Positions 1-48,693 of a stretch of DNA of 48,693 nucleotides are shown in pieces. The stretch is from an uncultured Prochlorococcus sp. (GTDB taxonomy: Bacteria; Cyanobacteriota; Cyanobacteriia; PCC-6307; Cyanobiaceae): NCBI GenBank assembly GCA_902534675.1, contig CACAQQ010000004.1, positions 1-48,693 on the forward strand, given 5' to 3'. Below the pieces are notes generated by a model that did not search any database, had not been told where the DNA came from, and was given only the letters and a program-made list of their open reading frames with translations. Position numbers and translations under genes: made by a program. Every line of letters starts with the position of its first letter. The stretch's first letter is position 1.

Positions 1-547
1 ATTTGTAGCTATTAAAGTTGCAGGTTACAGCGGATTAATAGTTTCCATACCTTATATTTTTTATCAAATAATATTGTTCATTTCCCCCGGATTAACAAAA
101 GAAGAAAAAAGCCTTATCTTGCCTGCAGTTTTTGGATCAGGTCTTCTATTTTTTTTGGGATTAATTTTTTCATGGTGGATATTAGTTCCTGCAGCCATAA
201 ATTTCTTTATTACTTTCGGTGCTGATATTGTTGAACCGACTTGGTCTATAGAGAGATATTTTGATTTTGTTCTTTTATTAATGTCTAGCACCGCAATAGC
301 TTTTCAATTACCAGTATTACAATTTATTCTTGGTTCTCTTGGAATAATTACAACAGAGAAAATGATATCGAATTGGAAGATAGTTGTAATCTCCTCAGCA
401 ATCTTATCTGCAGTGATAACTCCTTCAACAGACCCATTGACAATGTCTTTGCTATCTATATCTATTGTATTTTTATTTTTTGTGGGTACTGGATTAACTT
501 ACTTATCAGAAAATCTTAAGTCAAAAACTCTTTCATCTTCTCATTAA
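1..547 (+). CDS. tatC: Sec-independent protein translocase TatC, 3' part
   Basis: TatC is the multispanning receptor of the twin-arginine translocase, which exports folded proteins such as the Rieske protein encoded just downstream. The reading frame is open from base 2, so the gene starts outside the window; about 181 codons are visible. The visible part has a short loop motif FISPGLTKEE, several hydrophobic segments and a conserved tail region (FGLxxxP-like loops, here near ITPSTDPLTMSL) typical of the last TatC helices. It ends convergently, overlapping the DUF3067 gene by 32 nt. A TTG at 74 could be mistaken for a start, but the homologous sequence continues upstream of it, so it is internal. 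Confidence 0.88.
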   Translation, partial: FVAIKVAGYSGLIVSIPYIFYQIILFISPGLTKEEKSLILPAVFGSGLLFFLGLIFSWWILVPAAINFFITFGADIVEPTWSIERYFDFVLLLMSSTAIAFQLPVLQFILGSLGIITTEKMISNWKIVVISSAILSAVITPSTDPLTMSLLSISIVFLFFVGTGLTYLSENLKSKTLSSSH

Positions 548-833
548 TATTCAATTGCAAGCTGACAGCTCTTCCTAACCTTGGCTTAGCATTGACTTTC
601 TTTAGCCACTCCCTTACTTCCTCTGAATATCCACATCTATTTAGAATCTCGATTTTATCAGCTATCGATTTTTTATATTCATCTTCACTTAAAGGAAATG
701 ATTCCTGTCCAAGAAATCCCCACATCATTTGAAAATAGACAAATTTTCCTCTTCTAAAAAGTCTAAAGTCATATTTTTTTCCCCAGCGATGAATCAAATA
801 ATGTATAACTTCATCTACTAGTAATGGGTTCAT
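516..833 (-). CDS. DUF3067 family protein
   Basis: A 105-aa soluble protein recognised as the cyanobacterial/plastid DUF3067 family, whose function is unknown to me. It starts with MNPLLVDEVIHYLIHRWGKK and is rich in aromatic and charged residues, with no membrane segment or cysteine pair. It is divergent from petC (123 nt between starts) and its 3' end overlaps tatC by 32 nt. The tatC-DUF3067-petC arrangement suggests, but does not show, a link with thylakoid protein export or the b6f complex. Confidence 0.8.
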   Translation of the reverse strand: MNPLLVDEVIHYLIHRWGKKYDFRLFRRGKFVYFQMMWGFLGQESFPLSEDEYKKSIADKIEILNRCGYSEEVREWLKKVNAKPRLGRAVSLQLNINEKMKEFLT

Positions 834-956
834 TTAAATCAATTAATTAAGACTTCCTAAACTTTTACTTTAAATTATTAAAAGTCCTATCTATTTGCAA
901 CAGAAATCAAACAATTTGATCCATAATAACTAATAAATAACAGAACCAAGTAGCGA

Positions 957-1493
957 ATGACTCAATTAAGTTCCAATGATGTCCCTTCAATGGGTCGAAG
1001 GCAATTTATGAATCTTCTTACATTTGGTACTGCGACTGGTGTAGCTTTAGGAGCCCTTTACCCCGTAGCAAATTATTTCATGCCTTTAAGAGCAGGCGGC
1101 GGCGGCGGTGGAACTTCTGCTAAAGATGAATTAGGGAATCCAATAACAAAGACAGGTTGGTTAGCGACCCACCAAGCAGGAGACAGAAGTTTAGTGCAAG
1201 GTCTAAAGGGAGATCCAACTTATTTAATAGTTAATGAGGGTGGTGAAATAGGAGAATTTGGTTTAAATGCAATTTGTACTCATTTAGGTTGCGTTGTCCC
1301 ATGGGATAGTGGTGCCAATAAATTCATATGTCCTTGTCATGGCAGTCAGTACGATACGAATGGGAAGGTAGTAAGAGGGCCTGCTCCTTTATCTTTAGCT
1401 CTAGCTCATGTAGATATTGAAGATGATGCTGTACTCGTCAAACAATGGTCAGAAACTGACTTTAGAACTAATGAAAATCCATGGTGGGCATAA
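957..1493 (+). CDS. petC: Cytochrome b6f Rieske iron-sulfur protein
   Basis: PetC carries the 2Fe-2S cluster that takes electrons from plastoquinol and passes them to cytochrome f on the lumen side. The 178-aa protein has a twin-arginine sequence near residue 14 (GRRQFM), one N-terminal membrane anchor (about 20-43), a six-glycine hinge (47-52) and both cluster motifs: CTHLGC at 107-112 (ligands C107, H109) and CPCHG at 125-129 (ligands C125, H128), with C112 and C127 as the disulfide pair. Length is normal for the family. The ATG at 957 is followed four bases after the stop by petA, so the two form an operon. The Tat-type anchor fits tatC lying just upstream. Confidence 0.97.
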
Positions 1494-1497
1494 AAAA

Positions 1498-2451
1498 ATG
1501 AAAGATCTAAAAAATCAAATCATGAAAAAAACAAGTTTATTTATCTGTACTTTGCTTTTGATTTCGAGCATTGTATTTTATCCAAAGATCACTTTTGCTT
1601 ACCCATTTTGGGCTCAACAAAACTATGAATCCCCAAGAGAAGCCACAGGAAAGATAGTCTGTGCAAATTGTCATCTAGCTCAGATGCCTACAATTGCAGA
1701 GGTTCCACAATCTGTTGGAGCAGACAGTGTTTTCAAAGCTGTAGTCAAAATACCCTACAAAAATGAATTAAAAGAGATCGGTGCTGATGGTTCTGAAGTC
1801 CCATTACAAGTTGGTGCTGTTGTAATGCTGCCTGATGGCTTTAAACTTGCTCCACAAGAAAGATGGACAGATGAAATCAAAGAGGAGACAGAAGGGGTGT
1901 ATTTCACTAATTACAGTGAAGAGAAAGATAATATCATCATTGTAGGACCTTTACCTGGCGATACTAATAAAGAAATAGTTTTCCCTGTACTTTCCCCTGA
2001 TCCATCCACTAATAAAGAATATCACTATGGAAAATACTCGTTACATATCGGAGGCAATAGAGGTAGAGGTCAAGTATACCCAACTGGAGACAAAAGCAAT
2101 AATGTAGTTTTCACTTCTTCCACCTCAGGAACTATAAATTCAATAGAAACAATTGAAGATGGTAGCTATAAGGTCAATATAGAAAACGATAATGGTGAGA
2201 TAACTACTGAAGCTGTCCCTGTTGGTCCTCAACTTATCGTAAAAGCACAAGACATTATCAATGCAGGTGACCCTCTTACGAATGATCCCAACGTTGGCGG
2301 CTTTGGGCAATTAGATGCTGAGGTTGTACTTCAAAGCCCTTATAGAGTAATTGGATTGATTGCATTCTTCATTGGTGTAGGCTTAACGCAAATACTTTTA
2401 GTATTAAAGAAAAAGCAAGTAGAAAAAGTTCAAGCAGCAGAGGGTATCTAA
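1498..2451 (+). CDS. petA: Cytochrome f (apocytochrome)
   Basis: PetA is the c-type haem subunit of cytochrome b6f and reduces plastocyanin or cytochrome c6. With the ATG at 1498 the product is 317 aa: a Sec signal peptide (about 9-34), cleavage before Tyr35 (AYPFWAQ), whose amino group is the axial haem ligand, a CANCH haem-binding motif at 55-59, the large beta-rich lumenal domain and one C-terminal membrane helix ([13 protein letters not shown]). The frame stays open back to 1417 inside petC, but those codons lie in petC sequence and would precede the signal peptide, so 1498 is preferred; 1522 (MKKTSLF) is an alternative. It is co-transcribed with petC. Confidence 0.96.
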
Positions 2452-2461
2452 CTTTCTTTAA

Positions 2462-3355
2462 ATGCTTATACTGCAAGCTTTTATACAATCTCCAGGAGAA
2501 ACTTTTTTAAATTTAGGAATCATAACTATTAGATGGTACGGAATGCTTATTTCTGTTTCAGTTTTAATAGGCCTATTTGTCTCTAAAAAACTAGCAAAGG
2601 CAAGAAATATTAACCCAGAGTACATTAGTGAAATACTTCCATCATTAATAATCTCTTCAATAATCGGAGCTAGAGCTTATTACGTAATTTTTGAGTGGAG
2701 GCAATATAGCGGAGAGAACTTTTTTACTTCTTTTGCACTATTCAATAAAATCATTCAAATACCTTCTTTTCTTGCAGTTTGGGAAGGAGGCATAGCAATC
2801 CATGGAGGTCTAATTGGAGGATTAATATCTATTATCTATTTCTGTAAGTCGAAAAAAATTAATTTAAAAACTTTTATAGATATATTAATACCATCGATTG
2901 TTCTTGGACAATCAATAGGAAGGTGGGGCAATTTTTTCAATAATGAAGCCTTTGGAGTTCCTACAAATTTGCCTTGGAAATTATTCATACCTATCCAAAA
3001 TAGGCCTTTAGAATTTCTTAATTATGAATTTTTTCATCCTACATTTCTTTATGAGTCATTATGGAATCTTTTAATTTTTATCGTCCTTATTATTACCTTT
3101 AATAAACAAAATAAAACAGATTTTTTAAGGCCTGGCTTTATTAGCTGTCTTTATTTAATAAGTTATAGCTTTGGAAGATTCTGGATTGAAGGTTTAAGAA
3201 CTGACCCATTATGCATTGGTGGACTTCCACCTTTCTGTGATGGCGGTATAAGAATTGCTCAATTTATAAGTATTTTTCTATTTTCTTCTGGATTAATTGG
3301 AATATTTTTTTTAAGATTGAGAACATATAGTGGGAAAAATAGAAAGAATGGATAA
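2462..3355 (+). CDS. lgt: Prolipoprotein diacylglyceryl transferase
   Basis: Lgt transfers the diacylglyceryl group of phosphatidylglycerol to the lipobox cysteine of prolipoproteins at the plasma membrane. The 297-aa protein has about seven hydrophobic segments, the HGG motif at 114-116 and the Lgt signature [13 protein letters not shown] near 153-165 with the essential Arg154, Asn157, Asn160 and Glu162. It starts 10 nt after petA and overlaps cobM, so it may be read from the petCA transcript. Substrates in this window could include the lipobox proteins at 24481-24885 and 21654-22652. Confidence 0.96.
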
Positions 3356-4103
3356 TAAAATATCCTTTATTGGTGTTGGTCCAGGCGATCCAGAATTATT
3401 AACTTTAAAAGCATTAAAAAAGATAAAAATTGCAGACGTCATTATTTGGACTGATTCTCTAATTCCTGAAAAGATTTTAGATTTTGCCAAAGAAGGTTCT
3501 GAAAAAATAAAAACTAGTTCGCTCAACTTAGAGCAAATCACCTCAATTATGATAGAAAAATTTCAGGCAGGGAAAACTGTTGTAAGGTTGCATGATGGTG
3601 ACCCTTGCCTTTTTGGAGCAATTAGAGAGCAAATCGAAATTTTAAAAAACGAAAAAATTGAAACCGAGGTTGTTCCTGGAGTAAGTGCTTTTCAAGTTGC
3701 TGCAGCATATCATGAAGCTGAGTTAACCATCCCTGACGTAACGCAAACAATAATTTTAACTAGAGCAGGTGGGCGAACAGGGATGCCCGAAAAAGAATCT
3801 CTGAAAGATCTTGCGAAACACAATTCATCTATATGTCTTTATCTAAGTGCTAGGCATGTGAAAAGGTCTCAAAAAACTCTTCTAGAGTTCTACCCTCCAG
3901 AGACTAAAGTGATTGTTGGATTCAGAGTATCTTGGGATGATGGTTGGACATCATTAATAGAATTAAAAGATATGGAAAAATTTTCTATTGAGAAAAGACT
4001 AATTAGAACAACGATTTACATAATTAGCCCAGCAATTAGTAATTCTCAAAAAAGATCTAATCTTTATAATCCATCTTACAGACATCTCTTTAGGAATAAA
4101 TAA
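3330..4103 (+). CDS. cobM: Precorrin-4 C11-methyltransferase
   Basis: CobM/CbiF methylates C-11 of precorrin-4 in corrin ring synthesis. The sequence has the tetrapyrrole methylase start [16 protein letters not shown], the [14 protein letters not shown] loop and [13 protein letters not shown], all characteristic of C11-methyltransferases; 257 aa is the normal length. The first ATG at 3330 overlaps lgt by 26 nt; the ATG at 3348 (MDNKISFIG) sits closer to the conserved core and overlaps lgt by 8 nt, so it may be the true start. Prochlorococcus makes a pseudo-B12 cofactor, and this gene belongs to that pathway together with the CobT-like gene at 22653. Confidence 0.94.
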
Positions 4104-4158
4104 TCTTTAAGTTGTTAGAAAAATATTAATTACTATAATTAGTAAAAATTTACTTGCT

Positions 4159-4647
4159 TTGAAAGAAATAAAATCTGTTTCGGAAATCAACAATCAAGGA
4201 GGAGATTCCCCTTTAAAGAGAATAGGAAATTTCATTAAAGAAGCTAGGTTAAGTAAGAATCAATCTATTGAAGAATTGGCTTCTAATTTAAAAATCGGAG
4301 CTCATCAACTTGAAGCCATAGAAGAAGGTAATGAAGAAAAGCTACCTGAAAAAGTATTTGTCAAAGCAATGATTAGACGTATTTCACAGAAGCTCAAACT
4401 TGATACAGAATTTTTAATGGGTGAATTCAAGACAGAGAGAAAAGAAGTGAAAATTGAAGAAATAGTTGAAGAAGTTTCCAAAAAAAATTACAATTCTATC
4501 CAATCAAAAAATCTCAATCCAGTAGGGTTCCTAATATTTATCATTATTTCAGGCTTTCTAGGACTAATCGCCTCGTCCTTAATTTTTAATTTATTTTCAG
4601 ATTCTTCTCAGAATCAAACTCCAAAAAAAGAACTTATTAAAAATTAA
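4159..4647 (+). CDS. RodZ-like HTH membrane protein
   Basis: The 162-aa product has an N-terminal RodZ-type helix-turn-helix (about 19-88: IGNFIKEARLSKNQSIEELA, then a KLPEKVFVKAMIRR segment), a linker and one membrane helix (about 121-145, PVGFLIFIIISGFLGLIASS). RodZ anchors the MreB cytoskeleton; this copy lacks the usual C-terminal periplasmic domain, ending about 17 residues after the helix. The start is a TTG at 4159; no upstream ATG is in frame. No mreBCD genes lie nearby. The role in cell shape is inferred from the family only. The 3' end overlaps ppx by 4 nt. Confidence 0.8.
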   Translation: MKEIKSVSEINNQGGDSPLKRIGNFIKEARLSKNQSIEELASNLKIGAHQLEAIEEGNEEKLPEKVFVKAMIRRISQKLKLDTEFLMGEFKTERKEVKIEEIVEEVSKKNYNSIQSKNLNPVGFLIFIIISGFLGLIASSLIFNLFSDSSQNQTPKKELIKN

Positions 4648-6239
4648 ATAACTTTTAAATCCAAATTCTTTTGTTCTTTTATTACACTACGGCATAATCC
4701 TAAGTTCCATTTTTCAAGTAGAAGATCATTGTTTTTATTTAAAGGTAAAAGTTCAAATGTAAGAATATTTTCCTGTAATTTTATTTGAACTGAGGAGATT
4801 ACCTTATCAGGTCTTTGATCAAGAGATGCTGCTAGTCTTAAAATTAATGACATTTCAAGTACTAATGTTTTATCTTCTTTGGATATTAAATTTTGCCAAG
4901 ACTCATGTCTTTTCTTGGGTAGAGTCTTTCTATGGTATCTAGCGATCGAAGCAATAATATTTGTTTCTGCTTCAGAATATCCCAACAACTCACAATTTTT
5001 TATTAAGTACCAAGAGTGTTTGTGATAAGAACCAACATTCACATATTTACCACAATTATAAAGATTAGAAGCTGCCCAAAGAAGTTCTTTAGCTTTAGGA
5101 TCATTATTGCTATAAAAGATATTTTTAGTCTGATCATAGATTTGAAAAGCAATATCAATAACTTTCTCAGCTCTTTTATTATCTACTCCAAACTTTCTGG
5201 CCTGATGAATTATAGTTGTTCTTCTAATATTACTTTGAATATTTAACTCGTTTTTAATTATCCCTTTACGAAGCATCCAATCTACAACCAAACCCTCTCT
5301 AAGTGCCCTCTCACTTATTGTTAATTCATTAAAGTTCAACATCTCCATTGCGGTGTTTAATATCAATGCTCCTGGAATAATTATTTCTGCTCTTCTCTCA
5401 CTTAATGAAGGTATTTTCTTGATTTCCGAAAATGGCAATTTAATTAGTTTTTCCAATACATTTTGTAAATTTTCCCTTTTAAATTTATAACCATGCAACT
5501 TTTGTTTAGATTCTCCCAAATCATCTGAAATCAAATTTCCTAATGAGGTCGCAGTGCCACTGGTTGCAATCATAGATAAAGGCTTATCTCCCTTAGATCT
5601 ACTTTTTATTTTTCGAACAGATGGTTCTAAAGATCCTTTAATAAAAGTTTTTAAAAAAGTCGATCTTTCTGAATTTATAGACTCTTTATTTAAAAAATCA
5701 TTTTTAAGTCTTACCGCACCAATTCTCGAACTGGTAAGGGCTATAGCATCTTTTTGATCTGCAAGTATTAATTCTGTAGATCCTCCCCCAATATCTATGA
5801 TTACAAAAGACTGATCTTCAAAAGCCATACCAGAAAGAACACCAAGATAAATTAATCTGGCTTCCTCAGAACCACTTATCATTTCTATTTGAATATCAGT
5901 TTCATCAAGAACTCTTCCAATAAAATCTTGACCGTTAGGAGCTTCCCTAACTGCACTTGTTGCTGCTGTTACTATTTCTTTTACTCCATTACTTTTACAA
6001 TATTCCTTAAATCGCTTAAGAGTAACTAATGCTCTTTGGATTGATTCTTCAGTAAGATTACCCTCCTCATCTCTTTCTCCAAGACGAGTGGTTGATTTAT
6101 CAGTGAATTTTATTGAAAATGATTTTAATTCTATATTAATTTCTGCTACCAAGAGATGTGTAGAGTTAGTTCCAATATCTATAGAAGCTACTAAAATTTG
6201 CTTTTCTTGAAAATATCTTAAATCTTGTTTCTGTATCAT
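4644..6239 (-). CDS. ppx: Exopolyphosphatase / Ppx-GppA phosphatase
   Basis: Ppx removes terminal phosphate from polyphosphate (GppA members act on pppGpp). The 531-aa protein has the ASKHA phosphate loops: IDIGTNSTHLLVAEI near residue 21, TAATSAVREAPNG, and IDIGGGSTELILAD near 148, followed by a C-terminal HD-like helical domain (HKHSWYLIKNCELLGYS). Length matches full two-domain Ppx proteins. It is monocistronic on the minus strand with 104 nt upstream before the divergent prenyltransferase gene. The distinction between polyphosphatase and pppGpp phosphatase cannot be made from sequence alone. Confidence 0.93.
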   Translation of the reverse strand: MIQKQDLRYFQEKQILVASIDIGTNSTHLLVAEINIELKSFSIKFTDKSTTRLGERDEEGNLTEESIQRALVTLKRFKEYCKSNGVKEIVTAATSAVREAPNGQDFIGRVLDETDIQIEMISGSEEARLIYLGVLSGMAFEDQSFVIIDIGGGSTELILADQKDAIALTSSRIGAVRLKNDFLNKESINSERSTFLKTFIKGSLEPSVRKIKSRSKGDKPLSMIATSGTATSLGNLISDDLGESKQKLHGYKFKRENLQNVLEKLIKLPFSEIKKIPSLSERRAEIIIPGALILNTAMEMLNFNELTISERALREGLVVDWMLRKGIIKNELNIQSNIRRTTIIHQARKFGVDNKRAEKVIDIAFQIYDQTKNIFYSNNDPKAKELLWAASNLYNCGKYVNVGSYHKHSWYLIKNCELLGYSEAETNIIASIARYHRKTLPKKRHESWQNLISKEDKTLVLEMSLILRLAASLDQRPDKVISSVQIKLQENILTFELLPLNKNNDLLLEKWNLGLCRSVIKEQKNLDLKVI

Positions 6240-6343
6240 TTCTTTTTATAAGATTCAGATATCTTTAATCCATTAATAAATATACCCAAGATTGATTATT
6301 AAATAATAGAAATCATTTAATCCTAGTAAGATTATTTAAAGTT

Positions 6344-7252
6344 ATGAAATATACAATAGGTCATATGCAAAATAAAAATCGACAACTTAAATTAAGTACT
6401 TTTTTTGAATTATTAAGGTGGAATAAGCCGACTGGAAGAATGATCTTACTTATTCCTGCTGGATGGAGTTTATATTTAACCCCAGATGCTAACCCAACAT
6501 TTTTAATGTTGCTAAGAATAATTCTAGGAGGACTACTAGTAAGTGGATTAGGCTGCGTGGTTAATGATATTTGGGACAAAAAAATTGATCAAAGAGTTTT
6601 AAGGACAAAAAATAGACCTCTAGCTGCTAATAAAATCGGTCTTAAAACGGCTTATTCAATTCTTTTCTTTTTAATTTTATGTAGCTTCTTTTTAACTTTG
6701 TCACTACCTCAACCTGGAAGAATCCTTTCCATTTCACTTGCTTTTTTAGCTTTACCAATTATTTTAATTTACCCTTCTGCCAAAAGATGGTTTAAATATC
6801 CTCAATTAATCTTATCCATATGTTGGGGTTTTGCTGTCTTAATTCCCTGGGCCGCAAATGAAGGCAATTTAAATAGTATTGTTTTATTGTTTTGCTGGCT
6901 AGCTACTATTTTTTGGACTTTTGGCTTTGACACGATTTATGCTTTAGCAGATAAAAAATATGATATCAAAATTGGAATAAATAGTTCCGCTGTTAACCTC
7001 CAGAACAAGACAAGAATAACTATTCAAATTTGTTATTTTTTAACTTCTAGTTTTCTCGCATTATGCGGATTTATTAATCAAATGGATTTTATTTTTTGGC
7101 CAATTTGGCTAACAACGTCAATCTTAATGCAGAGAGATATACTAAAAGTATTTCCTGAGGAAAAGCAATCAATAAAAAATATTGGGAATCACTTCAAAAA
7201 TCAATCAATTTATGGAGGAGTTCTTTTATTAGGAATTATTATTGCTTCATAA
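6344..7252 (+). CDS. ubiA: 4-hydroxybenzoate polyprenyltransferase (plastoquinone synthesis)
   Basis: A 302-aa UbiA-family membrane prenyltransferase with about eight hydrophobic segments. Both Asp-rich motifs are present: NDIWDKKIDQ (near 77-86) followed by RTKNRPLAA, and DTIYALADKKYDIKIG (near 195-210), the pattern of 4-hydroxybenzoate transferases rather than ChlG or CtaB, which are elsewhere in the window. In cyanobacteria this enzyme is thought to attach a solanesyl chain at the start of plastoquinone synthesis. The start may be ATG 6344 or ATG 6365 (MQNKNRQ). The LD-carboxypeptidase gene follows after 9 nt. Confidence 0.88.
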   Translation: MKYTIGHMQNKNRQLKLSTFFELLRWNKPTGRMILLIPAGWSLYLTPDANPTFLMLLRIILGGLLVSGLGCVVNDIWDKKIDQRVLRTKNRPLAANKIGLKTAYSILFFLILCSFFLTLSLPQPGRILSISLAFLALPIILIYPSAKRWFKYPQLILSICWGFAVLIPWAANEGNLNSIVLLFCWLATIFWTFGFDTIYALADKKYDIKIGINSSAVNLQNKTRITIQICYFLTSSFLALCGFINQMDFIFWPIWLTTSILMQRDILKVFPEEKQSIKNIGNHFKNQSIYGGVLLLGIIIAS

Positions 7253-7261
7253 ATTCTGAAT

Positions 7262-8131
7262 ATGGTTTTTAGATTAAAAAAAGGTGATCTAATAGATATT
7301 TTAGCTCCAGGCTCCTTTATTGATGAAGACGATAATTTTCAAAAAGGCATGGAAATTTTAAAAAACTGGGGCTTAGAAATTAATGAAAATAATTCTCTAT
7401 CAAAAAAATTTGGTTATTTTGCAGGTGATGATCTAACTAGATTTGAAAAACTGGAAAAAGCACAAAATAGTAAGCTAATCATTTTTGCAAAAGGAGGCTG
7501 GGGTTCTGCAAGACTATTAGAAAAAGAACCTTCTTGGCAGCATGGTTTAATGCTTGGATTCTCAGATACATGTTCTTTATTACTATCTAAATATTCTCAA
7601 GGATTTATAGGTTCTATACATGGCCCCATGGTTACTGGCCTTTTCAAAGAGCCAGAGTGGAGTCTTGAGAGATTAAGAAATTTACTTTTTGAGGGCTACG
7701 TTGAGGACATAAAAGGCATTCCTTTAAGAGGTGGGAAAGCTAAAGGAGAAATTATCGTTTCTAACTTGACTATTGCTACTTTCTTAATTGGTACTAATCA
7801 CTTTCCAGATTGCAAAGGGAAAATAATAATTTTTGAGGACATTAATGAAGATATTTATAAAATTGATCGCATGTTGACTTACCTTAGAATGACTAAAACA
7901 CTTACTGAAATTGCTGGCATTGGATTCGGAAGTTTTTCTAATGATTCCTGCGAACTTGAATGGAAAGATTTACTAAAAAACTGCATTATTGAAAGACTCC
8001 AAGAGTTTGATTTCCCTATTCTTTTTGACCTCCCAATAGGCCACATATCCGGAAATGCTTGCATTCCTTTAGGGTACGAAGCCACCATAAATGGTGAAGA
8101 TGGCATTCTTAGTATCGATACACCTTTTTAA
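7262..8131 (+). CDS. LD-carboxypeptidase (peptidase S66) family protein
   Basis: Members cleave the terminal D-Ala from murein tetrapeptides (LdcA) or act on related substrates (MccF). The 289-aa sequence has the N-terminal ILAPGS motif, AKGGWGSARLL, the nucleophile Ser101 in GFSD, Glu192 in FEDINEDIYKIDRML and His261 in the GHISGN loop, so the Ser-Glu-His triad is complete. No signal peptide is visible, consistent with cytoplasmic murein recycling. It abuts ispD tail to tail with no spacer. Confidence 0.88.
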   Translation: MVFRLKKGDLIDILAPGSFIDEDDNFQKGMEILKNWGLEINENNSLSKKFGYFAGDDLTRFEKLEKAQNSKLIIFAKGGWGSARLLEKEPSWQHGLMLGFSDTCSLLLSKYSQGFIGSIHGPMVTGLFKEPEWSLERLRNLLFEGYVEDIKGIPLRGGKAKGEIIVSNLTIATFLIGTNHFPDCKGKIIIFEDINEDIYKIDRMLTYLRMTKTLTEIAGIGFGSFSNDSCELEWKDLLKNCIIERLQEFDFPILFDLPIGHISGNACIPLGYEATINGEDGILSIDTPF

Positions 8132-8803
8132 CTAGGGTTTCTTCACAAAAAGTTTTGCTATTTTCAGATCTATAGGGGATGTAATTTTTATATTTGAATA
8201 AGTTCCTTCAATAATCTTCACTTTCCAATTAAGCATTTCGAATAGTGAGGCATCATCTGTGACTTTCCAGTTTTTATCAATTGCCATCTTATGAGCTTTT
8301 TTTAATCTATCTACTAAAAAGCCCTGAGGAGTTTGCGCTGCCCATAAATAATTTCTATCTGGTGTTTCTTTAACAAAACCTTCATTATCAACAATCTTTA
8401 TTGTGTCAGTTACCTTAGTAGCCAAAATTACAGCCTCATTTTCATCTAATTGCTTGGCACAAAGGTCTATCAATTCAGGATTAATTAGACATCTAGCACC
8501 ATCATGTATTAAAACTTTTTCAGCATCTTTTGGTAGCGCTTTTAAACCATTCAAAACTGACTGTTGTCTGGTGTCACCACCATTTATCCAATGAACTTTA
8601 TGGGCAAAATCCTTTGCTGAATTTAATAATAAATTTTTATCTTTCGGCTGCCCAATTATTCCAACCCAATTTGTTGAGCTTGCAGAAAATACAGATTTAA
8701 GTGTCCAAAAAATCAAAGACTCTCCCTCTAAATCAATAAGTAATTTATTTTTTCCAGCTTTCATTCTGCTACCGCTCCCTGCAGCTGGTATTAAAAAGTG
8801 CAC
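8132..8803 (-). CDS. ispD: 2-C-methyl-D-erythritol 4-phosphate cytidylyltransferase
   Basis: IspD adds CMP to MEP in the non-mevalonate isoprenoid pathway that feeds carotenoid, phytyl and quinone tails. The 223-aa protein shows the nucleotide-binding start IPAAGSGSRMKAGKNKLL, the central motif VLIHDGARCLI, and WAAQTPQGF, all family hallmarks. It is convergent with the carboxypeptidase gene (zero spacing) and divergent from fabG (92 nt). Confidence 0.95.
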   Translation of the reverse strand: MHFLIPAAGSGSRMKAGKNKLLIDLEGESLIFWTLKSVFSASSTNWVGIIGQPKDKNLLLNSAKDFAHKVHWINGGDTRQQSVLNGLKALPKDAEKVLIHDGARCLINPELIDLCAKQLDENEAVILATKVTDTIKIVDNEGFVKETPDRNYLWAAQTPQGFLVDRLKKAHKMAIDKNWKVTDDASLFEMLNWKVKIIEGTYSNIKITSPIDLKIAKLFVKKP

Positions 8804-8895
8804 AATAGAAGGTCTTAATATTTTCTAGACAATTATAAATAAAAGCAATATCTTTACACAAATAGTACTACGATTGAAAATTATAAAAATTCATA

Positions 8896-9645
8896 ATGTC
8901 CTATACAGATTCATTATCAGGCAAAGTTGCTTTAATCACTGGAGCTAGCAGAGGAATTGGTAAAGAAATTGCTTTAGAACTTAGCCGCTTAGGAGCAGAA
9001 GTTATTATTAATTACTCTTCTTCTGATGAAAAAGCTGAAGAAGTTGTAAATTTAATAAAAAATTCAGGAGGTAAAGCTCATAAATTAAAATTTGATGTTT
9101 CAAAAGAGGATTCTGTCAGTTTAGCTTTTGAAGAAATAATCAAAATTAATGGCACCATTGATGTCCTCATTAACAATGCTGGCATTACGAGAGATGGACT
9201 ATTGATGAGAATGAAATCGGAACAATGGGATGACGTACTAAATACGAACTTAAAAGGAGTTTTTCTTTGTACAAAATATGCTTCAAAATTTATGATGAAA
9301 AAAAGAAGTGGTAGCATCGTAAATATTTCATCTGTTGTTGGAATAATTGGCAATCCAGGGCAAGCAAATTATTCTGCCGCCAAAGCTGGAGTTATTGGAT
9401 TTACCAAAACTTGCGCTAAAGAATTTGCTTCCAGAGGTATAAATGTAAATGCAATAGCTCCAGGGTTTATAGAAACAGAGATGACTGAAAAACTTAATAC
9501 TGAAGAGATCCTTAAAGTTATTCCTTTAGGGAAATTAGGAAGTTGTAATCAAATTGCAAACTTAGTGACATTTTTAGTTTCAAGTGATGCAGGAAGTTAC
9601 ATTACAGGGCAAACAATCAGTATTGACGGGGGTATGAGTATTTAA
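8896..9645 (+). CDS. fabG: 3-oxoacyl-[ACP] reductase FabG
   Basis: FabG performs the NADPH-dependent reduction of 3-oxoacyl-ACP in fatty acid elongation. The 249-aa SDR has the cofactor motif TGASRGIGKEIA near residue 16, NNAGITRDGLLMRM, the catalytic Ser in NISSVVG, the YSAAK Tyr/Lys pair, and the FabG-type ending ITGQTISIDGGMSI. Length is typical. It converges on a small membrane protein gene with no spacer between stop codons. Confidence 0.96.
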   Translation: MSYTDSLSGKVALITGASRGIGKEIALELSRLGAEVIINYSSSDEKAEEVVNLIKNSGGKAHKLKFDVSKEDSVSLAFEEIIKINGTIDVLINNAGITRDGLLMRMKSEQWDDVLNTNLKGVFLCTKYASKFMMKKRSGSIVNISSVVGIIGNPGQANYSAAKAGVIGFTKTCAKEFASRGINVNAIAPGFIETEMTEKLNTEEILKVIPLGKLGSCNQIANLVTFLVSSDAGSYITGQTISIDGGMSI

Positions 9646-9825
9646 TTATGTACCTTGATAAGGCTGGCCTAATTCATCTCTTAATCTTCTAATTTTTTGT
9701 AAAAGTTTTAGTCTTCGACTTCTAGCAGTTAATGTCAAGAAAAATCTTAATGGAAAGTATATTAGTGTCATAGCAATCGCGAGGATTGCGGTAAGAGTAA
9801 AAATAAGATTATTTGTTTCTTCCAT
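9646..9825 (-). CDS. Small membrane protein, 59 aa
   Basis: A short gene found by reading the minus strand between fabG and groEL. It starts at ATG (complement of 9823-9825) and encodes 59 aa: an N-terminal hydrophobic helix (about 8-32, LIFTLTAILAIAMTLIYFP) followed by a very basic amphipathic tail (TARSRRLKLLQKIRRLRDE). The stop codon directly abuts the fabG stop. The single helix plus basic cytoplasmic tail looks like a genuine small membrane protein; I do not recognise a family. It overlaps no other gene. Confidence 0.7.
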   Translation of the reverse strand: MEETNNLIFTLTAILAIAMTLIYFPLRFFLTLTARSRRLKLLQKIRRLRDELGQPYQGT

Positions 9826-9956
9826 AACTTAAAGATACTCTTATTTAAGTTAATCTGTATGTCTCATTAAAAGAAATTCGGCTTTCCCCACTTAATTAAA
9901 TATCCCTTAAAAATGATTCTATGGGAGATTAGAATAAGATTAAAGATCAAATAAAC

Positions 9957-11702
9957 ATGGCTAAACAGTTAAGTTTTTCTAATGAATCAAGAGAAGCTCT
10001 AGAAAAAGGTGTAAATTTCGTAGCTAATGCAGTAAAGGTTACTATTGGGCCAAAAGCAAAAAACGTTGTAATAGAAAAGAAATTTGGTTCTCCAGATATA
10101 GTAAGAGATGGATCTACAGTTGCTAAAGAGATCGAGATTGAAAATCCTATTGCTAATTTAGGTGCGAAATTAATAGAACAAGTGGCATCCAAGACAAAAG
10201 AGAGTGCTGGTGATGGAACAACAACAGCGACCATTCTGGCTCAGAAGATGGTTCAGGAAGGATTAAAAAATATTGCTTCTGGAGCCAACCCTATGGAGTT
10301 AAAAAAAGGTATGGAGACAGGCCTAGCTTTTGTCTTAGAAAAATTAAGTTCCAAAAGTATTTCACTAAGTGGTTCTGATATCCAAAAAGTTGCAACAGTC
10401 AGTGCTGGAGGTGATGACGAAATTGGATCTATAATTTCGAAAGCAATGGATATTGTTACTTCAGATGGTGTAATAACTGTTGAAGAATCTCAATCACTAG
10501 AAACAGAATTAGATATAACTGAAGGAATGTCTTTTGATAGAGGTTATAGTTCTCCATATTTTGTAACTGACCAAGAAAGACAAGTTTGTGAACTTGAAAA
10601 CCCTAAAATATTAATAACTGATCAAAAAATCTCAACTTTAGTTGATCTAGTTCCAATACTTGAAGAAATTCAGAAGTCAGGTTCACCTTTTCTAATTCTT
10701 GCTGAAGATATAGAAGGAGAGGCTTTAACCACTCTGGTTTTAAATAAAAATAGTGGGGTTTTAAATGTTGCTTCCGTAAGAGCTCCGTTATTTGGTGAGA
10801 GAAGAAAAGCTGCCCTTGAAGATATTGCAATTCTTACAGGGGCTAAGTTAATTAGCGAAGATAAATCGATGACACTTGATAAAGTATCGATTAATGATTT
10901 AGGAAAAGCAAAAAAAATAACTATCACAAAGGATAAAACTACAATTGTTGCCTTCGAAGACACAAAAGATTTAGTTAAAGCGCGAGTAGAAAAATTAAAG
11001 AGAGAAGTTAATATAACTGAATCAGAGTATGATCAAGATAAAATCAATGAAAGGATAGCCAAACTAGCTGGAGGAGTAGCTCTTATTAAAGTAGGAGCTG
11101 CTACAGAAACAGAGATGAAGTATAAAAAATTGAGAATAGAAGATTCCCTTAATGCTACGAAAGCTGCTATTGAAGAGGGTGTTGTTTCTGGAGGAGGACA
11201 AACCTTAATTGAAATATCAGATGACCTTTTAAATTTACGTGAAACGTCTTCAGATGATTTAAGAACAGGGATAAATATAGTCAAAGAAGCCCTTTTGGAA
11301 CCTACCAAACAAATAGCAAAAAATGCTGGTTTTAATGGAGATGTAGTTGTCGCTGAAATTAAAAGACTTAACAAAGGGTTTAATGCCAATTCAGGAAAAT
11401 ATGAGGATTTAAAAGATTCAGGAATATTAGATCCAACCAAAGTAATAAGATTAGCTCTTCAAGATTCAGTATCTATTGCAGCTATGCTCCTCACAACAGA
11501 AGTTGCTATAGCAGATATTCCAGAACCTGAAGCCGCAGCTCCTGGTGGGCCAGGTGGAGATCCAATGGGAGGAATGGGTGGCATGGGTATGCCAGGAATG
11601 GGTGGCATGGGTATGCCAGGAATGGGTGGCATGGGTATGCCAGGTATGGGTGGCATGGGTATGCCAGGAATGGGTGGCATGGGTATGCCGGGTATGATGT
11701 AA
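9957..11702 (+). CDS. groEL2: Chaperonin GroEL, groES-less copy
   Basis: A 581-aa 60-kDa chaperonin subunit with the ATPase signature AGDGTTTAT (Asp86), GPKAKNVV near 31, [17 protein letters not shown] and EEGVVSGGG. No groES gene precedes it, and I see no CIRCE inverted repeat upstream, which fits the second, non-operonic GroEL of cyanobacteria; the symbol is by that analogy. Residues 539-578 are five 8-residue repeats of the type GMGGMGMP, encoded by five 24-bp units, so the disordered Gly/Met tail is longer and more regular than the usual GGM tail. A hairpin terminator overlaps the stop codon. Confidence 0.95.
11571..11690 (+). repeat. groEL2: Five tandem 24-bp repeats in the groEL tail
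   Basis: Five head-to-tail 24-bp units at 11571, 11595, 11619, 11643 and 11667, each coding for an 8-residue GMGGMGMP-type block. Units 1-3 are identical over 24 bp; unit 4 differs at one base (ggt for gga) and unit 5 at its last base (ccg for cca). The near identity indicates recent expansion by slippage or unequal exchange within the coding frame. Confidence 0.97.
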
Positions 11703-11720
11703 AAGCTAACTAGCTTTTTT
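11701..11720. terminator. Bidirectional hairpin terminator
   Basis: A 7-bp stem (aaaagct/agctttt) with an AACT loop and a T run on the plus side and, through the A run of the 5' arm, also on the minus side. It overlaps the stop codons of both groEL and the convergent gene at 11706, so one element can end both transcripts. Confidence 0.75.
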
Positions 11721-12137
11721 ATCGTTGTTAATCCACTTTCTTAAATTTTTAATATAAGGTAGGGGTAATTTTGGGGTTTCAGTAAATTGATTTATTTTAT
11801 TAGAATTTTGATTTTTGCTAGATAATTTATTGCCGCTAGAGGTTTCCAGGCAATTTGATTCACACTTTGTTTCTTCAATATTTTCAAAAGTTTTTGATAA
11901 TTCAAGCTTAATTTGTTCTTGATTTTCTTCATGAACTTCATCAATTAAAGAGATCAGTTCTTGATTTTCTTCTTCACGCTGATTTTCTTTTTGTATTGAA
12001 CTATGGATTAATAAATCATTTAATGAATCAATCCCAAATCTATGGACCCACTTAAGAACAACATTTTCTTTAAGCAAAAAATTATTTTCTAAAGAGGCTT
12101 GTTTAAAAACTTCTATTAAATGATTTTTTAAAAACAT
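11706..12137 (-). CDS. Hypothetical acidic protein, 143 aa
   Basis: I do not recognise a characterised family. The protein has a folded-looking N-terminal segment (about 1-45, with WVHRFGIDSLNDLL), a long low-complexity stretch rich in Glu, Gln, Asn and Ser (about 48-115), and a C-terminal PYIKNLRKWIND-like motif. No membrane helix or signal peptide. It starts 7 nt after the ABC permease stop on the same strand, so it is probably the last gene of the ctaA-ctaB-ABC cluster, and it ends in the terminator shared with groEL. Confidence 0.75.
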   Translation of the reverse strand: MFLKNHLIEVFKQASLENNFLLKENVVLKWVHRFGIDSLNDLLIHSSIQKENQREEENQELISLIDEVHEENQEQIKLELSKTFENIEETKCESNCLETSSGNKLSSKNQNSNKINQFTETPKLPLPYIKNLRKWINNDKKAS

Positions 12138-12144
12138 AAAATTT

Positions 12145-12969
12145 CTAATTTAACTTTCTATTTAACAGAGGCCTTATAATAATCAAGGAAAAAACTGTTA
12201 AAGAAAATAAAATTGAGATACAACTCTTACAAGTTAAATCACCATATGGGGCATGTAAAGCCACTAGTTCTAAATCCATAGTTTGTGTATAGGCAGTCCT
12301 AATAGGTTCAATAGCAAAAGTTAATGGATTTAATGAAGCTAACCATCCCAACCAATTTGGCATAAAAGAGATTGGAGCTAAAGCAGTACTCGCAAATAGA
12401 AGAGGTAAATTTATTACGAATATAAGTGCGATTAATTCAATATGTCCCGGCAAAACAAACGCTAAACATAAACTTATTGATGTCACAAAAAGAACTAATA
12501 AAATTAGTGTTGTAAATACAATTCCTAAACCATATAAGTTGGGCCATCCATAACCCAAAATGTATGAAACAATCATTATTACAATACTCTGAACAAAGCT
12601 CAAGATTGTTATGTAAAAAAAAGAAGATAAAACTATGGATAATCTACTGGTTAAAGGAGCCACAAGTAATCTATTAAGAAATCCAAACTCTCTATCAAAC
12701 ATTAAAGGAAGGCCAGAGTTTAGTGCTCCGCTAAAAGCAGTAAAAACAATAAGTCCTGCTCCTAAAAAATTCCCATAAGAATCAACTCCTGGTAAAAAAC
12801 CTTCAGGAGCTTTAGAGAATAATGCACCAAATAAAAAAAGCCAAATTATTGGTTGTAATATTCCTGCTAAAAGAGTTGATGGTCTTCTTTTTAATTGAAT
12901 AAATAATCTCTTTGTTAAGGCAAATGTTTCTTGATATAAAAAAAATAAATTATACCGTTGTAATTCCAT
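12145..12969 (-). CDS. ABC-2 type transporter permease
   Basis: A 274-aa inner-membrane permease of the ABC-2 (DrrB/YhhJ/NodJ-like) export family, with about six hydrophobic segments, an N-terminal cytoplasmic region (ETFALTKRLFIQLKRRP) and the ABC-2 signature region around PISFMPNWLGWLASLNPLTF. It lies 48 nt downstream of its ATPase partner. The substrate is unknown; membership in the haem-synthesis/oxidase cluster makes a link with oxidase biogenesis possible but unproven. Confidence 0.9.
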   Translation of the reverse strand: MELQRYNLFFLYQETFALTKRLFIQLKRRPSTLLAGILQPIIWLFLFGALFSKAPEGFLPGVDSYGNFLGAGLIVFTAFSGALNSGLPLMFDREFGFLNRLLVAPLTSRLSIVLSSFFYITILSFVQSIVIMIVSYILGYGWPNLYGLGIVFTTLILLVLFVTSISLCLAFVLPGHIELIALIFVINLPLLFASTALAPISFMPNWLGWLASLNPLTFAIEPIRTAYTQTMDLELVALHAPYGDLTCKSCISILFSLTVFSLIIIRPLLNRKLN

Positions 12970-13017
12970 AATTAGCAGTAATTAGTATTCATTATAGTTA
13001 GTTAACCAAAAGTTTTT

Positions 13018-14037
13018 TTATCGCATGGATTGCTTTGATTCTTTTTTTAGGTCTCTTTTCCCTGCCATAGATATTTCAGCATCCAATAATGTTTTCCCAG
13101 TTGCCTGAAGATATACATCATCCAAGCTTGGCTGACTTTGGGTAAGAGAAAAAATTTCAAACTTTGAGAAGGCCAATTCCACTTTTAGCTTCGTAAGTAA
13201 ATCTTTTTGCTTATCTGTTACGAAATTTATCGAGAAACCTTGAGCTTGATTTATGATAATCTGACTAATTCCATCTATTGAAGATAAAATTTTACATATA
13301 TTTTTTGCTTCTTCCTGATTACTAAATTCTCTTACTTTCAAAGTTACTCTATCTCCTCCTAATTTATTTTTAAGCTCTGCAGGAGTCCCTTTTGCTATAA
13401 CTCTTCCATCATCAATTATCACTAATCTGTCTGCCAATTTATCTATTTCATCAAGATAGTGACTACTTAAAATAATGGTCATTCCATTATTTCTCAAATC
13501 TTTCAAAAGTTGCCATATGATGTTTCTACTTTCAATATCTAAACCAACTGTAGGTTCATCCAAAATTAATACTTTGGGCAAATGTAAAAGTCCAGCTGCT
13601 AGATCTATTCTTCTTTTCATTCCCCCTGAATAAGTTCCGCACTTACGATCAATCCAATCATTCATTTCTAATTGATCTATTAATTTATTTATCCTTTCAA
13701 ATTTTTTATTTTTGTTGATGTGATATAAATCTGATTGAAAATCCAAAAGCTCTCGCCCAGTTAATATTTTATCAAGTGCAATGTCTTGTGCAACATAACC
13801 AATTAATTCTCTTATTTTCCTTGAATTTTTTATCAGATTAATATTATTTATAAAAACTTCTCCACTATCTGGCTCTATTAAAGTAGCGAGTATTTTTATT
13901 AGTGTTGATTTGCCAGCACCATTTGGACCAAGTATTCCAAATAATGTGCCAGCTTCAATTTCCATTGATAAATTTTTTAATGCATTGATATCTGAATAAG
14001 ATTTTGAGAGCTCTTTAACTTTTATATAATCCATCAA
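13018..14037 (-). CDS. ABC transporter ATPase (DrrA-like)
   Basis: The 339-aa ATPase of the ABC-2 exporter, with Walker A GPNGAGKST near 37, Q-loop in GYVAQD, signature YSGGMKRR, Walker B KVLILDEPTVGLD and H-loop SSHYLDE. A C-terminal extension after the ATPase domain (about 230-339) is typical of DrrA-type subunits. The start is ATG at 14037, with a second ATG immediately after. It sits 36 nt downstream of ctaB and 48 nt upstream of the permease. Confidence 0.92.
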   Translation of the reverse strand: MMDYIKVKELSKSYSDINALKNLSMEIEAGTLFGILGPNGAGKSTLIKILATLIEPDSGEVFINNINLIKNSRKIRELIGYVAQDIALDKILTGRELLDFQSDLYHINKNKKFERINKLIDQLEMNDWIDRKCGTYSGGMKRRIDLAAGLLHLPKVLILDEPTVGLDIESRNIIWQLLKDLRNNGMTIILSSHYLDEIDKLADRLVIIDDGRVIAKGTPAELKNKLGGDRVTLKVREFSNQEEAKNICKILSSIDGISQIIINQAQGFSINFVTDKQKDLLTKLKVELAFSKFEIFSLTQSQPSLDDVYLQATGKTLLDAEISMAGKRDLKKESKQSMR

Positions 14038-14073
14038 ACTTACTATTTACTTAAAAAACATTTTACATCTAAT

Positions 14074-15075
14074 TTAATTACTAAGCAGGGATACTATAGA
14101 TAAAAATATTTGCATAGATTGCTGCTCAAATTCTACGGATAGTTGGGTTCTGGAAATTAATAACAAAAGACAAATGCCAAACATATATAAAATAGACCAC
14201 CTAAAAAGAGACTTTGCTCTTGAAAGATCATCAGGAGATTTCTTTAATTTATTTATTAATTGCAAAAGTCTTCCATTAAATGGCAATAACATAATTCCGT
14301 ATAAGAGACCCCCTTCAGGTAAAGCAAAGACTCCCAAAATACTCATTAAAACTGTTGCCCATCCGTAACGAGAAATCGCTTTAGCAGTAAAAACAGATCC
14401 TTTAACAGAAGGGAGCATAGGAATACCAACAGATGCGTAATCATCCTTCAACAAAATTGCAAGTGCCCAAAAATGAGCTGGGGTCCATAACATTACTAAA
14501 CCAAACAACCACCAACCACTAAGACCTACATGCCCTGTGGCGGCAGACGCTCCAACTAAGGGTGGTATCGCACCAGCAACTCCTCCAAAAACAATGTTTT
14601 TTGTTGTACGAGGTTTCAAAATAACTGTATATAAAATTACGTAGCTAAATAAACCAAGAAGAGTTAAACCCGCAGCCAAATAATTTACACCACTTACTAA
14701 AAGCATAGAAGCCGCCAAAGTACATGATACGGCGGCTAAAAATACAGTCTCAGATGACAACTTTCCTGCTGGCAAGGCTCTTTTGCTAGTTCTTGTCATC
14801 CTTTTATCTAATTCCATTTCCCACAAGCAATTAAGAGCTCCTGCTGCTGCTGCTGCCAAAGCACCTCCTCCTAAAGTACAGATAAGTTTCGGTGAAGACA
14901 AAGGCCATTCTTCTGTTAAAGCCATTCCTCCCAAAGTTGTGGCCAGTAAAAGTGGGATCAATCTGGGTTTTGCTACTTCAAGCCAAGGCGGCAAAGTTAA
15001 TCTTTTTCTTGAAGGTACAACTTCATCTCTAATTGAAGATTTATAGTTCAAGTTTTCTAAGTTACTACTATTCAT
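14074..15075 (-). CDS. ctaB: Protohaem IX farnesyltransferase (haem O synthase)
   Basis: CtaB attaches a farnesyl chain to haem B to make haem O, the precursor of haem A. The 333-aa UbiA-family protein has nine or so hydrophobic segments and the haem-O synthase motif [20 protein letters not shown] near 102-121, preceded by [17 protein letters not shown] 30-residue hydrophilic N-terminus precedes the first helix. It follows ctaA by 8 nt, so the two haem A steps are one transcription unit. Confidence 0.95.
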
Positions 15076-15083
15076 GATTTACT

Positions 15084-16046
15084 TCAGGCAGTTTTGGGAT
15101 TAAGGGATTGGTTTAGACCTTTTTTGGTAAAAGGATTTCTAAAAATTAATGTTGTTAATATCGCAATAAATAAAGAGGCGTTAAGTTGATGACCGATAAT
15201 AAAAATAGGTTCATTCAAATTTGTTTTAAGACTTAAAACACCCAAAGCAATTTGGAAACACAAGAGAAAAATAAGTGCTGTGAGATATTTCCAATTTTCA
15301 TTAAGCAAACTTCTCTTATAAATTGCAGTAGCAATAATCAATAAAATTGAAAAAGCAATTGGAAAAGCAAATAATTTATGAGTATTTAGTACTAGACATT
15401 GTCTATCAAAAGATAAGCAAATATGTGCTGACCAGGTTGATGAAAGTCTTACGCCAATAAAAGATTGAATCAGAGTAAGTAAAAGAGGAAAAAACAATAA
15501 TAATCTCCACCAAATTAATGGATCTTCTATGTCTTCATTCTCTAAATTCTGATTTATTGAAATTGTTGTAATGAGAAGTAGAAAAGCTATTAGAAGATGG
15601 CCAGTAACAATATATGAATCAAGCAGGTTTAATACTGTTAAAGCTCCAAAGGATCCTTGGACAATAACGAGAAAAAGTAATAATGAATAAGTTTTAGGTA
15701 ACCAATTTGGAATTTTATTTTTCCAAATAATTGAAAGAGCAAATTTAAAAAGAATTAGTATTCCAACCAGAAAAGCATCTAGACGATGAAACCACTCTAG
15801 AAATACTCTTAGGTTCATATGTTTAAAAGGCAAAAAAGATCCATAACATAATGGCCAATCTGGGCAGGCAAGTCCTGCCTCCATTACTCTCGTAGCACCT
15901 CCAATGACGATTAGCGCGATAAGTGCAAATACACTATGACTTCCCAACCTTTTAAAAATTGTCAGATATTTTGATTTATATAATTGGTTATTAATCAAAT
16001 GGATAAAACCTATTAATTTGCATAATAAATTAGATTCAAAAACCAA
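15084..16046 (-). CDS. ctaA: Haem A synthase (CtaA/COX15)
   Basis: CtaA oxidises the C8 methyl of haem O to give haem A for cytochrome c oxidase. The 320-aa protein has eight hydrophobic segments in two halves with the conserved GGATRVMEAGLACPDWPLC region; two cysteine pairs (CPDWPLC and CLSFDRQC) face the outer side, and histidines in FHRLDA, GHLLIA, THKLFA and GHQLNA match the haem ligand positions. The longest frame starts at a TTG at 16046; the in-frame TTG at 15998 (residue 17) would trim an unconserved extension. It is divergent from ctaC across 214 nt. Confidence 0.93.
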   Translation of the reverse strand: MVFESNLLCKLIGFIHLINNQLYKSKYLTIFKRLGSHSVFALIALIVIGGATRVMEAGLACPDWPLCYGSFLPFKHMNLRVFLEWFHRLDAFLVGILILFKFALSIIWKNKIPNWLPKTYSLLLFLVIVQGSFGALTVLNLLDSYIVTGHLLIAFLLLITTISINQNLENEDIEDPLIWWRLLLFFPLLLTLIQSFIGVRLSSTWSAHICLSFDRQCLVLNTHKLFAFPIAFSILLIIATAIYKRSLLNENWKYLTALIFLLCFQIALGVLSLKTNLNEPIFIIGHQLNASLFIAILTTLIFRNPFTKKGLNQSLNPKTA

Positions 16047-16260
16047 ACATTAATTAAAAATTAATATGTTTAATTTAAAAAATAATTTACTAATTTAATC
16101 TTTTTTCCCTGACAATTAACTCTAAAAAGTTATTAATAATACGCCTTTTATTTCATAAATCTTAAGAAGTTGTGAATTTAAATGTTTTTCTTTTAACAAA
16201 GGATGCAGGATTAAAAAAATTGAATATCTTGAGAATATAAATACAAATTTTTGAGATCAA
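16047..16260. promoter_or_regulatory. Divergent promoter region between ctaA and ctaC
   Basis: 214 nt of very AT-rich DNA between the divergent haem A and oxidase operons. It must hold promoters for both. A TATAAA-like box at 16236-16241 lies only about 20 nt before the ctaC start; no clear GTA-N8-TAC site or other operator is visible. No small ORF is convincing. Confidence 0.5.
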
Positions 16261-17064
16261 TTGTTAAATAAAAACATTTATTTAATACTAATTATTTCAC
16301 TCGTTTTTGCTATATCTTTTTGGATTGGTTTTAATGTAAATTTGCTCCCAGCCGAAGCAAGTATTAATGCACCAATTTACGATGAACTTTTTAAAATTCT
16401 TTTCATCATAGGATTAATTATTTTTATAGGAATGACAATAGCCGTTATTTATAGCCTATTTAAGTTTAGGAAAAGAAATGATCAGATAGGCGATGGTATA
16501 GCTTTAGAGGGAAATTTAAGCTTAGAAATTGTATGGACAATTATCCCTTCAATAATTGTTTTGTTAATAGGTTTATATAGCTATAACATCTACGATCGAA
16601 TGGGAGGGATGAAAGAACTAAATCATAACCACGAAATGATGAGTTCTAACACTGAAAAAATATGGGCTGGAATAAGTCAAACTTCTGATAGTGAAATAGC
16701 AAAAAATAATTTATCAATTGAAGTTTCAGCTATGCAATTTGCATTTCTATTCAATTATCCCAAGGGCAATTTCATATCAGGAGAACTTCACGTTCCTGTT
16801 GATCAAAAAGTATCAATGAAAATGGAATCTAAAGATGTCATTCATGCTTTTTGGGTGCCAGAGTTCAGAATTAAACAGGATATTATTCCTGGGCAACCTA
16901 CTATTCTAAATTTCACTCCTACAAAAGTAGGAAAATATCCTATTATTTGCGCAGAATTATGTGGCCCATATCATGGAGGAATGAGAGCTTCGATAATTGT
17001 TGAAGAAGAATCTGATTACAAAGAATGGTTTAACAAAAATAAAAAACCAGAGGTAAATTTATGA
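16261..17064 (+). CDS. ctaC: Cytochrome c oxidase subunit II
   Basis: Subunit II holds the CuA centre that receives electrons from a soluble donor. The 267-aa protein has an N-terminal membrane/signal segment, a second helix (about 46-68), and the cupredoxin domain with aromatic entry region HAFWVPEFRIKQD and the complete CuA site C230-x3-C234-x3-H238-x2-M241. The start is a TTG at 16261; an in-frame TGA lies three codons upstream, so no longer form is possible. It overlaps ctaD by 4 nt (ATGA). Confidence 0.95.
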   Translation: MLNKNIYLILIISLVFAISFWIGFNVNLLPAEASINAPIYDELFKILFIIGLIIFIGMTIAVIYSLFKFRKRNDQIGDGIALEGNLSLEIVWTIIPSIIVLLIGLYSYNIYDRMGGMKELNHNHEMMSSNTEKIWAGISQTSDSEIAKNNLSIEVSAMQFAFLFNYPKGNFISGELHVPVDQKVSMKMESKDVIHAFWVPEFRIKQDIIPGQPTILNFTPTKVGKYPIICAELCGPYHGGMRASIIVEEESDYKEWFNKNKKPEVNL

Positions 17065-18686
17065 CAATATCAATTGATCCACAAAAAACTAATAATGAAA
17101 GTCTTCAACCTAAAGGCTGGCTGAGATACTTTAGTTTTAGCCTTGATCATAAAGTAATTGGGATACAATACTTAGTCTGCGGTTTTCTTTTCTATTTAAT
17201 AGGAGGAACCTTAGCTAGCGCTATAAGAATTGAACTAGCTAGTCCAATGTCTGACTTTATGCCTAGAGATGTTTATAACCAAGTTTTAACTCTACACGGA
17301 ACAATAATGATATTCCTTTGGATAGTGCCTGTAGTTAATGGTGCTTTTGGAAATTATTTAATTCCATTTTATGTAGGTGCAAGAGATATGGCATTCCCAA
17401 GATTAAATGCCGTTGCTTTTTGGTTAATTCCTCCTTCAGGTTTGATGCTGGTAGCAAGCTATTTTGTTGAGGGTGCTGCTCAGGCTGGATGGACGGCTTA
17501 TCCTCCTTTGAGCATAACTACTCCTCAATCGGGACAAATTATTTGGATTCTGAGCGTTCTATTACTTGGAGGCAGTTCTATATTTGGTGGAATAAACTTC
17601 ATCGCGACCATTATCAAACTAAGAAGGCCAGGATTAAAACTCATGCAATTGCCAATGTATTGTTGGGCAATGCTTGGAACAAGTCTATTAGTTGTTTTGT
17701 CGACTCCTGTTTTAGCAGGTACTTTAATTCTACTTAGCTTCGATATCATCGCTAATACAGGTTTTTTCAATCCTGTTTTAGGTGGGAATGTCGTAGTTTA
17801 TCAGCATTTATTTTGGTTTTATTCTCATCCAGCTGTATACATTATGGTCCTTCCTGCCTTTGGTTTAGTTAGTGAAATACTTCCTGTACATGCTAGAAAA
17901 CCACTTTTTGGGTATACAACAATGGTTTTTTCAATAATGGGGATAGTAGTTTTAGGTTTAGTTGTTTGGGCGCATCATATGTTTACGAGTGGAACACCCC
18001 CTTGGATGAGATTATTTTTTACTATCGCCACAGCATTTATTGCTGTTCCGACAGGTATAAAATTTTTCAATTGGGTTGCAACATTATGGGGAGGTAAAAT
18101 TTCCATTAATAGTGCAATGTTATTCTCTTGCGGATTTATTATAAATTTTGTTTTTGGAGGTATTACAGGAGTTGCTTTGGCACAGGTACCTTTCGATATT
18201 CACGTACATGATACCTATTTCGTTGTAGCCCATTTTCATTACATAGTTTATGGAGGGACTGTTTTTATTATTTTCTCTTCCATTTATCATTGGTTCCCCA
18301 AAGTAACTGGGAAAATGCTCAAAGAAAAATTAGGAATTTTACACTTTATTATTACTTTTATTGGATTTAACTTGTGCTTTGCTCCTCAACATTGGCTTGG
18401 TTTAAATGGAATGCCAAGAAGAGTTGCAGAATATGATCCTCAATTCCAGTTCGTTAATCAAATTAGTAGCCTTGGGGCTCTTTTGATGGCTATAAGTACA
18501 ATTCCTTTTTTAATTAACGTATTCATTAGTGTGAGAAATGGAAAGAATGCTGGAGATAACCCTTGGAATGCTCTTACACCTGAATGGTTAACATCTTCTC
18601 CACCTCCAGTTGAAAATTGGGAAGGAGAAGCTCCATTAGTTGAAGAACCTTATGGTTATGGTAAAGAAATTTCTGAACAGACATAA
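17061..18686 (+). CDS. ctaD: Cytochrome c oxidase subunit I, A2 type
   Basis: Subunit I carries haem a, haem a3 and CuB and reduces oxygen while pumping protons. The 541-aa protein has twelve hydrophobic segments, H256 and Y260 of the His-Tyr cross-link in YSHPAVY (254-260), the CuB pair H305/H306 in WAHHMFTSGT, the K-channel region PTGIKFFNW and haem ligands in HFHYIVYGG. The D-channel glutamate of A1 enzymes (GHPEVY) is replaced by the YS pair, the mark of A2-type oxidases. It is translationally coupled to ctaC. Confidence 0.97.
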   Translation: MTISIDPQKTNNESLQPKGWLRYFSFSLDHKVIGIQYLVCGFLFYLIGGTLASAIRIELASPMSDFMPRDVYNQVLTLHGTIMIFLWIVPVVNGAFGNYLIPFYVGARDMAFPRLNAVAFWLIPPSGLMLVASYFVEGAAQAGWTAYPPLSITTPQSGQIIWILSVLLLGGSSIFGGINFIATIIKLRRPGLKLMQLPMYCWAMLGTSLLVVLSTPVLAGTLILLSFDIIANTGFFNPVLGGNVVVYQHLFWFYSHPAVYIMVLPAFGLVSEILPVHARKPLFGYTTMVFSIMGIVVLGLVVWAHHMFTSGTPPWMRLFFTIATAFIAVPTGIKFFNWVATLWGGKISINSAMLFSCGFIINFVFGGITGVALAQVPFDIHVHDTYFVVAHFHYIVYGGTVFIIFSSIYHWFPKVTGKMLKEKLGILHFIITFIGFNLCFAPQHWLGLNGMPRRVAEYDPQFQFVNQISSLGALLMAISTIPFLINVFISVRNGKNAGDNPWNALTPEWLTSSPPPVENWEGEAPLVEEPYGYGKEISEQT

Positions 18687-18692
18687 AAACAT

Positions 18693-19295
18693 ATGACAAC
18701 ACTAGATAGCTCAAAAGAAATTCAAAAAAATAATTCTGAAGTTAATGAAAAACATGAAGACTTCAGAATGTTTGGTCTTATAACTTTCCTAATTGCGGAC
18801 GGAATGACTTTTGCTGGATTCTTTGCTGCTTATTTAACTTATAAAGCAGTAAATCCTTTGCCAGATGGTGCTATTTATGAATTAGAACTACCAATACCTA
18901 CTCTCAATACAATTTTGTTACTTGTTAGTAGTGCAACTTTCCATAAAGCAGGCAAAGCACTTTTAAAAGATAAAAACTCAGATTCCCAAAAATGGTTATT
19001 TTTTACTGCTTTTCTTGGAATTATATTTTTAATATGTCAATTATTTGAATATTTTCATTTACCTTTTGGATTAACCGATAATTTATTTGCAAGTACTTTT
19101 TATGCTCTAACTGGTTTTCATGGATTACATGTCACTTTAGGCACTTTAATGATTTTAATTATTGCTTGGCAATCGAGAATCAATGGCGGAAGATTAACCA
19201 GTCAAAATATGTTTCCATTGGAAGCTGTTGAATTGTACTGGCATTTTGTAGATGGAATATGGGTTGTTTTATTTATTATTTTGTATCTTTTATAA
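18693..19295 (+). CDS. ctaE: Cytochrome c oxidase subunit III
   Basis: A 200-aa subunit III with about five membrane helices, shorter than the seven-helix mitochondrial form but normal for cyanobacteria. Conserved elements include GLITFLIADGMTFAGFFAAY, TGFHGLHVTLGT and the closing VELYWHFVDGIWVVLFIILY with the HFVD motif. It begins 6 nt after ctaD and closes the ctaCDE operon. Confidence 0.96.
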   Translation: MTTLDSSKEIQKNNSEVNEKHEDFRMFGLITFLIADGMTFAGFFAAYLTYKAVNPLPDGAIYELELPIPTLNTILLLVSSATFHKAGKALLKDKNSDSQKWLFFTAFLGIIFLICQLFEYFHLPFGLTDNLFASTFYALTGFHGLHVTLGTLMILIIAWQSRINGGRLTSQNMFPLEAVELYWHFVDGIWVVLFIILYLL

Positions 19296-19392
19296 GAAAC
19301 AAAATTTCAAAAATTAAATATATTTTTTATTAATTTATATTGCCACATTTCTCCTTTTTAGTAAGAATATATAATTATGAATTTGTCAGATA

Positions 19393-19746
19393 ATGCTAGA
19401 AGGAAAAGAACTTCTTGAAAAAGCAAAGTTATTAAGTAAAAAATCTGAAGATGAGATAGCAAAAGGTTGTGGGTACGTAGGTCCAAGTGGAAGAATCTTA
19501 AGAAAAAGTTTTTATAGGGCGCTTGTCGAAGCTAAGGGTTACAAAATAGGAAAGGGACGTTTGGGGAAAAATGGTAATAGAGCTTCAAGAGGTAGACAGA
19601 CAGAATTCAAAACTAAAGTTCATGGCAATGGGAACCTATTAATTGGTCATGCCTACACCAAAAAATTAGGTCTAGAGCCTGGTCAGGAATTTAAAATCGA
19701 TCTTAAAAAAGAGTCAAAAACAATTTATCTGATTCCATTAAATTAA
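19393..19746 (+). CDS. cyAbrB-family transcriptional regulator
   Basis: A 117-aa protein of the cyanobacterial AbrB family, DNA-binding regulators tied to carbon/nitrogen balance in model strains. An N-terminal region (about 1-60, GKELLEKAKLLSKKSEDEI then GYVGPSGRILRKSFYRAL) is followed by a basic linker and the C-terminal AbrB-like fold (GNLLIGHAYTKKLGLEPGQEF). Full length for the family. Preceded by 97 nt after ctaE, so probably under its own promoter. Confidence 0.9.
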   Translation: MLEGKELLEKAKLLSKKSEDEIAKGCGYVGPSGRILRKSFYRALVEAKGYKIGKGRLGKNGNRASRGRQTEFKTKVHGNGNLLIGHAYTKKLGLEPGQEFKIDLKKESKTIYLIPLN

Positions 19747-19756
19747 AAAATATATT

Positions 19757-20410
19757 TTACCAACCGTTTTCTTTAAGCCACTCGGAAGAAATATTATTAG
19801 AAGATAAATCTTGATTACTATTTTTATTAAATAAAAGTAATTTCTCTACATATTTAATTAATGCATCTGCCTCAAGGTTTACGCTGTCACCGATATTTAA
19901 TTTATTCAGATTTGTGTTATGCCAAGTATGAGGAATTATCGCAATAGTAAATATTTCTCCTTCCCGCTCATATTTTGCAATCGTAAGACTTATACCATTT
20001 ACACAAATACTCCCTTTATTAACAACATATTTTGAAAAATTATTATTTTTCCACTTTATTGATAAGAGCCAAGATTTCTCTAATTTTTCTATATTCTCAA
20101 CTGTTCCAAGACCATCAACATGTCCGCTGACTATATGCCCTCCTAGACGGTCAGACACCCTAAGAGCGGGCTCCAAATTAACAATCTGATTCAGGTTCGA
20201 CTTTACGCCTAAAGTTGTTTTTTTTAATGTCTCCTCACTAACATCAACAGTAAATTTATTTTGAAAAATCTCTTTAACTGTCAAACAAATTCCATCAACA
20301 GCTATGCTGTCACCGATTGCCATATCAAATAAATTATCTAGAATTTCAATTTCTAAAATATTTTTTTCTTGTCTTAGTTTTCCAACTGATTGAATTATTC
20401 CTGTAAACAT
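19757..20410 (-). CDS. ribE: Riboflavin synthase alpha chain
   Basis: The enzyme dismutates two 6,7-dimethyl-8-ribityllumazine molecules to riboflavin. The 217-aa sequence begins with the hallmark MFTGIIQSVG and holds two lumazine-binding repeats: the first with DGICLTV, the second with GGHIVSGHVDG and NGISLTIA. Length is normal. It is convergent with the cyAbrB gene (10 nt) and divergent from the aldo/keto reductase. Confidence 0.95.
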   Translation of the reverse strand: MFTGIIQSVGKLRQEKNILEIEILDNLFDMAIGDSIAVDGICLTVKEIFQNKFTVDVSEETLKKTTLGVKSNLNQIVNLEPALRVSDRLGGHIVSGHVDGLGTVENIEKLEKSWLLSIKWKNNNFSKYVVNKGSICVNGISLTIAKYEREGEIFTIAIIPHTWHNTNLNKLNIGDSVNLEADALIKYVEKLLLFNKNSNQDLSSNNISSEWLKENGW

Positions 20411-20522
20411 AGATTTAAGAAAAATATTTTTGCAAAATTTTGTATTTACTTTAATTTACTTTAAATGATTTTCAACTATAAATAAATTAAAGAGTAAATA
20501 AAAAGAAATTGATCATATTTAG

Positions 20523-21665
20523 ATGATTATTAATTCACAAAAAAGATCATTTGGTAGAGGGGCGAAAGTGAGCTTATTCACTTTGGGGACAATGCGAGCA
20601 ACTGAAAGTCTCGAAAAAATGTATAGCATAATAAAAAATGCATATTATGTAGGAATTAACCACATAGAAACAGCACCCTCTTATGGTGATGCTGAATCAC
20701 TTATTGGAAATTCAATAAAAAAATTAGCAATAGAAGAGAATATAAAAGAAGAAAATTGGGTGATTACTTCCAAAGTTTTACCAAAGGGTGATTTTAACTT
20801 TTTAAAAAATAATTTTAAAAATTCTCTGAAAAATTTAAATCGCGAGAAAATTAATAATCTTGCAATTCACGGACTCAACTTAAAACAACATCTAGATTGG
20901 GTTCTTGCTGGAGAGGGTAAGAAATTCATATCTTGGATACTTGAGAAGGAACTAGTTGATCAAGTCGGTTTTAGTTCTCACGGAAGTTATTCACTAATTA
21001 AAGATGCAATTAAATGTGAAGTTTTTACTTTTTGTAGTCTTCATTTACATTATTTAGATCAATCTAAGATTGCTTTAGCAGAGGAAGCTATAAAAAAAGG
21101 TATGGGAGTTTTAGCAATATCACCTGCAGATAAAGGCGGTAGATTATATTCTCCAAGTGATATTTTGATAGAGGCCTCTAAGCCTTTTCATCCATTAGAA
21201 TTAGCGTATCGATTTCTTCTAGCAAAAGGCATTACAACTTTATCCTTGGGGGCGACAAACAAAAAAGATTTTGAATTTGCGCATAAACTTAGAAACTCAT
21301 TCGAGAAGCTTACAGAACTTGAAAAAAGCGCCCTTAATAATATTGAGGAAGTTTCTAATGAAAGATTAAACTCAACCAAATGTGAACAATGTAGATCTTG
21401 TCTTCCATGTCCAAATGAAGTGCCTATTCCAGAAATACTTCGTTTAAGAAATATATCTGTTGGTTATGGCCAATTAGAATTTTCAAAAGAAAGATATAAT
21501 TTAATAGGAAAAGCTGGCCACTGGTGGGAAGAAAAAAATTCCTCATTTTGTCAAGAATGTAATGAATGTGTTCCTAAATGTCCTTGTAAATTAGATATAC
21601 CAAATTTATTAAAGGAAACTCATAACTTATTAATTGAAAATCCTACAAAAAGATTATGGGGATAA
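20523..21665 (+). CDS. Aldo/keto reductase with C-terminal 4Fe-4S ferredoxin domain
   Basis: A 380-aa fusion-type protein. Residues 1-275 are an aldo/keto reductase barrel (HIETAPSYGDAESLIG, LAIHG, VGFSSHG, ILEKEL; C-terminal ITTLSLGATN). The last 95 residues carry two cluster motifs: C-x2-C-x2-C-x2-C followed by P (CEQCRSCLPCP) and C-x2-C-x2-C-x3-C-P (CQECNECVPKCP), each fit for a 4Fe-4S centre. Such proteins are widespread and their substrates unknown. The gene overlaps the convergent binding-protein gene by 12 nt. Confidence 0.9.
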   Translation: MIINSQKRSFGRGAKVSLFTLGTMRATESLEKMYSIIKNAYYVGINHIETAPSYGDAESLIGNSIKKLAIEENIKEENWVITSKVLPKGDFNFLKNNFKNSLKNLNREKINNLAIHGLNLKQHLDWVLAGEGKKFISWILEKELVDQVGFSSHGSYSLIKDAIKCEVFTFCSLHLHYLDQSKIALAEEAIKKGMGVLAISPADKGGRLYSPSDILIEASKPFHPLELAYRFLLAKGITTLSLGATNKKDFEFAHKLRNSFEKLTELEKSALNNIEEVSNERLNSTKCEQCRSCLPCPNEVPIPEILRLRNISVGYGQLEFSKERYNLIGKAGHWWEEKNSSFCQECNECVPKCPCKLDIPNLLKETHNLLIENPTKRLWG

Positions 21666-22652
21666 GGACTCATTCCAGATATTTTTAAGATTAATTTTTT
21701 GTTCATTTGTTAAGACAGGGAAGGACCAACTATTTTCCCAACATTTCTCAGAAGGTCCTGAGATGGGGAACATTTCAGTTTTATATTTACTTTGCAAATA
21801 ATAACTATTGAATGGAAGATACCAACCCTGACTTACTAATTTATCTACTATTGATTTATTTTCTAAAGATTTAATCCATTTAATTAATATTGCATTATTT
21901 AGATTTGATCGACTAAGTAGAAAATGCCACATCAAAGGTACGCCTTGGCTAGGGAAAACTAAAGAAAGCCTTGGATCTATTTTTAAATATTTTGAACAAA
22001 GACTATAAGGAACTATTGCAACAATAGCATCAGAATTAATCAACCAATTGAGCATATTTTTATCATCAAATAACATTGCTTGACTCTTGAGTTTTTTTAA
22101 AGAATTAGATGAATTAATTTTTTGAGCAATTGACAATATTATTCTAGGACTTTGTGGAAAAATAATTTTCCCAGTTAATTTTTTAGAAAGCAGAAAATCC
22201 CAAGATGTTCTTGCTGAATTTATTAAGTCTTTATTATTTTTAATGATAATTGTATAGGGTACTACGCCAATAGGAAATAATTTTCTCCTCAGATTTTGAT
22301 TAAAGCTTCCCAAAAAATCTATTGATCTCTTATCCAAATTTTCGAACAGTGCATATTCATTTATTTTTTCAAATTCTGAAAAATCTATACTAGAAATCCA
22401 TCCATCATTTATTAAAGTAAAGTCAGAATTGAGAATTGTGTTCCTATTTTTTTGTAGCCGAATATTTTCAAAATTAATTTTTTCCTGCTTCCAATCTTTT
22501 GGAATCGTATCTTTAAAAGATTCTGGATAAAAAGAATTTTGTAATGCAATTTTTACTTTATTAGGTAGATTACTGCAAGAGTTTAAGAAAAATAAAAGCG
22601 AAAGCTTACCACAATTTAAAAATTCTCTTCTGGTTGCAAATTTTGAAAACAT
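21654..22652 (-). CDS. Putative extracellular solute-binding (PotD-like) lipoprotein
   Basis: A 332-aa exported protein. The N-terminus has a twin arginine (RREFLNCGKLSLLFFL, residues 8-23) and a lipobox-like NSC with Cys26. The rest resembles the two-lobe binding proteins of the spermidine/iron family (ILNSDFTLINDGWISS, FPIGVVPYTIIIKN, WDFLLSKKLTGKIIFPQSPR, DAIVAIVPYS), but weakly. No transporter genes lie next to it; the CobT-like gene is directly upstream with no spacer. The ligand is unknown and the assignment is by overall pattern. Confidence 0.65.
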   Translation of the reverse strand: MFSKFATRREFLNCGKLSLLFFLNSCSNLPNKVKIALQNSFYPESFKDTIPKDWKQEKINFENIRLQKNRNTILNSDFTLINDGWISSIDFSEFEKINEYALFENLDKRSIDFLGSFNQNLRRKLFPIGVVPYTIIIKNNKDLINSARTSWDFLLSKKLTGKIIFPQSPRIILSIAQKINSSNSLKKLKSQAMLFDDKNMLNWLINSDAIVAIVPYSLCSKYLKIDPRLSLVFPSQGVPLMWHFLLSRSNLNNAILIKWIKSLENKSIVDKLVSQGWYLPFNSYYLQSKYKTEMFPISGPSEKCWENSWSFPVLTNEQKINLKNIWNESLSP

Positions 22653-23810
22653 TCAGCAATCCTTCTCTAAAGAAATTTGACCTAGGCCCTTCATCATTTC
22701 CAGATTTTGTTGACACAATGAAACTATTTCTTCATTTTTAAATCCATCTAAGAAAGCAAGCAATGATATTCCACCAGCACCTACACCTTCTTTTACATGA
22801 CCTAATTCATAATCCTTCAATTCTTTGTATTTTGAAGATTTGAAATTTAAAGGACTGGCTAAACCTAATAATTTGACATCATATTTTTCATTAATTAGAT
22901 TTACTAAATCATTTAAAGAATTATCTTTCACAAGCCATCCAGTTGTTGCAATAAAAACATCTTCAATAAATTCATCTTTATTTTTTTCATCTAAAAATTC
23001 TAATACAAGCAAAATGACTGCTAACATCTGACTTCCTCCAGACAATATTACAGGCTGTTTTACTAACCTGGCACCAATTAATAGACCCATTGAGAAAGCT
23101 TGGAAAGGATCACCTACTGCCGCGACAACATCAAAAGAGTCGGAATCAGCCTTGAAATTTGCATTGTAAAGTCCTTTTTTAATTACTTGTCTTCTTAGTT
23201 CTCTTGGAGCTTTAAATAAACTACTCCCTACTAAATTAGATACCTTCAAACCAAAAGCTTCCATTACTGCCTGAGCAGTTGTGGTGCCCCCCGGTACAGA
23301 TTCAGAAATTAAAACTGGTTGTTTTAAGGATTTTCCTATCGCAAGACCTTTTTCATAAAGATTTAAAACTCTCTCTTTAGTCATTGATTTACCAGTAGTA
23401 AGACAATTTGATGGGCCCAAATTTTTATCTTCTACAACCAAATGATTAAAATAAGGCTTTGCTCCTATTCCCAAAGGAACAATAACTGGATAAATATTTA
23501 TAAGCTTTGAACAAACATGACTGATTAGGGCCGGAGTTACTCCTGCATTGAGAAGAGGCAATTTATATTTATGATCTTTTGAAGCACCCTCAAGCAAAAA
23601 TTCGGCATCTGCGAGCGCAGTTGTTCTCCTCGATTTTGGATTAATACCTGCTGCAGAAATTCCTGGAATTTGAGATGTATTAGTGCCAGCAATTATAAGA
23701 AATATTTTTAAATTTTTAATATTCTTTTTCAGTATTTCTATCTTATTAAGTTGTCTTTTTTTATTGGATTCACTACCAAAAAAATTTATCCCTAATTCTG
23801 TACTGTACAT
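22653..23810 (-). CDS. CobT-like nicotinate-nucleotide:benzimidazole phosphoribosyltransferase family protein
   Basis: A 385-aa protein of the CobT-related family found in cyanobacteria and archaea (the TIGR00303 type). Recognised features are FLIIAGTNTSQIPGISAAG near the start, TALADAEFLLEGA, LLNAGVTPALI, SESVPGGTTTAQAVMEAFG and LSGGSQMLAVILLVLEF. Classical CobT activates the lower ligand base of cobalamin. As Prochlorococcus makes pseudocobalamin with an adenine base, this enzyme may use adenine or handle another base. Its stop codon abuts the start of the binding-protein gene. Confidence 0.85.
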   Translation of the reverse strand: MYSTELGINFFGSESNKKRQLNKIEILKKNIKNLKIFLIIAGTNTSQIPGISAAGINPKSRRTTALADAEFLLEGASKDHKYKLPLLNAGVTPALISHVCSKLINIYPVIVPLGIGAKPYFNHLVVEDKNLGPSNCLTTGKSMTKERVLNLYEKGLAIGKSLKQPVLISESVPGGTTTAQAVMEAFGLKVSNLVGSSLFKAPRELRRQVIKKGLYNANFKADSDSFDVVAAVGDPFQAFSMGLLIGARLVKQPVILSGGSQMLAVILLVLEFLDEKNKDEFIEDVFIATTGWLVKDNSLNDLVNLINEKYDVKLLGLASPLNFKSSKYKELKDYELGHVKEGVGAGGISLLAFLDGFKNEEIVSLCQQNLEMMKGLGQISLEKDC

Positions 23811-23821
23811 TCTTACTTTTT

Positions 23822-24460
23822 TTAATTATTAAAATCAACTAAGCTATTTAACAATCTTGGAGGATCTGGGATGGTTAATTTGAATCTAGGGAACAGAGAA
23901 TAGGCAACTACATGTACAGTTAGAACATAAACTATTTCTTGAAAAATTATTAATAAAATTGCACCTAATTGTATACTCAAAATTGAGGGATATAAAGGTA
24001 AATTAAATAATCCAATTAACTTTTCTATTAGACCATAACTCGCTCTAGTAATTAACACCCAAAGATTATCTCCAACCAACGTAGATAACGCTATTACTCT
24101 TATTAAGAAGCCAAGGGTTCCAATAACAACTCCCCCAGTTAAACTAAGTTTCCAACTCTTTTCTTTAAACCAACACCAACCTAACCAAAAAGCCAAAATC
24201 CCATAAGGAAATAAAAATAAAGTTCCTCTAACAGGACCCATAATTATGAATAAAAGTAGAAATTGTACTAAAAGTCCTTCCAATGCAATTTTAGTTCCTC
24301 TTCTCAAGTGCAACAAGATCATTGGGAGGGGTAAAATCAACCTTAATAAAGCTCCCCCAATTGGCAGATAATATAATGCAACCCATAATAAAGACGAAAG
24401 AGATGCTAAATAAGAGGTCTCGACAATATTTAATGCTTCAGTTTTTGTTGTTATTTTCAT
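23822..24460 (-). CDS. DUF2232 family membrane protein
   Basis: A 212-aa integral membrane protein with about six helices and few charged residues. The pattern (LPIGGALLRLILPLPMILLHLRRG, GPVRGTLFLFPYGILAFWLG) matches the DUF2232 / ECF-S-like family conserved in cyanobacteria. Function is unknown. It is 11 nt upstream of the CobT-like gene and 20 nt downstream of the small lipoprotein gene, on one strand with topA, so it may be read as topA-lipoprotein-DUF2232-cobT-like. Confidence 0.82.
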   Translation of the reverse strand: MKITTKTEALNIVETSYLASLSSLLWVALYYLPIGGALLRLILPLPMILLHLRRGTKIALEGLLVQFLLLFIIMGPVRGTLFLFPYGILAFWLGWCWFKEKSWKLSLTGGVVIGTLGFLIRVIALSTLVGDNLWVLITRASYGLIEKLIGLFNLPLYPSILSIQLGAILLIIFQEIVYVLTVHVVAYSLFPRFKLTIPDPPRLLNSLVDFNN

Positions 24461-24480
24461 TTTTTGTTGAATATTTTTAA

Positions 24481-24885
24481 TTAATTTTTATTCATACTTT
24501 TACTTTTTGAATCTAAGATGCGTTCAATCTTTTCTATTTCAAAATTTACCTCAGAATTACTCAATATGGAACTTAACTCTTCCGTGGGATCTTTTGGATC
24601 TACATCTTTTAAAATGAATATTATTTTGTAAGATTGAAGCTCAATTTTTCTTTTTTTTGAAAGATTCTTAATTTTTTTATTTTTTTTATCATCAAATTTT
24701 TTGTTTTCTTTTTCTAAATTTATATCGTTTTTATTTAATAAGTTATTTTGTAAATCTTCATTTTTATTTGTTTTTTCTAAATCATTAAAACTACTTTCAA
24801 GAAAATTTCCAATCCTCCCTCCAGAACATGATTGCAAGAAAATTAAAAAAATTAATAAAAAAAATTCTTTTTTTTTAAAAATCAT
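24481..24885 (-). CDS. Small putative lipoprotein, 134 aa
   Basis: No family recognised. The N-terminus is basic then hydrophobic (FFLLIFLIF) and ends in a lipobox LQSC with Cys20, so it should be lipidated by Lgt. The mature part is rich in Asn, Lys, Glu and Asp, with a low-complexity Lys/Asn stretch (about 30-75), then a more regular segment (IIFILKDVDPKDPTEELSSI). It begins 7 nt after the topA stop. Confidence 0.75.
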   Translation of the reverse strand: MIFKKKEFFLLIFLIFLQSCSGGRIGNFLESSFNDLEKTNKNEDLQNNLLNKNDINLEKENKKFDDKKNKKIKNLSKKRKIELQSYKIIFILKDVDPKDPTEELSSILSNSEVNFEIEKIERILDSKSKSMNKN

Positions 24886-24892
24886 ATTTTTT

Positions 24893-27499
24893 CTAACTTT
24901 TCTTTTCCCTTGTAGTTTTTTTATTACTAATCTTTGTTTTTTTTAAAATTGCGCCTTTTTTGTCTTTTAGTTTTTCTTCTAAAAGAGAGACTGCGTTATC
25001 TATCGTAAATTTTTCTATGTCAGTATCTTTGGCAATCGAAACATTGGTTTTACCACATTTTAAATAGACGCCATATCTTCCATTTAATATTTGAATTTTT
25101 TCTTTAAATTCTTTCGGTTTTCCAAAGTCTTTAAGAACCTCTTGACCACCTCTACCCATTTTTGGCATCGCAAGAATTTCTAATGCTCGTTCTATATCAA
25201 CTGTAAAAACATCATCCTCTTTCTTTAAGGATCTGTTTTCAGATTCATTTTCATTTTTAATCCATTTGATATAAGGGCCAAATCTTCCTCTATCAGCCTC
25301 AACAAATCCTCCTTCAGGATGAGCTCCTAACAATCTAGGCAAACTTAATAGTACAAGAGCCTCATCAAGAGTGAGATCATCAGTTTTCAACTCTTTAGGT
25401 AATGAAGCTCTTCTGGGTTTAGCTTTATCTTGATCATTATTTCCCAATTGTACGTATGGTCCATAAGGGCCAAATCTTAAAAAGACTTTTTCCCCAGTTT
25501 TGGGATCAGTGCCAAGATCTGATGGGCCACTTAAAATTTGATCAACTTGCTTTATATCTAAATCTCCAGGAGTAATATCCATTGGAAGATTACCTTTAGC
25601 CTGAATTTCGTTACCAGATTCATCAATTTTTGTACCTTCAAGCCAAGGTCCATTTGAGCCTATTCTGACTACGCAAGGAAGGTCTTCGAAATCAACTTGT
25701 CTATAAGCTTTACCATCAATATTACCCTCTGTTTTCTGAACTTTTACCTCCAATCCATTTTTACCTTTGTAGAAAGTTTCGAGATATGGTAGCCACTCAA
25801 GATTGCCTGAAGATATTTCATCCAATGAAGATTCCATTTTTGCAGTAAATGTAGTATCAACCAGATCAGGAAAATGTTCTTCTAATAGAGCAGTAACAGC
25901 AAAAGCTGTAAACGTTGGAGCCAAAGTATTGGAGGATATATTCGCATAACCTCTGTCCACTATTGTCCCAATAATGCTTGCATAGGTAGAAGGTCTTCCA
26001 ATCCCTTCTTTTTCAAGTACCTTAACTAATGCAGCCTCTGTATATCTTGCAGGAGGTTTAGTTTCATGAAAAGTAGATTCCTTATTGCTAACTTCAAGAC
26101 ATGTTCCTGTTGTTAAGTTTGGGAGAATAATTTCTTGTTGTTCAAGGGATGTACTTGGGTCATCACTTCCCTCTACATAAGCTCTGAAGAATCCTGCGAA
26201 ATCAATACTTTTCCCGCTCGATTTAAATAATCCATCCCCCACTCTAATTTCAGCATTAATCATTGTTAGCCTAGCTTCCGCCATTTGACTAGCAACAGTT
26301 CTTTTCCAGATTAAATCGTAAAGAGATAAGTCTCTACCAGTTAGATTAGTTTCCTTAGGTGTTTTAAATACCTCACCTGCAGGCCTAATAGCTTCGTGTG
26401 CTTCTTGAGCATTTCTTGCAGTTGAATTAAATTGTCTTGGTGAGTTAGATAAATATTCTTTTCCATACATAGAACTGACACATTCTCTAGCAGCTCTTGT
26501 GGCTTGTTCGGAAAGATGCACTGAATCAGTTCTCATATATGTTATGAAACCTCTCTCATATAGCCCTTGTGCACATCTCATAGTTTCTCTAGCAGACAAA
26601 CGAAGCTTCCTATTTGCTTCTTGTTGTAGTGTGCTAGTTGTAAATGGAGGAACTGGCTTACGAGTGGATGGCTTTTTTTCGATTTTTGAGACTAACCAAT
26701 CCTCTGAGGAAAAAGTCTTCAATAAATCATTTACTTTTTCTTCTCCAATTATTAAGGATTTATTTCCTTGTTTTAATTTACCGGTCTGTTCATCGAAATC
26801 GGAACCATTAGAAATTCTTTGACCGTTTAAACTGAACAACTTAGTTTCGAAAGTAATATTATCTTTTACTAGGGATGCTTTAATCCCCCAGTAACTAGCT
26901 TTTTTAAAGGATCTTCTTTCTCTCTCTCTCCTAACAAGAAGTCTTACAGAAACTGATTGAACTCGACCTGCAGATAATCGAGGGGCTACCTTCTTCCAAA
27001 GTAAAGGGGATAATTCATATCCAAAAAGCCTGTCCAAGATTCTTCTTGTTTCTTGAGCCTGAACAAGTTCCATATCAATTTCTCTTGTTTGGTCTAAAGC
27101 TTTATTAATTGCTTTTTTCGTAATTTCATGAAAAACCATTCTCTTGGTTGGTATTTTAGGCTTAAGTATTTGCAGGAGATGCCAGCTAATACTCTCTCCC
27201 TCTCTATCTTCATCAGTTGCCAGTAAAAGCTGGGTCGCACCTTTCAATGCATCTTTTAACTCTTTAACAACCTTTTTCTTATCTTTTGGAACTATATAAA
27301 GTGGTTCAAAATCTTCTGTTGTATTGACTCCTATCCTTGACCACTTTTCTTTTTTTACTGCAGCAGGGATTTCGGCAGCTCCTTTTGGAAGATCTCTTAC
27401 GTGACCCATTGAAGCAAGAATTTCATAATTGGAAGGCAAAAACTTTCTTATAGTTTTTGCTTTGGTGGGACTTTCAACAATAACAAGTGTGTGATCCAA
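24893..27499 (-). CDS. topA: DNA topoisomerase I
   Basis: A type IA enzyme that relaxes negative supercoils. The 868-aa protein has the Toprim domain with ATDEDREGES (acidic residues 96-98), the active-site Tyr321 in ITYMRTDS and the HEAIRPA region. The C-terminal third has glycine-rich Topo_C repeats such as DPKTGEKVFLRFGPYGPYVQ, FVEADRGRFGPYIKW and NGRYGVYLKCGK, and a Lys-rich tail; the tetracysteine zinc fingers of E. coli TopA are absent, as usual in cyanobacteria. It is divergent from ndhB over 175 nt. Confidence 0.97.
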   Translation of the reverse strand: MDHTLVIVESPTKAKTIRKFLPSNYEILASMGHVRDLPKGAAEIPAAVKKEKWSRIGVNTTEDFEPLYIVPKDKKKVVKELKDALKGATQLLLATDEDREGESISWHLLQILKPKIPTKRMVFHEITKKAINKALDQTREIDMELVQAQETRRILDRLFGYELSPLLWKKVAPRLSAGRVQSVSVRLLVRRERERRSFKKASYWGIKASLVKDNITFETKLFSLNGQRISNGSDFDEQTGKLKQGNKSLIIGEEKVNDLLKTFSSEDWLVSKIEKKPSTRKPVPPFTTSTLQQEANRKLRLSARETMRCAQGLYERGFITYMRTDSVHLSEQATRAARECVSSMYGKEYLSNSPRQFNSTARNAQEAHEAIRPAGEVFKTPKETNLTGRDLSLYDLIWKRTVASQMAEARLTMINAEIRVGDGLFKSSGKSIDFAGFFRAYVEGSDDPSTSLEQQEIILPNLTTGTCLEVSNKESTFHETKPPARYTEAALVKVLEKEGIGRPSTYASIIGTIVDRGYANISSNTLAPTFTAFAVTALLEEHFPDLVDTTFTAKMESSLDEISSGNLEWLPYLETFYKGKNGLEVKVQKTEGNIDGKAYRQVDFEDLPCVVRIGSNGPWLEGTKIDESGNEIQAKGNLPMDITPGDLDIKQVDQILSGPSDLGTDPKTGEKVFLRFGPYGPYVQLGNNDQDKAKPRRASLPKELKTDDLTLDEALVLLSLPRLLGAHPEGGFVEADRGRFGPYIKWIKNENESENRSLKKEDDVFTVDIERALEILAMPKMGRGGQEVLKDFGKPKEFKEKIQILNGRYGVYLKCGKTNVSIAKDTDIEKFTIDNAVSLLEEKLKDKKGAILKKTKISNKKTTREKKS

Positions 27500-27606
27500 G
27501 GTTTATTTCAAAAATTGGTGTTTTTGTTCAGTTAGGGCATATTATGATTATTTGAAACTTTTTCAAGTAATTTCTTCTGAAAATTTCAAAAATCATACCT
27601 ACAAAT

Positions 27607-27612
27607 TATAAT
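27607..27612 (+). promoter_or_regulatory. Candidate -10 box for ndhB
   Basis: A perfect TATAAT in the 175-nt topA/ndhB divergent spacer, about 62 nt upstream of the ndhB GTG start. No clear -35. In such AT-rich DNA a chance match is possible. Confidence 0.35.
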
Positions 27613-27674
27613 CAAGTTAAGATTAACTCTTAGACTCTTACAATCAAACATCTAATTTAATCCAATTTAATAAA

Positions 27675-29195
27675 GTGCCCAACGAAATCTTTACAATTAA
27701 TTTAAATGCTCAAGCCATTATTCCAGAGGCTTTTATTTTACTAGGTATCGTTGGGACACTTCTTGTAGATTTAGCGGGAGAAAAAACTGCTTCAAAATGG
27801 GCACCAATAATTTGCTATTTATCAATTGGCAGCTCTCTTATTAGTTTGGCCTTGCAATGGAGTAATCCAGTTGAAAGTGCATTTCTTGGATCCTTCAACT
27901 CAGATAATTTGGCAATCGCATTTAGAGCAATAATATCTTTATCAACTTTAATTTCTTTACTTATTAGTTGGCGTTATACGGAACAAAGTGGAAGCCCTAT
28001 TGGAGAATTCGCAGCGATAGTTCTTTCAGCTACTCTTGGAGCAATGCTTTTGTGTGGATCTACTGACCTTATTAGTATATTTATATCTCTTGAGACTTTA
28101 TCGGTGGCAAGTTACTTACTTTCTGGATATCTCAAGAGAGACCCGAGAAGTTCAGAGGCAGCTTTAAAATACCTGCTTGTTGGGTCAGCAGCGGCAGCAG
28201 TTTATTTATATGGCTCCTCTTTTCTTTATGGATTAAGTGGTTCAACAAACTTAGTAACAATTGGTTTAGAAATTATCAACAAGCCATCTTTCATTACTTC
28301 TCTTGCCCTTGTATTTGTCTTATCAACTGTTGCATTTAAAATCGCTGCAGTTCCGTTTCATCAATGGACTCCTGATGTTTATGAGGGATCACCTACTCCT
28401 GTAGTTGCTTTTTTATCTGTTGGGTCAAAAACGGCTGGCTTTGCATTTGCAATAAGAATATTAAGCACTACTTTTTCTTCTTTCGATGAAGAATGGAAAC
28501 TTTTATTCACTTTATTGGCCATTTTAAGCATGGCCCTAGGAAATGTTGTAGCACTAGCTCAAACATCTATGAAAAGGATGTTAGCTTACAGTTCTATTGG
28601 ACAAGCTGGATTTGTAATTATTGGAATAGTATCTGGGACACAAGATGGTTTATCAGCTGCCGTTTTATATTTAGCTGCATATTTGTTTATGAATTTAGGA
28701 GCATTTTCATGTGTAATACTTTTCTCACTAAGAACTGGTTCTGACAGAATTCTTGATTACTCTGGACTTTACCAAAAAGATCCTCTCATTACATTAGGCT
28801 TAAGCCTTTGTCTTCTTTCTCTTGGAGGTTTACCTCCAATGTTAGGTTTTTTTGGAAAGATATATTTGTTCTTTGCAGGTTGGGCTAATCATCAATATCT
28901 ATTAGTAATAGTTGGATTAGTAACTTCAGTTATATCTATTTATTATTACATTTCAGTAATAAAAATGATGGTGGTTAAGGAACCACAGGAAGCTTCTGAA
29001 ATAGTCAAATCATATCCTGAAATTAATTGGGGAATTGAAGGATTACCTCCATTGAGAGTTGCACTTTATACTTGCGTTGCGGTAACAGCTCTTGGTGGAA
29101 TCCTGTCTAACCCTCTATTCAAATTAGCTAACTCAGCAGTTTCAGAAACTCCTTTTTTACAAGATGTTATCGCTATAACAAACAATATTTCCTAG
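27675..29195 (+). CDS. ndhB: NAD(P)H-quinone oxidoreductase subunit 2 (NDH-1)
   Basis: NdhB is a proton-channel subunit of the cyanobacterial NDH-1 complexes for respiration, cyclic electron flow and CO2 uptake. The 506-aa protein has about 14 membrane helices with the conserved [25 protein letters not shown] region, [20 protein letters not shown] and [14 protein letters not shown]. The start is GTG at 27675; the first residues ([17 protein letters not shown]) match the usual NdhB N-terminus. The ABC ATPase gene follows after 16 nt. Confidence 0.97.
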
Positions 29196-29211
29196 AAGAA
29201 TTTTTAAAGAA

Positions 29212-29898
29212 ATGTCTAAGAAAGTCGCAAGTTTAGAAAAAATATCAAAAACATACGGGAAAGATGATCTAACTGTAAAGGCCTTAGACAGCATAAACTT
29301 AGAAATTTACAAAGGAGACTATTTAGCTGTAATGGGAGCAAGTGGGTCAGGTAAAAGTACCGCTATGAATATTATTGGATGTCTAGATAGGCCATCTGAA
29401 GGAGTTTATAAATTAAATGGTATCCCTGTTGAAAATTTATCTGATGATGACCTAGCTGAGATACGTAACCAAAAATTAGGCTTTGTTTTTCAACAATTTC
29501 ATCTTCTTTCAGACGCAACGGCACTTGAAAACGTAATTCTACCGATGATTTATGCTGGTATTGAGCCTGAACAAAGATTAGAGCGAGGTAAAAATGCCTT
29601 AAAAAAAGTTGGCCTTTCTGAAAGAATGAATAACCGCCCTAACCAATTATCAGGAGGGCAACAACAAAGAGTTGCTATTGCTAGGGCTATTATCAATAAA
29701 CCTGCAATATTATTAGCAGACGAACCCACTGGAGCCCTAGATTCAAAAACAACTGAAGATGTACTAGATCTCTTTGACAAACTTCACGAATCTGGAATAA
29801 CAATTGTTTTAGTTACGCACGAAGATGATGTTGCAAATCGTGCAAAAAAAATAGCCAAATTTAAAGATGGGAAAATAGTTGAATTAAAAGTTAATTAA
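29212..29898 (+). CDS. ABC transporter ATPase (LolD/DevA/MacB-like)
   Basis: A 228-aa stand-alone ATPase with Walker A GASGSGKST near 43, Q-loop FVFQQFHLL, signature LSGGQQQRVA, Walker B ILLADEPTGALD and H-loop VTHEDD. The pattern is that of the SalX/MacB subfamily used for lipoprotein or exporter complexes (DevBCA in cyanobacteria). No permease gene is adjacent, so its partner must be encoded elsewhere. It is convergent with birA (2 nt between ends). Confidence 0.92.
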   Translation: MSKKVASLEKISKTYGKDDLTVKALDSINLEIYKGDYLAVMGASGSGKSTAMNIIGCLDRPSEGVYKLNGIPVENLSDDDLAEIRNQKLGFVFQQFHLLSDATALENVILPMIYAGIEPEQRLERGKNALKKVGLSERMNNRPNQLSGGQQQRVAIARAIINKPAILLADEPTGALDSKTTEDVLDLFDKLHESGITIVLVTHEDDVANRAKKIAKFKDGKIVELKVN

Positions 29899-29900
29899 AT

Positions 29901-30650
29901 TCAGAACCTTCTAATTACCTTTAGTTGCGTTTCATTCTGAATTCTTAAATTCCCATTCGAATCAATATCTTTAATTTTCCATTCATTAGGGGAAAAACCA
30001 CTAGGTAAAAAACTTTTAGTGAGCAACTTATTTGCAGATTTGATAACATATTCTTTTTTCTTATTACATTCAATTGAATCGTGAAAAGCTTTAAGAACTT
30101 TGGCTGTCCAATAATGTTGATTAATATTCTTAGTTTTAAGTACTTTTGACAATGCAATACCTTCTGATGGAGTGCGATTTAAAACATTCATTCCGAGACC
30201 GACTCTTACATAGATGATTTTCTGGCCTCTTGTTATCACCCTTGGTAAAAATCCAATCAACTTTTTTGAACCAAAAAAAATATCATTTGGCCATTTCAAA
30301 AAAACATTTATATTTTCTTGTCTAAGCATTTCGCATATCTTAATTCCCAAAGACAAATTAAATATTTGGCTTTTAAATTCTTTTGAAAATATTGGGTAAG
30401 CTGCACTTAACCAAATCCCTCCTTTTGGGGAAACCCAAGTTTTTGAGTTTTGGCCAAAGCTTGAAAACTGTTCTCTTGCTATTATCGCTACTGGCTTGTT
30501 TCTCTTAATTTCAGAATATCCAAGCAAGTTTGAAAGCTCATTTTCTGTACTTTTACATTTTATTTTGTAATGAAGTTTCCAACTTGGATATTGACCCTGA
30601 ATTTTTTTTAAATAAAAAGCTGTTTTAGCTACCGATCCTATAACTTTCAC
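29901..30650 (-). CDS. birA: Biotin-[acetyl-CoA carboxylase] ligase, divergent
   Basis: BirA activates biotin with ATP and attaches it to the biotin carboxyl carrier protein. This 249-aa form lacks the N-terminal HTH repressor domain. The KWPND motif is at 119-123, the VRVGLGMNV strand near 148-156 is present, and KSTENEL (33-39) corresponds to the usual S-T-N-D entry. The glycine-rich GRGRRG substrate loop is replaced at 61-72 by a sequence containing FGQNSKTW, and the typical KLAGILVE is KLIGFLPRV. Activity is likely because KWPND is kept, but the loop is unusual. Confidence 0.82.
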   Translation of the reverse strand: MKVIGSVAKTAFYLKKIQGQYPSWKLHYKIKCKSTENELSNLLGYSEIKRNKPVAIIAREQFSSFGQNSKTWVSPKGGIWLSAAYPIFSKEFKSQIFNLSLGIKICEMLRQENINVFLKWPNDIFFGSKKLIGFLPRVITRGQKIIYVRVGLGMNVLNRTPSEGIALSKVLKTKNINQHYWTAKVLKAFHDSIECNKKKEYVIKSANKLLTKSFLPSGFSPNEWKIKDIDSNGNLRIQNETQLKVIRRF

Positions 30651-30725
30651 AAATTCTTTATTAAAACGACAAGCATCTTTTTTAAGATTAGATTAACTTT
30701 AGTCTTAATAAGAAAATTTTTCAAA

Positions 30726-31208
30726 TTGGATAAAAAGTATTTGCCAATCCTGAAGAGAAGGAATCCAAATCCATTAAAAAATTGTCTTGATAATTTTAAA
30801 AAATCATTAGGAGACTTAGACAAGCTTTCTAAAATCAACGAAAACTGGGAGAACTTAATCGGATCGGAATTATTTCAAGAATGCAAACCATTAAATATTG
30901 ACAAAAAAACTCTTACAATTGCCGTAAACAACCCACAGTGGCGTCAAGCATTAATATATAACAAGCATAAATTAAAAGAAAGAATAGAGAAAATTGGAAT
31001 AACTTTGAATGAAATAAAAATAATACAGAATTATGAACTCAAAAATAAAAATATTAAAGTTAATAATTCAAAAATAGTTTGGGCTAATCATCCCAGCAGA
31101 ATCCATAAAAATAATATGAGCATTTGTAAGATCTGTAATTCCCCAACTCCTGAGGGCGAAATCAAAAGATGGAATAAGTGTTCTTTATGTTGGAGAAAAG
31201 ATCTATAA
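30726..31208 (+). CDS. DUF721 (DciA-like) protein with C-terminal zinc ribbon
   Basis: A 160-aa protein. Residues about 20-100 match the DUF721/DciA domain (KINENWENLIGSEL, then ECKPLNIDKKTLTIAVNNPQ and WRQALIYNKHKLKERI). In many bacteria DciA loads the replicative helicase DnaB. The C-terminus adds a zinc ribbon C-x2-C-x14-C-x2-C (CKIC ... CSLC). The start is a TTG at 30726, as no ATG precedes the conserved part. It is divergent from birA (75 nt) and ends 9 nt from menG. Confidence 0.8.
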   Translation: MDKKYLPILKRRNPNPLKNCLDNFKKSLGDLDKLSKINENWENLIGSELFQECKPLNIDKKTLTIAVNNPQWRQALIYNKHKLKERIEKIGITLNEIKIIQNYELKNKNIKVNNSKIVWANHPSRIHKNNMSICKICNSPTPEGEIKRWNKCSLCWRKDL

Positions 31209-31217
31209 GTAAATTAT

Positions 31218-31919
31218 TTATTTAAATAAAATTAATATCCCCATTTGTCCAAAAAAAATAGTTCTATATTCAACTTTTTTAAATCCAACTTCCTTTGCAA
31301 TTTTTATCAGCTCATTTTTCTTTGGAAAATTTTTAATGCTTTTTTCAATATAGGCATACTCCTTATTCAAATTAAAAAGACTAGAAATTGTTACTACAAT
31401 AATCCTCAAATACAATTTCTGAAAAATATTAGGTAAAGAATGTTGTGTTGCGTGATGAAAATCTAGGAATCCTGCTCTTCCTTTATTCTTCAAAAGATAA
31501 AAAACTTTTTTTATTCCTTCTTCGACATTATTCAAGTTTCTTAATCCATAGGACATACAAATCCCATCAAATTTTTTCGAACAAACATCAATTGTTAAAA
31601 CATCTTTAATTTCCCAATTAATAAATTTGTTTTTTTTTATCTCTGATTTTTTCTTTGCAATATTTAAGATATCCTCGGCACTATCAATACCAGTAATTGA
31701 GCCCTTTGGACTTACTCTCTTAGAAATTAAGAATGCTAAATCTCCAGTACCACAGCATAAATCAGCCCAATCTTCACCATTTAAAGGTTTTAATAAATAA
31801 ACTAATTTCCTTTTCCATAGTTTGTGAAGTCCAAAACTTAATAGACTATTTAAAAAGTCATATTTATAGGAAATTTTATTAAATATATTTTTGACTTCGA
31901 TGTTTTTTGTAAATTTCAT
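31218..31919 (-). CDS. menG: Demethylphylloquinol methyltransferase (UbiE/MenG family)
   Basis: The SAM-dependent methyltransferase for the last ring methylation of phylloquinone (vitamin K1, the photosystem I A1 cofactor). The 233-aa sequence has the UbiE signature YDFLNSLLSFGLHKLWKRK near 18-36, SAM motif I ADLCCGTGDLAF and the motif SYGLRNLNNVEEGI. Because the organism uses phylloquinone and plastoquinone, MenG is the likely role; UbiE-type enzymes can have dual use. hisF is 41 nt upstream on the same strand. Confidence 0.9.
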   Translation of the reverse strand: MKFTKNIEVKNIFNKISYKYDFLNSLLSFGLHKLWKRKLVYLLKPLNGEDWADLCCGTGDLAFLISKRVSPKGSITGIDSAEDILNIAKKKSEIKKNKFINWEIKDVLTIDVCSKKFDGICMSYGLRNLNNVEEGIKKVFYLLKNKGRAGFLDFHHATQHSLPNIFQKLYLRIIVVTISSLFNLNKEYAYIEKSIKNFPKKNELIKIAKEVGFKKVEYRTIFFGQMGILILFK

Positions 31920-31960
31920 TTTTAAATTTTAAATAATCTTTTTGGGATAGATTTCAATTT

Positions 31961-32731
31961 CTATTCATACGGTCTTATTGAAAGTTTCTTTTCGATGAGG
32001 AATTTTTTTATTTCCTGTAAAGTAAGTTTCTTATCATGAAGCAATGATGCAAGAAGTGCTGCAGATGCCCTACCTTCTGTAAAAACATTATAAATGTCTT
32101 CTAGACAGCCTGCTCCTCCAGATGCAATTACTGGAATGTTCACAATATTAGCAACTGATTCCGTCAAATTTAAATCATATCCATTCTGTGTACCATCACC
32201 ATCCATTGAAGTTAGTAAAATTTCCCCAGCTCCTAATTCTTCAACTTTCTTGGCCCAACTTAATACATTTATTCCGGTATTTTCTCTCCCTCCTTTTACA
32301 TAAACCTCCCATTGATCCGACTTATTAAGTTTTCTTCTAGCATCAATTGCTATCACAATGCATTGAGAGCCAAATTCTTTAGAACTTTTAGAAATTAAAT
32401 CAGGGTTTCTAACCGCAGAAGAATTCAAACTAACTTTATCCGCGCCTGCTCTTAAAAGATCATTAATAGAATAAACAGAATCTATTCCACCACCCACTGT
32501 AAAAGGAATTTTTACTGATTTTGCTGTCCTTGCCACCAGATCAACTAATGTATTTCTATTTTCTATACTCGCTCGAATATCCAAAAATACTAATTCATCT
32601 GCTCCTTCATCAGAATACCTACAAGCCAACTCAACAGGATCCCCTGAATCTCTTAGATTTACAAAATTTACACCTTTTACGACTCTGCCATTGGCGACAT
32701 CTAAACAAGGAATTAAACGAAGAGCTACCAT
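31961..32731 (-). CDS. hisF: Imidazole glycerol phosphate synthase, cyclase subunit
   Basis: HisF joins with HisH to make IGP and AICAR in histidine synthesis. The 256-aa TIM barrel begins [18 protein letters not shown] with catalytic Asp11, and has IAIDARRK (second catalytic Asp, near 130), the phosphate loops TVGGGID and IASGGAG, and [14 protein letters not shown]. Full length. It is divergent from the DUF2862 gene (59 nt) and followed by menG. Confidence 0.97.
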
Positions 32732-32790
32732 TTTAGTAAAAATTGTCCAAATGCTGTTAATCTTGCATAATAACTTCCATTTTACCTCTT

Positions 32791-33015
32791 ATGGCTGAAA
32801 CAAAATTATTACCCAAAATCGGTAGTAAAATCAAAATTAACATTGATAAAGTAAAAGATAGACTACCATCGAAATTAATTGATCAAATTTCCTCTAACCC
32901 TAAAGCTGTAATAACAGGTTATAAAATGACAGACGGCAGGAGTATTGGAATAACTGCAAAATTTCAGAATGGTGAGCAAAACTGGTTTTTCCCAGAAGAA
33001 ATTGAGAAGGGTTAA
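32791..33015 (+). CDS. DUF2862 small protein (PetP-like)
   Basis: A 74-aa protein with the DUF2862 pattern: KIGSKIKINIDKVKDRLPS, VITGYKMTDGRSIGITAKF and the ending NWFFPEEIE. From memory this SH3-like family includes PetP, the small cytosolic-side subunit of cyanobacterial cytochrome b6f; I am not certain that this copy is that orthologue. No membrane helix. It lies 8 nt upstream of chlG and probably shares its transcript. Confidence 0.78.
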   Translation: MAETKLLPKIGSKIKINIDKVKDRLPSKLIDQISSNPKAVITGYKMTDGRSIGITAKFQNGEQNWFFPEEIEKG

Positions 33016-33023
33016 AGAGTAAA

Positions 33024-33971
33024 GTGAATGATCCAAAACAACTATTAGGAATTAAGGGTGCCTCAGAGACTTCAAGTATATGGAAACTTCGTATACAGTT
33101 AATGAAGCCAATAACATGGATACCTTTAATATGGGGGGTAATTTGTGGAGCAGCGGCAAGTGGAAATTTTGAATGGACATTTAGTAACGTTTTAGCTTCA
33201 CTAGCATGTATGTTTATGAGTGGGCCACTTCTAGCTGGTTATACACAAACCATAAATGATTTTTTTGATAAAGAAATTGATGCAATTAATGAACCGAATA
33301 GACCAATTCCTTCTGGAAAGATATCAATAAAAGATGTAAAAATTCAAATCTGGGTTTTACTTATTGCGGGCCTAATAGTTGCCTTTCTATTAGATTTATA
33401 TGCTAAACATAACTTTCCCTCAGTATTACTTTTAGCATTAGGAGGATCTTTTGTTAGTTATATATATTCTGCTCCACCTCTCAAATTAAAACAAAATGGT
33501 TGGCTAGGAAATTATGCATTAGGTGCATCATATATAGCTTTACCTTGGTGGGCGGGACAGGCCTTGTTTGGAAAATTAACCATTGTAACGGCATTACTAA
33601 CACTTGCTTATAGTCTCTCAGGACTTGGTATTGCTGTTATCAATGATTTTAAAAGCGTTGAAGGAGACTCAAAGCTTGGCTTGAACTCTTTGCCAGTAGT
33701 ATTTGGGATTAAAAATGCAAGTAGAATAAGTGCAGGACTAATTGATATTTTTCAACTAGCAATGGTTATAGTACTAGTTATTATTGGTCAACATCTAGCA
33801 TCCGTAATTTTGGTTTTATTGGTAATTCCACAAATTACATTTCAAGATATGTGGTTACTAAGAGATCCACTAAAATTTGATGTCAAATATCAAGCAAGTG
33901 CCCAACCTTTCCTGATAACTGGGATGTTAGTTACAGCTCTAGCAATAGGACATAGTTTTTTAGTTGCTTAA
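33024..33971 (+). CDS. chlG: Chlorophyll synthase ChlG
   Basis: ChlG esterifies chlorophyllide with phytyl or geranylgeranyl diphosphate. The 315-aa UbiA-family protein has the first Asp-rich motif NDFFDKEIDAINEPNRPIPS near 88-107, the second NDFKSVEGDSKLG near 207-219, nine hydrophobic segments and the conserved lead-in RIQLMKPITWIPLIWGVICG. The start is GTG at 33024. The PBP gene overlaps its stop by 8 nt. In Prochlorococcus the substrate would be divinyl chlorophyllide. Confidence 0.96.
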   Translation: MNDPKQLLGIKGASETSSIWKLRIQLMKPITWIPLIWGVICGAAASGNFEWTFSNVLASLACMFMSGPLLAGYTQTINDFFDKEIDAINEPNRPIPSGKISIKDVKIQIWVLLIAGLIVAFLLDLYAKHNFPSVLLLALGGSFVSYIYSAPPLKLKQNGWLGNYALGASYIALPWWAGQALFGKLTIVTALLTLAYSLSGLGIAVINDFKSVEGDSKLGLNSLPVVFGIKNASRISAGLIDIFQLAMVIVLVIIGQHLASVILVLLVIPQITFQDMWLLRDPLKFDVKYQASAQPFLITGMLVTALAIGHSFLVA

Positions 33972-35742
33972 AGTGCAAAAGATTAAATTCAAATCTTTTG
34001 TTTTTATAATTCCAATATTAATTTTTTCTGGAATATCTTTTTATTTTTATAGTCTAATTTTTACTTCATTAATATTTGACAACTCTAAAAATAAAAGATC
34101 TCTAGTAACCAAATATTCTTATGTAATAAAATCAAATGATAATAAGATCTTAAGCAAATTAAGCCGCAAATTTGAAGTAGACAATAGTAAGCATAAAATT
34201 CCATATTTTCTTAAATATTCTTTTATATCTTCTGAAGACAAAAGATTTTATAAACATAATGGAATAGATTTAAGAAGTATTTCTCGTGCCCTTCTTCAAA
34301 ATATTAGAAGTGGTTATGTTAAAGAGGGAGGGAGTACGATTACTCAACAGGTTGCTAGATTACTCTTTCTAAATAATGATTTGAGTTTTCAAAGAAAAAT
34401 AAAGGAAATATTTATATCACTCATACTTGAATTTAAATATGACAAAAATCAAATTCTAAAATTATATTTGAATAATATTTATTTAGGATCAGGAGCATAC
34501 GGGGTTAACGAGGCTTCTCAAGTTTATTTTGGAAAACTTATAGAAGAATTGACATTATCAGAAATAGCATTAATTGCAGGATTAGCTCCAGCTCCATCAA
34601 TTTTTTCTCCTTATCAGAATATAGAACTAGCTATTAAAAATAGAAATAAAGTTCTTGAATCAATGTATATTGATGGATATATTTCTCTCGCGAATAAGAA
34701 TAAGGCTTTAAAAGAGAATATAAACTTAAATTATCAAAAAGCTGATAATTTTTTAGATGATAAATTACTAATAAATTATGTTCTTGAGGAAACAGATAAA
34801 AGGATTGACAGTAAAAATGATTATAAGTTTTTAAGGATTAAATCTTCTATCAATAAAGATTGGCAAGAAAAAGCCCAAAAGATTTCAAGATATGTTGGAC
34901 CTAATGAAATTGAGTTTGCTCTTTTATCAATCGAATCAAAAACAGGACTAATCAGGACAATGGTAACCAGCAGAAATCCATCAATTAATGAATATAATCG
35001 AGCGATTTCATCTGTAAGGCCTTTAGGTTCTACTTTTAAAATAATTCCTTATGCTGCTGCATTAATAGAAGGGGTAAAATTAAACGATAAATTTGAAGAC
35101 TTACCAAAATGCTGGGAAAGTTATTGCCCAAAAAACTTTTCTGATAAGTATAGAGGTTCAGTATCTTTGATTGAATCATTTAAAAGTTCATCTAATATAG
35201 TTCCAATATCAATAACAAAAAAAATCGGCTTAAAAAATATTATTAATCTAGCGAATTCATTTGGTCTAGGTTATCAGCAAGAGTTTAAGGAATTCCCATC
35301 ATTAGCTATTGGTTCCTATGGAGATAATCTTTTAAACATTACAAATGCATATTCTGCAATAAATAATAATGGGAAGATTCAAAGCCCTAGCATCCTAGAA
35401 AAAATAGAATCATTTAATAATCAATCTATTTGGGAAAACAAAACTATTTCCAAGAAAATATTAGATTTAAAAGTAAACAAAAAAATAAATACACTTCTTG
35501 AAAAATCTGTAAAGGAAGGTACTTCGAAAGCAGCCTATATAAAAGGAAAGAAAATTTATGGGAAAACAGGAACATCTGATGGGAATAAAGATCTTTGGTT
35601 TATTGGTTCAATTGAAAACCTTACAACCGGGATCTGGATTGGTTACGACGATAACAAAGAATCTGTATTATCTAGTGGAAATGCAGCTTATTTGTGGAAG
35701 AAATTTATAGCTGAAATTTATAAAATCCCAATTAAAGAATAA
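33964..35742 (+). CDS. Class A penicillin-binding protein (PBP1A-like)
   Basis: A bifunctional peptidoglycan synthase of 592 aa. One N-terminal membrane anchor (about 9-35) is followed by the GT51 transglycosylase domain (EDKRFYKHNG with Glu91, GGSTITQQ at 122-129, NQILKLYLNNIYLGSGAYG) and the transpeptidase domain with Ser356-x-x-Lys359 (STFK), Ser-x-Asn near 409-411 and KTGTS at 534-538, so both catalytic sets are complete. Starts TTG 33964 (overlapping chlG) or GTG 33973. It is the shorter type of class A PBP without a C-terminal extension. Confidence 0.94.
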   Translation: MLKVQKIKFKSFVFIIPILIFSGISFYFYSLIFTSLIFDNSKNKRSLVTKYSYVIKSNDNKILSKLSRKFEVDNSKHKIPYFLKYSFISSEDKRFYKHNGIDLRSISRALLQNIRSGYVKEGGSTITQQVARLLFLNNDLSFQRKIKEIFISLILEFKYDKNQILKLYLNNIYLGSGAYGVNEASQVYFGKLIEELTLSEIALIAGLAPAPSIFSPYQNIELAIKNRNKVLESMYIDGYISLANKNKALKENINLNYQKADNFLDDKLLINYVLEETDKRIDSKNDYKFLRIKSSINKDWQEKAQKISRYVGPNEIEFALLSIESKTGLIRTMVTSRNPSINEYNRAISSVRPLGSTFKIIPYAAALIEGVKLNDKFEDLPKCWESYCPKNFSDKYRGSVSLIESFKSSSNIVPISITKKIGLKNIINLANSFGLGYQQEFKEFPSLAIGSYGDNLLNITNAYSAINNNGKIQSPSILEKIESFNNQSIWENKTISKKILDLKVNKKINTLLEKSVKEGTSKAAYIKGKKIYGKTGTSDGNKDLWFIGSIENLTTGIWIGYDDNKESVLSSGNAAYLWKKFIAEIYKIPIKE

Positions 35743-35751
35743 ATTATATTT

Positions 35752-37068
35752 TTAAGATTTATAAGTAATTATTGCAGAATAAAATCCATCACCAGGATAG
35801 TCTAAGCTAGGTAAAATTTGCTTTTGACTAACCAATTTTAAAGCTTTGTTTTTTTCAATAAATCTTTCAATTAATATATTATTTTCATAAGGACAGATAG
35901 TACAAGTTGAGTAAACCAAAGTTCCATTTTTCTTCAAAAGAGGGAAAATACTTTCTAATAATTTTTCCTGCAATAAAGTTAAGGATTTTATTTTTTCTTT
36001 ACTTAAAGACCATCTAGAATCTGGATTTCTTGAAAGAGTTCCAATCCCAGAACACGGAGCATCTAACAAAATCTTATCAAAATGAGATATAAACTTTGGA
36101 TTTAATTCAATCAATCTTCTTGCATCAGCCTTGAGGGTATTTACAGATTTTAAATCTAACCTTTCTAAATTTGATTGAAGTATTTTCAATCTTTTTTCTG
36201 ATCTATCTACAGCTATTATTTCAGCACTATCATTTGCTAATTCTGCTAGGTGGGTAGTCTTACTTCCAGGCGCTGCACATGCATCTAAAATCTTTTCACC
36301 CTCTTTTGGATTTAAAAGAGGTGCAACCCACTGAGAAGATCTATCTTGAATTGTCCAAAGCCCATTACTATAACCTGGTAAGTTTTTAATAGATCTTGGA
36401 TTAGATTTTAAAGTAATTCCATTATTTAAATCTTTAATAATTTCAGCATCAATTTTATTTTCATGCAGTATTTCCAAAAATTCATATAAATCAGTTTTCA
36501 GTTGGTTAATTCTCAAATCAATTGAAGGTTTTTTGTTAAACGCCTTAACTATATTTTCACCCTTACTATTGCCTACCCATTTATAAAGATCATTCACAAG
36601 CCATAATGGCAATGATTCAAGATATGAAATTCTTTCTTTTCTATCAGGGGATATTTCAGGAAAAATTTCTTTTTCTAATTTTTTTGATGCATTTCTTAAT
36701 ATCGCATTTACAGTTCCTGCTAATCCATTTAAATCTGTTTTTTTAGCTACTTCTACAGTGGTAGAGATAGCGGCAGGAAATGGAACTTTATCCATTTTCA
36801 ATAGTTGATATAAACCTATATGTAAAAGCCATCTTAATCTTGGAGGCTGCTTTTTATGAGTAATTTTTGAAGTATGATCCATCCATAGATCAAGAAATTT
36901 TCTATACCTTATACATCCAAAAGATAATTCTGTAATAAAAGCTATATCAAGAGGTGTAAATTGATAATTTCTTAAAACCTTTTCAAGAGCATGATCAGAA
37001 AAATCACCATAACTAACTTTTAATAAAATTTCCCAAGCTGCTTTTCTTTGTAAATATCCTATGCTCAA
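35752..37068 (-). CDS. rsmB: 16S rRNA (cytosine(967)-C5)-methyltransferase
   Basis: RsmB/Sun methylates C967 of 16S rRNA. The 438-aa protein has an N-terminal NusB-like RNA-binding region (about 1-140, AAWEILLKVSYGDFSDHALE) and a Rossmann methyltransferase domain with ILDACAAPGSKTTHLAEL, LLDAPCSGIGTLSRNPD (first Cys) and the catalytic YSTCTICPYENN Cys. Length is typical. Its stop is 9 nt from the convergent PBP gene. Confidence 0.95.
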   Translation of the reverse strand: MSIGYLQRKAAWEILLKVSYGDFSDHALEKVLRNYQFTPLDIAFITELSFGCIRYRKFLDLWMDHTSKITHKKQPPRLRWLLHIGLYQLLKMDKVPFPAAISTTVEVAKKTDLNGLAGTVNAILRNASKKLEKEIFPEISPDRKERISYLESLPLWLVNDLYKWVGNSKGENIVKAFNKKPSIDLRINQLKTDLYEFLEILHENKIDAEIIKDLNNGITLKSNPRSIKNLPGYSNGLWTIQDRSSQWVAPLLNPKEGEKILDACAAPGSKTTHLAELANDSAEIIAVDRSEKRLKILQSNLERLDLKSVNTLKADARRLIELNPKFISHFDKILLDAPCSGIGTLSRNPDSRWSLSKEKIKSLTLLQEKLLESIFPLLKKNGTLVYSTCTICPYENNILIERFIEKNKALKLVSQKQILPSLDYPGDGFYSAIITYKS

Positions 37069-37118
37069 AATATAATTTTTATTTTTTTTAAGATAACTTT
37101 AATATACAAAAAATTTAA

Positions 37119-37298
37119 TCAGAAATTTAAACGGCAACCTATATTTATTAATCCTGCATCAAGTAATCTGCCTAACTTTATTGCTATGGATTCTTCCAGC
37201 CTTGTGAAATTAGATTGATGGGTAGTTATCCAATCTAATTCTGAAAAAGTGATAATACCCGTGATATTACTTTTCAAAAAAAGTACTCCTATCTCCAT
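37119..37298 (-). CDS. Hypothetical small protein, 59 aa
   Basis: A short minus-strand gene in the 334-nt space between rsmB and the photolyase gene. From the ATG at 37298 it encodes 59 aa with MEIGVLFLKSN at the start, a central ITFSELDWITTHQSNFTRLE and the ending KLGRLLDAGLINIGCRL. The sequence looks structured and conserved rather than random, and I believe similar small proteins occur in picocyanobacteria, but I cannot name a family. The frame stays open for 25 more codons upstream with protein-like sequence (RILYYYGILHADDKLKKIET), yet without ATG, GTG or TTG before a TGA, so the start may be atypical or the 5' end eroded. The rest of the spacer is AT-rich and shows nothing else. Confidence 0.6.
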   Translation of the reverse strand: MEIGVLFLKSNITGIITFSELDWITTHQSNFTRLEESIAIKLGRLLDAGLINIGCRLNF

Positions 37299-37402
37299 TG
37301 AAGTCTCTATTTTTTTTAATTTATCATCAGCATGTAATATTCCGTAATAATATAATATTCTTTTAACTTTTCAAGGGTACTTATAAATTATTGAGTCTTA
37401 AT

Positions 37403-38893
37403 TTATTCAATATCACTTAAAAATTTATCAGCAATTTTTAAATGATTATTTAATTTTTCCTCTGACATTTTATCGAGATTTCTCGTTAACATTGCCAGAC
37501 GATATTGCTTTCTAAAAAAGCTTTCATTATCTTTAATAAATTTCCAAAATAAGCCATCCCATATTTCACACCATGGGCCACTTTTAAAATTAGACATTTT
37601 TTTTACATAGTTAGAGCTTGATATATATGGCTTTGTTGAAAAGATACCACCATCACTAAACTGACTCATTCCGTAAACATTTGGGACCATAACCCAATCA
37701 TAGGAATCAATAAACATTTCCATAAACCATTTATAAACTTGGTTAGGGTGAATTCTACATAGAAGCATAAAGTTGCCAACAATCATTAGCCGCTCAATAT
37801 GATGACAATAACCAAATTTAATAATATTTTTTATAACAACGTCTACTGGTTCAATTCCTGTATTTCCTTGATAAAAAGATTTTGGAATTGGCTTATCTTC
37901 AAAATTCCAAAAATTACTATTTCGCATCTTTGTTCCGTACTTTTTATAGACGAGGCAAATAAATTCTCTCCATCCAATAATTTGACGAATAAAACCCTCT
38001 AAAGAGTTAATAGGAACATTATTATTTTTTGCAAAAAGTAATGCTTTTTTTACTACTACATCTGGGGTTAATAAGCCGCTATTTAAAAGAGGAGAAAGTA
38101 AACTGTGCCATAAAAAAGAATTTTCTTTAGAAATAGCATCCTCATAATCTCCAAATAAGAAAAATCTATGTTTAAAAAAATCATTTAGCCATTCATCTGC
38201 CTCTTCAAAATTAGTTGGATATAAAAAGTTATTACTTTCTCCAATAAACTCAATATCAAAATTGGCTAATGACCTTTCTGCATTAACTACAAATTTATTT
38301 TTTTGTAATTTAGGTGTATCAGGTATATTTATTTTTTTTGGTAATTTTTTTCTGTTCATTTCATCGAAACTCCATTTACCACCTTGAGGTGTATCATCAG
38401 GATTAACTAATATTTTTTGGCTCTTTCTTTGATTCTCATAAAATCTCCCCATAAGCGGTTTTTTTGCATTTGATGCAAATAAGTCTTTTAAATCTTCACT
38501 GCTCATAAACATAGGAGAAGGCAAAATATTTAAAGCTAAATTATTACTTTCAACAAAATTATTAATCCTCTTCATTATTAAAAAATCATGAGGGTCAATG
38601 AGATTTATTTTCTGATATTTATTTTTAATAAATTCCGATAAGTAATCAACTGTAGAAACATTATTCTTGTTTTCGATATATAAAACTTTAAAGCCAGATA
38701 TTTCTAAATAATTTTTATAAGCGAGCATAGATGCTCTATGAAAAACTAACTTATTTTTATGGTTAATTAATTTATGAAATTTATCATTTCCAAAAAATAA
38801 TGAGTCTTCCAAAATCAAAACTTCACAATTTATTTTTAAAATTGGGCTTTCTCTAAAAAGTTGATTCGGGAAAATAATTGATACTTGTTTCAT
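37403..38893 (-). CDS. Photolyase/cryptochrome of the Fe-S bacterial (FeS-BCP/DPRP) family
   Basis: A 496-aa protein of the deoxyribodipyrimidine photolyase-related group, whose studied members repair (6-4) photoproducts. The N-terminal antenna domain starts SIIFPNQLF; the C-terminal FAD domain has [31 protein letters not shown] (363-379) and [14 protein letters not shown]. In Fe-S members four cysteines bind a 4Fe-4S cluster. Here the first position (near 349-351, in GNTGIEPVD) has no Cys, and the C-x2-C after the MS(N/D) motif is replaced (MSNFKSGP, 433-440); only Cys442 of the set seems kept. The cluster is therefore probably lost. Its ATG overlaps the DUF2256 stop (ATGA); last gene of a four-gene operon. 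Confidence 0.9.
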
Positions 38894-39021
38894 CTTTGCG
38901 ACTTCCTGTTACTGCATCTTTTTGAACAGTAGATAACATCATCCCAACAGTTTTTCCATTTTTTACGCCACTCAAACGGCCTATTGCAAACAGGACAAGT
39001 TTTAGTAGAAAGATTTTTCAA
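38890..39021 (-). CDS. DUF2256 zinc-finger-like protein, 43 aa
   Basis: A tiny gene between the DUF2805 and photolyase genes, easily missed because it starts with TTG (complement of 39019-39021) and is only 43 aa. It has two cysteine pairs, C-x2-C (CPVC, 9-12) and C-x3-C (YCSKRC), with the DUF2256 hallmark [16 protein letters not shown] between them, suggesting a single zinc site. An in-frame TAA two codons upstream fixes the start. Its TGA overlaps the photolyase ATG, so the two are translationally coupled. DUF2256 genes often sit beside photolyase/cryptochrome genes; its function is unknown. Confidence 0.88.
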
Positions 39022-39024
39022 AAT

Positions 39025-39261
39025 TTATAATTTTCTTTTATGAGTAGATTTAAATCTAGTTGAATCTTTAAGGGCCATATGTTTTGTATTTCTTCCCGAA
39101 ACTCTCTTTCTCCAGACTTTGAAAGATTTGGGTTTAAGATTTTGACGCATAATTCTTATCGCATCTTCCTCTTTTAAACCAAATTGATACTTAATAGCTT
39201 CAAAGGGTGTTCTATCTTCCCAACACATTTCTATTATTCTGTCTATATCGATACTTTCCAT
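39025..39261 (-). CDS. DUF2805 (TIGR03643) family protein, 78 aa
   Basis: A small basic protein. The segment IDRIIEMCWEDRTPFEAIKY followed by QFGLKEEDAIRIMRQNLKP reads as a helix-turn-helix-like helical core, and SFKVWRKRVSGRNTKH is the conserved basic motif of the TIGR03643 family. Family members usually lie next to photolyase/cryptochrome genes, as here. DNA or RNA binding is plausible from the basic tail but is inference. Two nt separate it from DUF393 and three from DUF2256. Confidence 0.88.
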   Translation of the reverse strand: MESIDIDRIIEMCWEDRTPFEAIKYQFGLKEEDAIRIMRQNLKPKSFKVWRKRVSGRNTKHMALKDSTRFKSTHKRKL

Positions 39262-39263
39262 AT

Positions 39264-39656
39264 TTATTGTTCACATTTTGAGGTACAAAGTTTTTCAATA
39301 TCGGATCTACCTGTAATTTGAAGTCTATATTTTGCCCAATATCTGTAAACCAATCTCAATAATGGAGATAAGAGCTTAATCTTCAAGGGATAATAAACCC
39401 AACCTAAACCAACTAATTCATAAGAATATGCAAGTACATCTAGTCCCCTAATAATTTCACCATTTTCAATAATCCCATGCAGGTTTGACATAGCTTCTGA
39501 ATATGAGATGTCATTAAAAAGACTTTGATCATAATCCTTACTATTGATATCTATAAATGCAATTTGATTTAAGGTATCTTTTTTTTTAAGAAAATTTGTT
39601 TCTCTCAAACAAAGTGGACAGCCTCCATCGAATAAAAATGTTAATTTATTTTTCAT
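39264..39656 (-). CDS. DUF393 (DCC family) thiol-disulfide-oxidoreductase-like protein
   Basis: A 130-aa protein with the DCC signature FDGGCPLCLRE, the C-x2-C pair at 13 and 16, in a thioredoxin-like N-terminal region (about 5-70), and a C-terminal segment with an amphipathic or membrane-associated helix (YPLKIKLLSPLLRLVYRYWA). The family is annotated as thiol-disulfide oxidoreductases but has no settled substrate. First gene of the operon running through DUF2805 and DUF2256 to the photolyase; 175 nt of AT-rich DNA lie upstream. Confidence 0.9.
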   Translation of the reverse strand: MKNKLTFLFDGGCPLCLRETNFLKKKDTLNQIAFIDINSKDYDQSLFNDISYSEAMSNLHGIIENGEIIRGLDVLAYSYELVGLGWVYYPLKIKLLSPLLRLVYRYWAKYRLQITGRSDIEKLCTSKCEQ

Positions 39657-39785
39657 ATTTACTCAAATATAGAAATTAAATAACTTTTTTGTGGAATAAA
39701 AAATTTTTTTTAGATTACAAGCTTTATAAAGCCTTAATAATTGCCAGTTCTAATTTAGTGAAATTATATTATCTTATTAATTAAT

Positions 39786-39817
39786 AAGCCATTGATAAAG
39801 GGATACATCAATGGTTT
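39786..39817. repeat. Inverted repeat (11-bp stem, 10-nt loop)
   Basis: Arms ccattgat and atcaatgg, extended to about 11 pairs including one G-T, downstream of the 67-aa gene on the minus strand and upstream of the photolyase operon. There is no T run beyond it on either strand, so it is a weak terminator candidate; it could be an operator or an RNA 3' stem. Confidence 0.4.
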
Positions 39818-39831
39818 AAAACTATTTATGA

Positions 39832-40035
39832 TCAGTCATCTAGAAGATGAACTCCTTCTCCTACATCAGGAGTAAATTTACAATATTTTTCAAAAATAAG
39901 TCCAACACCTCTCATTTTTTCTCCTAATTCATCGTTAAATTTATTCCATTCTTCCGATTCACGATCAGGCAAATCCCACCCTTGTTTTTCTACCATACTT
40001 GTTATTAATGTATAGTCCCATTCTATGTATGCCAT
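39832..40035 (-). CDS. Hypothetical protein, 67 aa
   Basis: A small acidic protein (MAYIEWDYTLITSMVEKQGW, then DLPDRESEEWNKFNDELGEK, ending GEGVHLLDD). No membrane helix, signal peptide or known motif. It reads as a real gene because it has its own ATG, biased amino-acid content and no competing frame. It is divergent from trmH (96 nt). I cannot assign a family. Confidence 0.65.
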   Translation of the reverse strand: MAYIEWDYTLITSMVEKQGWDLPDRESEEWNKFNDELGEKMRGVGLIFEKYCKFTPDVGEGVHLLDD

Positions 40036-40131
40036 TGAGTTAATTTAAACTACCAAAATATTATAAACCAAGAGATTTAATAGGTAATCAATATTTTTTG
40101 AATATAATTTAAAAGTGTGAAAAAATTATAA

Positions 40132-40803
40132 ATGTCAATTTTGCCAAGAAGATTTGAACGAATCAAAAGTGTTTTAGATTGCAGAATGAAAAACTTAACT
40201 GTTTTAGTTGAGGATGTCAATAAACCACATAATTTATCTGCGATATTAAGGACATGTGATGCAGCAGGAGTTTTCGAAGCAAATTTTATTAGCAAAACGA
40301 ATGCCGTTAAGACTTTTAATAGTACTGCTCAAGGAAGTCAAAAATGGGTAAAACTAAATAATTATGAAAACACTATCACGGCAATATCTGATTTAAAGAA
40401 TAAGGGTTTTAAATTATATGGAACGACTCTTAATAGTGAATCAGTAGATTATAGAAATTTTAATTATTCTCAAAATACATGTTTTGTTTTAGGAGCAGAA
40501 AAATGGGGACTAAGTAATGAACTTATATCAATGGTTGATCAATCAATTTTTATACCTATGAGAGGTATGGTTCAATCTCTGAATGTTTCAGTTGCTGCTT
40601 CTATATTATTATTTGAAGCAGTTCGCCAAAGAAAAAATAAAGGTTTATTGCCCGCTAATGGAGAAGGGTTAAATATAGATGAATATCAAAAAACACTTTT
40701 TGAATGGTGTTACCCAGAATTAGCTGCGGTGTATAAAAAATCAGCTAAAGAATATCCAAAGTTGAATGATCAAGGAGAACTTGATCCTATTACAGATAAC
40801 TAA
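40132..40803 (+). CDS. trmH: tRNA (guanosine-2'-O)-methyltransferase
   Basis: TrmH methylates the ribose of G18 in the tRNA D-loop. The 223-aa SPOUT protein begins LPRRFERIKSVLDCRMKNLT, as TrmH does, and has motif 1 KPHNLSAILRTCDAAG (catalytic Arg), motif 2 FVLGAEKWGLSNE and motif 3 IPMRGMVQSLNVSVAASI. The ending resembles the TrmH C-terminal helix. It converges on the OppC-type permease gene with 2 nt spacing. Confidence 0.95.
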   Translation: MSILPRRFERIKSVLDCRMKNLTVLVEDVNKPHNLSAILRTCDAAGVFEANFISKTNAVKTFNSTAQGSQKWVKLNNYENTITAISDLKNKGFKLYGTTLNSESVDYRNFNYSQNTCFVLGAEKWGLSNELISMVDQSIFIPMRGMVQSLNVSVAASILLFEAVRQRKNKGLLPANGEGLNIDEYQKTLFEWCYPELAAVYKKSAKEYPKLNDQGELDPITDN

Positions 40804-40805
40804 AT

Positions 40806-41651
40806 TTATTCAGAATTTTGACTTTCAAAAATTTCTTCAAGGTCCTCTCCTATAAAAGAAAGACCTAAAACTAAAAAAAACATTGCCAAACCTGGGAACA
40901 AAGCCGTCCACCAGATACCTGTAGGCAAAGCGGCAAGAGCCAGATTTAAATCACTTCCCCACTCTGGGACATCTGCAGGAACGCCAAGGCCTAAAAATCC
41001 TAGACTTCCTAATACCAAAACAGCATCTGCAGCATTTAGGGTAAGCAGAATAGGCAATGGTGTTATTACATTTGGGAGAATATATTTAAAAATAATTTTT
41101 TTAACATCAGCTCCTGCAACTTGAGCTGCCTCCACATAAGTTTCGGATTTAACCAATATCGTCTGATTTCTTATTAATCTAAAATATTGAGGAGAGTAAA
41201 CAATACACAATGCCAAAGCCGCGTTAAGGATACCCTTACCCAATACAAAAGCCACAACAACTGAAAGCAAAATTACAGGTATTGAAAAAATAGTATCCAT
41301 TATTAGTGATAAGCATTTATCAAAGAAACCACCAAAATATCCACTTAATAATCCTAATGGCAAACCCAAACTTATTGAAAAAAGAATAGCTAAGAATACA
41401 ACTTCTATCGCTAATGATGATCCTTGCAAAGTTCTTAAGCAAACATCTCTTCCTAATCTATCTGTGCCACAAAAATGATTAAGAGAAGGAGGGGCAAAGA
41501 TATCATTGCTTAACATTGAAAATGAATAGCCAAAAAAATTATTGGCCTCTAAAAATTTCATTATTAAAACAACAAGAAGATAAAAAAGTACAATTAAAAA
41601 TCCAGCTTTTCTAATATTTGCGCCGACACGATTAAATGAGTTAATATCCAA
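40806..41651 (-). CDS. ABC transporter permease, DppC/OppC type
   Basis: A 281-aa inner-membrane permease of the peptide/nickel/opine importer family. One N-terminal helix (FLIVLFYLLVVLIMKFL) is followed by the OppC-type sequence HFCGTDRLGRDVCLR and five more helices with the EAA loop EAAQVAGADVKKIIFKYILP. No binding protein, second permease or ATPase is adjacent; those parts must be elsewhere. lepA lies 79 nt upstream on the same strand. The substrate is unknown. Confidence 0.93.
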   Translation of the reverse strand: MDINSFNRVGANIRKAGFLIVLFYLLVVLIMKFLEANNFFGYSFSMLSNDIFAPPSLNHFCGTDRLGRDVCLRTLQGSSLAIEVVFLAILFSISLGLPLGLLSGYFGGFFDKCLSLIMDTIFSIPVILLSVVVAFVLGKGILNAALALCIVYSPQYFRLIRNQTILVKSETYVEAAQVAGADVKKIIFKYILPNVITPLPILLTLNAADAVLVLGSLGFLGLGVPADVPEWGSDLNLALAALPTGIWWTALFPGLAMFFLVLGLSFIGEDLEEIFESQNSE

Positions 41652-41730
41652 AATCTTTTTTTAAAGATATAACTGAAATATACCCAATTCTTTTAAAAAT
41701 AAATAGCTATAAATTTTAAATTAAAAGAAA

Positions 41731-43539
41731 TTACTGGTTTAATTTCAAGACTGCCATAAAAGCTTCTTGAGGGACTTCAACTTTACCCATTGCCTTCATC
41801 CTCTTTTTACCTTTGGCTTGTTTCTTTAAAAGTTTCTTTTTCCTTGAAATATCCCCTCCATAACATTTAGATAAAACATCTTTTCGCAAAGCACTTATGC
41901 TTTCACTTGCAATAATCCTGCTACCGATTGATGCTTGAATAGGTATTTTAAATTGTTGTTTTGGAATAAGTTCTTTTAATTTCTCAACTAAACTTCTGCC
42001 AATTCCATAAGCCTTATCTTTATGAACAATAGAAGTTAATGGATCTGCTCTTTCTGAATTTATTAGAACATCTAATCTAACAAGGTCATTTTTTCTATAG
42101 CCAATCAAATGATATTCCATTGATGCATAACCTTGGGTTCTACTTTTCATTTGATCAAAGAAATCTGTAACAACTTCTGCTAATGGGATTTCATAAATCA
42201 AGGTAACTCTATCTGTTGTTATGTATTTCATATCTATAAATACTCCCCTTCTTTCCTGACATAAACCCATTAATGTTCCATTAAATTCATTGGGAGCATA
42301 AATTTCCATTTTTACATAAGGCTCTTCTATTGATTCTCTAAGTTGTGGATCAGGAATTGTAGAAGGATTATCAATAAAGATATGTTCCTGCTGATTTAAA
42401 TTAACTTTATAAATAACTGATGGTGCCGTTACGATTAGATCCAAGTCATATTCTCTTTCTAATCTTTCTTGAACAATCTCCATATGAAGAAGTCCTAGGA
42501 ATCCGCACCTAAATCCGAAGCCCATTGCACTACTGGTTTCGGGCTCATATTTTAAAGCTGCATCAGATAATTGTAATTTTTCTAGTGATACTCTTAAATC
42601 TGGAAATTGATCAGCATCAGTCGGGAATAAGCCACAAAAAACCATAGGATTTGCTGTCTTATATCCAGGCAAAGGATCATTGGCAGGTGAATTTAAAAGA
42701 GTAATCGTATCTCCCACTCTCGCATCAGCAACTGATTTTATAGAAGCAGCTAAATAACCAACTTCTCCTGCATGTAATTCATCAACTTGCTGCTGATCAG
42801 GCGCCATTATTCCTATCTCGTCAAGTTCATAATTTTTCTTACTTGCCATTAATAATATTTTTTCTCTCTTATTTAGAGACCCAGATATCACCCTGAAATA
42901 AACAATAACTCCCCTGTACGGATCATAATAAGAATCAAAAATCAGTGCCTTTGTAGGTAGTTTAATTTCATCTTGAGGAGGAGGAACTCTTCTTACGATT
43001 GCTTCCAAAATATCTTTAATACCAACTCCAGTTTTTGCTGAACAATTTATTGCATTAGATGTATCAAGTCCAATAATTTCCTCTATTTCTTGTTTTATTT
43101 TTTCAGCATCAGCCCCTGGTAAATCAACTTTATTTAAAACAGGAATTATTTCAAGATTATTTTCTAAGGCAAGATAAACATTAGCTAAGGTTTGAGCTTC
43201 TACTCCTTGACTTGCATCAACGACAAGTAAGGCGCCTTCACAAGCTTGAAGAGATCTACTAACCTCATAAGAGAAATCAACATGCCCTGGAGTATCTATT
43301 AAGTTCAAAACATATTCTTGGGAATCGTCAGCTTTATATTTCATCCTAGCGGCCTGTAACTTGATAGTAATTCCTCTCTCTCTTTCAAGATCCATACTGT
43401 CCAAAAATTGTTCTTGCATATCCCTTTGCTGTACAGTACCTGTATCTTGAAGTAACCTATCTGCAAGGGTAGATTTACCATGGTCAATATGAGCGATTAT
43501 GCAGAAATTTCTAATTTTTGAAACAGATATATCAGTCAT
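41731..43539 (-). CDS. lepA: Elongation factor 4 (LepA)
   Basis: LepA is a ribosome-associated GTPase involved in back-translocation and/or ribosome biogenesis. The 602-aa protein has the G1 motif [15 protein letters not shown]3 DTPGHVDF, G4 NKVDLPGA and the LepA-specific C-terminal domain ([19 protein letters not shown]). Length is standard. mqo lies 55 nt upstream on the same strand. Confidence 0.97.
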
Positions 43540-43594
43540 ATAGAAAGAAAAATTCTCCTCTTATTACATCTTGATTAATATTAGCTAATTAGAA

Positions 43595-45091
43595 TTATGG
43601 ATGGAAACCAAAAATGGAATTATTTCTTTTTTTAATTTCTTTTATGAAGGTACTGTAATTTTCAGAGACTGATAGTTCTGGATAAATTAAGTCATTTATT
43701 TTTTTCTGAAGATTATGCTTATCGTTTAAAAATAAAACAGATTTTTCTAGAACCTCAACCATAATTGAAACCGCAGTACTTGCTCCCGGAGAGGCTCCCA
43801 ACAAAGCAGATAATGATCCATCAGATGAATTTACAATCTCAGTTCCAAATTTCAAAGTACCACCACCTTCAGTTTTTTTAATTATTTGGACTCTTTGACC
43901 AGCATTCTTTAAATACCAATCAGAAGGATTAGCTGATGGCATCATATTCTTTAAATTCTCAACTCTTGAGTTATGGTTCTTTAATGATTGTGATATTAGG
44001 TAATTAATTAAATCGTTGTTCTTGAAACCAACGTCTAACATAGAAAAAATATTATTCTTTTTAATTGAACTAAATAAATCAAAGTATGAACTTTGTTTTA
44101 GAAATTTTGTTGTAAATCCAGCAAAAGGTCCATATAAAAGAAGTTTTTTATTATCAATCCATCTGGTGTCTAAATGAGGCACAGACATTGGTGGCGATCC
44201 AATATCAGCTTTACCATAAACTTTTGAGTTATGTTTTTCTGTTAGATCTTTTTTCTCGCAAATAAGCCATTTCCCACTAACAGGAAATCCACCATAACTT
44301 TTTGCTTCTGGAATTTTTGATTTTTGTAAATAATTAATTGTTTTTCCACCAGCACCAAGAAAAACGTAGCCAGTTCTAATTGAAGTTTTTCTACCTTCAG
44401 AACTGATTTCTAGTTCCCATTGTTTTTTATCAATTTTCTTTAAATCTACTAATTCTGTTTTGTATCTAATTTCAACATTTTTGTTTAAAGAAACTAATGA
44501 CAAATACTCTTTAGTTAAAGCCTCAAAATTGATATCAGTTCCTCTACCTATTCTGGTAGCAGCAATTTGAGTAGATGGATTTCTATCTTTTGTTATTAGA
44601 GGAGCCCATGATGAAATTTCATCAAAAGATGTAGAAAATTCCATATCGATAAATTCAGGAGTTTCGGACATTTTCTGAAATCTTTTTTTTAAAAAAGAAA
44701 TATTATCCTGACCAGAAACAAAGCTAATATGAGGAATAAATTTTAGAAACTTCTTAATATCAATCTTCCCTGCTTCATACAATGAGGCCCATAAAGACAT
44801 GGATGTTTCAAAAGAACGATTTATTGAGAGCGCTTTATCTATTTTTAGATTTCCTTTTTCATCTAAAGGGGTATAGTTTAATTCGCAATTAGCCGCATGT
44901 CCTGTACCTGCATTATTAAAAGCACCAGTACTTTCCCTTCCTGGAGCATTTAGTTTTTCTATAATAAGAAATTTTATATCTGGTAAAACTTCTGAAATTA
45001 GGAGGGCTAAAGTACTACTCATTATCCCTGCTCCTACTAAGACTGCATCAAAGTAGCTATTGTCATTAGTGGGATTTTTAGATGAAGTCAC
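43595..45091 (-). CDS. mqo: Malate:quinone oxidoreductase
   Basis: Mqo is a peripheral membrane FAD enzyme that oxidises malate to oxaloacetate and reduces quinone. The 498-aa protein starts with the dinucleotide fold [19 protein letters not shown], has the Mqo motif [17 protein letters not shown], and VSIMVEVL near the end. Full length for the family. In a cyanobacterium with an incomplete-looking TCA cycle this provides a malate-to-quinone route. It is divergent from the NifU-like gene (70 nt). Confidence 0.95.
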
Positions 45092-45161
45092 AACAGAAAA
45101 TTATCTTTTTTGCAATTAATCAGATTTCTTTCTAGGCTTATTATAAAGTTAATCCAAAATT

Positions 45162-45407
45162 ATGAGTACTGAAACACTCTCTCTGACAAACGAAAATGTA
45201 GAAAAAGTCCTTGACGAGCTAAGACCTTTTTTAATTTCTGATGGAGGTAATGTTGAGATTGCAGAAATAGATGGTCCAATTGTCAAAGTCAGACTTCAAG
45301 GAGCATGTGGTAGTTGCCCAAGTAGCACTATGACTCTCAAAATGGGTATTGAAAGAAAGTTAAAAGAAATGATTCCTGAAATAAGCGAAGTTGTCCAGGT
45401 TTTATAA
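45162..45407 (+). CDS. NifU-like (Nfu) iron-sulfur scaffold protein
   Basis: An 81-aa protein consisting only of the NifU C-terminal domain: [20 protein letters not shown], then the cluster-binding C-x2-C in [18 protein letters not shown]. It assembles and hands on a cluster at a dimer interface; the cyanobacterial small NfuA type is thought to serve photosystem I. Monocistronic; 22 nt from the convergent small membrane gene. Confidence 0.94.
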
Positions 45408-45429
45408 AAATTTTTAACTGAAATATATA

Positions 45430-45687
45430 TTATTTAGTTTTTAATTCCTTCACCAAAGATGATTCCATATCAAGGCAATCAATTGGAAGTCCTTGACCAA
45501 TAGCGATTAAAAGAGGTGCAAGAATTCCTAAAGTAAAAACTAAATTTGATTGGCTTACATCATATTTACTCAAAGTAAAAGTTATCAAATAAATAATTGA
45601 AAAATAAGCATGTAGTGAAAAAAATTCTTTTGGCTTTAATACTGGCCACCTTAAAGTATTTCCCAAGAAATATAAAAAACCTGTCAT
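45430..45687 (-). CDS. Hypothetical small membrane protein, 85 aa
   Basis: Two hydrophobic segments (about 24-40, HAYFSIIYLITFTLS, and 48-66, LVFTLGILAPLLIAIGQG) joined by a short polar loop, with a short charged tail. No family recognised. It starts at ATG on the minus strand, divergent from the riboswitch-controlled gene, and has normal coding bias. The N-terminal FLYFLGNTLRWPVLKPKEFF has an aromatic-rich pattern that may be membrane-surface. Confidence 0.65.
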   Translation of the reverse strand: MTGFLYFLGNTLRWPVLKPKEFFSLHAYFSIIYLITFTLSKYDVSQSNLVFTLGILAPLLIAIGQGLPIDCLDMESSLVKELKTK

Positions 45688-45837
45688 AAATAAATAGTTA
45701 CATGAAGATTAAACCAAATATAAACATAAACCTTTTTAGAGACTATTCATAAAAAAATTTACCTAAGATAATAATTAAAAAAACATTAAATCTTCGTTTC
45801 TATTTGTAAAAGCTAGACATGCAGTCAAAAATACGCT

Positions 45838-45843
45838 TATAAT
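45838..45843 (+). promoter_or_regulatory. -10 box of the riboswitch/DUF4278 gene
   Basis: A perfect TATAAT, placing the transcript start near 45849-45851, immediately before the palindrome and the riboswitch. No obvious -35 hexamer. Confidence 0.6.
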
Positions 45844-45849
45844 AATTTG

Positions 45850-45863
45850 GTAGCAATCGCTAC
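45850..45863. promoter_or_regulatory. Candidate NtcA site (GTA-N8-TAC) at the transcript start
   Basis: The sequence gta gcaatcgc tac is a full match to the NtcA consensus, but it is also a perfect inverted repeat (gtagc/gctac, loop aatc) that would fold as a 5' RNA hairpin. Its place just downstream of the TATAAT box is that of a repressor site, not an activator site. Whether NtcA binds is inference. Confidence 0.5.
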
Positions 45864-45868
45864 TTTTT

Positions 45869-45914
45869 CGTTCACCCTCATTTGAGGGCGCAGTTCGAGT
45901 CATACCATGGAACG
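45869..45914 (+). promoter_or_regulatory. Glutamine-II (downstream-peptide) riboswitch
   Basis: The leader has the core of the downstream-peptide motif, a close relative of the glnA RNA: P1 formed by cgttc (45869-45873) and gaacg (45910-45914), P2 by ccctc and gaggg (45875-45888), and the conserved junction gcgcagttcgagtcatacc between them. These RNAs bind glutamine and precede short ORFs in marine cyanobacteria and phages, which is the setting here. Beyond it, gatg/catc with gtg/cac (45918-45937) can form a hairpin just before the start codon, a possible expression platform. Confidence 0.88.
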
Positions 45915-45942
45915 GGGGATGGCCGTGTTGTCACATCGAAAC

Positions 45943-46116
45943 ATGACTACTTTAACTTACAGAGGTAAAAACTACGTTCAAAACAAAGAGGCTGTTAAAA
46001 AGCAACTTGTTGAACTTACCTACAGAAGAAACGTATACACCAATAGAATGGATGACGCTTCTTCAAGTAATGAAAAAGCAGAATTAAATTACAGAGGTGT
46101 TAATTACACTAAATAA
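45943..46116 (+). CDS. DUF4278 small protein under riboswitch control
   Basis: A 57-aa protein (from ATG 45943) with three copies of an L-x-YR-x-x-x-Y motif: LTYRGKNY, LTYRRNVY and LNYRGVNY, the mark of DUF4278. The frame is open to an ATG at 45907, but that ATG lies against the 3' strand of riboswitch stem P1, so the extra 12 residues (MERGMAVLSHRN) are more likely the riboswitch read as protein. In Synechocystis, small proteins controlled by nitrogen status (GS inactivating factors, PirA) act on nitrogen enzymes; whether this peptide does so is unknown. A strong terminator follows directly, making a one-gene unit. Confidence 0.82.
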   Translation: MTTLTYRGKNYVQNKEAVKKQLVELTYRRNVYTNRMDDASSSNEKAELNYRGVNYTK

Positions 46117-46132
46117 TTTAATTAAACAAATT

Positions 46133-46161
46133 AAAAGCCCCTTTTCAGGGGCTTTTTTTTT
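46133..46161 (+). terminator. Rho-independent terminator
   Basis: A strong hairpin, aaaagcccc/ggggctttt with a ttttca loop, followed by a run of T. It closes the DUF4278 transcript and separates it from the methyltransferase gene. It is the clearest terminator in the window. Confidence 0.93.
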
Positions 46162-46193
46162 GGGCTATATTTATCGAGAGTCCTTTAAAAAAT

Positions 46194-46988
46194 ATGTCTG
46201 AAAGTTGCTGTAATACAACCACATCTAATAAAGCATCTAATCAATTCGATCATAAAGATGCGATTCAAGAAAGATATGGTTCAGCCGCACTAGAAAAAGA
46301 AAGTTGTCTTTGTACACCAGTTGGGTTTAATCCCGTTTTACTTGAAGCAATTCCTCAAGAGGTTATAGAAAGAGACTATGGATGTGGGGATCCAACTAAA
46401 TATGTTCAAAAAAATGATATAGTCTTAGATCTTGGAAGTGGTAGCGGCAAAAATGCTTTTATTTGTGCCCAAATTGTTGGGAAAGAAGGGAAAGTTATTG
46501 GAGTTGATCAGAATCCTGATATGCTTTCTTTATCTAGATCAGCCTCTAAAGAAGTTACAAAAAATATAGGTTTCAACAATACAGAATTTCTTGAAGGTTC
46601 AATTGAAAAACTTGATAAATTAGATAAAGATTTAAGTCCATTAATCGCCGACAAATCAGTTGATATTATTTTAAGTAATTGCGTTTTAAACTTGGTAAGT
46701 CCAGAATCTAGAAATAACCTTCTAAGAAATATAAAAAGAGTTTTAAACGATAATGGAAGAATTGCAATTAGCGATATTGTCTCTAACAAAAAAGTTCCTT
46801 TAAGATTGCAAAATGATCATGATCTATGGACAGGATGTATTAGTGGAGCATGGTATGAACCAGACTTTATAAGTGACTTTAAAGAACTAGGATTTAAAAA
46901 TTTAGAATTTGCAGAAAGGAGTGCTGAACCTTGGAAAGTAATTGAGGATATAGAATTTAGAACAGTAACTTTAGTAGGCAATATTTAA
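46194..46988 (+). CDS. ArsM-like SAM-dependent methyltransferase
   Basis: A 264-aa class I methyltransferase with the pattern of arsenite methyltransferases: RDYGCGDPTKYVQKNDIVLD leading into motif I DLGSGSGKNAF, SNCVLNLV with a Cys, and LWTGCISGAWY with a second Cys, matching the ArsM NCVxNL and LWxxCxxGA cysteine positions; further cysteines occur at 5, 6, 38 and 40. It ends with FRTVTLVGN. Arsenic methylation is the best guess, given phosphate-poor oceans and arsenate entry, but no other ars gene is adjacent. Confidence 0.8.
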   Translation: MSESCCNTTTSNKASNQFDHKDAIQERYGSAALEKESCLCTPVGFNPVLLEAIPQEVIERDYGCGDPTKYVQKNDIVLDLGSGSGKNAFICAQIVGKEGKVIGVDQNPDMLSLSRSASKEVTKNIGFNNTEFLEGSIEKLDKLDKDLSPLIADKSVDIILSNCVLNLVSPESRNNLLRNIKRVLNDNGRIAISDIVSNKKVPLRLQNDHDLWTGCISGAWYEPDFISDFKELGFKNLEFAERSAEPWKVIEDIEFRTVTLVGNI

Positions 46989-47024
46989 AAAATTAAAGAG
47001 TTTAAAAATATAACTTAAATTTCC

Positions 47025-48206
47025 ATGAGAAATAATCTAAGAGATCAAATACCAGCATTAAAAAATAAGTATTATTTCAACTATGGAGGTCAAGGACCAT
47101 TACCAAAATCTTCTTTAGAAGCCATATTTAAAACGTGGGAAATTATCCAAGATTTAGGACCATTTACTAATAATATGTGGCCTTTTATTTACAAAGAAAT
47201 ATTGACCACAAAAAGGATCATTGCGCAAAAATTAGGTGTAAATTCAAAGAATGTAGCTTTAACCGAGAATATCTCTTCAGGTATGATTTTGCCCTTTTGG
47301 GGAATAAAAGTAGAAGAGGGAGAAGAGCTGTTAATAAGTGACTGTGAACATCCTGGAGTAGTAGCTGCAAGTCGAGAATTTTGTAGAAGAAATAAATTAA
47401 TATTCAAAATTTTGCCGATCCAAAAACTTAAAAATCTAAACGACGAAAATATAATTTTAGAGATTTTGAAAAATCTAAATAGTAAGACTAAGATACTAAT
47501 TATTTCTCATATCTTATGGAATTTTGGATATAAAATTCCTTTAAAACAAATTTCTATCGAATTAAAAAATAATCGAGCAGATTCTTATTTACTTGTTGAT
47601 GGTGCTCAAACCTTTGGGCACATAAATATTGAAAAAGAAGTTTTTTATTCTGACTTATATTCAATAACTTCTCATAAATGGGCATGTGGACCAGAAGGAC
47701 TTGGAGCCATTTATGTCTCAGATAGATTTATTCATGAAACAGATCCAACAATAATTGGTTGGAAATCATTAAAAAAAGAACAAGGCATTTATGAGCCTTC
47801 AGATAATCTTTTTCATGATGATGCAAGGAAGTTTGAAGTAGCTACATCTTGCATTCCTTTACTTGCAGGGCTTCGTAATTCTATAGATCTTTTGGATAAA
47901 GACTGCCATGAAAAAGAAAAAAGCGAAAATATCAAAAGATTAAGTGAGAAACTTTGGGATGAATTAAATCAATTAAAGGGTGTTGAATTAGTTTTAGAAA
48001 AAAAGTACTTAAATGGGATAGTTAGTTTTAATATCGAAAATATTAAAGATAAGGATAAATTTGTAAATAAACTTGGAGAAAAGAAAATTTGGATTAGAGT
48101 TTTAGAAGATCCAAAATGGTTTAGAGCATGCGTACATCAAATGACTACAGAAGCTGAGATTAATTTACTTTCTGAAGAAATTAAAAAATTACCAGGGTAT
48201 TTCTGA
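47025..48206 (+). CDS. Class V aminotransferase, cysteine/cystine lyase-like
   Basis: A 393-aa PLP enzyme of the NifS/SufS fold. The PLP-lysine lies in TSHKWACGPEGLGAIYV, with the phosphate/aromatic contact region LLVDGAQTFGHI upstream. The start (RDQIPALKNKYYFNYGGQGP) resembles the cyanobacterial C-DES cystine lyase (slr2143 type) and isopenicillin-N-epimerase-like proteins more than true cysteine desulfurases. I see no SufS-type active-site cysteine loop near the C-terminus apart from the Cys in FRACVHQMTTEAE. It overlaps the convergent SDR gene by 18 nt. Confidence 0.82.
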   Translation: MRNNLRDQIPALKNKYYFNYGGQGPLPKSSLEAIFKTWEIIQDLGPFTNNMWPFIYKEILTTKRIIAQKLGVNSKNVALTENISSGMILPFWGIKVEEGEELLISDCEHPGVVAASREFCRRNKLIFKILPIQKLKNLNDENIILEILKNLNSKTKILIISHILWNFGYKIPLKQISIELKNNRADSYLLVDGAQTFGHINIEKEVFYSDLYSITSHKWACGPEGLGAIYVSDRFIHETDPTIIGWKSLKKEQGIYEPSDNLFHDDARKFEVATSCIPLLAGLRNSIDLLDKDCHEKEKSENIKRLSEKLWDELNQLKGVELVLEKKYLNGIVSFNIENIKDKDKFVNKLGEKKIWIRVLEDPKWFRACVHQMTTEAEINLLSEEIKKLPGYF

Positions 48207-48693
48207 GCTATCCCAAGCAATAAATTTTCCAGTAGATTCCGGGGATTGATTTTTAATAATATTGATCAAAAATTGGGAGGATTTTTCTTTACTAAATAAT
48301 TTATGTTCTGGAACAAATTTATGAAAAGGTCTAGATAAATCAGTATCTACTGTTCCTGGATGAAGCAATGTGATAGTAGCCTTTGGGAAACGTCTAGCCC
48401 ATTCAATACTTAAAGATTTAAAAAACTGATTTTGCGCAGATTTTGCAGCTCTATATGAATACCAACCTCCAGTTTGATTATCTCCAATGCTACCAACTCT
48501 TGCACTTATACTTGCAAAATTAAAATCCAAATCTTTTGGTATAAATTCTTCAATCGCTTTAGCTAATAAAATAGGAGAAAAGGCGTTTATTGAAAAACTT
48601 TCCATAATATTTTTTTTATCAAGATGTTGTAATCTTTTTTCTGGTTGAAGAGAATCACTATGAAGTCTACCTGTAGCATTAACAACTAGCCTT
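48189..48693 (-). CDS. Short-chain dehydrogenase/reductase, partial
   Basis: The 3' part of an SDR gene that enters from the right edge (about 167 codons visible). The ATG at 48605 is internal; the frame continues upstream with VVNATGRLHSDS, matching the NNAG-type motif. Visible are the catalytic Ser in ASISARVGS, the Y-x3-K pair in YSYRAAKSA, and HPGTVDTDLSRPF, a pattern close to CsgA-like SDRs. Substrate unknown. It ends within the lyase-like gene (18-nt overlap). Confidence 0.88.
   Translation of the reverse strand, partial: RLVVNATGRLHSDSLQPEKRLQHLDKKNIMESFSINAFSPILLAKAIEEFIPKDLDFNFASISARVGSIGDNQTGGWYSYRAAKSAQNQFFKSLSIEWARRFPKATITLLHPGTVDTDLSRPFHKFVPEHKLFSKEKSSQFLINIIKNQSPESTGKFIAWDSSEIPW

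Follow-up and report, generated by a model that had tools for sequence, protein, structure and literature searches.

Layout of the cassette

The window, by which we mean the whole 48,693-base stretch of DNA that was analyzed, contains at 45814 to 46161 a compact plus-strand cassette made up of a promoter, a 14-mer palindrome, a riboswitch aptamer, a 57-amino-acid (57-aa) open reading frame (ORF), and a terminator (Table 1). An earlier note on this DNA, written from the letters alone, had placed a TATAAT box, a riboswitch, a short ORF, and a strong terminator here, and all four were recovered at those places by the promoter scan, Rfam, Pfam, and folding. A scan of one kilobase gave 6 promoter-like sites, of which this promoter ranked first; shuffled sequences averaged 4.5 sites of any quality. 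The terminator folded at -19.4 kcal/mol, a value that 0 of 200 shuffles equaled.

The cassette lies between a NifU-like ORF (45162 to 45407) and an ORF for an ArsM-kind methyltransferase (46194 to 46988). The nearest matches of the latter were arsenite methyltransferases, yet it scored under their curated cut-offs. Among the best 80 of 191 relatives, of which the nearest bearing a name were Prochlorococcus, a simple motif test found the NifU motif flanking the gene in all 79 loci with enough flank and the methyltransferase motif in all 77. The source assembly is 53% complete.

Table 1. Features of the cassette, with the basis for each assignment
Feature	Position	Strand	Basis or remark
Sigma-70-type promoter, TAGACA-N18-TATAAT	45814-45843	+	11 of 12 consensus positions; -10 box at 45838-45843
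Putative NtcA site, GTA-N8-TAC, GTAGCAATCGCTAC	45850-45863	+	Sequence; predicted +1 to +14; 5' RNA hairpin possible
Glutamine-II (type 2 glutamine, downstream-peptide) riboswitch aptamer	45866-45923	+	Rfam RF01704
Candidate expression-platform spacer	45924-45942	+	Fold and own-versus-swapped pairing test, weak
57-aa DUF4278 protein ORF	45943-46116	+	PF14105, start conservation, codon-position signal
Intrinsic terminator	46133-46161	+	10-bp stem at 46133-46156 plus T run

The riboswitch and its candidate switching helix

The covariance-model check that the earlier note had proposed for a downstream-peptide (glutamine-II) RNA gave a match to RF01704 of 67.5 bits (cut-off, 33; E = 2.8e-14) over the full model, positions 1 to 60, and this was the sole Rfam match at cut-off within the 48,693 bases. 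The aptamer lies in the 5' untranslated region of a short ORF, 19 bases ahead of its ATG. Both helices named in that note are present, CGTTC (45869 to 45873) with GAACG (45910 to 45914) and CCCTC (45875 to 45879) with GAGGG (45884 to 45888), but the first had been called P1 and is what we take, following the crystal-structure paper (PMC6698751), to be the pseudoknot helix in crystal-structure naming. Within the sampled wider family, strict filters gave a Glutamine-II match in 126 of 201 genomes and a DUF4278 match in 163 of 201.

Binding of L-glutamine and switching are reported for Glutamine-II relatives in the excerpts of PMC6316151 and PMC6698751, and by analogy the aptamer at 45866 to 45923 probably does both. 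The excerpted 2018 review further states that glutamine binding by a Prochlorococcus type 2 riboswitch activates expression (PMC6316151), which agrees with the earlier proposal that the peptide is made when glutamine is high. An alternative pairing has been suggested for Glutamine-II in the crystal-structure paper (excerpt of PMC6698751). Here, a candidate ligand-free pairing would join TCGAAAC (45936 to 45942) to the aptamer strand GTTCGA (45893 to 45898), and ATGACT (45943 to 45948) to the aptamer strand AGTCAT (45898 to 45903). The lowest-energy fold of the free RNA did pair the start codon with aptamer strands, but it was no better than the folds of shuffles (z = -0.70; 47 of 200 shuffles as good). 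When the start region of each locus was paired with its own or with a swapped aptamer, the mean energy was -6.48 versus -5.96 kcal/mol and 0 of 2,000 permutations were as good; among 126 distinct cases, however, own pairing was the stronger in only 76 (mean rank, 0.45), and the statistic ignores relatedness. A switching helix between the start region and the aptamer is therefore put forward as a weak candidate.

A small DUF4278 protein under selection

The ORF, which ends with a TAA at 46114 to 46116, encodes a protein that matched DUF4278 (PF14105) at 44.1 bits, above the gathering cut-off of 25.3, over profile positions 1 to 57 of 57. This upheld the earlier description of a DUF4278 peptide. 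The protein has three YRG-type repeats (LTYRGKNY, LTYRRNVY, and LNYRGVNY). We assembled 93 copies of the gene from the window, the best 80 of 191 relatives, and 12 near-complete genomes of the genus, and left out one copy for want of flank. Of the 92 remaining copies, 79 belong to the set of the best 80 of 191 relatives and are hence close ones. An identical amino acid sequence was encoded in 81 of the 92; three versions differ from it at a single residue, among them that of the window. The 41 distinct DNA versions all had an open frame, and the sites that varied in at least 2 versions fell at codon positions 1, 2, and 3 in 1, 1, and 12 cases. This third-position bias, together with the open frames, supports coding and points to selection on the protein.

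The 16 homologues found in other genera start at the same methionine (45943) and keep the three YRG-type repeats, with some substitutions. Two in-frame starts further upstream, inside the aptamer at 45907 and 45919 (69 and 65 aa), are common in close relatives, occurring in 76 and 77 of the best 80 of 191. They were rejected because the 16 homologues begin at the residue encoded at 45943 and because a 1-base deletion in one copy (L202) breaks those frames and spares the 57-aa frame. Structure predictions for the protein, alone and with 22 alignment rows, were poor (mean pLDDT, 64.7 and 64.6), and a search of solved structures by sequence gave one chance-level match (E = 0.95). Neither this search nor that of phage families indicated a partner protein; only phage families of unknown function were matched.

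The C-terminal domain of the IF7 type is characterized by three invariant arginines, and no such domain is present in the 57-aa protein. A profile of the domain, searched up to E <= 10, matched nothing in 13 genomes of the genus, one of which is the window's own, 53% complete. It matched in 4 of 4 control genomes (E of about 5e-17), which supplied rows of the profile and so show only that the search works. In genomes of other genera of the family, 4 of 6 gave five weak, chance-like matches (E = 0.055 to 0.38). Comparison of the DUF4278 and IF7 profiles gave no alignment (probability, 0.1), and the IF7 profile found nothing of note among solved structures (E = 0.58).

Sibling riboswitches in the genus

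The 12 near-complete genomes of the genus held 59 riboswitch matches at E <= 0.001, which with the second copy in the window's own genome made 60 loci. One sub-threshold match (24.9 bits), inside an unrelated frame, was set aside. According to the downstream ORF we distinguish five classes, the labels being those of this analysis: class A, 57-aa DUF4278 proteins (12 loci); class B, 33 aa (12 loci); class C, 30 or 33 aa (14 loci); class D, 53 to 56 aa (17 loci); and class E, 101 to 109 aa with a hydrophobic stretch (4 loci). Two class D proteins were compared to Pfam, and neither gave a match at cut-off or was a DUF4278 protein. The second riboswitch of the same genome (contig C1, 6686 to 6748, minus strand; 59 bits) has the same palindrome and is followed by a 30/33-aa peptide of class C, MYFNGKSF...LTYRGSSYLR. 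Near this second cassette, at 2435 to 2800 of L002, lies a 121-aa frame with approximately three near-identical 34-residue repeats. In five loci (L175, L176, L182, L201, and L446) the palindrome and a Glutamine-II aptamer precede a 100- to 110-aa protein with a hydrophobic stretch, and the one such protein that was tested showed a weak resemblance to CbtB (E = 0.018), far below cut-off.

A putative NtcA operator at the transcription start

The consensus binding site of NtcA is GTA-N8-TAC. The palindrome between the promoter and the aptamer, GTAGCAATCGCTAC, matches it exactly and lies over the predicted start site; an overlap with the promoter or the start site is characteristic of NtcA-repressed promoters. 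NtcA would be expected to bind here. The -10 box starts 12 bases before the G at 45850, matching the spacing in a consensus built from 87 related loci (TATAAT-N6-GTAGC), and since this gives a normal -10 spacing, the G of the NtcA consensus is taken to be +1. A start at this G agrees with the mapped start of the transcript Yfr6 (excerpt of PMC1242208) and with the remark that transcription starts approximately 20 nucleotides before the downstream-peptide motif (excerpt of PMC2864571). The motif is common by chance (6 in the window on both strands versus 4.56 expected), so a lone GTA-N8-TAC proves nothing and the case for an operator rests on its fixed place.

Within the genus, the operator occurred at this fixed place in 41 of the 42 siblings of classes A (12 of 12), B (12 of 12), C (13 of 14), and E (4 of 4), and in 0 of the 17 of class D. 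Its distance from operator start to the Rfam match was 16 bases in 34 siblings, 15 in 6, and 17 in 1. For other genera we examined 90 loci with top-ranking scores (30 listed and 60 picked). In this sample, which is skewed to high scores, 89 loci are of other genera and one (L021) is of the same genus and also among the 60 siblings; the operator was at the start site in 87 of the 90. To offset this score bias, 13 complete genomes from other genera were searched for every match, giving 54 above the cut-off. In the 53 that were scored, the operator was near the start in 38, further upstream in 5, and absent in 10. Among 35 lower-scoring loci, one of them below the cut-off, the corresponding numbers were 21, 5, and 9.

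In this genus the class D loci (L178, L185, L190, and 14 more) are without a start-site operator; in many of them a -10-like box directly adjoins the aptamer and is preceded by a near-palindrome resembling AGTAAAAATTACT. Five class D-like loci of other genera (L458, L459, L460, L462, and L464) have the NtcA consensus ahead of the -10-like box, at a distance of approximately 34 bases from the aptamer. A terminator scan listed the palindrome as a terminator, with a T run behind it in class A. We rejected this assignment, as classes B, C, and E are mostly A-rich after the palindrome.

Phage versions of the sensor and peptide

A DNA pattern search of viral contigs found at least 120 contigs, with 126 pattern matches among those listed, and these totals are lower bounds. 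Fifty-four of the at least 120 contigs (16, 20, and 18) were submitted to Rfam, the last 38 having been chosen for their resemblance to type 2, and a type 2 aptamer was confirmed in all 38 chosen contigs and in 3 of the first 16. We used 40 type 2 phage loci, leaving out one with both types; 2 were near a contig end and 38 were scorable. None of the 38 had the operator at the start site, and GTA-N8-TAC was present elsewhere within 60 bases in 3 of them. Among the listed pattern matches, which are of mixed type, the operator was found in 1 of the 123 scorable out of 126.

A YRG peptide follows 37 of the 38 scorable phage type 2 riboswitches, and the sole exception (L312) seems to have a GTG start. 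The peptides measured 13 to 40 aa when counted from the longest ATG frame and 13 to 39 aa from the shortest, and even with the longest frame 25 of the 37 had no more than 22 aa. In L272, L300, L336, L343, and others, the riboswitch is often followed by a peptide of approximately 17 to 21 aa, for example MTVTYVYRGIAYTKIVK. The phage families matched were phrog_545 and phrog_5049, both of unknown function. When a set of proteins from viral contigs was compared with the host classes, class D had a common N-terminal piece with it (probability, 94.7%) and class A a common C-terminal YRG piece (93.2%); one row of the set, L359, may be a host sequence. An annotated phage collection searched with the 57-aa protein and with this aptamer gave no match, and a search of viral contigs with the profile of the family alignment gave 4 stretches, none of which was confirmed.

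The aptamer looked doubled in 28 of the 126 listed phage pattern matches, as against none in either the set of 60 or the set of 90 host loci. Doubled aptamers preceded YRG peptides in L263, L270, L274, L311, and other viral contigs. That these were tandem type 2 riboswitches was rejected after the Rfam check: of 16 phage loci, 7 were type 1 (RF01739), 3 were type 2 (one was both), and 7 were neither, and the 11 doubled aptamers among these 16 comprised 6 of type 1, one of them matching type 2 as well, and 5 that were neither at cut-off. The type 1 (glnA) RNA is known to occur in tandem (excerpt of PMC2864571). Because the doubled pattern matches included type 1, the comparison of operators between host and phage was limited to the confirmed type 2 loci. 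As to the nature of the contigs, six were inspected more closely: a protein of L263 was a single-strand DNA binding protein and one of L300 a major head protein by comparison with PHROGs, and L274 reads like a contig with PsbA- and PsbD-like photosystem proteins. Viral contigs also carried the RNAs manA and PhotoRC-II (L276, 1640 to 1839; L274, 1021 to 1116).

Relation to known systems

The kind of cassette is already known, and the fixed operator found across the family refines it; in a search of the open-licence literature, a weak negative, neither this operator nor the contrast between host and phage was found in print. The following comparisons draw on excerpts of the papers cited. Weinberg et al. 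(2010) described the downstream-peptide motif ahead of ORFs of 17 to 100 aa (PMC2864571). In MED4, PMM1846 is a DUF4278 gene with a type 2 riboswitch and an NtcA motif in its promoter, and the 2018 review suggested that it encodes a glutamine synthetase inhibitor (PMC6316151). It shares with our gene the genus, a 7-kDa DUF4278 protein, a glutamine riboswitch in the 5' untranslated region, and the NtcA consensus in the promoter region, and from this description and the size it is the probable MED4 counterpart. The earlier note had considered the target undescribed; in the literature consulted no target is proven, but the proposal for PMM1846 precedes it. That note thus stands in part, having missed the NtcA consensus at 45850 to 45863, the prior literature on such cassettes, and the paralogues.

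Yfr6 of MED4 and SS120 is likewise a short transcript with a G start behind a TATA element, a short ORF, and a drop on nitrogen depletion (PMC1242208 and PMC2518516). Its start was mapped at the G, with a 33-aa frame at nucleotide 97 (Axmann et al., 2005; PMC1242208); by our own count the class B ATG is at nucleotide 98 from the operator G. By its 33-aa product Yfr6 would correspond to class B, whereas the gene studied here is of class A. Expression of Yfr6 was lower on nitrogen depletion, and its signal was also called inconstant (PMC1242208).

Other systems are more distant. The gifB product of Synechocystis, IF17, also has the DUF4278 domain, an activating glutamine riboswitch, and NtcA repression (PMC6316151), but its C-terminal domain of the IF7 type, by which glutamine synthetase is inhibited, has no counterpart in the 57-aa protein, and its riboswitch is type 1 rather than type 2. 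The Glutamine-II aptamer of the crystal structure belongs to the same Rfam family as the aptamer at 45866 to 45923, and the wild-type RNA printed with that structure (PMC6698751) is identical to the class D aptamers of L178 and L218, which are upstream of 56-aa proteins of another kind. PirA of Synechocystis, compared by description only, is a small protein produced in nitrogen excess whose promoter has NtcA sites compatible with repression, but the excerpted report gives it as absent from marine picocyanobacteria (PMC8092223). This weakens an analogy to PirA as grounds for the earlier note's suggestion that the peptide may act on arginine synthesis.

A two-signal model and its alternatives

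We propose, at a probability of roughly 70%, that the locus encodes a small protein whose production is gated by two successive nitrogen signals. The gate logic itself, in which NtcA would block transcription under nitrogen stress and glutamine would turn on translation, we consider highly probable. From the position of the operator, NtcA would sit on GTAGCAATCGCTAC over the start site and block transcription when nitrogen is low and 2-oxoglutarate high; with ample nitrogen it would leave, allowing an mRNA of approximately 310 nucleotides to be made from the promoter to the terminator. High glutamine would then stabilize the Glutamine-II pseudoknot, free the start region from its alternative pairing, and turn on translation, a logic that according to the review has been shown for a Prochlorococcus relative (excerpt of PMC6316151). 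The DUF4278 protein would build up in plentiful nitrogen and might restrain nitrogen assimilation via a partner protein, for which glutamine synthetase or the PII/NtcA/PipX circuit are candidates. That the protein acts directly on nitrogen assimilation has, in our estimate, slightly under an even chance.

The YRG peptides might instead act on a target unrelated to nitrogen assimilation, such as the translation apparatus or another general partner, with glutamine serving only to signal that growth is good. In phages this sensor occurs with very short YRG peptides, and a brake on nitrogen supply is an unlikely benefit for a phage, both of which speak for such a target, but the searches made indicate no partner. 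We regard this as somewhat unlikely.

It is less probable, and overall unlikely, that the 57-aa protein is a glutamine synthetase inactivating factor like IF17 or IF7, binding the enzyme and switching it off in nitrogen excess. This is what the review proposed for PMM1846, and the DUF4278 domain covers the N-terminal part of IF17, with the same riboswitch logic, an NtcA motif, and an arginine-rich composition (excerpt of PMC6316151); by eye, cyanobacterial IF17-like proteins have the same three-repeat domain. Inhibition of the IF7 type, however, is weakened by the failure of the IF7 profile to match in the 13 genomes of the genus or to align with DUF4278. The N-terminus of IF17 is dispensable for inhibition, and earlier work had excluded control by inactivating factors in this clade, both according to the same excerpted review (PMC6316151).

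A third alternative keeps glutamine as the sole control and takes the palindrome at 45850 to 45863 to be a 5' RNA hairpin, a stability element or riboswitch part, rather than an operator. GTAGC and GCTAC do pair perfectly in the fold, a T run follows the palindrome in the window and in other class A copies, and both arms change together to GTATC/GATAC in L399, to GTAAC/GTTAC in L411, and, with loss of the NtcA consensus, to GCAGC/GCTGC in L422. Such dyad changes are, however, also expected for the DNA site of a dimer. Both GTA and TAC are exact in 87 of 90 loci, and 12 of these 87 have C-A at the inner pair 5/10; exact ends with a mismatched inner pair fit a DNA site better than a stem. The consensus is upstream of the -10-like box (boxes assigned by eye) in 5 of the 35 lower-scoring loci and so cannot be part of the RNA there. 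The 38 confirmed phage aptamers are without the palindrome in this place, which suggests that the riboswitch does not require it. We judge the hairpin reading improbable. Finally, a dual-function RNA or toxin-antitoxin element in place of a metabolic regulator, as Steglich et al. (2008) suggested for Yfr6 and Yfr14 in MED4 (excerpt of PMC2518516), Yfr6 being a probable class B relative, is very improbable, as the codon-position bias shows selection on the protein and the glutamine aptamer accounts for the structured leader.

Returning to the two-signal reading, we offer as a tentative extension that the operator at +1 and the aptamer form a portable two-signal module ahead of an entire family of YRG mini-proteins in marine picocyanobacteria, and that the phage versions, which have the sensor and peptide without the operator, may escape NtcA and act on the same host target. 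If so, the module would be a coincidence gate responding to low 2-oxoglutarate together with high glutamine, and the phage version, down to approximately 17 residues, would act with the YRG hairpin itself as the effector. The 57-aa gene is a direct candidate: its protein is near-invariant in close relatives, and its expression would be switched by glutamine and, as the sequence suggests, by NtcA. Setting host beside phage reduces a domain of unknown function to a short, testable motif, and a common binding partner of host and phage YRG peptides would probably be the target.
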